Shown one piece after another: positions 1 through 64,000 of a stretch of DNA of 64,000 bases (positions within the stretch are counted from its first letter, which is position 1; the number at the start of each line of letters is the position of its first letter). Both the position numbers and the translations under genes were made by a program. The stretch comes from Marasmius tenuissimus. Taxonomy: Eukaryota > Basidiomycota > Agaricomycetes > Agaricales > Marasmiaceae. Below the pieces are notes generated by a model. That model worked only from the letters and a program-made list of their open reading frames with translations. It was not told the origin of the DNA and searched no databases. The DNA lies in assembly GCA_029532415.1 (NCBI GenBank), contig JAQOTA010000020.1, positions 806,001-870,000 on the forward strand, given 5' to 3'.

Positions 1-300
1 GATCAAAAAACGATAAACGTCCAAGTTTACGGCGATGACGAGAAATGAAAAAGAACGGGAACGTGGGTATGGGCTGGGTATAGGGGGAACGCAATATGAG
101 CAATAGATATAGATATTGGGTCCACGTCAAGATTGTCCAAGAGCAGATACTCATAAACGCCACCATCTGCATCTGCATCATGCTGCCTGTCAACAGCTAT
201 AGCACCCGTCCGACGTCGATCCACCATCATCAATTAACCGCGTTGCAACCCGCACTGTACCCGCATGGTAAAAGTGAGATGAGGTTTGGAGCTTTTAAGT

Positions 301-996
301 TTAGAACAAAGCAGCAACACCCAAAACACCCGCAACGAGAGCAGCAGCTGCACCGTTGATGCCCAGCGAGAGAGCGCCGTTTCCACCGTTCTGACCGTCT
401 GCACTAGTGGTCGAAGAGGGTGCTCCAGATCCAGAGGTCGACGCAGATTGGCTGCCAGATTGGGTACCGGTTTGACTTGCACTGCCAGTGGGCGAGGTGG
501 CGGTGCTACAAAAAAGAAAGACGAACGGCGTCAGCTATCGGGAAATGAGAAGACAAGAGACAAGAGAACTCACGCAGTAGCCTCCGTCGAACTGGCCGTA
601 GTCTGGTTGACTATCCTGAAATTTCCCGTCTCCGCATAGACCTGGGTGATATCGCTGATGTTCACCGCCCTGAACGTATAGTCACTCTGCTCCTCGACTT
701 CTGGCATCACGAACGTGATTGAGTTGAGGTTGGGGTCTACATTGTTTGCGAGAGCGAAGTCGTTGTTGAACGACGGGTGGTGCAGTTGAAGGGTGAACAC
801 GGGAGTGCTGCCAACGTCTGACCAAGAGACCGTGACATTGCGACCAACCACGGCGTCCTGGGGTGCGTTGAGGGTCAGAGCGCTGGCAAGAGTCGCGAGA
901 GTAGAGAGAAGACTGATATCAAACACCAGAATAAGTTAGCGCCAAAGACCGACCACGAGTGAATAGAATAGATTCATACCTGAGTTTGAAGAACAT
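301..996 (-). CDS. Kre9/Knh-like GPI-anchored Ser/Thr-rich cell-wall protein
   Basis: A three-exon model (980-996, 574-912, 301-505) closes in phase and gives 186 residues. The first 17 residues are a signal peptide; its second codon group is split by the first intron, so the ATG at 912-926 is not the real start. Residues about 18-110 read as the Kre9/Knh1 N-terminal beta-sandwich domain (begins LTLNAPQDAVVGRNVTVSWS; later YTFRAVNIS and GNFRIVN). Residues about 113-160 are Ser/Thr/Gly-rich and expected to be O-mannosylated. The end is a small-residue omega region (GQNGGN) followed by a hydrophobic tail ending AALF, typical of GPI attachment. Family knowledge: such proteins sit in the fungal wall or plasma membrane and related yeast Kre9 affects beta-1,6-glucan; the exact role here is unknown. 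Confidence 0.88.
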
Positions 997-1976
997 TGTT
1001 GCGGGTCGTTAGCGTAGGGGAAAAGGTTGAGAGGAGAGTTCAAGGTGAGGCTGGAGAGGGCGAGGGAGACGGAAGGTGGAGGAAAGAAGAAAAAACTTCA
1101 ACCGTGCGAATTCTTCCCTCAGAAGGCTCAAAGGTTTTGACCATCACGGCTGGGCACGTGAATTGATGGAAGTAGGACGGAAGTTTCCATGACGTCAGTC
1201 ACTGCGAATACAGCCGAGAAATTTCTTTCCTTTTCCGCCCCTTTCTAACTTCTTCCGTCCCGTGTGCGCAGCAACTTGGCTGTGTAGCCCCACCTCTTAT
1301 TCAGCTCAGCTCAACAGCCTCAGTCGAGTTGAGAGAGACCAGTCACGAGAGTCAGAGTAAAACATGCGTGCGCATCGACGCGAACACGAGTCTTGCACGC
1401 CACAGCCAAGATACATAGAGTCTAGAATCAATTGCATCTTCGTCAACTCATTTCCGAGGACGTCAGCCGAGCAAACAAAGCTTCTTTTTCTGAGCGACCC
1501 TGAGCGCCTGTACTAAAAAGTTCGGGCTGCCTTTGACAGGTCGCATTCAATCATTGGGTAGAGCGAGTCGCCGGAGCAAGTGAGAATCAAGAAGGCTTTG
1601 TCCAGATCCTACAATTTGTGACTCAAAATGAATACACGAATAGATAAGCAACTGTCATGCCATGGTCGTCCAATCTTCGCTGCAGACGACTGCGACAAAA
1701 ATACTCATCTCGAGTTCAAAACTTTGCATGACTCGACCCAGGCTCGAACTGCGACCTTCTGTGTGGCTACGTAAAGCTAATCCCCCCAATGTAAGGAGAA
1801 CATCAACCAGGTATGTAGGCGAAGGACCATGTGCCACAAGCATTCTCTGGAAGCATTTGAAGAAAATCAGCTGAAAATGATGTGCCTGTACATAGAGATG
1901 AATATGAAAATAACTGCGACGCGGAACTCCGGAAGTTGGTAGGAGAAAAAACAGTAATCTACCGGACGAGGTACTC
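997..1976. other. Intergenic stretch, no gene seen
   Basis: The first 300 bases hold the presumed promoter of the wall-protein gene on the minus strand, with pyrimidine-rich tracts on the plus strand near 1200-1260. No open frame with splice signals is convincing. Around 1729-1770 a short segment read on the minus strand (ACAGAAGGTCGCAG then TTCGAGCCTGGG) resembles the 3' half of a tRNA-Met, but there is no acceptor or anticodon arm. A related scrap recurs near 2365-2390 as part of the duplication described separately. Confidence 0.5.
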
Positions 1977-2345
1977 TCCCTGGCTGGGAGTCGAACCCAG
2001 CTTTCGCGCGATATCAACAATAATACGGCACTTGACAGGCGCGTGTACTAACCGATATACTACCAGGGAGTTGAGGGATATACGAGGTCCGAAGCTATAA
2101 CAAGTTCAACCGGCATCGTATCCCCTCTCTCCCTCCAAGTGGGTAAATGATCATTCAGGCTTCGATATACCAATACCGACCTCACAGGCCGTCCAAGAGG
2201 CTGGTGATATGACAGTACTATATGCTCAGATGCTCCGTGTTGCCGCTCAGAACCTCTACAAATAGGCTAGACCTTCAGTCGGGATTCGGAATCAGCGCCA
2301 TTCACATATAAACAACGTCAAAATGTTGCTTAACCTGGAAGTTCT
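1720..2345. repeat. Tandem duplication, unit A (carries intact tRNA-Asp)
   Basis: This segment and the next one (about 2365-2950) share landmarks in the same order. First comes a tRNA-like scrap with GACCTTCTGTGT, then a tRNA-Asp segment, then a block starting TTCGATATAC and ending with ATTCACATATAAAC and CGTCAAAA. Similarity is patchy but clear by eye in the last block (about 2158-2325 against 2756-2900). Unit A keeps an intact tRNA-Asp. The boundaries are approximate. Confidence 0.6.
1977..2069 (-). tRNA. tRNA-Asp (GTC), intron-containing
   Basis: Read on the minus strand it folds as a complete cloverleaf. The acceptor stem is TCCCTGG with CCAGGGA, the D arm contains GGTTAGTA, the anticodon stem is CGCGC with GCGCG, and the loop is C-T-GTC-A followed by a 22-nt intron (2011-2032) and one C at position 38. 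The T arm is CTGGG-TTCGACT-CCCAG. The intron lies one base 3' of the anticodon, the canonical eukaryotic site cut by the tRNA splicing endonuclease. A second gene with the same mature parts is at 10771-10866. Confidence 0.95.
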
Positions 2346-2364
2346 ACGGTGATCAGCATGTGAA

Positions 2365-2950
2365 GGCTCGAAATGGGGACCTTCTGTGTAAATTTCTCGT
2401 GGCGACATGTTAGACAGATGCGATAGCCAACCACGCCATCGAACCGATTATCACTTATGTTATGTATAGGATCCTGTGCGGCAGACAAGCATTCAAGCAT
2501 TCCGAAAGATATTCGAGTAAACACTCCCAGGGACGTGTTTGTAGTATTTTCACAACATCTGTGTGCCAATGGAACGTGAAAAGAGCTAGATGGCAAGACG
2601 GCCCAGCTTTTGCACGTCGCCAATTCTCAACATCGTACGGAATGATAGGCACATGTACTACCAGGGGCTTGAAGTCTACAGAAAGTTCGATGCTATATCA
2701 ATAGGCTGGTGATAGTATCTTACTTTGAGTTCCTCCGGCGTGATAATCAGACAGGCCTCGATATACTAGAACCGGTCTGGAGAACTGTCCAAGAAGGTGA
2801 TACTTAACAGTACCATATGCTTAGGTTCTCCGGGTCACCCAGGCCTGCAGTCGGGACTCGAAATCAACGCTATTCACATATAAACTAACGTCAAAACGAT
2901 CCTTAACAATCGGCTAACTGAAAAAATCTACGGTGGTTCGGCAACCACAG
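2365..2950. repeat. Tandem duplication, unit B (carries decayed tRNA-Asp)
   Basis: Second copy of the unit described at 1720-2345. It repeats the GACCTTCTGTGT scrap, the tRNA-Asp region in broken form, and the CTCGATATAC block with CAGTCGGGACTCG and ATTCACATATAAAC. It is more diverged than a recent copy would be. No open frame of interest lies inside. Confidence 0.6.
2602..2666 (-). pseudogene. Decayed tRNA-Asp
   Basis: Aligned with the intact gene at 1977-2069, this stretch keeps the CCCAGCTTT part of the T arm, a TACGG trace of the intron, the AGGCACATGTACTA remnant of the D and anticodon arms, and a CTACCAGGGG acceptor remnant. The GTC anticodon, the TTCGA T loop and stem pairings are lost, so it cannot make a functional tRNA. 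It lies where unit B of the duplication predicts a tRNA. Confidence 0.65.
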
Positions 2951-3374
2951 TATATAGTCCCCGGTAAGACGCCCAAGGTTGGTGCATCAGACGCCAGTCC
3001 ATATATTGAGACTTGAGTCCCCAGCCCGAGTCGGTACGTGCGCGCACAAACAGTAAAGCTCGGTCCCTCACAGGAAATCCAAACTGTATGGTCCGGGTTT
3101 ATGGGCTACAGACTGAGGCGGTGAAAATTGATGTCCCTTTCTAATCTGGAAGTATCTTCGACGACAGTCAACTGGCCGTTCTGGTGAGGGCTATGTCTCA
3201 GAATGTCTAATGGGAGCCTATATAAATTTTTTGGAGCACATAGATCACAATTTGAGAGCTTTATGAAGAAGCATTCCAAGGTGTACAAGGAGAAGGGGCC
3301 GGGAGGAGCTCCTGGCGCGCGTGTTTCGGAGCTATTTCCAAATTAGGAAGGGACATCAATCTTCGCACCGCCTG
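2951..3374. other. Intergenic, upstream of the secreted-protein gene
   Basis: I see no coding exon here. The last hundred bases are the presumed core promoter region of the gene starting at 3435. Confidence 0.4.
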
Positions 3375-3380
3375 TATAAA
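3375..3380 (+). promoter_or_regulatory. TATA box of the 3435 gene
   Basis: TATAAA lies 55 bases upstream of the ATG at 3435, the usual distance for a fungal gene with a short leader. Confidence 0.6.
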
Positions 3381-3434
3381 AGCAGGTGAGCAAAAGGAGA
3401 GGTTGAACTAGTCCAAAGTCCCGCACAAACTCCG

Positions 3435-4250
3435 ATGCACGCTTCGCCTCTCGCGATTCTTTCTCTCGTCCTCGCTGCAACTCATGCGGCCCTAGCCGCC
3501 GATTCCGAGGGTCCGACCCGGCTTATGATCCAAACTCTCAAGCTTAAAGACAGTCTCGCAAAGCTTGCTAAAACAACGAAGGCCTTCTATCACTCGAGCA
3601 ATACGACCATCTCCCAAGCATTCATCGGCGCCGTCCTCTCCGACCCTCCTCTTTCTGCAATTCAGTGGTTCGGTAAGTCCCTACCGGCGACAGCGTGTTG
3701 AGCCCTTTCACAAACCATAGCTATACCTGCAACCAGTTATCCCCAACAACACCACCACCCAACCAACCGACTTCCTCACCCCTTTCCTTCCCCACACCAT
3801 AAACTCAGAGTCAGGAATCACCCAAACCTACGTGACCCTTCCCAATACCTCTCTCCTTCTCAGCGCCGCCCGCGATGGGTTATACACACAAACGTCTATC
3901 ACTACAATTCTAGCTCACGTCGACCGAGTCCAACTCGAAGCTGACTCGTACGTGTTGGCAAAATCGGCGATGGAAGATGGGGGCGCCTATGCCAGCACAT
4001 ATGGCTACGGAGATGGGGACGGGGAGAAGGGGGATGTCGAGTATGTGGTTATAAGTGGGTGGGAGGTTCCGAGTGTGAGTCCCAGTCTTGGTATTCGATG
4101 TTTGCATGTCGAGCTGACATTCCACGTTAGGACTTTGACGGATGGAAAGACAACATGAACGAGACAATGAAAGCTACGTTCGTGAGGTGGGTGAATTCGC
4201 TTGCGGATGTGCCTCCGCCGAGGTTTATTACGAATTTTGTGGAGCTGTGA
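3435..4250 (+). CDS. Secreted protein of unknown family, paralogue 1
   Basis: Three exons (3435-3672, 3737-4074, 4131-4250) close in phase and give 231 residues. A signal peptide covers about residues 1-21. I do not recognise the domain. Conserved blocks shared with the paralogue at 49015-49802 are GPTRxMIQTLKL, SDPPLxAxQWF, RxQLEADSYxLAKS, STYGYGD and ADxPPPxFxTNF. Both introns sit at the same positions and phases in the two genes, so they descend from one ancestor. Few cysteines are visible, which argues against a typical cysteine-knotted effector. Secretion is inferred from the leader only; function is unknown. Confidence 0.85.
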
Positions 4251-4583
4251 TTGGGAGCTGGATTGATACCACCTATGTATGTATTGAAGTACAGTGAGTT
4301 TGGTTTATCAGCGACACAATTTCACTGTACAGTTTAAGGATCTTGTATCTGTTGGAACTATGTACCGGTAGGAGAAGTAAGCCTCGAACGACTGACGACT
4401 GTGTTCGTTACTCGTGCGTGTGGTAGATCTGTGTGGAATCTAGCCTCGTGGCGGGGTTCGGTAAAACAAAACGAAAAGATCGATATTCGAAGTACCTCTG
4501 ATCTCGTATCTTCCTCACGAAATTGAAGTCTCGAAAGGGATATCGCTTGCCATAAAATTGCCCAAGTCAAGTCCACGAATTTC
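4251..4583. other. Intergenic, nothing recognised
   Basis: No exon, tRNA or clear repeat is visible between the secreted-protein gene and the duplicated F-box leader. Confidence 0.4.
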
Positions 4584-4967
4584 AAAAATTAGGCGCCCAA
4601 CTTTCGACCCCTTTTTAAATTGCGATGTCGATATCGCCCTTTTCCCACAACCACCACCATCATCGTCGTCCTTTGGGCGGCCATGCCACAAATCAGCCAA
4701 CTTCACTCGGATATCATAAACCAAATCCTTGTTCATCTGAACACCCCAAGCAGATCAACAATACGACGTGAACATCGTCAGAAACCCTACGTCAACAAGC
4801 CAGGTCTACGTTCATACTCCTTAACCCCTCATGCTTGGCTCGTAGAATGCCGAACTCATCTGTGGCGACAAACTACTGCTCCTTCAACGACCACCTCCCT
4901 CAAAAATCTCCAGAACCTCACTCACAACTCCGGCGACGTTTTCGGCAATATATGCACCTTCCAAATC
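4584..4967 (+). repeat. Duplicated 5' part of the F-box gene at 9056
   Basis: From the AATTAGGCGCCCAA motif through the codons for GDVFGNI, this segment is nearly identical to about 8958-9335, including about 95 bases upstream of the start codon. Similarity ends abruptly inside the coding sequence. The duplication therefore carried a promoter/leader plus roughly 95 codons. Confidence 0.8.
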
Positions 4968-5135
4968 TCACTTATCCCGCTCTTTGTTTTTGCGACTCTG
5001 TCTGTCCCCATTGACCTAGCTTGGGACATCTTGAAAGTGACGGCTGCGTGCTTGACTATCTCGGGTGCACCGAGTGTTGGGATTCAAAGGACTTGTTTAT
5101 ACTGGAGTGAGTCTGACCAATTGATCGCGCCCTAG
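4683..5135 (+). pseudogene. Truncated F-box protein copy
   Basis: The frame opens at ATG 4683 and matches the first 95 or so residues of the 499-residue protein at 9056 (MxQISQLHSDIINQILVHL; then HRQKP, GLRSYSL, CRTHLWR, STTTSLKNLQNLTHNSGDV). After that the sequence becomes unrelated and stops at 5135, giving 150 residues. About four fifths of the parent protein is missing, so it is best seen as a truncated duplicate. It could still be transcribed, because the parent's upstream region was copied with it, and might yield a short F-box-only protein. Confidence 0.7.
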
Positions 5136-6455
5136 CCAGTAAGATTCTATCGGTTAACAGGGCAACGGGAGCGAGAAAATCCAGGGGACTGCAAGCACTT
5201 GTGACCATTATGTGAGGTCTCACACCCTCGTTTCCCTTTCAGTCGCTAATTTACTTGAACCAGAGTGGAGAGTTGCTTATTGTATCTGGTCACCATTTCC
5301 ATGTTCTTCTTGTTTGAATTTGGTCTCCCTGGCCCGAGAATCAACATAGTGTCAATATCGACTCAAATCAGGATGAGTATGATTTCCTGTGTCCAGCAAA
5401 GCCATAAATCGGATCACGTTGAAAAACTCTTAGGGAATCGCCCCGACACTACTAGTGATAGTTCGAGCGAATCTCAGGGATAGGGGAGAAGACCCCGATA
5501 TCTCGTTGAATTTGCCACCTGTCACTCATGAGTCGCCAAGTTCCGTCGAGGTACACATTGTGCTCGACCTTGTGAGGCAGGAATCTACGATATGACCTGA
5601 AACAAACCCGCGCCGCCATCAGTGGCGAGAGCGTTACCAGCAAAATGAAGATTCCAATCTCGATAGTGATGCTCGCTTCGCTCGCAGCTCTTGGACTTCC
5701 TGTATCTTTGATTTAACCAGTGCAATATGTTAGAATAGCCATTTTTGTCTACAATTCTGTCATCTGCCACCAACTAGGAGTCTCTCGGGTCACCTCTAGC
5801 GAGTAGTGCTTGCTTCCAGTCGCTTTTTTTGACGCCGCCACTAATCCAATCAGAAGCTCAATCGTCGTTCAAATCATTCTACCATTCTACAACAAATTTG
5901 GGGGCCAATACATACTACAAACCGGCTGCAACCAGGATTTACAATGCTGAAATTGCTCAAATGTTCTTATACTTCTGCTGTTACAGAAGGAGCGCTCACT
6001 CAACCTAATTGCCTTCAGAAGATCGACAGATGCCGATACAAGGTGAAGCCCAACAATCCTCGGGGTCCGACAGTTCCAGTTGGATTAACAGAACTCGAAC
6101 CATAGAGTCCCAGACCGTCATACATTGATCAAATACCTTCGGACAGAAATCCCGATCATTATACACCTTCGGGACAGCTGTAGAAATTAGAATCGTATGG
6201 AAGAACCGAAGGAAAAAGCAAAGCCCAACTTATTCAGATGATCGAGGTCGTTGGACTCGAGGAAGAAGCTGATAGCTCTGTCAGCGGGGACTCGGTGCCA
6301 GACCACGAAGTCATAGCCACCATAAACTCAGACTCGGAACATGAGCAATCGACTCGGGGGTAAATCACAGTAATTGAGTGATTTGACTAAGATACAACCG
6401 ATACAATGAAACAACATGTCCTCCAGGTGGTATAATAGACCCATGGAAGGGCCTT
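5136..6455. other. Intergenic stretch, no gene seen
   Basis: No frame with supporting splice signals, no tRNA and no obvious terminal repeats. The first part (5136-5700) is the sequence at the breakpoint of the truncated F-box copy. Confidence 0.4.
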
Positions 6456-7147
6456 CTAAAGGCTGATGGGGACACAGCCGATGGAGATAAGGCCACCTAA
6501 GAAAGGTAATGGTTAGCCTATTGAAGAATGAGGGAAAGAGAAACGGGATGAAAATTTTACCCTCAGAGTTGTTCTCGCAGCAGACGGGGTGTGCATTGCT
6601 ATCATTCAACGGTCAGTGATCTCCTTTATGCTATAGAGAAGTGAACCAATTCAACTCACCATCCTCCATTGCCACCACCAAGAACAGTGATAGGGCTGCA
6701 AGTCAAGCCGACGCCGACGTTCAAGTCCTGAATGACGAGCCCGAGAAGGCCGAGGACGGAGGCTACGGCAGGGTCCTTTGCGGTAGTCACGCTGTTGCAG
6801 CACTGAATGGGCCCAGTGTTGCAGTTTCCGCCACCTTGTCCACCTTGTCCACCGGATCCACCAGATCCACCAGATCCACCAGATCCGCCGTGTCCGCCGT
6901 GTCCACCAGACCCACCAGATCCGCCGGAGCCACCGCCGGAGCCACCGCCAGAGCCACCACTGGATCCACCGCCAGAGCCGCCACTGGATCCGCCGCCGGA
7001 ACCACCGCTGGAACCACCGCCAGAGCCACCACTAGACCCACCGCCGGAGCCACTGCCGGAGCCACTGCCAGAGCCACCGCCGTACCCGGGTGCGGCAACA
7101 GTAAGAGTAGCAAGGACAGAGACAATAAAGAGCTGGGTGAACTTCAT
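6456..7147 (-). CDS. Class I hydrophobin with a long Gly/Ser-rich insert
   Basis: Three exons (6660-7147, 6561-6598, 6456-6496) close in phase and give 188 residues. Residues 1-19 are a signal peptide. Residues about 22-105 are almost only Gly and Ser (units like GGGSSGGS), ending in Gly/His and Gly/Gln. The hydrophobin core follows with all eight cysteines: C109, C116-C117, C150, C163, C169-C170, C183, spacing X6, X32, X12, X5, X12. Cys163 is split by the first intron, so exon 1 read alone wrongly shows a Trp. Family role: secreted, self-assembles into amphipathic films on aerial hyphae and fruit bodies. The insert between signal peptide and core is much longer than in a usual hydrophobin of 100-120 residues. 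Confidence 0.95.
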
Positions 7148-7251
7148 GTTAATGAAAGAGTGTTTGAGAGAGTGAATGAGTGTTTGAAAGATTGCTTGAA
7201 CAGACGACTGCTGGTGTGTTCGAGTGAAGAATTATGCTGGATTCTCAAGGT

Positions 7252-7259
7252 CTTTTATA
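7252..7259 (-). promoter_or_regulatory. TATA box of the hydrophobin gene
   Basis: TATAAAAG on the minus strand lies about 105 bases upstream of the hydrophobin ATG, consistent with a strong, TATA-driven structural gene. Confidence 0.55.
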
Positions 7260-8810
7260 CGTTTTCAGATACGCCATCGACTCATTGTTTGGATTTCATA
7301 TCCGTGTTATTCGACCTTGGACTGAACAAAGTCGTAACGACCATAGGAGCACGAGAAGCGATGGTGAGCTGCAAATAGCCCTGTGAAACGCGAAAAGCGG
7401 ATGTTGTATGGGGGGTTGACATTCGCCAGTTCGGTTGTCTCGTTTGTTTGATATTCTCCCGCTGACAGGAGATTTCGGTCTTTAGGAGGCGAACAGCCGT
7501 CTCTAAACTTTTCAGCGGGGCTTTGAGTCCCTTCATTGTGTGTTCGAAGGTTCCTATATTCTTTTAGTCCCATGTTCAGGCCTCCAGAGTCCACATGTAA
7601 ATACTACAATAGCAAATACTACTGAGTAAACCGTGATCGCTGCGGATTCTGTCCTCCTCGCCCACAAAATTTGGCCTTGACAAGCGCCACCAACTGCCTG
7701 AGACAGCGAAAATAGTCGTTCGTCTTCGGTAATGAAAATACCTCAGAAGGTGGACAAATTAATTGTGATAGCACATGACACTCCCGCGTTCCGTAAGCTG
7801 AGCAATAGGAGGGATTCACGTACGGTGGCCGGCTATGTGAGGGCTGAGGACCCAGCTATCGAGCTCGACTCGAGTGGCTCAGGAATGAGGACACTGGCGG
7901 GACTGTGTTCAACATACATGAGTCGTCCCAGACTAACTTGACTCTGAATATAATTTGGGAGGGAGGCGAAATCCTAAGTACCTGGCAATAGTCCGTTCTT
8001 TTACGACCTCGAGCTTCATTTCGAAATTTATGCGATCGGACAGGACGATGTTATTTAGAACTGAAGCTAAGGTTTCTCATAGTACGACTAAACGTATATC
8101 CTAGAGCGTTGACATGCCTCCCGTTCATACTTCCTCATCCTGCCTCAGTCATTTCGAGCCACAAGCCATCCGAACAGAATAAAGAAAAACTTCGTCTTGA
8201 GCAGGCTGCGGCGTCGGAAAGAACGGGAAGTGCGGTCTTACTTATAATCTGAGTGTCGATCATAAACCAAAGATCGAAGGATGAACGATCGTATCGGCGT
8301 ACCCCACAGGGTGTTGATTGTCTGTCATGAGAGGTTTCATGATGCACAATATTCCTCCACCGCTTTGGATGAATAATTTTGCGCGTGTTTCCACGGTAGC
8401 TGAGGCTATGAGTCTATGCGTGTAATAGTTTTGTAGCACATTTGCCGAATGGCAAGTGCTTCGACTCCATCCATATGGCTGTTGCCTTCAATCTACCTTG
8501 AGGCTCAAAACAAACACCGCTAGCGCAACAGACGAAACTATACAATCCATTCACTGAGAGCGATTGCGATCCACCAAAGGTCTTCAATCAACGACAAAAG
8601 GGAACCGATTTGACTGTTCGTTGCTGGGCTTTTTTCGGCCTTCCGCTTGAAGAGTTGAGGGGTAATTCAAGCGTCTCTTAACCCATAGACAAATGAATGT
8701 GTTACTGGACGGATTGGAGCCAGCCTGTCTCTTTCACCGAGTTGGTCGGGCTTTTTCTTGGACAGCAGGAGAGAGAATCGCCAAGAATGCAGCCTGAAAG
8801 AAGCAAATAT
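7260..8810. other. Intergenic stretch, no gene seen
   Basis: The right end of this stretch abuts a small inverted-repeat element. I see no exon chain, tRNA or tandem repeat. The hydrophobin's upstream control region should lie in the first several hundred bases. Confidence 0.4.
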
Positions 8811-8929
8811 TAGGGCTGCTCAATTCTCGGTTCGTCCGAGCCCGTCAGTTTATCTCGCGGGAATTTTTTGCAAATTTTGCCCGGGACGAGCTGACGAGCT
8901 GCGGACGAACTAAGAATTGAGCAGCCCTA
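8811..8929. mobile_element. 119-bp foldback MITE
   Basis: The ends are perfect inverted copies of TAGGGCTGCTCAATTCT. With a few mismatches the two arms pair over about 60 bases each, so nearly the whole element is one hairpin. It begins and ends with TA, which fits insertion at a TA dinucleotide as in Tc1/mariner-type elements. It has no coding capacity and must have been moved by a transposase encoded elsewhere. It lies about 130 bases upstream of the F-box start codon at 9056. Confidence 0.85.
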
Positions 8930-8957
8930 CTGAAACATGAGTCATTCTGACTCTCTC

Positions 8958-9335
8958 AAAATTAGGCGCCCAATTTTTGACCCCTTTTTAAATTGCGACG
9001 CCGATATCGCCCTTTTCCCACAACCACCACCATCATCGTCGTCCTTTCAGCGGCCATGTCACAGATCAGCCAACTCCACTCGGATATCATAAACCAAATT
9101 CTCGTCCATCTAAAAACACCAAGTAGGACATCAGTAAACCGTGAACATCGTCAGAAACCCCGCATCATCAACAAGTCAGGTCTACGCTCGTACTCCTTAA
9201 TCTCTCACGCTTGGTTCGCAGAATGCCGAACTCATCTATGGCGAAATATCACTGCTCCTTCAACGACCACCTCCCTCAAAAATCTTCAGAACCTTACTCA
9301 CAACTCCGGCGACGTTTTCGGCAACATACGCACCT
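8958..9335 (+). repeat. Parent segment of the truncated F-box duplication
   Basis: This is the partner of 4584-4967. It covers the leader and first 95 or so codons of the F-box gene at 9056. A weaker trace of the same leader (TTAGACGCCCA, then TTTTCCCACAACCAC) is seen near 11098-11160. Confidence 0.8.
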
Positions 9336-10616
9336 TGACATTCCGGGGGCCAACTCTCCGTGGATGGACTGCTCTCGAAGACAATATCCGGTCTATGAAC
9401 GGGTTTATTCGCTGGCTTGCAGAACACCAAACCGACGGAGAGTCAGAAGAAGTTGTCGCTCGAGAGTTCTTTGGGGCTGTGAACGAGGTTGTATTCTCCA
9501 GGGTCAGGTTCTTCAACATCAACCACGATGAAGACGAACCTCTTCCTCTCCAACAGTACGTTCAAAGCCAGGGCCGTAGGTGCTCTATTACACGGTTACT
9601 ACCTCCGGACTCGTCGACAAGGATCTACAAGGACTCGCAGTTCATACTCAATCGGTGGTTCGCTGAGCAATTGACGAGTATGTCGCTCAGCCGGGTTGAG
9701 TTCGTCAGTTTGGACGAGCTTAGGGGCTTTGTTGGGACGTTTGTGAATCTCGAGGGGTTACATGTTGGATTGATTACCTTCATGACGGATACGGAACCTT
9801 CGGAGACGACGCCAGCGGTCCCCCTCCTTTCCCGCCTCCGATCGCTCGAATTTATCCTCAAATTTCCACCCAAGAACGTTCAAGTCAGGTTCTCGTGGCT
9901 TATCGATCTTTTCGTACCTTCTCCAAATCTCCAGGCCCTGACAGTCTCCACAGACATGCTGTGCTCTGCTTCGAGTATCGGAAGTCTTGTCAGACTCATG
10001 GATTCGTCGGAACGAGGAATCCGAGACGTCTCGATTCTTTGGCTTTGTCATTGGGATGAGACGGGCCTTCCCAAGTTGAATAAGGCCTGGCCTACATGTG
10101 AGTGTTACTCTACGACATCCTCGTACCCACCCTTTAACTGACAACAACCAACCCAAAGATAAAGGATGGTACACATTCTTGAAAACCTTACCGCCAGGTA
10201 TCGAGCGGCTAGCCCTCGATATTGGGAATCCTTTATCGATTCTTTCAGGTATATTTGTGGACGGGAAACGTCAAGAACCTGTGATATTTCCATCGTTGAC
10301 CGTCCTCGACTTGTCCTTCAGTAATTTCGGCACTTCCACCTCACCAGATGTGGATTTGAGCCTCGTGGAAGAGGCGATTCGGAAGTCGTTCCCAAATATA
10401 GTCAAGTTAGAGATTTTGATTGCATTGGAAGCTACGGTCGAGGAGACCAAAGAAGCCTACCATAGGGGGAACGGTGAGGATAGGGAAACTCCGCCCTATG
10501 GTACTGCTCTACGAGCCAGATTGGATGCGGAGCTCGAAAGGATCAGAAATGGGATGAAGTGGTGCGAGTCAAAGGGTTGCTTGGATTTCAAGGTTTATGT
10601 ATATCGCAAATACTAA
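9056..10616 (+). CDS. F-box protein (499 residues)
   Basis: Two exons (9056-10097 and 10159-10616) joined by a 61-nt intron close in phase. The first in-frame ATG is 9056; the frame is open upstream but has no earlier ATG. The N-terminal block MSQISQLHSDIINQILVHL and the following SHAWFAECRTHLWR fit a degenerate F-box, which would bind Skp1 in an SCF ubiquitin ligase. The remainder (FVNLEGLHVGL, LSRLRSLEFIL, SPNLQALTVS, LPPGIERLALDI) has leucine-rich-repeat-like phrasing without a strict repeat, as in many basidiomycete F-box proteins; it would be the substrate side. The substrate is unknown. A truncated duplicate lies 4.4 kb upstream. Confidence 0.82.
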
Positions 10617-10770
10617 ATGAATTCTTTTATGTGTGCGCGTTAAAGCAACAACGCGTATCAGGGTACTATTTTCAGTTGGCTGACAGATAATGGAAATAGG
10701 ATACATCTTCTGGGCTCGAAGCCGAAAACCCATCATGAATGCCAAAAAATTTTTCGAGTCATACCTCGCC

Positions 10771-10866
10771 TCCCTGGCTGGGAGTCGAACCCAGCTTTCG
10801 CGCGTCTCGTAAACGAAGTTTCATACACATGACAGGCGCGTGTACTAACCGATATACTACCAGGGA
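10771..10866 (-). tRNA. tRNA-Asp (GTC), intron-containing
   Basis: The mature part has the same arms as the gene at 1977-2069: acceptor TCCCTGG/CCAGGGA, D arm with GGTTAGTA, anticodon stem CGCGC/GCGCG, loop C-T-GTC-A, T arm CTGGG-TTCGACT-CCCAG. The 25-nt intron (10805-10829) is at the same site but its sequence is unrelated to that of the first copy. Confidence 0.95.
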
Positions 10867-11484
10867 GTTGAGTTGCACCCTCGAATTTATCTACAGGATT
10901 GTGCCTAATCAAGAAAAACCACGGTAAAGCCAATCCATAATCTTCAGTGGCCTTCGGAATTCTTTACAAAAATGCACTATTAAAATTCCCTCGTCTCTTT
11001 CCTTTTCGATCCACCAATACAGGATACCGTGAAGAGCCCAAAACCAGCGATGGATTCCATCAGCGTGAAGATGCGAAGATGAAACGTGCGTCCCAGATTA
11101 GACGCCCATACTATGCTTTTCCCACAACCACGACCATCACCATCTCTCTTTCCAACGACCCCCATAGTACAACTCAGCTGCCATCCTTCGGCGAATACCA
11201 GATGACTCGTTCCTTAATACAGCTCCAATATAATTCACGTCCAAAGAAAAAATGATGGCGGTCAAAAAAGGCCTACCCACTGTAAACTTATACCCAATGT
11301 AGGAGTAAGCTAGGGCACGACCTAACGCGAAGTGGTCTTTGGGGCTGAATCGACATGTTGGCTCATTGAATAGCATTGAGGTAGGATTAACCAAAATAAG
11401 GTAGTATTAGTCGAGTTTGTGCCTGGCGAGAGTACTTATAGAGGCAGCGAAACACTACCATGATGTCGATAACTAATTCCAAAC
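10867..11484. other. Intergenic, upstream of the FAD monooxygenase
   Basis: Between about 11098 and 11160 there is a weak copy of the leader found in front of the F-box genes at 4683 and 9056. Otherwise nothing is recognised. The promoter of the monooxygenase should lie in the last 200 bases, where CTTATAG occurs about 45 bases upstream of the ATG. Confidence 0.45.
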
Positions 11485-13706
11485 ATGTCTCAAAGCCAGG
11501 TTCTCATAGTAAGTCCCTCCTTTACTTATTTCTGGGGCTCGAGGCTTACATTAAGTCACTTACATAGGTCGGCGCAGGTCCTTCTGGTGCGTTCTTGAAG
11601 TCGAGGGTGGATCTCTATTCAACTCAGGTTTTTTGTGTAGGGCTTATCTTGGCCCTCACTCTTCTCAGAAACAGAGTATCAGTTAGGATCATCGAAAAGA
11701 ACGAGACGATCCCCCCCGGCCAACGCGGTTCTGCAATATCGGTCAGTATCCGGCCAAATCTAGGAACTTCAATGGGTTGATACTTCGCCAACAGCCACGA
11801 ACACTCGAACTTTACAAGATACTTGGTATTCTTCCTGAGGTTGAGCGACAAAGTACCTCGGCACCGGTTACGATGAAAGTTTATCAGTCTCCCGAGGGTG
11901 ACGCACCGATCAAGGAAGGGCCCTTCCTCGAATCGGTCGGGAACCAGCCAGAATACTATCGCGTGCGCACTATGATTAATATTGTTTGCGTGCCTTTTAC
12001 CCTCACACTTTTCTTCGCCTAGGTTAACGCGATATTCCTGGGTCAAGATGACCACATGAAGACACTCGTGAACATCTTGGATAGAGATTATGGGGTTTCG
12101 GTCGAGTACGGGACGGAACTGACATCTTTCGAGAATCACGATAGCCATATAACCGCTCATATTAGCAAGGGTGGTCAGATGGAGGCTGCCAGGTTTTCCT
12201 GGATAGTCGGAGCAGAAGGGTCGCGGAGCGTTGTACGCAAGCAAGCCGGGCTAACATTCCTTGGAGATACTTTTGCTGGCACGACCTTGGTCATTGGAGA
12301 TATCGAAGTCACGAAAGGACCGGAGGAAGAACAAGTGAGTTCATGTGGTTGTAGACAGCATCAAATCTTGCTGATGAAGTGGAGTAACAGGTAGTTGCAA
12401 GGATGTGGGGAAATTACGGCGATAGATTGTACGAGAGCTCTCTCCATGGTTTCTCGCGGATTTCTATCTAAATGCTTTTCAGATTATTCCTCCGCCCTTA
12501 CAAGAGAGAGGGAAAGAATTATTATTGGTTTGCTCTTGGCGGCGCCAAACTCGACAGCGCGAAGGCTGCGAGTGGCCGGGATGGACTATTGGAGAGCTTC
12601 TACGATATAATTGGCAAAAGATACATCGAGTTCGGGGACCTCCGAAATCTCGCGCCTTGGACGTGAGTCGAAGGCCTCGTTACTATATGATATACTGATT
12701 GACTTTTGATCCTCAAAGGGCCAATGTCAGAATGGTGGACAAGTTCTCCCAGGGCCGAGCGTTTGTGGTAGGAGGTAAGTAAAGCTCATCCACTCTCCTG
12801 CGAATCATCACTTAAACCTTCCGTTCTTCCGATGACAGATGCTGCCCATGTTCACAGCCCTACAGGAGGGCAGGGGCTGACATCCGGGGTCCAAGACTCT
12901 GTAAGTGAACTCTGCAATACAGATTCAGGTGACGGAATAGTACCTGAACTTCAAACAGATCAACCTCGGATGGAAGTTAGCTCTCGTCATGAGAGGTTTA
13001 GCCCCACATGACTTACTTGACTCCTTCTCCTCGGAACGCCTTCCAATCATCGCCACTATGTTGGACAAGACCACGGAGCTCATGAACAAAACCTTCCAAA
13101 AGTCGTCGGAAAATAATGTGGGATGGACGCACGACTGGGAGTTGAAGCAATTCGGTATAAACTACCGGGGAAGTTCTCTACTTGTCGATGAGCGTTATAC
13201 GGATTCAAACGGGCCCTTTGATCCTTACCGCTCGGGGCACGACGGTAGTTCACATGCTGGAGATCGTGCTCCGTTCGCTCCCAGCCTGATTCCTTCGGGT
13301 GGTGGGAAGACTTGTGGTCTATACGATCTTTTAGGCATTGAGTCCCACACCGTCCTCGTGTTTTCACGACCAGGTACTTCGCTCGCTGATGAGGTGCAGG
13401 GGACCCTCTCAGGATACGATCGAGAACTTGTCAAAAGCTTAGCCATCCTCCCTCAGGGTACTGGCTCCTCAGAGGTCTTGTCTTTACAGAGCTTCATTGA
13501 TTCCGAAGGTTACGCCTACAAACATTACAAAGTATCTCAAGATGAAGAGCTTGTAGTAGTTGTGAGACCAGATGGGGTAGGTTGACCATGTTCGACCCCT
13601 TTGTAGCGGATATAGTCTCATTTTCTACCTCTCTCAACAGTATATTGGAGCCGTTGCAAATGGAACTTCCGGGTTGCAAAACTATTTCTCGAAGATATTT
13701 CTATAG
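11485..13706 (+). CDS. FAD-dependent aromatic-type monooxygenase
   Basis: An 11-exon chain (11485-11508, 11568-11586, 11641-11741, 11795-11962, 12023-12334, 12391-12428, 12483-12662, 12719-12774, 12839-12900, 12959-13576, 13641-13706) closes in phase and gives 547 residues. The dinucleotide-binding motif VGAGPSG is at 9-15, with PRTLELYKILGI nearby. A GAEGSRS segment (167-173) stands where the family's DG motif lies, with Glu in place of the usual Asp. The FAD ribityl-binding GDAAHxHSPTGGQGL starts at 299. The C-terminal part (HTVLVF, then VRPDGYIGAV) resembles the thioredoxin-like end of phenol-hydroxylase-type enzymes. The family uses NAD(P)H and O2 to hydroxylate small, often aromatic substrates; the substrate here is unknown. 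Neighbours give no pathway. Confidence 0.93.
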
Positions 13707-15706
13707 GTGAGCTGGGGGCCGCTGTAATCTTTCGCAAGCAAACATACTCAGTTGTTGCTGGTAGTCGTTCTCGGATTCTCCTGTTGTCAACGCGAAATCG
13801 ACACCTAGTTAGGACCCTCCGATGTCAATGACTTACGAGTGAGAGCGAGTGTATCATTGTTGTCCATTAAATTGAACATCTCGCACATCATAGCCGTCCA
13901 GAATCCATTGAACCAAGACCCTGAGAAACACATAAATCAAGTCCTTTTATTCAGATGGCATAGTAACCAGCAGCGCGACGCTACCGTCGAAAATTCAGTG
14001 GACAACCTATATTCTAGATACTGAGTATGTTTGAGTGTGACCCTCCGGCCCCAGCGCTCATTGGCGTCATTTTACCGTTGTGGATCTCATTGAAGGTCTC
14101 CCGAGCCGTCGATCGGTAGGAATCACAATCACTGACCAGCCGAGCCGTGAAGTGCTAGTGGATCGGGCATCAGCGAAAGTAGGTTCAAGATGAGGAGCCC
14201 AGGAAACAAGCCCGAGTGGCCTGAGGCTACCCTTAACTAGTCGATTCGCCACCCAGCCGTCTTTATCACCGGTGAAATGGATCCCGACGACCACCGTACC
14301 ATCCTTGGAGTGGGTAAGTATATCGCGATCCTCGTATACCATGTACGCACTCTGAAATCTTTCAAAAAGGAAGAGAGGTAAGCATAGGTCCCAGTTGACA
14401 TGGTTGGAACGAATCGTATTATGCTCGCCATCTCCAAAGCCTTCCTGTAGGCGGGTGTAGAGGATATGAATGGGCGAAACGACTGACGACTATGGTTCGT
14501 GTTTGTGTATGCGCATAAGGCAGAGGATACGCGTCTTGCGGGAGAACGATGATAGGTGTGCTTTCCTTTGAGATCACCAAGGAAACAAGTGGTGAGGGAA
14601 ACCTTGAAGATTCGACGTCTTCAGAGATCGGAGTGATATCATCGTATCGTAGGATATTTGTGCTTCATATTATGCATGATCGTCAGCGGCATTCCCCAGA
14701 GTTTGGGTCTCGTGGATAGGCCTGAAGTCCTCAAGGAATGTTCTGAGTGTCCTGGGGGGGGGGGGAAAGTCAAGAAACGTCAGCGAAACAACCAACGAGG
14801 GTTCAAACACTTAAACGTGGGGGACGTACCCGATCGCAGCATCACAGCCATCTGCATCGTCTATCCTCGTCATCCTTTCCATTTCCCCCTTGTGTAGGCG
14901 TCTTCGTGTTGATCGTCAAGGATATATGTTTGAAGAAGGCGCGCGGTGGACGAGGAACCGAGGAGTAGATATAATCGAAGCAAAATCAGCGTACGTTGAT
15001 GGGATGAAAGGTTTAGTTGAGGTCGTGACCCAGCCATTGATACTGCCTAGACGTTCTCAGGGAGCGAACGGACAGGACGAGTGGATAATTCGCGACATAA
15101 ATGAGAATTGCGTCGACGGGGGGAATGAAAACGTAGAGAAAGGCCGACCAGTCAAACTCTATGTTGAAAGGGCGCAATAGGATTCATGACAGGTTGCTCT
15201 ACGGAGAGGCGACGCTGAGAGCTGGATGCTGGAGCTTGAAGCCAGCCGGATAAGCCGATCTTCTTGAAGAAAAATTTGACGATGTTCAAGACGAGCATAA
15301 ATAATCGTTGGATAGACGTACTTGCACCATCCAGCCCATAACACTGCCCACTGTCCAGCCAGATTTGACGTTATCGTTCGTTCTTCTATGGCTTGCTGTG
15401 AGGATTCGGTCGTTTGAAGAATGTCATCTGTCGTCATCCGTCTAGATGCGCCAAGTTGCAACCAAAAGCGCCAAAAACCATAATCATCGATAACCCTTTG
15501 CCTCCGTCACTCGGACACCTGGTTCTGGGTTTGAAGGGATCGTTTGAGCCCAGTGGAAAAAGGAGGGAAAAGGTTGCGGGTAGCAAGAACTAGAAGGGGA
15601 GAAAGAGAAACAATAGTCAAAAACCCGTAGCCTTGTCCGTGATGAGACATCTTCTGGCACTGGTGGCACTGTCATGTACATACCTGGATGACGCAGCTTT
15701 CATCAC
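13707..15706. other. Intergenic stretch, no gene seen
   Basis: Two kilobases without a convincing exon chain on either strand. A run of 12 G lies at 14754-14765. Open frames here are short and lack consistent splice signals. Confidence 0.4.
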
Positions 15707-15802
15707 TCCGATGTGGTGTAGTGGCTAACATTGCTGTCTTTCATAACATAAGTGTCGGTCGGTATGAGCACAGCAGCCCGGGGTTCGATTCCCCGCATCG
15801 GA
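15707..15802 (+). tRNA. tRNA-Glu (TTC), intron-containing
   Basis: The cloverleaf is complete: acceptor TCCGATG with CATCGGA, D arm GTGTAGTGGCTAACAT, anticodon stem GCTGT with ACAGC, and loop C-T-TTC-A. A 25-nt intron (15744-15768) follows position 37, then C38. The T arm is CGGGG-TTCGATT-CCCCG. It reads GAA codons. Confidence 0.95.
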
Positions 15803-16367
15803 ATGAGCATATACACGCATTTTTTTCGAGTCGAACAGGTCGCCTCAAAATCACTGGGCACCGGTGTCAAAATATTATTGTCAACCTCGAGTGCTGAACG
15901 AGAACTTATAATTTTGGGATCTTGTATGTCAGTCCTTGGTAGCTTTGGTGCCATTGCCGTGGGTGTTCGAACTGACAAGACCTCCAAATCCGAAAAGCTT
16001 CTTTTGTACGGATCCAGCGATAATCCACTACTCATGCTATTCATCTTTGCTGGGAGCGACTACCAAACTCTTTCTCCCGTACAGACTCAACCTCCGCGAC
16101 GCCAGAATCATCGATGGCTAGTACTCTGTACCCATGGGCCTCTTCTTATCTTCGAACTGGTTGGCGATGATTAGAATCACAGATGACAGCCGCGGGCCGG
16201 GACGCGCGCCTGACGAGTTGTGAAATGACATTGACAAGGAGGCCCGCAGATACCGAAAGCTGTTGACAGTTGAACTCGAGTACACAGCCATTGATAGATG
16301 CGTTTCGAGATATATATAACATCTGCGGCAGGCTACAGCTGTCCTTATTACCCATCTCGTCCGTATC
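15803..16367. other. Intergenic between tRNA-Glu and the F-box gene
   Basis: No coding exon recognised. The stretch just before 16368 is the presumed promoter and leader of the F-box gene. Confidence 0.4.
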
Positions 16368-18436
16368 ATGCTGTCAAGCTACGGAGATAGTAGAGCACGG
16401 ACTTGGGAAAGATTGAAACTCAAGAAGTCACTGGTAAGAATGAACGGTGGCACTCTCATGCTAACACCCGTGCCTCAGCCTGAGGCTGTGATTGCCTGGA
16501 GGAAAATCCCTTTCGAAGTTTTGGAGCAAATATTCGAACTGCTACCCACAGAGGGGTCCACATTCCGTCTAACATCCCCACCTTGGGCAGTGATGCATGT
16601 TTGCAGGTGCGTTTCTTATCCCCAATCAGTCTTTGAGTGCTCCGACCCCTTCTGAGCACAATGGCACAGATTCTGGAGGGTCATAGCCCAATCCACCCCT
16701 TCTCTGTGGACAGAAATATACATCGATACTGCGTTCCTCTCAAACCGTTCAATCGAAGGCAGTACTTCAATTCTTCGGTCAATCCTCCCCATGACAAAGG
16801 ACCGTCTCCTCGACATTCATATAAAGATCTCCCCAGTTCCGTTCTTAGTACAGACAGAACTTCAATTCCTCATCGACATCTTACGCGCTGAATCCCACCG
16901 ATGGCGCTCATTGAACCTCTGGCTCTGGTCCCAAAATTGCACCGAGTGGAATATCCTCCCAATGTCAAAGTACGCCAACTTGGAACGCGTCGAGTTACAC
17001 AACGTTCGACACCCAAAGTGGCAGGATTTTCTTAAAATCTTGGAGGAGACTCCGGTGGTACTACGACGTCTTGCTATTCATCCGTTCTCCGAGATTGAAC
17101 TTCCAATACCTAACCCTGAAAATGGAATCCGAGCAACGTACAAGATCGCACGCTGGTGGAATAAGACCACCTATATGCAGATTGAAGCTCCGTTGGACAT
17201 GGATTTATTATCCACCGCTCTTTCGTATACGAGGCATCTTTACACCCTCGTCCTAGTCGACGGTTCACCATTCACAACATTGGTGCCCCCTCATCAAGAC
17301 TCAACGGACATCGAGATAACCTCTTTACGAAACCTACACGTCCATCTACGAGAGTACACAGCAGGAGGGGACATCTTTGGCACAGTCCCGGGTGTGGGGT
17401 TGATATCGCGTTTGAAGCTTCCCAATTTGCAACATCTCGGGATCCACGACTTACATTGGAGCAGAACGAGCAACTCGAGGCTCGCGTGTCTCGGGAACAT
17501 GCTGAGAAGATCGTTCTGCATTCTCGTGTCTTTGACTTTGGACGGTATCGCTGTGGCTGATACGAGACTCACGCGGTTTCTTCGTCGACGGGAGTTTCGG
17601 TTTTTGGAAAGGCTGGAAGTGGGGGGACAGCCGTTTAGTTGTATTTTTGAGTGTCTTGCTGGGGATGAGAGGTTTTTGGGTGAGTTGGAGCGGTTTGATG
17701 TAAGGTTCGATGAGGGGGTAGTGCCGATTGAGAGTATTGAGAGATTTTTGGACTCACGGAGCGGTGGTAATGCGAAGTTGGATGTTGTGAATCTGCATTT
17801 ATGTTCAGATGGGCTTGGAGAGCTGGATTTGGAGGTGCTTGGTATGATACGTCGGTTGGAGAGACCGAAGGTGACAATTTACGTTTCGGAGCGGCGAGCT
17901 GCGGAGACCAGGGCGGAGGTTCGCACAACAAGACGACTAGGAAGGATGTTATCGACGGTCTTGAGTGACTCCAAGATGACTCAACCACCGATGATCGAGG
18001 TAGGTTTGACGGGTTACACAGACTGATCCCTTCAAGTTACTGATTCGGGAATTTTGCAAGATCAAGTCCGAGATTCAGGTCGTCCTGCAAATGTTATTGG
18101 AGATCGAGCGGAGATTCATACTGGTGTCTTTTACGAACGAGGAGCTCACACGCGAGGTGAGCCTTTGAATGAGCATCGACTAGCAAAGTTAGCTGAAAGA
18201 TACTTACTTCGAACTCGTTGACCCGGTATTCAAAGCTCACGGAGATAGACAAGGTACTCCGCGAGATGTCGAAGGGTAGCTTTCCCATCTTAACACCCCG
18301 AGAACACAATATCGTGGAAAGGGTCGATGGGATCTTGAGGAGATTCGAGTCAGCGACTAAGGCTACGACACCAAGTCGCTTCAAATTGTTAAATCATGTA
18401 CGGAGAGTTATCAGCAGAGGGAAAGATACAAAATGA
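16368..18436 (+). CDS. F-box protein, paralogue A (606 residues)
   Basis: Five exons (16368-16433, 16479-16606, 16670-17999, 18061-18156, 18236-18436) close in phase. After a short basic leader exon comes an F-box: WRKIPFEVLEQIFELLP, then PWAVMHVCRFWRVIAQSTP and LW. This is the basidiomycete pattern of an F-box followed by VCRxWR and a Pro-Leu-Trp segment. The body (for example HRWRSLNLWLWS, LERVELHN, NLQHLGIHDLHW) has leucine-rich-repeat character. Two short 3' exons encode a conserved tail (EIQVVLQMLLEIERR; GSFPILTPREHN) shared with the genes at 18516 and 27304. It probably recruits substrates to an SCF ubiquitin ligase; the target is unknown. Its stop codon is 79 bases from the stop of the convergent paralogue. 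Confidence 0.88.
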
Positions 18437-18515
18437 GAACAACAGTTTGACGTTATGAATACGATAATCACAGCAACACCAACAATATATCCTCTATACG
18501 ATTGGTTGTGCGGTC

Positions 18516-20579
18516 TTATGCACTTCCTCCAAAGCTCGTACCGGGAGACCTTCTCCATGCCTTGCCACCCTGACCAACAACCTTTCGGACCGCGGCCAAC
18601 AAACCCTTGATGCGGGTGTTCTTCCGGACAGGAGACTCACGAGTAGAGGAGGGCTGACGTGGGACTAGATTTGCAAGTATGCGATTCACTCTTTTGGTAT
18701 CCAGCCCCAAGATAGGGAAGCCTCCATCCCTAAGCCTATGAAGGATATCCTGGGTTCGTCCCAACTTCGTAAAAGAATATGTCACTCAGTTCAGCCCGTT
18801 TCATACACCTCGAAACCCACTCACTATTTTGACTTCCACGTCTGTCAAAACGGTCGACTTTGATCTACTTTCCAGATTGGCCAAGATATCAATGAGGACT
18901 GATCTCTCTTCGCTGAGCTTGAGAAAACAAAATGAAGAGAGATTGTTAACATCATTCGAACCGACAGGTTATGGTGAGCCTTACCCTGGACGATTGCATT
19001 ACCACCTGCCAATTCGTACTCGTCAAGAGGATACTCAAAGTTTCTCCCAGTTCTCGGATAGCGCGAACCTCCAGCCTCAGTTGCTGGAAGCCGTTTTGTA
19101 AGGTATCGTCGAGAGCATATGGGAAAATGCCAATTGAGGGCCCCTTGAGGTAGCGAATTTCATCAACGAGCTCTATATCTTCGACCAAGAGGGTCCTGAA
19201 GCACATATTTCGTAGGTTCACAACCCTCAATGTTGTTATCCTCGCGTCGAGGAGTCTCCTGATACCTCGCATCGGCGAAGTGAGGGCTACCCGTCCATCT
19301 CCGTAGGCCATGTCGACTTCGAGTCGCTCTAGCTCGATCAAAGGATGGTCATCTCCGGCAAGCCAGTCGAATAAGAAATTAGATGGTCCTCCGGCCAATT
19401 CCAGCTCCTTAACAGACTGAAATCCAGGCTGTTGGAGCAGTTGCTTTACCTTTGCATCCACAGTCGTAATCCCTGTAATGGACACAGATGTGATACTACA
19501 GCACGATCTCTCGAGCATGTTCGAGACCTGAACAAGATCGCCCATATGATCCCGGTGCATGTTATGAAGAGCAAGGTGCTGGAGGTTGGGAACGTTCAAA
19601 TAAGGACAGAGACCCCATTCCGAGAGTGTGGCTACGCTTGAGCCTCGCATGCAGAGTTCGAGGTTCTGTAAGGATCTGAGCTTGATATCGTGCACTGGCA
19701 AGTGAGTTGTCCCTAGGGCCCCGTCGGTAATGACAAGGGTGTGAAGATGCGTACACTCTGATGCCACCGAGCTGAAAGCATGTAGATCGAGCGGCGCGTA
19801 GAGCTCGAGAGAAACGATTTGACTCCAACAGAGCGCTGGATGTGGATTTGGGGGGACAGTAAGGTGCCTGAAAGGATTCAGTACCAGTTCGCGCAAAGAG
19901 CGAGCTTCTGATAAGGCTAGGAGGTCATGTCGCCATTTGAATCCAGAAAAATTGTGTAGTTCTACGCGCTCCAGCGCGTGACATTCTGATAGCGGTGAGA
20001 ACGGGAGAATATTCCAGGTATCGGAGCTACGCGAAGAGGGGTGGAAACATAGTGATCGCCAACGATGGCCTTTATCACGAATGATATCAAGAATGGCCTG
20101 GAACTGGAATTCTTGGGACGGCGGAAGCGGAGTTATCCGTATATCAACGTCGAGAGGGTAATTTTTCGTCATGGAAAGGACCAATCGAAGCATGGAGGTA
20201 CTGCCTTCGGCACTACGCGTGGAAATGAGCGCAGTGTTAAAGTGGATTGCCGTCCACAGCAAAGGGGTGGCTTCGGCTACCGTCCTCCAGAAACTGTCAA
20301 ATAACGAGTTTAGCGCCGAGGGAAATCTGCGCTCTTGAAGACTCGTAAAATGCACCTGCAGACACGCATGACTGACCAAGGAACGGAGGTAATATTGAAG
20401 GTTGCTCTTTCCGTAGGTAATATTTCAAATATCTGCTGTAGAACGTCAAACGGAATCCTAGATGAACTCGGAGGCTTTCAGAAGATTCAAGAGAGAGTTT
20501 CATGCGGTTAAAGTAGTTGACACACCTGTTTTTCGCAAAGCTCAGTCGTCTGGGTCGACGGTATGCCCCCCAGAAACAT
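18516..20579 (-). CDS. F-box protein, paralogue B (607 residues)
   Basis: Five exons (20526-20579, 20356-20474, 18985-20293, 18825-18917, 18516-18764) close in phase; exon count and intron phases match the genes at 16368 and 27304. The F-box reads RIPFDVLQQIFEILP, then PWSVMRVCSFWRTVAEATP and LW. The usual Arg before FWR is Ser here because of the splice junction. The body has HRWRSLCFHP, LERVELHNFSGFKW and NLQHLALHNMH. The conserved tail appears as SVLIDILANLESR and GGFPILGLDTKRVN. The role is as for paralogue A. The first exon is short and inferred by analogy, so the exact start is the least certain part. Confidence 0.85.
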
Positions 20580-20974
20580 CCTGGTGGACGTTTGGAGAAG
20601 AGCACGTTATACAATGACATGTGCCTTAGGCTCTCTCGGTTCCCCGGGCTGTGCTCATAGAATCGCCATGACTACATATGGCACAAGTCAATTGTTAGTA
20701 TCCAATCGTGAATCGCACAGGACCAACCCTGAACGCCTTGAGCGGATGTTTTACGCACGGCGATTGAGTATGATTTTGAGCACAACCGTGCAACAAAAGT
20801 GATGTGACATTACAGCAACAACTACAATAGCTTCTCAATACAAGATCTATTGCACTAGCAGATGTTGATTAGAGGAATACTAAGTAAGATACCGGGCTCT
20901 AGGTTTGAGAGAAAGGTAAGATCGAATAACTTCGATGAAGTGTCTACTCAAGTCGAAAACCGCGCGAAAGGTGC
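20580..20974. other. Spacer between F-box paralogue B and the P450 gene
   Basis: It holds the F-box gene's upstream region and the P450 gene's 3' flank. No separate gene is seen. Confidence 0.4.
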
Positions 20975-22899
20975 TCAAGCTGTCTGCTCCTTGGCCAAGA
21001 TCTCAGTGACCTTAGCGTCACGGGGGATCATCTTGATGCGGAAGGGAACGGGGGAACGACCAGAGAGACCGTCGTACTCCTTCAAGTCAATGGGCTCCTC
21101 GGGGATGGATTGGAGGTTAAACGCCCAGATGAGGCGAGCGACGACGAGGAAGATTTCACGCTCGGCAACCCACATACCAGGACAGATACGACGACTGGGG
21201 AAAGGAGAGTCAGTAAATTCACATATCCTTCAGTGTAAAATTAACGTACCCAACACCGAACATCCAGTGGTCACGCTCATATGGGTTGGCAAGGTTAGCA
21301 GACTCGGAGGCGAGAGTAGCGTCGTTGACGTATCGCTCGGGGTTGAACTTGAATGGCTCGGGGTGTCTGGCGGGGTCGTGGTGCATCGTGTAGGTGTTCA
21401 AAACAACGACGGTGTCCTTGGGGATGAATTGTCCTCGGTAGGTGAAGTCGGCAGAGTTCACGTGAGGAGTTCCGAGCCAGAATGGGTTGTGGCAACGCTC
21501 GACTTCCTTGATGATCGCGTGGATGAAGGGGAGGTTCTTCTCGTCTTCGATGGTAGGGAGACGGTTACGACCAACGACTCGGTCGACTTCCTCCTGAGCC
21601 TTCTTCTGGAACTCGGGGTACGACGGGATCAGGGCAGAGAACCACTGCATGATCGACGCGGTCTACAAAAATCTGTAAGATACAAAATCAAGCTGAGCCA
21701 AAAGAAATAACTCACTGTCTCGACTCCACCAATCATGAAGGCGGAAATCATGATAGCCATATCGAGATGATCAAGCTCTTCCTCCTCCTTGATTTCGATG
21801 AGGTGCTTGACCAAGCAGTCGGGAACCTTCTCGCCAGCCTTCATCCGCTTCTCCATGTCGTTGATCATTCCACCGTAGGTCTCGACGAGGTCCTTGTTGA
21901 GCTGTTCACCGCGCTTGATCATGTAGTTCCAGCTGCCGAGTTTCTGGAGGGCAGGGACGAAGTCAGTCAAGTTGGAGACGGGTCCAGTGCAGTTCATGAA
22001 TTCTCGGGAAAGTTTGAGGGCCTTGGCAACCAAAGGATCGTCGATGTTCTCAGTACGAATGCCGAAGGCGACGGTCAACATGTTGTTGAGACTGCATCGT
22101 CCAGCGTGGGGTTCTTAGAAGATCGGTGAGAACAACGTCATTACCGAAGAGAGGGCAAATACTCACGAGGGTTGATAGCAAGGGTACCGTTGCCGCCGTG
22201 AGCGAGAAGATCCTTGACGAGAATGGTAGCCTCGTAGTCGAGGACGTGGGTGTAGCCGTCGACAGCACGAGCAACGAGGGAGGTAGAAGCAATACGACGG
22301 TGCTTCCTCCACCTGTCATTGTAGGGCTAGGGAGAATTCTTGAACAAAGCGCTGACAATGTAAGGCGGTGTCGACTTACAGTAGCGGTGATACCACGTCC
22401 AACAAAGATCTTCTTTGACTTCAAGAACATCTCCTTTCGGGAAGAGAATACAGCACCGTTGGTAACCATGAGGTCCTAAGCGTCCGATGTGAGTACCCCG
22501 AATCTGCCAGTAGTTGACATATCGCTCATATCGCTCACCTTGACAATTTGAGGGTCTGAGATCATGACGAAGAGTTGGTTTCCGAGCCAGACGGAGTACA
22601 TAGGTCCATAGCGCTTGGCCCAGTGGTCCAAAGTGAGCTCGGGGAAGTGAGTAAGGAATGGATGGGATCCTGGGTAGTGTTCATCAGGTCTGCTGAGGTA
22701 CTTCGGCTCAAAAAAGACCCAACTCACCGACGATGGGGAGACCGACAGGTCCAGGAGGAATGCCGTTACCAGCAGCATCTTGAAGTCGCCCACCGAAGAA
22801 ATACTCCTTGATATTTTGGAAGTAAACAAAGATTGTTGCAAGAGCCGATGCGAAAACGACTGTCTGAAGAGACCCGAAGATCTGGAAGATTTCGGACAT
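20975..22899 (-). CDS. Cytochrome P450 monooxygenase
   Basis: Seven exons (22728-22899, 22539-22669, 22380-22475, 22167-22326, 21716-22113, 21250-21662, 20975-21194) close in phase and give 529 residues. A membrane anchor lies at about residues 10-28, then a proline hinge (IPPGPVGLPIVG). The I-helix shows GGVETT (315-320), the K-helix ExxR is EVER (372-375), and the heme loop is FGVGRRICPG (454-463) with Cys461 as the iron ligand; this loop is split by the last intron. Family role: endoplasmic-reticulum monooxygenase using O2 and electrons from P450 reductase. From memory the overall sequence is like Agaricomycete P450s often auto-named phenylacetate 2-hydroxylase; that name is not evidence of substrate. 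Confidence 0.95.
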
Positions 22900-23680
22900 G
22901 GTGTCGAGAGAACTTTTGCCGGGGTACACAAGAAAACTGGGTAAGGAAGGTGAGTAGGGAGTTCGATGGTTTTCTGACCTTACCCACTCGCCTTTTTGTA
23001 CCTCCTTAGACTGGCGTAAATAACCTGGGTCAGTAAGACTCCTGTTTTGTGAACGCCCTCGGTGTCCGCTTTCGGGAGGAGTCAGCTTTCGGTATTCCTG
23101 GCAACCGACGAATTGAAATTGATGGAAATGTAAGAATGTAACCAAAACAGTGCACGGATCAACCTGGGTCACCTATTGCGCATTCAAGTCTCACCGATGA
23201 TACACAAGCTTAAACACAAACCACGGTAAGCTTCGCTGACCATTGATACGCGCTCAATTCGTGGCCTGTTACGGCCTGCTGGCATTTTGGAGCTAACCTC
23301 GATGGAACGAGGCGTTTTGTCGAAAAAGTGAACAGTCTGAATTCGTCTGCATCAATGATACTACTCTTCCAACACGTTGCGCTCGGTGGATGGACTCATA
23401 CCTTTCCAGACCGATATACGTCACCTCGGAGCCAGTAAAAATCTTCGGTATAGCTCTATGCAGGCAATTGGCCGCAGCACCACGGCCTTGTCATCGTCGG
23501 GGATGTAGAGTGCTTCCCCCTGAGTGCCCGCTGAATCCTTTCTCCCAGCGCGAGAATGGATGGCCAAGCACTATAAGTATCTTCTCCCTGTACATTCATT
23601 CTTCCTAGAAATTCTCCCGCTCAATCCCTGAGGACTATGTGAGCGTTAACCCATTGTAGAATCCCGCTTTATACGTACCC
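22900..23680. other. Intergenic, upstream of the P450
   Basis: No exon chain recognised. It contains the P450 upstream region on the minus strand. Confidence 0.4.
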
Positions 23681-24254
23681 TTATCTCATTAGAACTTGGC
23701 TTGTTGCAACCAAAAAACACAACGCGATGCTCATGCATACGCACGCGTACTCAACATCAAAGTAGCCTTTGCGCACGGTAAAGAACACGCGCAACATTGG
23801 CTGCTGAAAAAAAATGGAAATTAAAACAAAAACAGATATTTGGACCGGAGTTGCATCACTCACGTTGACCAGGTACCGGACGACCGATCGCAGTCGCTTG
23901 TGCACCGCATCGTCCGCAGATCTGTGGGTGGTTACTTGTAGCGCGGGGGAGGAGAGCCAGAGTCCAATCTGAAGCATGGGTTTGAGGAAGGCTCCGTCTT
24001 CTAGAGCGAGGTATCTACAAACCAACCCATCATCTTTGTGTATACGCTAGTTGCATTTTTCTATGCCAGGGTTGGGAATTGCTACTCGGCCATTCGCGTT
24101 GACGGTTGAAGAGGCGTAGCGCGGATGAGAAGGCCGAAGCACCGCGGCCTGAGCGCAGTCGTCGTCGGAGTACGTCTATGGCATCCAGATTCCAGATAGT
24201 TCTAGCGATAGCACAGCCTGACTGAGTACCCCGTCGCAAAACCCAGTAAGCCAA
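23681..24254 (-). CDS. Possible small gene of unknown function
   Basis: Three open segments (24046-24254, 23864-24014, 23681-23803) can be joined with GT-AG borders in phase to give 160 residues. The second junction (YLVN to QPMLRVFF, a 60-nt intron with a pyrimidine-rich 3' end) looks good. The first would need a 31-nt intron, which is too short to trust. The C-terminal part is hydrophobic (ACVCMSIALCFLVATS) and could be a membrane segment. No family is recognised and it may not be a gene. Confidence 0.25.
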
Positions 24255-27200
24255 TCTGGAACGGTGAATAGGCTTTGTTTATACTCGTTAGGTAGGAGGC
24301 GTCCCCAGTTTAGTATACCCTCGACCGCTCATCGGTAATCCCCGCTTCACTGTCTTTATCTCCTCTTTTGTCCACTCAAGGGCTATGCTCTTATGCAATT
24401 CTCGACTTCGATTGTTCCACGCCCTGATGTAGACGCTGAAGTTTGGAAGTCGTGGTTGAACTTCAAGAGATGGTCAGACTCTAGAGAAGTCCTATATGTA
24501 CGATGGACCGGGGTTTGGGATCGACGTTGACCGATATGTGTGGGGATTGGTCATGATTCACTTGGGGCATCTAGAGCGTGTGGGGAACGCTCGTGAGGAG
24601 CACCCTATAATGTATTGTCAGATGCAGTACATCATACCGGGGGAACTAAGGGAAATAAAGAGCCTGGCCACATACCTTGGCAATGTCAGAACCAATCAGC
24701 CCAACCGACTCGGAATACTCTGCCCTCTGCCCTCTTCGACGATTGGTCCTTGTTAAGCACAGTTCTAGGCGCTCGACATTTGCCAAATAAGATTTTACCA
24801 TTCGTTGGCGTCGATACCAACAATGCGGGCGAAGATGATTGGAAGAATCAAGACGGTCAATGTAAGTCTGAATCAATAATGGTGGGCGAGTCTGGCAGTG
24901 GATCTCCATTGCCAATGATTATGCTGTGCGGGAATTCTCATCACGTGCGTCGCAGGCCCAGGACGCGTCCTCGTTCTGGACGCGTATTGGAGAGCCAGGT
25001 ATTATGGTAGTGATGCTCGTTCCTTTGTCAAGGTGATGCCCCCAAGTCATAACGTTGGGGGGATTAGCTTGAGAATCATCAATGCGATATTAACGTTTTA
25101 ACACTTCAGTTCTCGGAGCGAAACTTGAAGACCAGCAGTCAATATACATACATTGACAGTAAACCATAAGTCACCTATATGCAGAACTGTAGAAATTCAA
25201 GCTCGCAATGCTGCTGGTAATAGCTCGGAAGTAAGCATGAAACATGGGAATTCCGTGCCTGTGTTTGAACCACTTTTGACTGAGGCCGCGATGTTCTCGA
25301 ATGGGGCGCCTGTAGAAAGAAGCTGAGGTCGCCCCACAACTGTTCAACATATAAGATCATGTTACTTCTTGATATCACTACCCCACTGCTTCGTAAGTTA
25401 CCATGTATAGAGGAGCTTTGCCCATCTCGTCACAACCAAACCACATTTGTGGTTTCACTACGATACAAAAATCTCGTAGGGGAATTGAGCTTGACATGTA
25501 GAACAAGTTCTTGTCCTACAAAAATTGGACTTCTGTCAATCTCACGGTATTCAGGACATCGTGGGCACGGCCCACCGACGGAGACGTGTTGGGACCCCTT
25601 TCGACGATACCTTACAACCACATAGGTTAAAGACTCATGGCAATTCACAAGACCAGATTCACCCGTTGATTGACCACATGTTTGCGTTCCCTCTCGACTT
25701 ACTTCGAAGCATAACCCGTCTTCACTTTCTTCGGACTCCATGCGGCCTATGCACCTATGATCTCGCATAATGTCAGACGTCGGAGACAAATCTATGCAGA
25801 AAAGGGCCCTACAGACACGCCGACAACTAGTAGTCACTCGTCCGAAGAGTTCAGAATCAGTGACCGGAGATTGGGAAACAATCATATCACAGTTCTTTGT
25901 ACATCGTTCACCTTATCGTCTTGATTTGGGGTCAAATGGGGCCTAGGACTTCAGGATAGACTTGTTCATTGATGTGAACCAATAATCCATACTACTAGCC
26001 TTCACGATGCGCTCAAAGTCGATTGGGGTTGAGGTTGAGGGCTATCTCTCACGAACTAGTCGCTTGATCAGCAGTGTAGGACGGGTTTCACGGCAGTGGT
26101 TCCACTCCATTTAGAGCTCCGAAATACACGAGAGTCGCCATATTAAGCGGCGGGTGTCGGTGAGGCGCTCCGTATGTAGACGATGGCCATCTGTTTCCAA
26201 GCATCTCCTAGTAACAACGGTTGTTTCTCGGGTCCGACTGAGAATCGGCCCCGAACCCTAAAATTGGGAATGTCAATTATGAGCTTTCCCTCGCAGACTA
26301 TGTCTTCTCAAATGTGCAGCAAAGGAATCATCTGTCGGACCGACAAACGGGAGTTTAATAGTATTGAAACGCCCGACATTCGTCGCAGGGACCCACGTTT
26401 TACCTCACCCCGGCGGGAAAGAATCATATGAGCTGAAGTACTGATTCACAGTGGCGAGTAGATTTATTTGAGAAAAGAGACCCCGGAATTCTATTTGCCA
26501 CTGCTCGGAAGGGCCCCGGTTCTCGAATGTGTGTCACTACGCCCGTACCAGACCGCTGCTGGCAATTGCCCAACTTTCTTCCGCCCTCACGAAGAGAAAA
26601 CGGTACTATATCCACATCTGAGATCATCAGTATTGGAACGACGAATAGCCAGACCCAGGTCTTCCGTGTCGCGCGATGACACGGAGCTATCCACATACGG
26701 TATATCTAGAGAGGTCAGGTCTTGCGTTCAGTCTAGAGTTCGGGCCACAAGAAACCCAGCTGTAACCCAGCGAAGAGCATTTATTGTAGCTCCGATGAGG
26801 ATACGAGGCGTGCTATTCTACGTTGCAGGAAATGAAGGAGCGTGAAAATTCCAGAGCTATGTTTACCTGTGGGCGCCACTGGTAGGCGTCGATGATCACC
26901 TTCAACGACCCAAACGACCTAAATAAGAATACAACTTGGAGTAGATCATCGAGATCATTATTGAATACGGGAGCCGAGTTTTTGCTGAGACCCAAGCTCG
27001 AACGTAAATTGTTACCTATTTCCAGTCCATTTGAGGAGGCAGCTTGGCAATTGACCGCTTGATAGGGCATCGCGCGCCTGGCACGTGCTGGGAACTCTCT
27101 ATGACAAATTATCCGGCAAATTGAGACCGGACCGACAGTTTATTGACGGTTGTCACTGACCACCATGAGAACGCATACACTGCCTTTCATCAACATTGTG

Positions 27201-27303
27201 GATACGTTGACATCCACATTTATAGAACGACGAATAGGTTCATTGAGTCCAACGTCTCGCCTGACTCCTCTCTTCGATCGAACGCCGTCTACGATTCATC
27301 ACG
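24255..27303. other. Gene-poor stretch
   Basis: No convincing exon chain. The part from about 26040 to 26850 is one copy of a dispersed repeat listed separately. Confidence 0.4.
26040..26850 (+). repeat. Dispersed repeat, copy 1
   Basis: It aligns in the same orientation with about 51160-51980. Shared landmarks in order are GTGTAGGACGGGTTTC, GTATGTAGACGATGGC, TTGTTTCTCGGG with AATCGGCCCCGAACC, CTCGCAGACTATGTCTTCT, and CAGACCCAGGT with CGATGACACGGAGCTA. Both copies have frameshifts relative to each other and no shared long open frame. It looks like the relic of a mobile element or an old segmental duplication. No terminal repeats were found. Confidence 0.7.
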
Positions 27304-29421
27304 ATGCTGAAGCCCTGGAGGAAAAGAGTCAGCAGGAATTCGGGGGTGATGGTGAGCCTTCTGTTTCTGCTCGGGGTATCCAGTGCTCACTCTCCTTTCT
27401 TATAGCTAGGAAAACCCCCTTCGCTACTCAGCACATTCAGAATCCCATACGAGATACTAGCGCAGATATTCGAGTTGGCCGCTGTGGGGGAAACGGATAA
27501 CGGAGTCGCCTTTGATGTCTCCTCAACGCCCTGGAGATTGTCCAGGGTTTGTAGGTGGGTATATGCTATTGAGCACGGGCCACGACAGTTAATGGTTCCG
27601 ACAATCTTGTTACCACAGGACTTGGCGTAGTGTTGCCCAATCCTTGCCGATCCTTTGGACGACAGTGTCCATCGATACAACTTACCTGACTTCTCGGAGC
27701 CCTGAGGGCTGTAAATCAATTCTTCGGCTTGTGCTCTCGATGTCGAAGGATCAACCACTGTATATGCGGATTCACCTTTCATTTAGGGTTGCTACCGAGC
27801 CGGATGAGCGATGGCAAGATCTCGTGAATATCGCACGAGAGGAATGTCCGCGATGGTCTTCGTTGAACCTTCACATAGAAGAGGTCCGAGGACAATCCCC
27901 ACCCACGGCATTCCTGGACGTTCACCCTCCCTCCCCATCCTCCGGATTTGAAGCGCTGGAATCCATCGAGTTGCACTCGCTACATACATCCCATTACGAG
28001 CCATTGATCCAAGCGTTGCAACAGGCTCCTAGCCTTCGCCGAGCGGTGTTACGACCGTTCTGCTGTGGTGCTTCTCTCCACTTTGATGAACCGATGTCAC
28101 TCCCTTGGAAACAACTAACCCATCTAGAACTTGACAGTTGCAGGTTTGCTGTGGCAAGATCGTTCCAGTCAGGGCTTCCACTCCGCGAGACTTTGTCGGC
28201 GCTGCGGGAGTGCACTATGTTACAAACGCTGGTGATTATGGATCAGGATCTTCGAGACATGTCACTCGATCATTTGGATGATTCTGTACCCCAGTTTATC
28301 CAGCTGGAGAGCTTGAGAACGTTGGCAATTCATGTGAGGAAGGAGTGGACCGACGCGCTACCAGAGGGAGGGGAGGTGTGTCTGAGGCTCTTGGTGCCAG
28401 GGTTGAAACGGTTGGCTATACATGGTGTGAGATGGAATATGAGATCCGATTTGATGAGCGTGCTTGGGATGATCGAGAGGTCAGGGTGCGAAGTGGAGGA
28501 TCTTATACTCGGGGCGTTGATTGGGGCGGACGGGACGGTGGAGAGGGTACTTCGGTCACCTGGAATGAAGACGGTGAAAAGACTCTGGCTTCAGGGTCAG
28601 CCCAGAGAGATGCTGTTTGACGCTCTTGCTGCGGATCGGAGTTTACTACCATGTTTGGAGGTATTGGAACTGCATTGTGGGCATCAGGATGGAGCTGTGT
28701 GGCTCAGCCCTCCAGTAAGAAGTATTCTGGGTTTCTTGGATTCCAGGGCGCGGGAGTTGAAGGAGGTCCGTTTGTGGATATGTTTAGAAGCGGTCGACGC
28801 TGAGGAGGTCGAGATGGTGAATGAACTCGAGCTGGGCGAGAAGAGCTCAGGGGGTTGCAAGGTCAAAATCAACCGTCTGTCCAACCTCAGCAAGACGGGA
28901 AGCCTTCGAAGCCAAGTTCACGCAATTCGACAACTGGGGGGCCTTCTGAAAGAGACCTTGGTGCTTACCCAATTTGGAGGTCAAAGTGTCAATTTCCACG
29001 AGGTGAATCGCCTATTCTTGAGGATCGATGTATCGGACAGCTGACGCTGCCTGTGTTACAGAACATTTCGGTCATCGACAACATTTTTGCTGTGCTCGAA
29101 AACAGACTAAACTCGACTAGCTTCACCGACACAGAGCTGATGTGGGTAAGTAATTATCGTCTATCTCCTCGAAACTCTATTCATACTCTATCCTTTGACA
29201 TGAAGCTCGGAGAAGTCCAATATATTTTTCTAGCGATTGCAAGTAGTGCGATCACACTTCCTTGGACCGAGGACACAATGACCCGCGAGAAAGCACGCAA
29301 CCTCCTCGGAAAATTCCGACACACTCCGATACCTCGGGCATCGCCCAAATCCCGGTTGGAACGGTGGAACGGTGTCTTGACAAAGTTGAAGAGGGCATTC
29401 TCACGAACAGAGATGGACTGA
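27304..29421 (+). CDS. F-box protein, paralogue C (626 residues)
   Basis: Five exons (27304-27351, 27406-27554, 27619-29002, 29062-29145, 29206-29421) close in phase, with the same architecture as the genes at 16368 and 18516. The F-box reads FRIPYEILAQIFELA, then PWRLSRVCRTWRSVAQSLP and LW. The body shows CPRWSSLNLH, LESIELHSL and LVPGLKRLAIHGVRW. The conserved tail is VIDNIFAVLENR in exon 4, while the last exon has diverged and ends in a basic stretch. It is a probable SCF substrate receptor of unknown target. It lies about 7 kb from the tail-to-tail pair. Confidence 0.87.
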
Positions 29422-29912
29422 AAAGTTTCGATGAGTACCAATGACAATCTAAGTATGCCGAACTTATCTATTGAATGATGTGGAGACTCGGACGTCTTTT
29501 TGGAACTCGGGTGACCATCCGTCACCTAGCCTTACCGCAAAGCAATCGGCAAATGGTACCTCAATGAAACTGACAGTCACGCTTGAGCAGAGTGCGGGTC
29601 CATTAGAATCTGGACTAGGTAAGAAGCCGGCCCGATGGCTGACGAGGACTACCCATTCAAATCACTCAGTGTCTGTCGAAAGCTGAATACTTCAGTTGCA
29701 GCTACTGAATTAGCTCGAAGTGATTGTATAGGCAGAGCACGGGCTCGTGCTGACTACTGTAACTACCCGGAACCCTAACTAAAACCCAATAGTGAGGATA
29801 TCCGAGTCATTTGAAACCGTGGATGATAGTGGTGAAAACAAGCCTAGAGAAGATAAGAAACCGGCAGGGCGTGTGCCAGCTGCAGACACCAAAGGCACAT
29901 GAGTAAGATAGA
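29422..29912. other. Spacer between convergent genes
   Basis: It holds the 3' flanks of the F-box gene on the left and of the minus-strand gene on the right. Nothing else is seen. Confidence 0.4.
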
Positions 29913-31868
29913 CTAAAGTCGGGGGTGGGAGGTGGAGATCTCACCAGGTCGTGATGTAGACTTGCCAGCAGATTTCGGGGATTCCCATTCTGGTTCTACC
30001 AGTCAGAACGCGTCGAAGTCAGTCAAATGGAAGATATTAATGATAGATCTGACCTTGTTGTATCTGTGTGAATCGATCTAAGTCACTGAGGGGCTGGTAA
30101 ATATTCTGATAGTATCCTAAATGACGAGCAAAATTTGTTGTGCTCGGGTCAAAGCCTCGGAGGACTTGATATTGTTGTACGCGTTTGTAGCTGTGATTAG
30201 TATAGATTGAGGCGTGTTCGAGATCGAGGAAGTCAAGCTCCAGGGGGAGGCCAAAGGTGGAACAGGTCGCGGATGGGAGAGGAGACAGCCCATCTTCATC
30301 GAAAGACCAGAAGTGAAGCGAAGATGTTTTGTAATGGCCTGGGCACATGTCCAAAGGAGGCGGACACATGAAGAGGTAGATTGGTTGTTGAGACCGTCGG
30401 TGGCGTTGGACTTGAGAATCTGAGAAGTTGGGTCCCCCCAGCGAGGCGCCAGGTCGGATGACCTCTGAAAAGTGTTAGCAGGTGAACTCGAGTGGAGAGT
30501 AATCGACGTCGTGTGACGCACTGTAGACACTTAGATCGTCCTCTAGGGAAACTCCGCGAGCGTAAAAAATGGACCATACTTGCGATAGCCAGGCTTCCGT
30601 TGCGTCCCAATTCCAACACAGCAAAAGATGGGTCTCATCATCCGAAAGTGTGAATCTGCTCCAGGCGTTAGATGAGGAATTTAATAATCTGTAGCAACCT
30701 CACCTAGACAGTCCGTTTTCCAACACTCTTCGGTCTGAAAGACAATCACTCATGCTCTCCCAAGCGTTGCTTGCAACGGCAATGGGTGTGTTGGTTAGTG
30801 TCGAAATGACGGTCGGCTTGGAGACTCGCTCAGGCACGTCGCTCCGAACGCCCGAATCAGTAATAACTCGCATAACGACCCGGTCGACTTGCTTTGATTT
30901 GACACTCGCCAAGAAGCCTAATAAAACGTCTTCTTGGAGAAGTTCCGCAGTCAAAGGTAGATCAAGATCGTTGAAGACGACCGCAGAGAGGTTGGAGCGT
31001 GGCCCTGGTGGACCGCTGCAAAACATTCCTCTCCCGGTGTCCAGCCACAATTCTTCCATGGTGCAATCCAATCGCCACTATAACCATTTATTTCAATTGT
31101 GCTCAGATATGATGCTGAATACTTACGCTCAAGCTATCGAGGTACCTTTGAACCAGCAGCCCTGCGTCGCTTCTCAGTTGTGCAATGGGCATTAGTTCTA
31201 CAGTGAAGCATCAACTGAAATTCAACCTGAATGTGGGTAGACACATACCGTTATAGAGTATGAGTGATGGGATGTACGACTGGTTGTAACCATAGAGTTG
31301 CGATACGTTCGAAGTCCTACAATGAATTGAGCCACCGAATGGCGAGAACAGGAAGGATGCAACATACAGTTTTCTCGATAGTGCCCGAAAGTCTTCCTCA
31401 AAAGCCTGGAGTGAGCGAGTGTAAGCATTGGTCGAAGATGAGGGTATTCGGTGTAAAAAGTACCCTATGTGCTTCTGGCCCGCTGTACTGCACCACTGTG
31501 AACACCGCGTCGCTTTCCTTCAAAAGTCTCGCTACACAGACTGTCTTGTCAGCCCGGTGTTGTGAGCTCTGATGGTCCTTATTCAGGTCATCATCCCACT
31601 CTCGTGGGTATCGGTAGTAGCAGATATCCCTCAGTCTGAGGATCGCACCCCGCTTCACGGAGTAGAACTATGAACACAGACATTATTTCCTCCCCTTCTT
31701 CCAAACATCACTCTTGGAACTGACTTCGTCAAATTCCGTGCGCTTTTTGATCCGTTTTTGGATGATTTTGGTCGGGCCATTGTAGATGTGCTGGTCACCC
31801 TCGACGTGATTGAAGCTGCCACCAGCGATTGTGAAGTTCTGAGCGTTTTGAAAGAACGAGGAGGTCAT
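29913..31868 (-). CDS. Uncharacterised Agaricomycete protein with N-terminal GGxFxxVxGD motif
   Basis: Nine exons (31725-31868, 31464-31667, 31368-31405, 31249-31316, 31127-31197, 30704-31077, 30522-30655, 30054-30464, 29913-29989) close in phase and give 506 residues. The start reads FFQNAQNFTIAGGSFNHVEGD; the NFxIxGGxFxxVxGD pattern is, from memory, the N-terminal signature of many Agaricomycete NACHT/NLR-type proteins and related families. No P-loop follows. Next come GAILRLRDICYYRYPREWD, then SQLYGYNQSYIPSLILYNE, EELWLDTGRG, GVSLEDDLSVYK, IYLFMCPPP, SSLHFWSFDEDG and LRGFDPSTTNFARHLGY. I recall this order from a lineage-specific family without assigned function. There is no signal peptide or clear membrane segment, so a cytosolic location is likely. 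The last small exon is the least certain. Confidence 0.85.
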
Positions 31869-34800
31869 CGTTCTCGCTGGTGGCAGAGCGTGTTGAATGA
31901 GAGATTTCGACGATAGGAAGGTGGTGGTAGGCTGTCAAGGGGGTTTTCAAAGGTGTATTCTGATTCGAGGCTGTGGTGACATGCGGTATCCCCGGCCTCT
32001 TAGTGAGCCGCAACGCCCCTTTTAGATCTTGACGACCTTCAGCGCAGCTTATCCGCGATATTAATATTATAGGACGAGAGTGTCTCAAGTACCGCCAAAT
32101 CGATAGGAATTGGGCCTTTTGATATGCCTATCAGTGACTCAATAGTAACATGGTGTGAATTTGAAAGATATGACACGACGCACCAGACCTCTTCTATTGC
32201 TCCAGGTAACCAATAGTACAGCAGGTCCTTCAATTGATATTACGTGCAGTACTCCGAGATAGCCTGAAGTATCCTCGAGCGTAAATTCTGAATTAGTGCC
32301 CATGATCTGAAGTGCGTGGTTTTGCAGTAGCAGTGAGGTTCAAGAAGAACTGACTGTTGAATGTTGGGCCTCACATACACAGGCAGCGCTCAGTGGTGGT
32401 GATGGGAGTTGTAGATCAAGGAGAGGCCGACCGTCCGGTCTACAAACCCGGACTCAAGCGCCCATAGGCGCCCACTCGCTGACAGGTGTTTCGACAAAAA
32501 AGGGCCGTCCATCATATTTCACGGTTTATGGTCGTTTTATATGTAGTTTAATTACCTCTCAGCTTATTTCAATTATCTGGTGCCGAAACTCGTCTCAAGT
32601 TAAGGTCAAATCGCGCACAGACGCGTCGAGCTCGACAAGCACGTGATGAGAACTCGAGCAGACTCGCTGTAACACAGCCACACCGTGACGTTCTTGGACA
32701 AGAGCTTTCACCATCCGTACACTCATCCGAACCCAATCTTGGTCTTCGCTGACTCTCATCTATGTCAGCTTGTTAGGCGAGCTTGTCACGTCAAACCATA
32801 TTTGCTGCCTCCATCAGACTTCCAGAACTTCATCTATACGACCCAGTAACGAGTAATGCAGAGGAGCTGGTATCGAGATAAATGCGAAAATTTTGACAGA
32901 GAATAGACCGCAAGGTACGATCACACCTGTCCTGAACGTATGAACTCTGAATGCCGCTAATCATATCTATCCTCAGACTGCCACCGTTATTGATCACGAA
33001 TCTTTGATTTGGGGTCATTTCACTGGAATCACCTTATTCAACTTACACCTTCCCGAGAGGCGCTCTCTATAAGATATGACGCCGTTATCTGGACTGTTAA
33101 AGGCCAATCACGACGCGCAAACGACTCTGGGCTACTCCATGGACATTTCTGTCATTGATATCAAGGAGCGGAGATAGTTGTGGTCGGTTGCACTCTGCTC
33201 ACGCTTCATATCGGATCCTCATCCAGGTACACTTTCTGGTTCATGTGTTGACCAGATGTCGCACCTGATGCTCTTCATCATTACCTACAGCTGTTGACCT
33301 CTGGCTCTTCACAGTTGTAGTCACGTGCATATCAGATTCAATGCGTGCTCAAGCTCAGGAAGTAGCAACCAATCTGGAGGATCAAATGCTTTTATAGTCG
33401 TTAGGTACGCCAGCATTCTGCTTCGACCTCTTTGATACCCTTCCACTGACGTTTTGGGGCAACTAGGAAGACTAAACGATTATTTGACACGATTTCGGGC
33501 CATGCTCGCTGAATCAGGAAGAACAGCGCATCGGATGTCAAGAAGGGAAACGACGCGGCTCGATCAGAAACGCCCCGATTCCAGGACGCTCTGCGAACAC
33601 GAACGACAGTCGTGAACCCTTGTATGGCTCCTCCATACGTCACAGAGGCTAGGTCTTGACGGACATCACGAAGTAACCACGCCCTCCCAGTTCAGTATCC
33701 TCGTGATCTACTGGGCACATTTTCACTCACTCAGTGTCCTATCGTCGCATCACCGGATCCTGTAAGGCAACGACAACATTCTCATTAGCGCTCAGTTCCT
33801 TTCTCGCCTCTCTTCGGGCTCGTCCACCAGTGTCTATGATTACGCATACGACCTTTCCCTCCTATGTTTCTCTCTCCAACCTCTCCCATCCTCTCTGCTC
33901 GTTTTCCCTACACTACAGGGTGGTGACTCGAGCCGGCCGCGATCACTCTCAACGCCACACTCTTCCATCAATTTCCCATATCTTTCTGGGCAGAACCTCT
34001 CATTGGTGGTTCTAATCCGTCCACCACGAACCGGAGTCTTCGCACTCCCAAAGCCAAATTCGAACCCTCCACTTGGCAGGTAGACCGTAGCCCTTGCTTG
34101 CACTTACTCTTAATGGTCCCTGACGTCGATGCTCCTGCGTGCAGCTGTGGTTCCCTGTTGGCATGGAGCTTCTGGGTCTGACGCGACGTTCACGGTGCCA
34201 TGGACAGAGGTTTTGTCTCTTGGGTGTAATGGATTGACTAATCTAGCGCCGGGATTTTAGTCGAAGCGGGCGGTGAGAACGGTGATTGGTGGTCGCGGGA
34301 TTGGCTATGTTTCGTTCATTCTTGAACCCTCCCGCCCATGATGGCCTTGATCAGATGGCGGTAGCGTTGCGGCTACAGCTATACAAGGACGGAATCACTC
34401 AATTGTCGTTATGCGCCTGGTTGAGGTCATGGCATGTGAAGCTGTGCCAATCAGGAAGAATGATATGGCCACGGAGAGGGAAGGAGGCGAGACGCAGAGG
34501 GGTATACAATGCAACGTGGTGGGTGCTAAACCATTCCTATCCACCCAAGCTGTCGAACTCACTCCTTTATTCTATTTAGAGGTACTCGAAGATCAACGCC
34601 ATACCCATGTTCATTCATTCATACTCTCATCTCCACGTTCCCGGTATACCCCAGAATTTTTGGTCTTGCGGAATGTCAACGTTACAACCCCGCTCCGCCT
34701 GTACTTTACATGTTCTCAGGAGAGCTGTCAAATTCATGAAATCCACGACTCATTGCTCATACTTCTCGACCCAAAGTTCTCTCAAATTGGCCGCTGTGGT

Positions 34801-34999
34801 GTGAATCTGGCTGCACCTCACCCCCATTAGCAGACATCTTGCCATATTCACGGATTTCATCCTTATCACCTGTGATCCTGTCTCCGTTGACTTCGGTCAC
34901 ATACACATATACTTAGTATTTATACGCGTCGCTCAATGGGGCTTGTATCCCCAACCCGTCCCTATTATAGCGTCCGTTCATCCAAACCACAGCGCAATC
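31869..34999. other. Gene-poor stretch
   Basis: Three kilobases without a supported gene on either strand. TATTTATAC at 34916-34924 lies about 80 bases upstream of the F-box start at 35000 and is a plausible TATA element. Confidence 0.4.
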
Positions 35000-36103
35000 A
35001 TGGCTTTGACCCATCCCGACGGCACCCACCATGAACGTCTTCTCTATGAAGAATCCGAGCTCCTCCATCGCCTCTCTTCCATACGTTCACAACTTAACCA
35101 TCTTACTCCAATCTCCAAGCTACCTCCCGAAATCCTCTCGCACGTCTTCTCCTTCTGCGTTACGCATCCTTATAGCAGAACTCTCGCCAAAAACACACTC
35201 GCATTCACCCAGGCGTGCCGAACATGGCGGACGTTGGCCCTATCTACGTCCAAGTTATGGTCTACCATCGACATTTGCCATGCTCGACACGCCGAGCTCT
35301 GCCTGTCGAGGTCAGGAGGAGCAAGCCTTTCGGTCATAGCACCGATCTCCGTGATGGCGTTTGAACGCCCAGGGTCGTTGGTGGGAGCAAGAAACCGCAT
35401 CCGAAAGATTGATGTGGTGATGTTCCCGGAATCAATGTTGAGGCTGTTCAAACAGATGATTATGGGTTTGGACCCCAAGGAGAGTCATGATGAGGTGGTG
35501 TTGGGTTCGAGCTCTAGCTTGGGAATGGGGACGAACGCGACAACTACGTTAGTACTGGAAAACCTAACGCAACTCAACCTTCGCCTCCCGTCGATCGTAG
35601 AACGTGTCGACCTTTCGTTCCTCCGCATTCCTTTCATACAGAAACTCTCCCTCGATAGTGTCAATTTGGACTGGATGTCCATCGCAGATGACATCCGAAA
35701 CCGAAATCGGGGCTTGAAGGCTCTAAGTTTATCCACGCTCACTATCTCGATGCACGAGCTCATAGCTCTGATCGAGCAAAGTGAGGAAGTGTTCCTCGAG
35801 GACTTGCACGTTCCTGATTACGAAGATGGGATATACGGCGTTTCCCCCCTATCATTACGAACGATGACGATCGTATCGAAAAATCAAGCTTTCGTGGACG
35901 CGTTGCTCTCCCGGTTGACCCTCCCTTCGACTACGGAAGTCGTCCTGCGATATCGGGATATACGCGTATCAGGAGCTCAGGCTCAGGCACGGGCGGCGTT
36001 GGCTGCTGCGATCAAGGATGGAGCTGGTCATTGGTCGGTGCAGTATGGGGTTTCGTCGGATGTGATGGCGATGTTGGGGTATCCGTTTCCTGTGACGGGG
36101 TAA
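35000..36103 (+). CDS. F-box protein, single exon (367 residues)
   Basis: An uninterrupted frame runs from ATG 35000 to the stop at 36103. A leading helix (LLYEESELLHRLSSIRSQLN) precedes a clear F-box: ISKLPPEILSHVFSFC, then FTQACRTWRTLALSTSKLWSTI. This is the standard basidiomycete F-box pattern with the C-R-x-W-R signature. The C-terminal two thirds contain leucine-rich segments (LVLENLTQLNLRLP, IQKLSLDSVNLDW, LKALSLSTLTIS). It probably acts as an SCF substrate receptor. It belongs to a different subfamily from the three 600-residue F-box genes in this window and has no introns. Confidence 0.9.
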   Translation: MALTHPDGTHHERLLYEESELLHRLSSIRSQLNHLTPISKLPPEILSHVFSFCVTHPYSRTLAKNTLAFTQACRTWRTLALSTSKLWSTIDICHARHAELCLSRSGGASLSVIAPISVMAFERPGSLVGARNRIRKIDVVMFPESMLRLFKQMIMGLDPKESHDEVVLGSSSSLGMGTNATTTLVLENLTQLNLRLPSIVERVDLSFLRIPFIQKLSLDSVNLDWMSIADDIRNRNRGLKALSLSTLTISMHELIALIEQSEEVFLEDLHVPDYEDGIYGVSPLSLRTMTIVSKNQAFVDALLSRLTLPSTTEVVLRYRDIRVSGAQAQARAALAAAIKDGAGHWSVQYGVSSDVMAMLGYPFPVTG

Positions 36104-36296
36104 TGGTTTCTCATTTGTACGTCACGAGCTGCACTTTGAATGTAGAAAAGTAATTATCTAGATTTGTATGATTTCATGTACTATAACATACCGACTACTG
36201 CTTGAATGTTCTGCTATGTACTAACACTGTGCAAGATTTAATTTGTTTTGGTTATTTTAGTCTGAGCTAGACGCCATTAACATAATCCTTTTATCA

Positions 36297-38117
36297 TCAA
36301 GACCGTCCTAGAACACTATAGGCAGGGGGCAACCTCCCAGAAGGGCCCCTTCGTAACGATTCTCCTTCAAGGGGGCCCGCATCGACGTGCCTCTCTCTCG
36401 CTTCGATTGTGTGGACGTAAGTTATACCACCTTTTCTTGTCATCGGTGGTGGGGGCGATCGATGGTCGTTCCCTGAGGCGGTGTTACGCCCAGAGCCAGA
36501 CCGAGAGGTCCAAACAGAGATACTGTGCTGTTGACTATGTCCTGGTGTCGAAGTAGGTAAGGGGCTTTTGGTCAAAGGCCTAAATGCGGAGACAAGATTC
36601 TGTGAGGGTGTTGCGGACGTGAAAGGATCCAAGGTTGAACCTACATTCCGAGAGGTGTATCCAGATCGATCAATTTGTTGGTTTTATGAAGGGTTCAGAC
36701 TTAGACGTACCTCTATGCAAACTCTCATCGACGACAAAGCCCGAGGTCCCAACATGTTGCGATCGCTGTCTTCTCCTGTAACATAAGACAGCGAAAAGCC
36801 CACCGACAGTCGCCAGTGCGACCGCCCCAATGGCGATTCCTGCTTTAGCACCCGTCCCCAGTTTTCTAGATTCTGGATTCGAGCCCGGTTGAGAATCCGT
36901 GGATTGTGATTCTGCTGGGGACGCGGCGGATGGGGGAGAACTCAGCGTCTTCGCAGGACACTTTGTGAATATTTTGTCCGGATAGGCATTCATCTTTGTC
37001 GTTATGCTTTGGGCCGTGTGCATACTGTGAAACGAAGTCTGCTTAACATTTGATTGCATTGGGTGTTCGGATCCATTCGACTCACTAGAACCTAAGTATA
37101 TCAATCGCGGTGTCGCGCTCGTGAGTACGGACTAGGTTTCAACGACTTGCATAGTTTCAGGAACGTACCACGCCCCGTCTCTTGGCCATATCGAGTCGTA
37201 CAGCCAATCGATTATCTTTATGTCATTGTTGCAGACACCGAGCTGAACGTCAGCTGGCAACCTGTACATGATAGCATTAGTGAGCGTAAGCCACGACAGG
37301 AAGCGATTCAAGTACGTTCTGTTCACCTGAGGCGAACAAAAGGCGTTGTTTGGACGACCAGCATTCAGGTAGTTTGCATAGGTTCCAGGGGCTACGTGGA
37401 AACAATCAATGATCCACGGAAATTTCAAGTGTAGACAATTGATGGACGGGAATGGGCGCAGCGCTCACCAGCATCATAGCCAGATCCTTGTCCCAGCCCT
37501 ATCTGGCACCTATCATTGATGTTTGATCGTAAGCGGGTGAAAGACTGGCCGAAGAGTATACACATACGTGAGACACAACATGCTCAGTGAGAAGGCAATG
37601 TTATTGCAGCAACACGAACCTGTACGATGCGAAAAGGAAATCTGATTATGAGTGGGGACTGGGTCGTACAACAAGGGTGTGAGGACATTACTTACCAAAT
37701 TGATCGTTGCATGTGTCTGGAGGAGTGTTTGGTTGGAATGGAGGGGTATTGGGCCTAAGCTTACCGACCCGGTCTTGCCAGATCGAAGACAAAGCGTCCA
37801 AACACGATAAGTCAACCAAGAACAGATATTATGGGGAGGGCAAGCACTCATACAGCTGTCATTGCAGGTTCGTCGAAGGCGCTCGTATGTTTTGCCTAAT
37901 ATCGGAGTGAAGTGTTATCCAAAATTCAAAGTCAAAACGACTCAACTATTTGAATGTAATAAGGTAACTCACAAGGTGTCTCCCCGACCACTGAAGTGTA
38001 CCATTCCATCGACCCCGGATCTTTGCATCCGGAAGTTCCTTCTCCTTGAGCAACCGAAAGCAAGATAAAAGGAGACAAAGTCAAGAGGATTGAGAATAGC
38101 AAGGGCACCGTTAGCAT
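36297..38117 (-). CDS. Single-pass membrane protein with Cys-rich ectodomain, copy 1
   Basis: Ten exons can be read by comparison with the two downstream copies. Order: signal peptide (about 22 residues), VAQGEGTSGC, GETPC, KTYERLRRTC, RVGKL, CCCNNIAFSLSMLC, NNAFCSPQVN, LPADVQLGVC, GAW, then IFTKC. This ectodomain has about a dozen cysteines. A Ser/Pro stalk leads into one transmembrane helix (GIAIGAVALATVGGLFAVL), an RRRQR stop-transfer cluster and a Ser/Pro-rich tail ending ERHVDAGPLEGESL and SGRLPPAY. Exon 8 is only 6 nt (37086-37091). Copy 1 has an extra Pro-rich insertion after RVGKL. The layout suggests a cell-surface or wall-contact protein with a cytoplasmic tail; the ligand and function are unknown. 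Confidence 0.8.
37086..37091 (-). other. 6-nt micro-exon in membrane-protein copy 1
   Basis: The sequence is AG|GTTCTA|GT on the minus strand. It encodes the last base of Trp, Phe, and two bases of Tyr. Without it the frame cannot pass from the GAW exon to the exon encoding IFTKC. Confidence 0.75.
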
Positions 38118-38966
38118 TGGTTGGAGTTCGGGACGCTTTAAGTGATGGGAGAGAACCAGTCTCAGATCGGAAGTGGAAGACAAACGACAAAGGTACGAGT
38201 CAGGCGAGGAAGTCGTGAGCCATGTATATGAGGATGTTCATGAGGGAGATATTGACAGTGGCAGAATGACCTTGGCGGTGTTGGTAAACATCTTGAGTTT
38301 AACCGAACGAGAAGCCCGATTTCAATGTATGGTAGTAAGAGAAAGAGTGATTTGGTGATGATCATCACAATATCATCGCACCACGTGCGTTCAGGCCGGA
38401 GAGAACATCTGAAAGTTCACGTCTGAGCAATTCACGAATGACCGCCGGCCCTCCTAGTCTTCCATCATGGTGGGGTCCACAGGCGCCTAGGTAGGCACAC
38501 TAAGACTCATGGTCAATGAGGACATTGACAATGAACCTCGTACAGATTTTGCTTCCGTTTCATTGTAGTGAACCGTCATGCTCGAATACTCGCAGCTTCT
38601 CCGATTTGATTCGGGCTTTCTCGCCCTATGCCGTCCCTTACCGCCTACTCCAGTCCTACTCTGAACGGCCCTAGCACTTGGGAGTAGAGGTATAGCCGGG
38701 TTTCGACTCAAGACGAGGGACGAGACGGGTGTTGAAGGAGTGTTTAGCTTGAAAGCGGACTTGGGTAGTTATCGTTACGTGAGTTATATGTACGATGGGT
38801 CCAGGAAAAGAAATAAGTTACACTGATACCAGTAAATGATTGAATATTGAAGTCCCACAAATAAACTACGGAGCGTGAATCATAAGTTAGTGTTGGTGAT
38901 TGAAAGCCGCATCGCCACGAAAATCAAGGTCCTCGTAGTACGTACGTCCCGCAAACATGAAAAGCG
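38118..38966. other. Spacer between membrane-protein copies 1 and 2
   Basis: Contains the upstream region of copy 1 and the 3' flank of copy 2. No other gene is seen. Confidence 0.4.
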
Positions 38967-40872
38967 TCATATCAAATCCCCATAAGCGGGAGGCAATCTT
39001 CCCGACGTGTTTCTTTGCAACGAGCTCCCTTCAACTGGGCCCGCATCGAAATGCCTCTCGCTCGCGTCTGCTTCACTAGGCGCAGGCGGAACGTAGGTCT
39101 TCCTCGCATTTGGCGCTGCACCTTTTGCTGGTAATGGTAGCATTGGTGGCGGTGAGCGAGGCGACTGAGATGCATCTATAGACCCCTTTCCGGGACGAGC
39201 GGAGCTACCACTATCCGGGTTAGAGACAACATATCCGGTGGAAGACCCTTGTCCTGAGCTCGAGGAGCTCGTTCCGGGGGCGCGATGTTGTTGAGAGGCA
39301 GTGTCGTCAGGCTGGGAGCTGTTGTACCCGATCGTGGACGCAGGGAAATAACTTCCGGTGTTCGTCATGGTCTGTTGTGATGGCGTTGTTGAAGTGTAGG
39401 GATAAGGTTCCAAAGCTGCACATCGCGTGAGTGACCGAAGGTCAAATTCAGTCAGTTCCAAAGGCCGCATTTCATGAACCGGGAGAGGTGCAACGTACCT
39501 CCAACATGGGTATCTACACGGGAGTCGTCCTCATCGTCATCGTCATCAATAATGATCCCCGATGCGTTGACATATCCCTTCCTCTTCTTCCTCCTCAAGA
39601 AAAAGAAGGCACCAAGCACACCCGCTATCGCCAACACTGCTATTCCGGCAGCAATACCCGCTATAGCACCCGTCCCTATTCCGCTGGACTCTTCCGTTTC
39701 AGGTTGACTAGGCTGTGAGCTTGTTGGAGTCGGGGTTGAACTGGGCGACGACGTCGTCGTCGCTTTGCATTTGGTAAAGATTTTGTTGGGATTCGCATTC
39801 TGCGCTGTCGTCAAGGTCTGTGAGGCATAGACGCTGCAGTGAACGAGGGAGGGGGTGGTTTGTCAATCAGAGCTCTGAGCTGGATAGGAATACAAAAGCG
39901 AGCTTACTAGAACCTAGAGGGCCATTACAATGAGCAAAAAGAATGAAAGGAATACTGATGTTAGACGTACCACGACCCATCGTCCCAAAAGATATCATAC
40001 AGTCCATCATAGATCTTAATTTCCTGGTTGCAAACCCCGCTTTGAATATCGGCTGGTAGCCTGTTCAACATGTGAATCATGTCAGTAGGTCCATTCAGGA
40101 CATAAAAGAAGTCAAAGTAAGCACGTTTTGTTCACTTGAGGCGAGCAAAATGCGTTTTTGGGACGACCGGCATTCAAGTACATCTGGTAGGCGCCTTCAC
40201 CTGCGCGGGAGGAGATAAAGATGAGTTTCATTGTACGGCCACGAAGCGGTTGATTCGGAAGGTGGCACAAAGTTAGCACTTACTAGCATCGATGCCTGAA
40301 CTCCCCCCTTGCTGACACCTGAGGACTATTAAGCTCTTCCAGTCGAGTCGACAGGAGGGACGCACATACGTCAGACATAACATACTGAGCGAGAAGGCGA
40401 TATTGTTACAACAACACCTTGCTATTCAACGCGGGAGGGTGAAACACGGGGAAACGGGGTGAGTGGACCGCACTTGATAAAGGGCACCGGGTACTCACCA
40501 ACTTGCTCGTCGCATGTATCAGGAGGAGTGTTGGGGCTGAGCTTTCCTACACGGTCTATTCGTCGACGGAGAATGAGGAGGGACGAAACCAGCAACAAAG
40601 ATGTTTCGCGTACAACCACTATTGCAGAGCTGCCTGAGGCGTTCGTAGGTTTTGCCTAGTCGACGGGGTGTGGTATACATGGGTTAATCGAAGGATACAC
40701 AGAGAGGAAAGACAGGCGACGTACAAGGTGTCTCCCCAACGGTTGAAGTATACCATTCCATCGATTTAGGTTCCTTGCATTTCGAAGTTCCTTCACCTTG
40801 AGCGGCCGAAAACGAAACGAAAGCCGAAGGGGAGGAGAACAGGAGCAGAAAGATAGAAAACGTTGCTAACAT
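38967..40872 (-). CDS. Single-pass membrane protein with Cys-rich ectodomain, copy 2
   Basis: Same ten-exon layout as copies 1 and 3. A signal peptide (MLATFSIFLLLFSSPSAF) is followed by AAQGEGTSKC, GETPC, KTYERLRQLC, RVGKLSPNTPPDTCDEQV, CCCNNIAFSLSMLC, GAYQMYLNAGR, NAFCSPQVNK and LPADIQSGVC. Then come the 6-nt micro-exon (39908-39913), IFTKC, a Thr/Ser stalk, a transmembrane helix (GAIAGIAAGIAVLAIAGVLG), RRKKRK and an acidic Asp-run. The Ser/Pro/Gln-rich tail ends ERHFDAGPVEGSSL and SGRLPPAYGDL. Length is roughly 440 residues. Positive-inside charges after the helix support an outside N-terminus. Function is unknown. Confidence 0.82.
39908..39913 (-). other. 6-nt micro-exon in membrane-protein copy 2
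   Basis: CTCTAG|GTTCTA|GTAAGC on the minus strand. It has the same six bases and phase as in copies 1 and 3. Confidence 0.75.
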
Positions 40873-41359
40873 CGCTCCAGGAAGGGAACTCGTGAGGAGA
40901 AATTCAAAGGAGACGACGAGGACCAGCCGGTAGTCGTCGTTGAAGAAAAAGATTAGCGCATGGGCGCAATATTCTTTCGAGGTCAGGAGCCTGAGGAGGC
41001 GGGTTGGGCTGTGTACAAGGCTCCAAGGGGTTGCGTATGAACGTGAAACCCGACGAACCTATGCAGAGTGGCTAAATCAACACGTTTTCGCTTTCCCTTA
41101 GTCCCCCCACCCTGGCGCCTAAGCACAGGTTTACACCACCCAGGCACCACCCAACCACCACTAGCCTCCGAACCAAAGCCCGTGAGTCTCGAGATCGACC
41201 GTGAATAGGATGAAGTGTAAGTAAGTGTCGATATCGGTATATGTACAAACCCTGGAGAAAGATAAGTTACAAAATGAATGACTATTACTAGACTAGTTGA
41301 CTATAAACCGTATTTTGAAACCAAAGCAACCGCTCGTAAGGTTTATATATCCCATTGTT
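40873..41359. other. Spacer between membrane-protein copies 2 and 3
   Basis: Upstream region of copy 2. No further exon, tRNA or repeat is recognised. Confidence 0.4.
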
Positions 41360-43317
41360 TCATGAAGAGTCTCGCATTAGATCCCCATACGCAGGAGGCA
41401 ACCTTCCCGACGTGTTCCTCTGCAACGAACTCCCCCCGACGGGCCCAGCATCAAGATGCCTCTCACTGGAATCGGCCTGACTACTAGGGGCGGCGGGAAC
41501 ATATGTCATCCCAGCATTAGGGGCCGCACCTTTCCCTGGCAACGGCGGTGGCGAACGTGGTGATTGAGGCGAATGAGGGTTAGGCATCGATCCACTGGCA
41601 CTTCCACCCCCTCTGCCGCCATCTGGATTCGAAACGACGAATCCAGCGTTGCTCCCGTACGCTGAGGACGAGCCGTGGCCAGATCCAGATTGCGAGGTTC
41701 CACCGGAGGTACTGTGTTGTGGAGCAACTCCGTAGTTGGGGTGGTAGCTTGCTGCAGAAGCAGAGGCGGGGAAGTAGCTTCCAGTGCTCGTCATGGGTGG
41801 TTGAGAAGAATAGTACTGAGAGGTGGAACCCGAAGCCGAGGACGCGGGAGGTGGATGGTGGGAGACAGTCGTTGGTGTATAAGGGTAAGGGTTCGGTGGA
41901 GGTCCTGGAGCTATTGATAAGTTCGTCAGAACGTGATTGGTGCAGAGAGAAGGGGAGTAAGGGGCGTACCTCCTTGCGAACCGTCGATGCTAAAGCCCGA
42001 GGCACCGACATACTGCGTTCTCTTTCTCCTCTTGAAGAAAAAGAAGGCTCCAAGCGCGCCTGCGATAACCAGTGCGACTATCCCGACAGCAATCCCTGCT
42101 ATAGCACCTGTACCCAGTCCACCACCAGACTCTGACCCGTCCGATCCAGATTGAGCAGGCGATCCTGTTGAAGATGACGAGGCTGCAGGGGATGTGGGGG
42201 ATGTGGATGACAACGAGGATGTTTTCGCAGGGCATTTAGTGAAGACCTTATTGGGATTAGCCGCTTGATCCTTCGTTATAGTCTGCGAGGTGAAGATACT
42301 GCAACGAGTAAAAATGGATCAGTAAGGAGCGGCCTTGATATAGTGCGAAATTAAGCTTACTAGAACCTGAAAAGTGGCGTTTCATCAGCGAACACGAACT
42401 AATTCGATGTGAAGTGAGATGTACGTACCATGCCCCATCACCCCAAAAGATGTTATACAGATCGTCATAGATCTTGATATCCTTGTTGCAAATAGCGGAT
42501 TGAACGTCTGCTGGTAACCTGAAAATAGATGCCTGATTGGAAGGATGTGTGAAGGTGGTCGTTATGCGCACGTTTTATTCACTTGAGGCGAGCAAAAGGC
42601 GTTGTTGCTACGACCAGCATTCAAGTACGCTTGATATGCACCGACACCTAAATAAGGAGAACGGATATCACGTTAGCTCACGGGTCTTGAAAGGGGACGG
42701 GCGCAACACTCACCGGCATCAATTCCGTTGCCTGATGATCCCAACCCTTGTTGACACCTATCATTGATGTTGCAGATTGTGAGTTCGGGGAAAGGAACGT
42801 TGTGACGAAAACGCACGTTAGACATAACATGCTAAGTGAAAAAGCGATATTGTTGCAGCAACACGACGCTGTTGAAGCAAGAAAAAGTGGGTTAGTCGCT
42901 GGATTCGGGTAGAAGTGAAAAGGAGAAAACGAACCGACTTGCTCATCGCAAGTATCCGGAGGAGTGTTTGGGGAGAGTTTACCGACTCGGTCTAGTGTTC
43001 GAAAGGGTAAGGATGAAAGGAGCCGATGTAAGTGGACCACGAAGAGGGAGAGGTAAATCTATGTTCATACAGTTGCTGTTGCAGACCTGCCGAAGACGTT
43101 CATAGGTTTTGCCTAGAAGTACGATGCAAAGAGTCAGTCGAACACGAAAGGGTAGATAATATTGCGACAACGCACAAGGTGTCTCTCCTACACCCGAGGT
43201 GTACCAATCCAATCCCGTATCTGCACATTTGGTTGTTCCTTCTCCCTGAGCGGCTGAATACGAAAAGAAAGAAGAGAAAGAAAAGATAAACAGAAAAATC
43301 GAGGGCGCTGCCAACAT
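41360..43317 (-). CDS. Single-pass membrane protein with Cys-rich ectodomain, copy 3
   Basis: Ten exons as in the other copies. A signal peptide (MLAAPSIFLFIFSFSSFF) precedes AAQGEGTTKC, GETPC, KTYERLRQVC, RVGKLSPNTPPDTCDEQV, SCCCNNIAFSLSMLC, GAYQAYLNAGR, NNAFCSPQVNK and LPADVQSAIC. The micro-exon (42361-42366), the YIFTSQTITK exon, FTKC and a Ser/Thr/Gly stalk follow. The membrane helix is GIAVGIVALVIAGALGAFF, then KRRKR. The tail is the longest of the three, rich in Ser, Gly, Pro and Tyr, ending ERHLDAGPVGGSSL and SGRLPPAYGDL. Length is roughly 460 residues. The conserved last 25 residues suggest a cytoplasmic partner-binding site; this is inference. Confidence 0.83.
42361..42366 (-). other. 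6-nt micro-exon in membrane-protein copy 3
   Basis: TTTCAG|GTTCTA|GTAAGC on the minus strand. It joins the GGGGCATG exon end to the TATCTTCACC exon start and restores the frame. Confidence 0.78.
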
Positions 43318-45181
43318 CGGTGAGACGACGAGGGGTCGTCGTGGAAGAAAGCAAGAGGCAAAAAGGGGGGGAAAGAGGCCGTCGGTAGGTCAACGTTCAG
43401 AGTCAAAAGAGAAAGCGGTGCAAAGGCCCCCAAATTGCGCCGCCCTGAACCAAGCGCAAAATTTGAAATTCAAATGATGGTGCACGGACAATCAGTGGAG
43501 TCTCCTCCTCCTGGCTCAGCTGATTCATATCGTTGCTGCGACCATTGATTCGGTGACGGTAAAACATCCGCCAGCATCCATATCCAGGGCCAGGTTGCAT
43601 TCAACTGTTCCGGAGCGAAGCCGACGGGTCTGCGAGCCTCATTCGGGATTGGCGGCAAATTAACGGCAAGAGATACTGGACATATTAACCACGTTTCGTC
43701 ATCACTCTTTCTTCAGAAATGGCGCTGTACATAGAATCGTAGATAAGTAGTGATTCATGGAAGCTCTCTTAGTACTGACTTACCGCCTATCGTCCAGCCT
43801 CAAGAGACCTCCAAAGTGCGGAAAGCACACGGCAATGCATCAACACCGACTTAGCAACCGAGTCCTAGCCTTGGACACGTATCACACGACCCTTTACCGC
43901 TGAAGGTAGGGCGCGCGTTTGATTCGTTACCCAAGTCTCTCAGCAGCTGTCCAAGATCCGTTTTATGGTCGAATGAGTTGTAAAACCTCGTGTGATGCCT
44001 CTTCCCTGACGAAGTAGCCCTACAATCTCCTCGTCACTAACGTCGAAGACGGCGCTCTGGAATCTGAATGATTCCATCATGACCAGGAGCTGCTCTGACC
44101 TCGCCGGGTACTGATTACCATGGCGCCGAGTCCTCTGAAGTACTATTGGATCCTGCGATGGGCGCTCGCGTCGCGAAGCTTTATTCCGTGGTTACTACTA
44201 CTCTGGTATCTGGAGTCTGGACCTCCCAATGGCATGTGCTTGGGACATGAGTGGCAGCCACCTGGGTAAGAGATTGTAGGAGAATCATCTTACGGATGGC
44301 AGTAGATACTCACCTTTCTCAAGTTCTTGTATCTCTTCATATGCTTCCGACCAATCGTCCCTCAGAAAACCCGCTGTCAAGACTTCCTCGGCCATGCTAT
44401 TCCAACCAATTCAAGGATAACGATGCATAGGAGCCCGCGAAGCGGTTTACGAGGAATAAAGTACTCCATTCCTTGTTCACTGTTGAGATGTAAGTATATG
44501 TACAGGCAAGTGATCCATCTTATGACGAACGTTGTCCAGTTGTGTTGATCCTGAATTTGAGAAATCGCGGAGCAGTCAAGGTGAGATTTTGCGCCATGAA
44601 GCTTGTGGAGAGTATGCAAAGATTGGGCTTGAATCAAGCCAGCTCATGGCAAGAGAAGGCAAGAATAATCCGTAACAAGGAGCATGAACCATGGGGAATC
44701 CGAACAAGAGGCTAAGGCAGCTGACGCCGGCGTACGGCCGTAACGGTGTTGAACAGGCAGCTGACCTTCGAGAAAGTTCCCATCACGTGACTCGGTCGCG
44801 CCGGGAGGAAGGAGCAACGCTTGTTGCGAAACTTCTGCTTGCCTCCGTACATGGAGTGATTAGCTTCAATTCCGGTGCTTTTGACTTCTCCAATTCAGGA
44901 TCAAAGTGTGTTAATCTTCGAGATTGTACTGGAGGCTCGAAACTAAGAACTATACCATCAACTCGGTAAATTCCGGTGGACGGTCCGGCGGGACCATTGA
45001 AAAAAAAAAGCGCAAACGCTGCTTACTTTGACTCCGCTCCATCATCACCACCATCCACATCTCGACCGTACCAGAACCACTCTGGGAGGATGTCGAGGAG
45101 GTGCAGTCCCTACATCAAAGTGACCGTTCTTGGGCCTTACACTTTCCTGAATGACGAAGAGCTGATACTTAGGCCAAGTTA
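43318..45181. other. Intergenic stretch, no gene seen
   Basis: Contains the upstream region of membrane-protein copy 3. No convincing exon chain, tRNA or repeat up to the inverted-repeat element. Confidence 0.4.
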
Positions 45182-45651
45182 CACTGGGGGCAGAAGGCGT
45201 CTCGGTTGAGTCTCATCCGAGACGGTCTCGGGTGAGAGCAACTTGAGAAATGGCCTCGAGGCCTCCATGTGCCCAATTAGCGGAGTTTGGAACCTAACAA
45301 GCAATATTAGGGCGGTCGTCACACAGAACTCAAGCTCATGTTTTGCCTCGGTCCCCATGCCATGCCCGCAAATCAATTGTCGGATCCCAAAGAGTCGAAA
45401 AATCTTCGGCGGGGACCCTTTGATGATTGAGATTTCAAGCCCCGCGGACAAGTCTACGGCGTAAACAAGGTATATTCCCAAGTACCGACGTGACAGTCAT
45501 CACAGGTTGGGCTCACCAAGTCTATTGAGTCCCCAGGGTGTGTTTGAAACCCCGCTGATCGAACTCAATGAGGCCTCAAGTTGCTCTCAAGTTGCCCTCA
45601 CCCGAGACCGTCTCGGTTGAGTCTCAACCGAGATGCCTTCTGCTCCCAGTG
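45182..45651. mobile_element. 470-bp CACTG-ended foldback element (non-autonomous DNA transposon)
   Basis: The ends are inverted copies starting CACTGGGGGCAGAAGGC on the left and CACTGGGAGCAGAAGGC on the right. Long imperfect arms (about 70-90 bases) repeat the phrase TCTCGGTTGAG, GAGACGGTCTCGGGTGAG, GCAACTTGAG. It is flanked by TTA on both sides (45179-45181 and 45652-45654), a 3-bp target-site duplication. CACTG ends with a 3-bp duplication fit the CACTA superfamily, while TTA alone would also fit PIF/Harbinger. No transposase is encoded, so it depends on one elsewhere. Confidence 0.85.
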
Positions 45652-45654
45652 TTA

Positions 45655-48600
45655 TAGGCCATCGGGAGCAAGTTGACCCACATTTCGAGGGTGAATGACT
45701 TGGTGGCGTTCAATTCGGCAAGTGCCTGAAATGATGATATTCAAAATCAACGCCGCTCGGAGTTCATCAAATGGTTCAGCTTGTCCAATAACCCTCTCCG
45801 TACTCTTTGACTTTTCAAGGCCATTTCTGTGATCTCTCGAGGTGGCACCGAATGTCTACCGCTTATTTAACATGGGTCACCGGGAAGAAAGACTACTGCC
45901 ACGGCCCACAAGCACCGTCGGAATGGCGGGCGCGATAATCGTCCAGCTCGAACTAGTTCGCATCCTCCATCGGTGGTACTTGAAAGTTTGGTGGACCGCG
46001 TTTCGGTTGGTTGCATCTCTCAAGCACTGCCGTACCGCCGCTCGTCGTATGTTTCAACTCTTTTACTCGCATGACCGAGGCATCCGCACGTCCTCAGCTG
46101 TTCGCATGCGAATCGTCACAACACGATTTGTTGTTTTCTCACGGAGTGCTGTAGAGATCTAAACGGTTCTTATCTCACACACATGTCCTAGCTCTCGCCA
46201 GAGGTAAGGACCTTGGATAGACAAGATCGTCCTTCGCTATCTGGACAAACGATCAACTTGTGGGTTCGCTCAAATAGTCCAATAGAGCTGAGAAACTCGA
46301 CTACAGTTTATTCAGGGCTTTCAGGGACATACAGTATCACTCATGGGCCACGGCTACTTCGCTCACTGCTCAACGCCTGGTACGCCTCTTCAGAGACCTA
46401 CGGACATTGGCTCATGGGGATTCATCCCGAGAACAACTCGTTTCAGTGTGATCTATTAGTCACCTCTTGCCAAGGTTGACGGTTGTAAGGAAGACGGAGA
46501 CCCGGATCGGGTAACTGTGGTAGAAAGCGAACTGGAATGTTCCCCAGATAATCGTGCCCGTGTCGCAGTGACACGATAATCTCTGACTGCTGGTTTTATG
46601 CCCGATAGGCGGGAGATGGGAAATTGACGTTTGCCAGATAGTTCAAGAACCCATCCTCCAAGAGAATTAGACCAGTCGTTGGAATATTTGGACTCGTGCT
46701 CAACCATAATTAGTGGTTACGGAAGAATCTCTAGTATTGACTTTTGGACGCGATGATCAGGTATTCTTTATCTGTTAGTCCGCCTGCCCTACCTGAAAAG
46801 CTTGTCTGAAAAACGTCACAGTCAAGCTCACTTTCGGCTCTCGCTGCAGTTTTTCAAACGGGGAGGGAAAGTTGTGAGTATATCCTCGTTTCGTGCTTAA
46901 ATCACTACTTTGCGGACCGTCATAACTTGTACCAGACCGCGGTCAGGCCAATCATGTTGGAGTTGATCTGTCTCATCCTGGCTCGTTGGCTGGGTTATGT
47001 TGTTGGGGTAGGAGGAACTTACCTCCTTGGCATCCTGGAGGCCGGCTGGAGATTCCTCCCGAAAGCGCCATTCCCAGCAGTTCACGGAAGGTATCTGCCA
47101 CTTCACACGCCCAAAACAGTACGACGAGAACTCCTTGCGTGTGAACCTTCCGTCGTCAGCCTCCTCGGCATCCATTTAGTGTTTGTCTCCTTGAGGGTGT
47201 CCAAAGCCGAAGCCTGCCAATACCGAGCCCCACGATTTGCAAGATTGAAAACTTGCTTTCTGTGTGGGTGTCTTAGGGTCTCGTTCGATAGTATCTTACA
47301 CTCGAGAAAAATAATTCGTAGGCTTAGCAAAACCCATGCTTGAGACCAATGGTATCCGAATACACTCTTCAGGCAGGTCTCTACTTTCTTTGAATGTCGT
47401 TCAGCCTACACCGCATATGTGAACCACGTTGTCGACGAGTGATCACTTCACAGACTGGAACGTGGTAGAGGTTGTCGAGGAAGAACAATTAATGGCCGGA
47501 AGCCGACTCAACGGAACCCAGAGTGAGTATAACAGCATACCACTCGTTGCGGCCTTACCTGCTATCCCCGACAGCCGCGAATGGACCTGAATGGACTCGG
47601 TGTTCCCGACGATCAGCATGACCTGTACACAGGCGCAGACCCAGGGTTCCCTCACGTTAACGCCCGGGAGTAAACCTCATGGCATCCTCACGACAACGTC
47701 AGGGCATCCTTCGGCCCATGTTCCTAGCGCCAAACCACCTGAGTTTTGCCCTTGGGACAGCCTGAGGACACTTCCGAATGCATCGACATCACGTTTGGTT
47801 GTTTCCCGATTGGGGATTCCTTTTCCTGCCTTGTTTCGTGGGTGGTTGGTTCTCTGGCTCAAGATAATAGATGATTTTTCGATTACAGCAGAATATCTTC
47901 CATTTGGTCAGTTGATAGCTAATAACAGTATGCCTATGCTACAACCGTAGGCAACATCGAGCGAGCGGTTACGACAATTTATTTTCTGCAATGCAGTGAT
48001 GCTGAAGTCAACACCCGCTTCTCGACAAAGTAATACGAGCCGTACCTTTCAACCTCTACAACCTCCAGGTTACATTCGAGCCGAGATATCGAGACTAAGA
48101 TTAGCAGCGTCAGCCATCGGAAATTTTGTTCAGATCGCACAAAAAACTCACCAAGACACTTTCTTCCACCCAACACCCCATCACCCTTCGCCCAGTGGGT
48201 AGACCTTGCAGCAGAGGACCAGGACCAATAAAACATATAAAGCTCACAGACCCAGAAAAATCAGCACCAGGGATCCCCAATCAGTTCCAGCCAGTGTCTT
48301 GCTCGTCTTGACGGTAGGCCTTGCGTGTTACAACTTGTGCCTTGAGAATTAACATTGACCTTTGGCCCTTGAGTTGTACTTTGAGTCTCCAGATAGCTTT
48401 CTGCCGTTTTGTAAGCGTATGTTGCCTTGAAGGATCTTGGATTGCGTGCAGCCAGCTTCAAGTTCAACGTCGGAGACAGAGACATGAAAATTGCGGCCGC
48501 CCCAGGACGAAACATAGCCAAACAACGCGTCGTAATCTCACACCTTCAGACTCAGAACGGTTGGAGTGAAAAAACAGTTTATTTTGACGTGAGGCTACAG

Positions 48601-49014
48601 ATTGAGGGGCATGGATATGTTACAGAGGGAGGGAGTTGACATGATGGTAAAGGTTTGACACCACGTCAACCCTCCGAGGGCATCACCAGGTCAAACTCCC
48701 ACGAGGGACCGTGGTGTCAAGTCGAACCTCTGGCCGTGTAAATGATTGAGGCGGAAGGATATTGGTATGTTTAACCGATAAATCGGCAAATGCCGACCGA
48801 CCAGCAATCCCCTTGATCCCCACTTTGAAACTCGAGGTTTCCCGCCTAAGGCCGCTTGTCAAGATTGCAGAACATGGTTTCTAAAGATATATTTCTAGAA
48901 AGTCTATTAAACTTGAACGTGGGCTACAACCATGACAAAGGTTCTATCTATTCAGGATTAGTTGTCTGTAGCCTCTTGTTCATCAAATTTAATAAAACCC
49001 AATCATGCCCTTAA
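45655..49014. other. Gene-poor stretch
   Basis: No exon chain is convincing in 3.4 kb. Open frames in 46.9-47.4 kb and 47.6-48.0 kb lack supporting splice signals or recognisable domains. A short inverted repeat lies at 48655-48720. Confidence 0.4.
48655..48720. repeat. Short inverted repeat
   Basis: TTGACACCACG at 48655-48665 is matched by its exact inverse CGTGGTGTCAA at 48710-48720, with a 44-base spacer. It could be the end of a decayed element or a chance hairpin. Confidence 0.45.
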
Positions 49015-49802
49015 TTAAAGTAATGGAACCTCGAGGAAGTTGGTGTAGAAGTGGGGAGGGGGGATATCGGCGAACGAGTTGGTCCACCTGTTGAAGATCC
49101 CTGTGAAGGTCTCGTTCAATCCGTTGATCCAGGCCGTGAATTGCTTGAAACGTCATCGTCAGCTAGATTTGAGAAGACGGAAGGGAGATACATACATCCG
49201 GAACTATCCATCCGCTGAGCACAACGTATTCTCCATTGTCGCCATAACCGTAGGTACTCGAGAACGCCTTTCCGTCTTCCAAAGTCGATTTTGCCAGAAT
49301 GTAGGAGTCGGCTTCTAGCTGAGCGCGATCTACGTAAGGAGGAATGGAGGTGATCAAAGTCTGAGTGTAGAGACCACGGGGAGCGTCGAGAGCGAGAGAC
49401 ATGTTCGGCATGGTAACATAGGTCTGGTTGATGACTCCGTCAGCGGCATGTTTCAAAAAGGGAGTCTTGAAGTCGACTCCGTCGTTGGCGACGGCTGCAA
49501 CAATCGGAAGTTGGTAAGCTTCGACATACCCATGTTCCGATTAATAGACTGCACTTACTGAACCACTGAACAGCGTAGAGGGGAGGGTCGGAAATGACTG
49601 GGCCGACGAATGCGTGGGAAACAGCTTTCTTATTGGCCTTCTGGAAGTCCTTCGTCGTCTGAGCAAGCTTCGTGATGGACTCATTAAGCTTGAGAGTCTG
49701 GATCATGAACCGCGTTGGGCCCTGGGAAATGGCCTCAGGCTTGGATGGAATGGCCTCGGCGAGAGTGGCAAGGGCGAGGGCGGCAAGAGCGAAGAAGCGC
49801 AT
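49015..49802 (-). CDS. Secreted protein of unknown family, paralogue 2
   Basis: Three exons (49559-49802, 49196-49494, 49015-49143) close in phase and give 223 residues. The ATG at 49802 starts a good signal peptide (MRFFALAALALATLAEA); the frame is open further upstream but that part lies in the leader. Conserved blocks with the gene at 3435 are GPTRFMIQTLKL, ISDPPLYAVQWF, RAQLEADSYILAKS, STYGYGD, YVVLSGW and ADIPPPHFYTNF. Intron positions and phases are identical to paralogue 1. The fold and function are not recognised; it is probably a small secreted or vacuolar-lumen protein. Confidence 0.88.
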
Positions 49803-49873
49803 TTTGTTTGGAGGAGGTAGTGTTGAAGAGAAAAGGACCTTGACCTTGACGTTCCTGACCTGTTTTTCACTGG

Positions 49874-49880
49874 TTTTATA
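49874..49880 (-). promoter_or_regulatory. TATA box of the 49802 gene
   Basis: TATAAAA on the minus strand, about 72 bases upstream of the ATG at 49802. Confidence 0.55.
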
Positions 49881-51159
49881 GCCCACGAAGAAGAGTTAGC
49901 CAGACACTCTGTGCGCGCACGGGCTTCTGACCGGCTCTACTGATTGGTATCAACTGAATGAAGGTTCAGAATAAGAAAGAAACGTATTACTACCGCTATA
50001 ACCCACCGCCCTGGTTCCCCGCTCTCTATACACCAGAAGGACGTTGAAGCTTGAGTCGAATAGCTGATAGAAATCACCACGGAACGAAACAAGAAAATCG
50101 GGATGCCGTCAGCGCATCGTCGATCTACTCAATGATGCTCTGGTCCGTCACGTCCATCTACCCTAGGTATACTGAGTTCCTTAATCGGGGCAACACCAGG
50201 GGTGCCACGACTCTACGAGCAAACACGAAATGGTGCAAGTATTCACTAAGTCGTACTGGATGGTGTGTTTGTATGATACCCTTATCACCTCTCAGGTATT
50301 GATTTTCCATGTACTGGGTCCGAGTAAAGGAAAGCGCGGAGCAATAATATTGATTTATGGCGATGCTAAAAGCAAAGGTGACGACAGATATTTCACGAAG
50401 GGAGACTGGCGGAGCTGATTGTGGTATTTTTCACCCATGAGGAGCAGGGGGGGGTGGGGGAGGGAGAACTCGGCCGATTCAGATTGATCATTTTAGCTAA
50501 TACTTCTAAAGATCTCTGCCTCCGACGCGACGACAGATGCTCGTGGGACAGTTCAACGTAGGAATGTGATGGCTACTCACGAGAATCATCACCAGATAGC
50601 TTTTCACTATCAATAGAAATTTCCTGTACCCATAAGTATATCTGAGATGCATACACTCAGACCGCGGCGATCTATTCCTAGAGGACTGTTCGGGTACCAG
50701 ACGACTCGAAGAGAGAAGCTGATGCAAACACGACTTCACACGGTAAGACTCGTATCGGGAACTTGCCAGTGGGCTTCGTCGCTCTCTGGATCTCTGACCG
50801 CGGCATTGAACCTCCGGCCTTCGGACAAGCAGCAATTCAACTCGTCAGGAATGGAGGAGCAATGAGTCTTTGAACCAAAAAATACTCCGAGAGCGTCATT
50901 CAACGCAAGGTTCAATATTCAACACACCCAGCAACCCGCCTTAGGTCCGCATTTGTCATTGCCGCTCGGGCCGCGCATAGGAAGCATATTATGGATATCG
51001 TCCTTGGTAAATACTTCGTGAGCCTTGCCATCTGTTCACCGGTCGGGGTCAAACGGGATTCGGGGTGGAACGGCAGCGCTCTGAGACTCGAGAGCGATGT
51101 AAGCCAGTGAGTAACGCCCTTCACATTGATTTGAATGGCAATTGGGCTTGAGAGTTGTC

Positions 51160-51980
51160 CCTCACAAATCTGTCATCCGCTGATATGCACGGTGTAGGAC
51201 GGGTTTCGTGCTGGGTTCACTCCGTCTAGGGATTCGAAGTGTATGAGATTATAGATATGCTAAATTCAGCGACGAATGCTGGCGAGGCACCCTGTATGTA
51301 GACGATGGCTATCGGTTCCCAGGCATCTTTCAGTAAGAACGGGTGTTTCTCGGGGTCCGATTGAGCATCGGCCCCAAACCTGGCAGTTGAGAACGTCAAG
51401 CACGAAATTCACCTCGCAGACCATATCTTCTTTAGCGTGCAGCGATTGTCTTGCGGTCCGGGCACGTCTTCACCGATAAATGCAAGCCAAATTGAATAGG
51501 AATGCCCGATGTTCGTCGTAAAGACCCATATTCCCTCTGGGTTCGGCGAAAAGGAAGCGCGTGAACTAATTATTCACGGCAAGATGGCTTCTTTTGGGAA
51601 AGGTTTTTCCGAGCCTCTGTTCTCGTCGTTCCATAAGGTACCAGCGCCCTTCCCTTCGTACCACGTCCGTACAAGATCGTTGTTGCATAAGATCTTTCCG
51701 CCTCCACGAGGAGAGAACGGCAATATCTATACATCTCAAATTGACAGACAGGCGAATGGGCAGACCCAGGTTGTCTATGTCGCACGATGGCACGGAGCTA
51801 AGCATCCCTATTCGATATGTAGGTTTCTGTGTAGATACAAGCTTCACCAAGTTCAATGTCGAAGTTGGGCTACAAGAAACTTGCCGCTCAAAGGAGAGCG
51901 TGCATTTTACGAGCTCATGGTACGACGCCTACCGTTACATCTTGAGGTGACCGAAATTGCCATGCCCAAGCCAAAGTGAT
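51160..51980 (+). repeat. Dispersed repeat, copy 2
   Basis: Second copy of the repeat at 26040-26850, in the same orientation. Landmarks are GTGTAGGACGGGTTTCG, GTATGTAGACGATGGC, TGTTTCTCGGGG with CATCGGCCCCAAACC, CTCGCAGACCATATCTTCT, CAGACCCAGGT and CGATGGCACGGAGCTA. A 156-codon open frame starts at 51509 but is not conserved in copy 1, so it is not taken as a gene. Confidence 0.7.
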
Positions 51981-52187
51981 ACCGGCGTCCAAGTGTGCAT
52001 CAACGGTCGTAACGGTCATAAAGTGCGGGGGACGGGTTTGTCTATAATCGTAGTAAGTCATACGGGCTTACAGCATCGGAGGATTGCTTGTAAGGTTTTA
52101 ACCTGGTCTACCATACCATTCCCTATCCAACTCGCATCACCGTTGAGAACTAGTCGTGCCCCAAATTTTTGACCTCCACTCTTTGGC

Positions 52188-53575
52188 TTACGCCTTCAGC
52201 CATCTCCACATCTCAGGTGGGTTAAGTTCGAATTTCCTCGGATCGTAGTACGAATCCCGCATAAGCGCTAATTCAACGCAAGCATTCATATGTCGTTGAA
52301 CGGTGAATGAAGTCCAAGCGACAACCCAGAGGTATCCGATATATCGCCCCGCATTACTCGACTGGACGACCCCTCCGACTTCTTGCAAGCCCTTGGCTGA
52401 CGCCGGTGCTCGCCTTCCAGAGTAGATACCAATCACCAGAGCCTCAACGATAATCCCAACACCCTGAAGAAGAAAGAACTGCATATCCGGACCGGTTAAA
52501 AACGAAGTCAGGGATGCAGGGGACCGTACGGCTGAGAGAGAACGTGGAGTGAATAATGAAAGAAATTGGTGTAGGGCTCCGGAGACCAGGAGTGCGACGA
52601 GGCTGCGCATAATTGGAAAGGCGGGTGTATAGGTGTCTTCGGAGTTGGTATTGGCGCGACTCGTGGGGCTGGTCGGCGGCGGCAGAACTAAACGACATAC
52701 GACGTCTGCGTGAGATACAAGCATCTACAAATTCGTTCAATTCATGAATAGTAGTTTTTCGGGCTGAGTCAGAACTTACCCGTCTGAGTAACTGATGCCA
52801 TACGCGCCTAATTTGAAGGTCCACTGATCAAAAAAGATCGAACTTTACGAGAGAGCCAAAAGACCTACCCCCATACCCTGCGGATCATCCACCCATCCAT
52901 CCAATTGCCAAATAGGTCTGGGCATTCTTCCCACCTCCAAACCCCCGTTGCGGCCATTGGAACAACTAGCCCCAGATGGAGGACATTGCAGTAGGCGACA
53001 ACCCGGGTCACGTAGACAAACGAGGTTATGAAGCTCCAAATTGGGCCACTTGGGTCGATCTCTACTTCAAGACCAAGATACTCCCGAAGGAAGAAAGAGG
53101 TAAATGATCGGGAGACGTAGGATGAAAGGTGGAAATAGAAACAACACCCGACCAATTTAACCGCTCTCTTCTTCAAGAACTCTGTCCTCGTAGTCTCTGT
53201 AACCCTATGTTTCCACTGGCAATGACTCCAACCGATACCCCGGGGGTTCAACGCGAGGAGAAACCCCCACTTCAAACGCGCCAAAAAAGGCTGAGACGCA
53301 ATCTCCTTTCTGTCATCCAGTTTGCGAAACGTTTGGTGAAGATCTCCCGTCAATACCAGGAAATCAGAAGCCATTAACGTCTGGACAAACAACAGTGATG
53401 TGTAGGCGATGACTTCGTTACCCTGATTGCGCAGTGCATTCCTTCCTCGATAGGCCTGGTACAGAATGCCAAGGAGAATCGCAAAACCCAGATGACGACC
53501 GGAACGTGACCGAAGTGCGAGACTGATAAAGAATACGCCTTCGAACAAGATTGTGGCCCGGGGTAGGGAAAGCAT
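52188..53575 (-). CDS. Wax-synthase-like membrane-bound O-acyltransferase
   Basis: Three exons (52869-53575, 52780-52807, 52188-52724) close in phase and give 423 residues. The middle exon is only 28 nt and completes the family signature WGRVWHQLLRR (residues 235-245), equivalent to the FWGxxWHQxxR block of wax-synthase-domain proteins. A second conserved motif, GALHQF, holds the presumed catalytic His297. Several hydrophobic segments (FISLALRSR, GFAILLGILYQAY, IAYTSLLFVQTLMASDFLVL, MRSLVALLVSGALH, FFLLQGVGIIVEALVIGI) fit a polytopic ER protein. The family moves acyl or acetyl groups onto hydroxyls of lipids or terpenoids (fungal relatives include meroterpenoid acetyltransferases). The substrate is unknown. 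ATG 53575 is the first ATG of the frame. Confidence 0.9.
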
Positions 53576-56500
53576 CTTCAACCTGGAGGGACTCGAATCC
53601 GAGGGTCGGGCGTGGGGGTCCTGGGTTACGGGGATGGAAGCGAAAAAGAAAGAACGAGGTTGAAAAGATGCTTTGGTAAGGCTAATCGCAACCAAGACCA
53701 AACAACTCAATCTATTTGAACGGACATGAACGAGGGAAAAAGGATAGATATGACCACTTCAAAGGACGTAAAGGTGTTGGCGGGTGGTACTGTGGCCTAG
53801 CGATTCAGAGTCTATCAACTTCGGTTTTACTGGCAATGCTGTAGGTAGAGAACCTGAGCATTAGCATTTTTGGAACTCTAAAAATATCGAAAAGTGTGAC
53901 GAAACGATTACGAAGCTAACCTGGGTACGTTTCTTCCGAGTTTTCCTTCAAGTTCAAAGAACATAGAAGTGTCGCCGGGGTACTGGCAGCCTGTAGCTTG
54001 CGTGTAGCACTCGTAAGTCGGAACATAGGTCGATGTCTCTATTCGGTTCCCGTAGTAGGCCGTTCTCTGTAGCCTTTCCTTTCCATAGCCTGCTACCATG
54101 ACCAGCCTTGGGCTCGAATCTAAAGTCTGCGACACTCAAAAGGGTGGGTTGCGAGCATGCTAGCCCAGCAGATAGGGAAGAGAAGTAGTTGACTCGAGAA
54201 TCATGAAGAAAGAGTCAGAGCAAAGAAGGCCATTGTTGAAAGAGGAAACGGGTCCATAACGAGTTGGGCTGTGGGAGACTTGAGCGGTATGGGGTCAAGG
54301 CGCGAGGTTTCGATTAGTAAGTGCCCCCAGCAGCAGGGGCCCCGGCCAGGGCACAGCCTTTCAGCCACTCAAGCTCAGACTCCCAACTCTACACGATCAT
54401 AAACAAGGCACACGACGAATAGTGCAGCCCTTCCTATCAGTACTCAACGTGATCCCGCCCAGTTGGCAGTCGCACAGCTCCTTCGCATCAGCAAAGCACT
54501 TCGCTGGGTTCTTACACAAGTCTTCTTCCATCTGTGCCCCTTCGAGTTATCCATTGGGATGGCGATGGTTCTTGAAGCCATCACAGTAAGACTCGTCAAG
54601 TATTCGAAAACAGCTATTCGTTGCGTTCGGGTTCTCGCTCTTCGGTTGGCAAGTTGTGAGGAGAGGCGCATATGTATTGAGTAATCTCGACGCGCTATGT
54701 ACTCGGGGATACCTATTCCCCCTCAAATTGATCGCAGGCAACTACATAGAGGGAGGACATATCATATATGTTCTCGGGACTTTACCCTCAACTCGATCTA
54801 ACGCCTCGCATGTGCTATATCCTTCAAGTCCATGGTTTTTATCGTTACGAGAAACACTCTATCTCGCCAATGTGGTGTTTTTGACCAACAGCACCCGCAT
54901 TCACATGCCAATGACCGAACGACTTATAGGACATTGATACAGTATTTCCGAACGGATAAACAAGCCTCGGAGAAGAAAATGAAATGAAAATGATCCATGA
55001 ATGGTCATTCCGGCGCCACAGAAACAAATGTACTCGTGCAGAACGTCCATCCCGAAGAATTGAATGGTCGCGTGCATGTCAGGCCGATACAGCACTCCTT
55101 GAAGGAGGGGCTATAGAACCCATATGTGGACACACACGCTACTTGCCTAAATAACGAACAAGATTGGGCTCTCCGGGTCAGTAGATGGAGAGGAGCGAGC
55201 ACTCACGTCGCCTGATAAGACAGCTACTTGCACGTCGTGCAGATTTGTCAAGTCGATTGTTTCGATTTCACTCGTGGACGTAGCTTACAAGTATCTCCAG
55301 GAATCGAAGAGAAAACAAGCTCACAATCTTTATAGGAGTCATAGGAGATGTGAACTCCAAACACGAGATTATGGCTTTGTTTTAAGCCAAAGCTCACGTT
55401 ACAAACCCTTCGGGGTGGACAGTATAAGCGCTGCTGGGGCCCAAAAGTCGAGTCAAGGAGGATGCACGGAGCATTCTTCGTTTTTCTTGTCCTGTACATA
55501 TCACAGACTAGAGTATAGATCAACGGGTGGCCATTTTGAGAAACACGCTTTGAGTACGTTGAGGAACAATCAGCCTGCGATGTCGGAAGACAGATCCAGA
55601 TATAATCGGAACAGGAAGCGAGGGTTCTTGTGTGCCATAACGGAACCCTGGGCAGTATCCGGAGAGCGCCATAGCGCTGCGAGACTCGTATCAAGGGAAG
55701 TGCTGCATCACGAGCAGCATAGGAAATCCTCTCGAGATAGAGACATAAGGGTGAACCGGTCAAGAATTAGATCTCTCTTGAGTGCAAAACAGGCACGAAG
55801 TTGTGCCTTGCAACTGGTAATAGCAACCCCGAGAGTGAGCACGTAGAGTTATCGAGGCAGCAACGGCGGACAGCACGCAAAGGTAGGCATCTCATCGTTC
55901 TTACGCGTAAGCCTCCACGCTCACACGTTTGCCTGCCTGTCCATGACACTAGAAGATTAAACGATACACCGAAGATGAGCCCCCATCAAGCATAGGAGGG
56001 AAGAATCCTCTCGGACGCGGACAACGAGAGGCCTAATCCCTCATCCTAGTCGCCAAGCCCGAGGAAGTAAGGATGGACGTATAGCAGCAGAACAAAGCAA
56101 GAACGTTGTGAGAATCTGATTCCTATACAACTTCCGGATAACGCGGCGAGTTATCTTAAACCTGATAAAGGAAATCGTGATAATGATTCATTGAAGGGAG
56201 AACCATACGTTAAGCACATGATGCGAGCTTCACGGTCATATATCATGATGGTCCATGATGATAGAGGAGGAAATGCCATTGACATTGCACGGAACTGTCG
56301 GCCTTGCTCTAATCGCGACTTTCGAAGGTAGCATGGGAGTTTTAGGAATGGAATCGGATTCCTTTCGGAGAATGTAGTACAGCGTGGGTGAAAACTGGCG
56401 GAAACACATCGCAAAGTACGGTTGAGTATGACAGTGGTAATAGTGTTCAAAACTCTTGTGGCATTCCGAGTCCGGAGTACCTGTTGCAAGATAGGTGCCA

Positions 56501-57924
56501 GGATACTCGGTTATGGATTTTCCCAAATGCAGTCCGACTTACCCGGTCCCCGACTGAGTATGAGCAATGGCCATTTAGGTAACCCGACTCACAACTGGCT
56601 TAGGGCCATGATATAATGAAGATGGCCGGGACTATGGAGTCGTCGGGAGGAAGGAGAGATTGCAGCTAAGTGTAAGTTGCGCTGTGGTCTTCACCCGCGC
56701 CACATAACATCCCGCCAAACCTAGGCCTTTCCGACGTCCCCCCTCAAACCTGGCAGTCGGAGTCTCGCTCGCCCTTCCTCGGCAGTACCGAGAAGACCAT
56801 TGTTCCGTTGTATGTGGAGGAACTCCCAGCATTTCCTTTACGTGGATCATGCCGTGTAATAAATCCTTCCTTCCTTCCTTCCTTCTCCGACCCGGAGGCA
56901 CTCGATTCTTCAAAGAAGTACACAATGAAAGTGGGGAATGGACGACAATGCATTCAAGGTCTGGGTAGGAACAGTGTGTGGAGAGGGCTGCACTACGATG
57001 CGGCGTGGTTGGCTGCTTTGTGTGATGAAGCGGAAACCTTCATTCGAGAAGGAAACGGTCGCGTATAGACTCGCTGAGAGGCATGTGCACAGCAGCACCG
57101 TATGACGACGACGAAAGAATGCGCCGACTCAGTATATATTCGAGTGGGGCACCTGACGCATAAAGAGATAGCTGGCAGGGGGATACGGTAGATGTTCCCA
57201 TACTGGACGAGGGGTATATGTCCTGGATTCCAGTAACAGCACTAGGCGCTGATAGTTATCACAATCAAGAGAGGAGCTCACAAGGATTCCCAACAGACTC
57301 CCGATTCCCGACGTTGGTATGCCGTCTCCAGACGGAAGGATTCGAGCTTCATATCTTGACCAGTCCGTAAAGAGCCTCAGAAGGTAGCCGTTACTCAAGG
57401 CCATCCATCTCCCCTTCCCGTTCGCTTGCGACCAGATCCAATACGGATGGCGAAGTAAGATGCATTGTGCACCGAAAAGCGCGACTGAACCGCGATAGCC
57501 CCTAACCGAGGTCTACAGAAGAGGAACAGTGTTGATAAAACTCTGGCAGGAACCGAAGACGTTCTGAGTCGGTCCGAAGAGTTGCTCGTTGACTTCCTGC
57601 CTCTAGTGCAGGACGGGGGGTTGGAAGAGTTTGAGATGCCGAGGTGCTGATCCAGTTTATCGGACGAAAACGATATAGTTTCTTGTAAGGACCTGAAATG
57701 ACCCAAAACTGGTGGGGGAGAATCGAAGGTTCCGAGAAGACTGAGATGGGCTACACTATCGTGCCGGAACCTGTCCAGTAAAGAACAGCCGTCTCGGAGA
57801 GCACCAACACCTGAGCAGTACAGAGGGGCATCAGAAAACACGTAGAAAGTGATACAAGATTGACAACAACGCACCGAGGAAGCCCCGTTGGGATAGTACT
57901 CTGCCTCCGTCTCGTTCATTAATC
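53576..57924. other. Gene-poor stretch
   Basis: About 4.3 kb with many short open frames but no consistent exon chain or recognisable domain. A (TTCC)n microsatellite of about 20 bases lies at 56865-56885. Confidence 0.4.
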
Positions 57925-58200
57925 ATTCACTTGCTTGATCTTTGCTCTTGCGGCCACTGTCTCGTACAAAACAGGGTCTGAAGTAGACATGATGTCAAAG
58001 CATGTCTTTAGCTGCTCGATTGGAGCCTTGTCTGTTCGCGAGAGGGTTTGCTCGTACCCGGCCTGTGAATTTGACAATCTTGGAGACTATAGAAAGAGAA
58101 CTGCTTAGAAATACGTACCGGTTTCTGTTCTCAGCAAAGCGTCCCGGAGACCATCGGTAAAGGAAGGACTGGACGATTCCATGACCAGATTTCCTCCGTT
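57925..58200 (-). CDS. Possible small gene, model incomplete
   Basis: Two open segments on the minus strand look protein-like. One contains SFTDGLRDALLRTET and the other YEQTLSRTDKAPIEQLKTC, ending YETVAARAKIKQVND before a stop. Introns with GT-AG borders lie between them (32 or 56 nt), but neither choice keeps both segments in phase. Either the gene is broken, the exon border is unusual, or one segment is spurious. No family is recognised. Confidence 0.3.
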
Positions 58201-59469
58201 CCTGTAAGCGAAATATATCAATGAGAGACCATCACACAGACAGAGTGATTCAGAGCGAGCGTCAAAGCCGGCGTAAATGAATAGGATCTACCTCGAGTTG
58301 ATTTCATGAGGGCAAAACGATCATTCAGTCAGCTCTGCCTACGCCGTAAGGACGATGAAAGATGGAAGATTGGAAGGGAGGTGGAAGGCGGGAAAGGTGG
58401 GTTGTCACAAATTGTCACTTGCTAGTAGACCTGTGACCGGCCCGTCAATGAGCAAGCGTCGATTGACGACTTTTCTTGTGAGGGGTCGGTTACAGGCCTA
58501 ACTTGCTAGTCACATGTGCAAACGCAACTCTATCGGGCGCTTCGTATAAGCGCCCGTTCTTCTTTCCACGACCACGATTTTTCCCCCGATCTTGTGCGTA
58601 CTGCAAACAGGCCAGTCAAGGTACAAGGATTCGGCCTAGAATGATCCAAAGGCTCCATAAATTTCGAATAGAAGCACATCCTCATCACCCTCTGTCAATA
58701 CAACTCGCTTTTGTCGACAAAAAACGAATCTTTGACTGGAATCAAGCCTGGCTATCGTGATTGCGGTGCCCGCGTTAGTCTTCGTTCTGTCTTCAACGCG
58801 TGAACACTCTTCGCTCTCACTCTTTTGTTGAACTCAACTTCTCAGCCAAAAACATCAGAGTCACCTCTGATTGGGATTAACGGGAATCCAGGTGAATGAT
58901 CGTTGAGTTCTATCTTGGTTCTAGCTCGCGTTTTATGTTTCAATTGCAACAGGAGAATGTCAACGACAGTTTGATTAATATTCGGATGTTCAAGGCTATG
59001 TACTAACAGACGCGTGTAAGCTCGTCGTGAAAGAAAGAGAGGGAGCCTGACGGTAAGTGATAGATCGTGCCGGGTCTTGCGTGTGCACTTGGTGGAGGTC
59101 ATTGAGGGGAGGGCTATATCAGGAGAATATGCCGAGGGCGTTCGTGAGAGAAAATGTCATTGAGGGAAATCTTCATGTGCACCTCATCTTCCTGTTTCAG
59201 ATTTCTGCCGGGCGGTAGCTGCTAGCACGGTATTCAATGGGACGCCCCTTCGGGACCCGTAGATTTCACGGCGCCACCTTAATACACCCACGTCAGCTTT
59301 CGGCTTGAAAGCACGAATACTCTGCGCGGCTTCAATAACACACCAACGCAATGGCAGTTCGTTTATCTCAGCAACCATGTTCGAGCCTAGTAACAATCGT
59401 TTATAAGGCCAAGCTCATCGACGACTGCTTCCCTATCATTGTTCTTCTACTTATCAACTATCATCAGCT
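58201..59469. other. Intergenic, upstream of the hydrolase gene
   Basis: No exon chain recognised. The promoter and leader of the hydrolase should occupy the last few hundred bases. Confidence 0.4.
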
Positions 59470-60846
59470 ATGGCCGAATCATGGGCTCACTACTCCGATA
59501 TCGACCCGGAATTTGCTTCTCTCGCGAGTTCTGCTCCAACTCTACCTGCCAGTCTATCTCTCGAGCAGATGAGAGGCTTCTTCAACTCGCCCGCTAAGAA
59601 AGGACTCACAAGCAAGCTCGAGCCTGAACTTCCCTTAGGTGTGTCGAAATTGCAGTGACCATCGAGTACCAAGTCGCTGATGATCCTTCCGCCTCAGCTT
59701 CTGACTACACAGTCACGGAACATGAAATCGACATCGGAGAAGGCGTCACTGTTCTCGCAAGAGGCATAGTGCCCACACCCCGCGACGGAGAAGATGGTTC
59801 CTTCCCGTTGCTATTTTGGCTCCATGGTGGAGGTACGAGTCCTTGTAGAATTTTGCTGAGGTCGGCGACTGATTCGGTTTCCGTCGCGCATCGATAGGTT
59901 TTGTTCTGGGTGACCGAAACATGGATGATCAATGGCTGAGGATCGCAAGCGTGCAAGTCCGCATCGCCGTTGTCAACTGTGAATATCGGTGCGTGCCCGT
60001 CGAGCTACGGAACAAACCATGACACTCACTCAACTTAAAATCGTGCATCGTTAGCCTGGCCCCAGAGCATCCCTTCCCTACCCCGGTAGACGACTGCTTC
60101 GCGGCCATGAAATTCGTGGCTTCCAACCCCGAGAAGTTTTCCGCTTCGTTGAAGAAAGGATTTCTTGTGGGTGGGGCATCTGCTGGCGGGAACTTGGCTG
60201 CAGTGGTTTCGCACCTCGCTCGAGATGATGTTTTCTTCAACGACAAGCCTGTTACGGGGCAGCTGCTTTGTGTCCCGTCCGTAGTCCACTACGATGCTGT
60301 TCCCGAGAAGTAGGTCACCAAATTCGAAGTTGAGATGGCGCTAACCTGACGTCTTCAGATACAAATCCTTGTATCTATCGCTCGAACAGAACAAGGACGC
60401 TCCGGTATTGAACAAAGGCAATATTGATCAGATCTTAGGTGCGTGTTTTGTTTTACTTACAATATTTCCTGCGTTCTGACGCTTCAAAAAGAGTGGTACA
60501 AACCGGAGCCCACAGACCCAAAATTCTCCCCTCTCTTGCTGGAAACGCACAAGGGACTACCACCTGCCTACTTGCAAGTCTCTGGCCTCGATCCATTGCG
60601 TGACGACGGTCTCATCTATGAGAAGGCGCTCAGAGAGGCAGGTGTCCCGACGAAGATAGACATGTAAGTTCATTGGACTTTTCGGACGAGATTAGCTACT
60701 CAGATACGTTGTGCGGCTCGACTTACAGATACCCTGGCGTACCGCATGGTTTCGAGGGGATGTTTCCCCAGCTGAAGCAGGCAGTAAAGCATCGAGAGGA
60801 TACTCGTACCGGGCTGAAGTGGCTACTCGACCAGGGAAAGGCTTGA
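59470..60846 (+). CDS. Alpha/beta hydrolase, hormone-sensitive-lipase type
   Basis: Seven exons (59470-59638, 59698-59832, 59898-59988, 60055-60309, 60359-60438, 60492-60663, 60729-60846) close in phase and give 339 residues. The oxyanion-hole motif HGGG is at 99-102, the nucleophile elbow GASAG has Ser174, the acid is probably Asp277 in GLDPLRDDG, and the base is His307 in [17 protein letters not shown] (132-140) is the usual HSL-family block. There is no signal peptide, so it is probably a cytosolic esterase acting on small acyl or carboxyl esters. The first intron's 3' border is uncertain: acceptors 17, 35 or 59 nt after the donor all keep the frame; I chose 59 nt because it matches local intron length. 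Confidence 0.92.
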
Positions 60847-61213
60847 AATACGGCGTGTGAAGTACAAGGTGTAAATGTCTCGAGAACTGGTCAATGTGGT
60901 TATATAATTTTGGATTTCTCTTTCGTTTCCTATTACTGGCGCTGTGGTAACACGGACGAAACTTAGTTTCGTCTAATGGCTACGAGCGTTTTAGCTTTAG
61001 CCCAGTGGGTGTCGTCAAATCCGATGAAAGGCGCAAGGCTCCGAAGACATGAGCATGCTAAGTGATTATCGGCAAAGGAAGGGCTTTAATCTCGTTGAAG
61101 GAGAAAAGCCCAACAACGAAGGATGTACAATGTCAGGCAGAAAATCACAAACAAAGTACCGAATTAAAAAACCATTGATAGGGCCCAATCTAGTGTTACA
61201 ACATTGCCTTGAT
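60847..61213. other. Spacer between convergent genes
   Basis: It holds the 3' flanks of the hydrolase (+) and of the 163-residue gene (-). Nothing else is seen. Confidence 0.4.
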
Positions 61214-61705
61214 CTAGTATGCCTTTCCAGGGTTCGATGTCAAATGCACAAACTCCAATCCGTCCCTTCCAGTCACGAATGTCTTGAAATCCTTGCCATC
61301 CAAAGGCAATCCCATATCACCCAAAACCTTCTTCCTATACTCAATCTCCCCCTTGAAGACATCGTAGTCCTCAAAGAAAAAGTCCTGCTCCGGGTTCTCC
61401 TTCAACAACATGGTGAAGATGTAGTTCTGTCCGACGATGTCTCCTTGCTTCGCACCAGACGCGTTGATCTTCGCGCCTTTGATGGCGAAGAGGTTGGGTC
61501 GGGGGGTCTTGGCGTCGATGAAGCGGTTAAGGATGTCGAAGGCAATCTTGTTCCACGAGTTCTCTAGCCCCTCTGCAGCCGGAATTCCAAAGCTCTTCTT
61601 GTCCTCTGCAGAGAACGACTGAAAGAGGTCAAATAATTCTTGTCGGCCGAATGCCCAACCGCCGACAGCGAAGTTGGTGGGGTGGAAATCAGTAGTTCGG
61701 CCCAT
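61214..61705 (-). CDS. Conserved-looking protein of unknown function (163 residues)
   Basis: A single coding exon runs from ATG 61705. The ATG is four bases after a good 3' splice site (CTCCAG|AACA), so an intron probably lies in the 5' leader. The protein (MGRTTDFHPTNFAVGGWAFG; later IAFDILNRFIDAKTPRP, GQNYIFTMLLKE, FFFEDYDVFKG and FKTFVTGRDGLEFVHLT) is compositionally ordinary, with no signal peptide or membrane helix. The dense hydrophobic and charged pattern and biased codon use support a real, well-expressed cytosolic protein. I do not recognise the family. Confidence 0.75.
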   Translation of the reverse strand: MGRTTDFHPTNFAVGGWAFGRQELFDLFQSFSAEDKKSFGIPAAEGLENSWNKIAFDILNRFIDAKTPRPNLFAIKGAKINASGAKQGDIVGQNYIFTMLLKENPEQDFFFEDYDVFKGEIEYRKKVLGDMGLPLDGKDFKTFVTGRDGLEFVHLTSNPGKAY

Positions 61706-63340
61706 TGTTCTGGAGAGTAAGATATCAGTGAGACGAGAGAAAAAGTGGGAGAAGATGTAAAAACGTACAACGGTTTGGTAGCTGATCTAGAGACTGTTGA
61801 AGAAGTTGAAACCTCTGTAAGAGACTGGGGAGAACTGTAGATCCATGTCGAAAGACCCCTCTTTTTATAACCAGATTGACGGGCTACCGATGCGGCTTCG
61901 TCAACTCTGGACAATGAATAAGACGGATGGTGAAGCGTGGAAAGTTCAATAATGGATTCATGGTCAATCCGAGAAGCCTGACCGTGAATCCCCCTCCATC
62001 ACTTCTCCCGAACGGATGACCAGTAGGAAATGCCCAGGACGATGTGGAAAAAGGGCTGGAGCACCGAAATGACTGGAGCGGTGATGCGAGTCGGGAAGTG
62101 AGCACCGAGTTCGAAGACTCAGGACAGTTCGCCCGAGTCGTGCGAGCAAAGTTGCGGGGGATGTGCGACGCCACTCGAGACGTCTGTAAGTCTATCAATG
62201 CGGTAGGTAAGTTTTTCCAAAGGCCCACTGATTTGCGACAGAGAGACGAGCCATAAACCTCAGTTTGATTTCTCTTCAGCAGCGTGCTCGAACGCAAAGA
62301 AATTCCTCGATAGCAGGTTCACATCCGTCTATGACGGACACACCGCGCCTGAGACACTCTTCGCCCGACACCCAGCTCAACCTCACTTCCACTCTGCATG
62401 AGAAGCATGACCCGTGAGCCGTCGCACAGCTGCCGTCGAGTCGAGATGATCGTCAATACAGGTCCAGAACTGTTCCCGTGTAAAAACCTTCCCGGCTCTC
62501 CATTGAGACGCGGGGTATAAGCCATTCGTGACTTCTATGGCTTTACAGCGCCGGAACGGCCGCTCAGGCACATGAGCACTCTCAATCCGTCCGCCAGTCG
62601 AGAAGCTCCTAGATCCGAAGGAATCCTCTGGCGCAAAGTAGAGAACGAAGGTTACAGTGACCTAGAACGAGACCGATGCTGAGGTGAGCAGAATCGTGAA
62701 GGGCAATGCGCCCGCTTCTCATGGTTGATCACTTAGTGAACGACGTGGTATTCTGTCCGGGCGGTGAGAATCGAGAAATTTTCGCAGGCATTGCCATGAG
62801 AAGCTATCTCTATCCACCCAACTCTTGTTCTCTACAGAAAAAAGTCGAGTTTTAGCCATGATCACACGGAAAGCCAAGTAAACTGACCAAAGCTCCTTCT
62901 CTTTACCAATCATTGCTCCATCACATACAATTGTACGTCGCTCTTCAACACCCGAGCCCCGGATTAAAAACTCAGAGAGAGACCAGGACCGAATGGGCGC
63001 TGACAGTAGAAAGCAGGGAATATCGGTATCGTAGTCGAAAGATATGGAAAGTAAAAGAGGATGAGGTTGTGCAGCCCAACATCGTGAATTTGCTCGTCAT
63101 TGTTGCGAAGGAAACTGAAGGCTCAGATAAATTTAGAATTTACCGCCGGGATTATCCGGCCCGGCTGGCGGCCCGAGCCTCTGGTTCAAGCCATTATTTT
63201 CGAAAGCGAGCCCCGTGGGCCATGGCAAGTTGAGACGTCCGAAAAGAGTTTTTACTATGCACTATGAGATACACCTGGACAGTCAAAAATGTAAGCTACC
63301 TATAACAATCTTCGCCCCCAATCTTTCTCATTAAAATCCC
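61706..63340. other. Upstream region of the 163-residue gene, then nothing recognised
   Basis: The first 200 bases hold the leader intron and TATA element of the gene at 61214. The rest has no supported gene on either strand. Confidence 0.4.
61861..61869 (-). promoter_or_regulatory. TATA box of the 61705 gene
   Basis: TATAAAAAG on the minus strand, about 155 bases upstream of the ATG; the distance is explained by the intron inferred in the leader. Confidence 0.5.
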
Positions 63341-64000
63341 TTAGATAGTATACCGGAATCCTTCATGACCTTCCAACGGCTCAGAAAGACGACCCTCCTT
63401 CGAAAGACGGTTTTGCCGATTGAGATGCAGCGCAACAACGATCGCGAGGACCATCAGGAGGAGTTGCGCTGCGATGGTTACCCACAGACCTGGTGAACAC
63501 GAGAGGGTGAGTTTGATTCGGGACCTTGGGAGTGGGTGGGTGGTAACATACCAGGAATATACTTCGGCGCGTCTTGCTGACGAAAAACCGTACTAGCCAA
63601 GACACCACCGATTCCACCTCCCGCCACTGCGATGGCAGACTGAACGGAACGTTTACTGTGCGACAGTACGTTGTTGGCACCCTGAGTCGACCAAAACGTT
63701 CGTTAGAGGCGCGTGATTGGGTATCAGAACGTTGGATGGACATACCCACGCCAAAGCGGATGGAATACATCCCTGAGAACCGCAACACATGAAGAAGGTA
63801 CCTGCGTAGCGGACCCCATGGTTCTCTGAAAACGCGGTCATACACGTTCCGATAAGTGTGAGGAGGGCTTGAATGAGGATGAATCCGCAACGATGCTTCG
63901 TCTTATCCGAAAGCAACGCGAACACCATTGCTGTAACGAACTGTCGGGGGGCGTGTGAGTTGCGAGCTTCATAAAATCACAGGAAGACGCACAGCAGCAG
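63341..64000 (-). CDS. Major facilitator transporter, 3' part only
   Basis: The gene enters from the right edge, so the N-terminus is missing. Readable exons end at the stop codon 63341-63343; the rightmost complete exon starts at 63940 after a 3' splice site. The protein part has MVFALLSDKTKHRCGFIL (a cytoplasmic loop after helix 7 or so), GVRYAGTFFMCCGSQG, WGANNVLSHSKRSVQSAIAV, GGIGGVLASTVFRQQDAPKY, a last helix LWVTIAAQLLLMVLAIVVAL and a tail ending GHEGFRYTI. The N-N-V-x-x-H-S-K-R block and the QDAPxY loop are typical of fungal allantoate/anion:cation symporters (ACS family, Dal5-like). It probably imports an organic anion across the plasma membrane. Confidence 0.85.

What the first reader, a model, noticed from the sequence alone, without database searches (positions are those of the whole stretch)
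36297..43317. Three tandem membrane-protein genes all use the same 6-nt micro-exon
In each copy the exon ending in the Trp codon (TG) and the exon encoding the FTKC block can only be joined in frame through the six bases GTTCTA. These are flanked by AG on one side and GTGAG/GTAAG on the other (37086-37091, 39908-39913, 42361-42366). The introns around it differ between copies while the micro-exon and its borders do not. That is direct comparative evidence that it is spliced in. Gene finders normally miss exons this short, so orthologues are probably mis-annotated.
Basis: partly seen in the sequence, partly recalled or inferred. Interest (0 to 1): 0.8.

Follow-up and report, generated by a model that had tools for sequence, protein, structure and literature searches.

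The report
Conserved six-base exon in mushroom genes
Three neighbouring membrane-protein genes of a mushroom each contain a separate exon only six bases long, and related genes suggest that this tiny exon is old, shared among mushroom-forming fungi and normally spliced in.

Summary
The micro-exon is very probably real. On the minus strand AG|GTTCTA|GT(A/G)AG lies at exactly the stated places and supplies W-F-Y in a complete 10-exon model of each gene. Better evidence replaces it. At least 14 family genes lie in this genome: ten have a 6-nt exon here (GTTCTA x4, GTACTA x2, GTTTTA, GCGATA, GTTCTT, GTACTT; three of the ten weakly supported), always G + codon + TA/TT; in three others the same codons are fused to the upstream exon; the fourth has a variant. 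Of 128 fungal family proteins 98 contain the block and 18 have Cys at the site, mostly as exact skipping would leave it, in Agaricales, Polyporales, Boletales and Sistotremastrales, so the exon is probably ancient and is usually annotated, not usually missed. No RNA reads could be mapped. Six-bp exons are already reported in a basidiomycete: a new member of a known kind.

The parts
42361..42366 (-). 6-nt micro-exon GTTCTA (exon 8) of gene W3
   Evidence: chosen by 68 of 69 complete spliced alignments
39908..39913 (-). 6-nt micro-exon GTTCTA (exon 8) of gene W2
   Evidence: chosen by 69 of 70 complete spliced alignments
37086..37091 (-). 6-nt micro-exon GTTCTA (exon 8) of gene W1
   Evidence: chosen by 58 of 68 complete spliced alignments
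41360..43317 (-). Gene W3: 10 exons, 463 aa, Cys-rich ectodomain, hydrophobic helix, tail with LPPAY
   Evidence: model
38967..40872 (-). Gene W2: 10 exons, 430 aa, same architecture
   Evidence: model
36297..38117 (-). Gene W1: 10 exons, 397 aa, same architecture
   Evidence: model
42367..42428 (-). Intron upstream of the W3 micro-exon (62 nt, GTACGT..TTCAG, CTGAT branch-like site at -22)
42299..42360 (-). Intron downstream of the W3 micro-exon (62 nt, GTAAGC..TGCAG, CTGAT at -24)
39914..39970 (-). Intron upstream of the W2 micro-exon (57 nt)
39834..39907 (-). Intron downstream of the W2 micro-exon (74 nt)
37092..37168 (-). Intron upstream of the W1 micro-exon (77 nt)
37025..37085 (-). Intron downstream of the W1 micro-exon (61 nt)

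Best explanation
GTTCTA is a constitutively included, symmetric (phase 2/phase 2) 6-nt coding micro-exon. It supplies the last base of a conserved Trp codon, a Phe codon and two bases of a Tyr codon in the ectodomain of an Agaricomycete family of single-pass membrane proteins. The two short flanking introns would be recognised one at a time by intron definition, since six bases leave little room for factors on both splice sites at once; a strong donor (GTRAG) behind the micro-exon would help to compensate for the poor exonic side (..TA|). The exon is probably old in Agaricomycetes; in one sub-family (the C70 genes) the upstream intron was lost and the codons are now part of the upstream exon. 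Shown: sequence, borders, phases, paralogue states, protein conservation. Inferred: inclusion in the RNA of this species, order of splicing, role of the strong donor, age and direction of change.
For: (1) At least 14 family genes in the same genome: 10 have a 6-nt exon here with AG and GT/GC borders, and changes among them are codon-like (first base G in 10 of 10; TTC/TTT/TAC in 9, CGA in 1; then TA in 8, TT in 2). (2) In C70a, C70c and C70d the same codons are continuous with the upstream exon (TGGTTCTA|, TGGTACTA|, TGGTTCTA|); spliced alignments choose that single-intron form in 68 of 70, 67 of 69 and 66 of 68. (3) Spliced alignment of 72 homologous proteins, chosen because they carry the motif, picks GTTCTA in 58 of 68 (W1), 69 of 70 (W2) and 68 of 69 (W3) alignments that reach near the query's end; median gain over forbidding it 14, 23.5 and 27.5. 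(4) Trp invariant, Phe and Tyr at least 90% conserved in an alignment of 50 of the first 105 hits; I picked these 50 and none of them is a Cys-at-site model, so this is conservation among models that keep the block. (5) Seven unbroken proteins of 348-469 aa on contigs of 1159-2792 bp (P0013, P0025, P0056, P0069, P0097, P0106, P0115), hard to get from unspliced genes of this intron-rich family and so probably cDNA, all read W-F-Y. (6) Skipping would make the cysteine number odd: the ectodomains of W1-W3 have 12 Cys each, as do 63 of 71 countable homologues that include the block. (7) The donor after the micro-exon is GTRAG or GCAAG in 8 of 9 modelled genes (one is GCAAG), against 30 of 89 other donors by the same rule, Fisher P = 0.002.
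Against: No RNA reads from this species were available. Skipping is in frame, so frame does not prove inclusion. Three divergent genes fit less well: the micro-exon is chosen in only 7 of 40 (C63b), 27 of 41 (C33) and 28 of 36 (C10) alignments; C10 needs a GC donor, and its public model P0057 uses a longer exon. In one search a query with W-F-Y replaced by Cys, micro-exon forbidden, scored higher than the normal query for C11g0 (by 3.5), C10 (by 8) and C33 (by 1). 18 of 128 gene models have Cys at the site. The simple pattern found no branch-like site in the downstream intron of W1 and C7. The other donors used as control come from automatic models, some of divergent genes.
Confidence: 0.94

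Rival explanations
1. Regulated cassette micro-exon: inclusion gives W-F-Y, skipping gives Cys, and the fungus switches between a normal and an odd-cysteine receptor.
For: The exon is symmetric, so both forms are in frame (sequence). 18 of 128 gene models have Cys at the site. Published fungal micro-exons can be switches (PMC11121469, passages read), and alternative splicing of codon-sized micro-exons is cited for truffle genes (PMC4986451, one passage read).
Against: Skipping removes conserved residues and gives 13 Cys. All seven cDNA-like proteins include the block. The C70a, c and d genes have made inclusion obligatory. The Cys models can be explained as gene-finder errors: P0003 and P0008 are very probably one gene modelled both ways.
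Confidence: 0.04
2. The six bases are not an exon: one intron of 112-144 nt is removed, or AG|GT is a recursive splice site (zero-length exon), both giving the Cys product.
For: AG is followed by GT in 9 of the 10 genes; the four C70 genes have one 101-112 nt intron here.
Against: What is conserved after AG is codons, not a donor (GTTCTA, GTTTTA, GTACTA; GCGATA has no GT), while a strong donor lies 6 bases further on in most genes. The other introns of the non-C70 genes have a median of 63 nt (61 introns). In C70a, c and d the codons lie outside the intron, in the open frame.
Confidence: 0.01
3. The exon has other borders, for example donor TGGTAC|GT in the upstream exon, or the AG inside GTTCTAG used as acceptor.
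For: P0001 (M. tenuissimus) and P0017 (Marasmius sp.) look as if annotated in such ways (my reading of the protein letters); 8 of 68 alignments for W1 used TGGTAC|GTTC.
Against: These forms lose part of the conserved block or keep intron 2 as coding, and they do not recur across the paralogues.
Confidence: 0.01

Closest known systems
Micro-exons of Phanerochaete chrysosporium P450 genes (PMC1184071, passages read)
   Same: Basidiomycete genes with short introns; shortest exon 6 bp (2 aa); micro-exons said to occur in nearly one-third of the P450 genes.
   Different: P450 enzymes; here a membrane-protein family, with fused paralogues as an internal control and apparent conservation across orders.
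1-nt exon of CYP621A in Fusarium (PMC12940212, abstract and discussion read)
   Same: Inferred by comparing orthologues with a relative without introns; lies in a conserved motif.
   Different: There the exon is needed for the frame and SRA reads confirm it; here skipping keeps the frame and no reads were mapped.
Conserved plant micro-exons, e.g. APC11 and VPS55 (PMC8831610, passages read)
   Same: Deeply conserved tiny exons, often mis-annotated; relatives with the base subsumed in a larger exon (in moss, one isoform has it at the 3' end of a larger exon); conserved GTRAGT donor at VPS55.
   Different: Plants, with RNA-seq and RT-PCR proof. Here the fused copies keep their other introns and lack only the one before the micro-exon.
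Trichoderma Xlr2 20-nt micro-exon switch (PMC11121469, passages read)
   Same: Fungal micro-exon absent from the consensus gene model.
   Different: 20 nt and glucose-regulated; no sign of regulation here, and none could be tested.
Codon-sized micro-exons of Tuber melanosporum NACHT-ankyrin genes (cited in PMC4986451, one passage read)
   Same: Exons of codon size in a fungus.
   Different: Described as alternatively spliced for diversification; a single exon at a fixed place here.

Membership tests
Constitutive coding micro-exon | Very short exon with consensus splice sites on both sides | tested here: met
   AG|GTTCTA|GTRAG in W1-W3; a 6-nt exon in 10 of 14 paralogues, three of them weakly supported
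Constitutive coding micro-exon | Sequence conserved as codons across relatives | tested here: met
   F, Y or R, then Y or F, in all 10; block kept in 98 of 128 family proteins
Constitutive coding micro-exon | Relatives without the intron carry the same bases in a larger exon | tested here: met
   C70a, C70c, C70d; C70b is a variant (GCATTCTATTT) without the Trp
Constitutive coding micro-exon | Present in mature mRNA | not testable with these tools
   No reads; only indirect support from seven cDNA-like proteins
Switch-like (alternative) micro-exon | Both isoforms expressed and regulated | not testable with these tools
   Skipping is in frame, but there are no expression data
Recursive splice site (AG|GT) | Donor consensus directly after AG | tested here: not met
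   GTTCTA, GTTTTA, GTACTA, GCGATA, GTTCTT, GTACTT follow the AG
Mid2 (name given to many homologues by a source) | Match to the Pfam Mid2 model | tested here: not met
   No Mid2 match listed for 11 family proteins: 4 at E up to 1 and 7 at E up to 0.1

The most novel reading that the evidence does not exclude
A six-base exon kept since the common ancestor of at least Agaricales, Boletales, Polyporales and Sistotremastrales, in a family of Cys-rich surface proteins, works as a class-wide switch: inclusion gives a W-F-Y helix start and 12 cysteines, skipping an in-frame form with an odd, reactive cysteine.
Probability: 0.04. Interest if true: 0.75.

Novelty: new member of a known kind. Interest (0 to 1): 0.36.

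Why it matters
It is a clean natural case of an ultra-short exon in compact fungal genes: ten copies with it and three with the same codons fused to the next exon, in one genome. It offers a simple test of how intron definition copes with a 6-nt exon (strong donor, sequential splicing) and a ready test case for gene finders, since the skip error leaves a recognisable Cys in a domain that otherwise has an even number of cysteines.

Tried and rejected
Rarity of the motif: rejected as evidence, 12 genome hits against 18 for the pattern read backwards. Recursive splice site and single long intron: see rivals. Fold look-up: the AlphaFold model of the homologue P0005 (mean pLDDT 65.2, many ectodomain blocks near 90, helix 168-182 starting at the Phe of W-F-Y) had one PDB match by Foldseek, E 4.8; a sequence search of PDB chains listed 13 matches up to E 0.1, all within profile positions 188-326, the stalk and hydrophobic-helix part. 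Pfam: 10 of 11 family proteins scanned had no match above the curated cut-off; P0030 passed the Rifin cut-off by 0.8 bits, which I read as spurious. A hidden 6-nt exon inside the C70 introns: none found by pattern in 4 of 4.
Full report
What is there. The three genes lie on the minus strand. Each has a 10-exon model with no internal stop: W3 41360-43317 (463 aa), W2 38967-40872 (430 aa), W1 36297-38117 (397 aa). Exon 7 ends ..GCATG..TCGTG or ..GCGTG, exon 8 is GTTCTA, exon 9 begins TATCTTC, CGTCTAT or TATGCAC; together they read W-F-Y. By eye the protein has a signal-like N-terminus, a Cys-rich ectodomain (12 Cys), a Ser/Thr-rich stalk, one hydrophobic helix and a tail with LPPAY near its end.

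The frame argument fails. Both junctions are phase 2 and the exon has six bases, so direct joining is in frame and replaces W-F-Y by Cys.

Chance. The 13-base motif occurs three times in the window with up to one mismatch, with 0.09 expected, but 12 times in the 71-Mb genome, 5 of them in this family, against 18 for the pattern read backwards. Position matters more: in dinucleotide shuffles of the interval between the flanking exons, a codon-compatible 6-nt exon with both introns of at least 45 nt appeared in 0 of 2000 for nine of ten genes and in 1 of 2000 for the tenth (C63a); any 6-nt exon in 3 to 40 of 2000. The C10 exon itself has a GC donor and would not fit the pattern used.

Paralogues in the same genome. 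Searches with the W3 ectodomain (the tool calls its counts lower bounds) led to 14 family genes. Ten have a 6-nt exon here: W1, W2, W3 and C63a GTTCTA; C63b GTTTTA; C7 and C30 GTACTA; C11g0 GCGATA; C33 GTTCTT; C10 GTACTT with a GC donor. The first base, third of the Trp codon, is G in all ten, and the changes keep Phe, Tyr or, once, Arg, followed by Tyr or Phe. In C70a, C70c and C70d the bases are continuous with the upstream exon (TGGTTCTA| or TGGTACTA|), followed by one intron; C70b reads GCATTCTATTT|. The C70 introns at this place are 101-112 nt, while the other 24 introns modelled in these four genes are 48-74 nt; no 6-nt exon was found inside them by pattern. In a tree of 42 ectodomains the C70 genes group together (97/89), while C33, C30 and the window group, with the micro-exon, lie on other branches (13 of 39 inner branches are well supported, midpoint root, and the exon of C33 is itself weakly supported). 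The simplest reading is loss of the upstream intron in the C70 group.

Spliced alignment. I wrote a small protein-to-DNA aligner with intron penalties (one search failed, one search ran) and set 72 homologous proteins, chosen because they carry the motif, against all 14 genes. Micro-exon chosen, of alignments reaching near the query's end: W1 58 of 68, W2 69 of 70, W3 68 of 69, C11g0 65 of 67, C63a 66 of 66, C30 70 of 70, C7 31 of 32, C10 28 of 36, C33 27 of 41, C63b 7 of 40. The last three are weak. In one search, with 7 queries, one version with W-F-Y replaced by Cys and the micro-exon forbidden scored 5.5-6 lower than the normal query in the 20 of 21 rows of W1-W3 that had the micro-exon (for W1, query P0073 took a single 140-nt intron), but higher for C11g0 (3.5), C10 (8) and C33 (1) where the exon was chosen; part of that output (C63a, C63b, C7) was cut.

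Other fungi. Two protein searches gave 105 and 74 hits (in both only the roughly 8000 candidates sharing most words were scored), together 133 ids, of which I set aside 5 (P0101-P0105) as not of the family, leaving 128. Of the first 100, 83 include W plus FY, FF, RY, YY or YF; 10 have Cys at the site; 7 are otherwise. Of the 28 new ones I read 15 included, 8 with Cys (P0107, P0109, P0111, P0112, P0113, P0118, P0124, P0126) and 5 other or truncated (P0128, P0130, P0131, P0132, P0133; P0130 also has Cys there but breaks off). Totals: 98, 18 and 12 of 128. Several Cys models match a relative with W-F-Y residue for residue just after the site, e.g. P0063 C-M-WSYE against P0053 W-F-Y-M-WSYE, P0072 against P0030, P0124 against P0121. 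This is what skipping a phase-2 6-nt exon leaves. Such models occur in Agaricales, Polyporales (Dichomitus, Trametes, Ganoderma), Boletales (Suillus) and Sistotremastrales (Sistotremastrum); I looked up the order of Marasmius, Dichomitus, Suillus and Sistotremastrum, the others are recalled. P0017 and P0089 are not exact skips; for Suillus the better case is P0126, whose length fits. P0087 (Trametes cinnabarina) looks like a retained first intron ending R-FYV, as AG|GTTYTA would give. I hold no DNA of these species, so the age is an inference from gene models.

Conservation. In an alignment of 50 of the first 105 hits the Trp is invariant and Phe and Tyr are at least 90% conserved. I picked these 50 and none is a Cys-at-site model, so the figure describes models that keep the block.

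cDNA-like records. P0013, P0025, P0056, P0069, P0097, P0106 and P0115 are unbroken proteins of 348-469 aa on contigs of 1159-2792 bp; all read W-F-Y. That they derive from RNA is my inference from the number of introns in this family. P0100 seems to be the opposite, unspliced DNA read from an intron into exon 9.

Mechanism. The donor after the micro-exon is GTRAG, or once GCAAG, in 8 of 9 modelled genes, against 30 of 89 other donors by the same rule (Fisher P = 0.002); the tenth gene, C33, whose best model lacked the exon, has GTGAGT. The exon ends there are CTA, ATA, TTA or CTT. A strong intronic donor that compensates for a codon-constrained exon end is plausible; a GTRAGT donor is also reported as conserved at a plant micro-exon (PMC8831610, passages). 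Sequential splicing by intron definition is inference from established knowledge.

Literature. A 6-bp exon is reported in P. chrysosporium P450 genes (PMC1184071, passages), a 1-nt exon in Fusarium (PMC12940212, abstract and discussion), a 20-nt switch in Trichoderma (PMC11121469, passages), and codon-sized micro-exons in truffle are cited in PMC4986451 (one passage). Searches for microexon with basidiomycete, Agaricomycetes or mushroom, and for micro-exon(s) with fungi or basidiomycetes listed no paper on this gene family by title; two of the lists were cut (12 of 15, 12 of 580), and only open-licence papers are held.

Noticed in passing
window 36297-36340, 38967-39010, 41360-41410 (-): The tails of the three proteins end near SGRLPPAY, a PPxY motif (recalled as a ligand of WW domains such as those of Rsp5); 87 of 100 family proteins have PPxY in their last 80 residues.
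   Followed up: partly
G000:C11:787000-788300 (+), outside the window (L009): A fourth paralogue about 54 kb from the window's cluster, in opposite orientation, whose micro-exon is GCGATA (W-R-Y); two public models that are very probably of this gene disagree on the exon (P0003 skips, P0008 includes).
   Followed up: partly
G000:C70 about 19.0-20.1, 21.2-22.2, 28.7-29.9 and 117.8-119.0 kb (L036, L037, L040): Four paralogues whose intron at this site is 101-112 nt, about twice the length of their other introns; why it is long is unexplained.
   Followed up: partly
window 34805-36103 (+): Single open frame with an F-box-like domain (Pfam PF12937, E 1.3e-7) next to the cluster on the other strand.
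   Followed up: no
G000:C10 about 6220400-6221600 (L012): The C10 paralogue's micro-exon GTACTT is followed by a GC donor; its public model P0057 uses a longer exon instead.
   Followed up: partly
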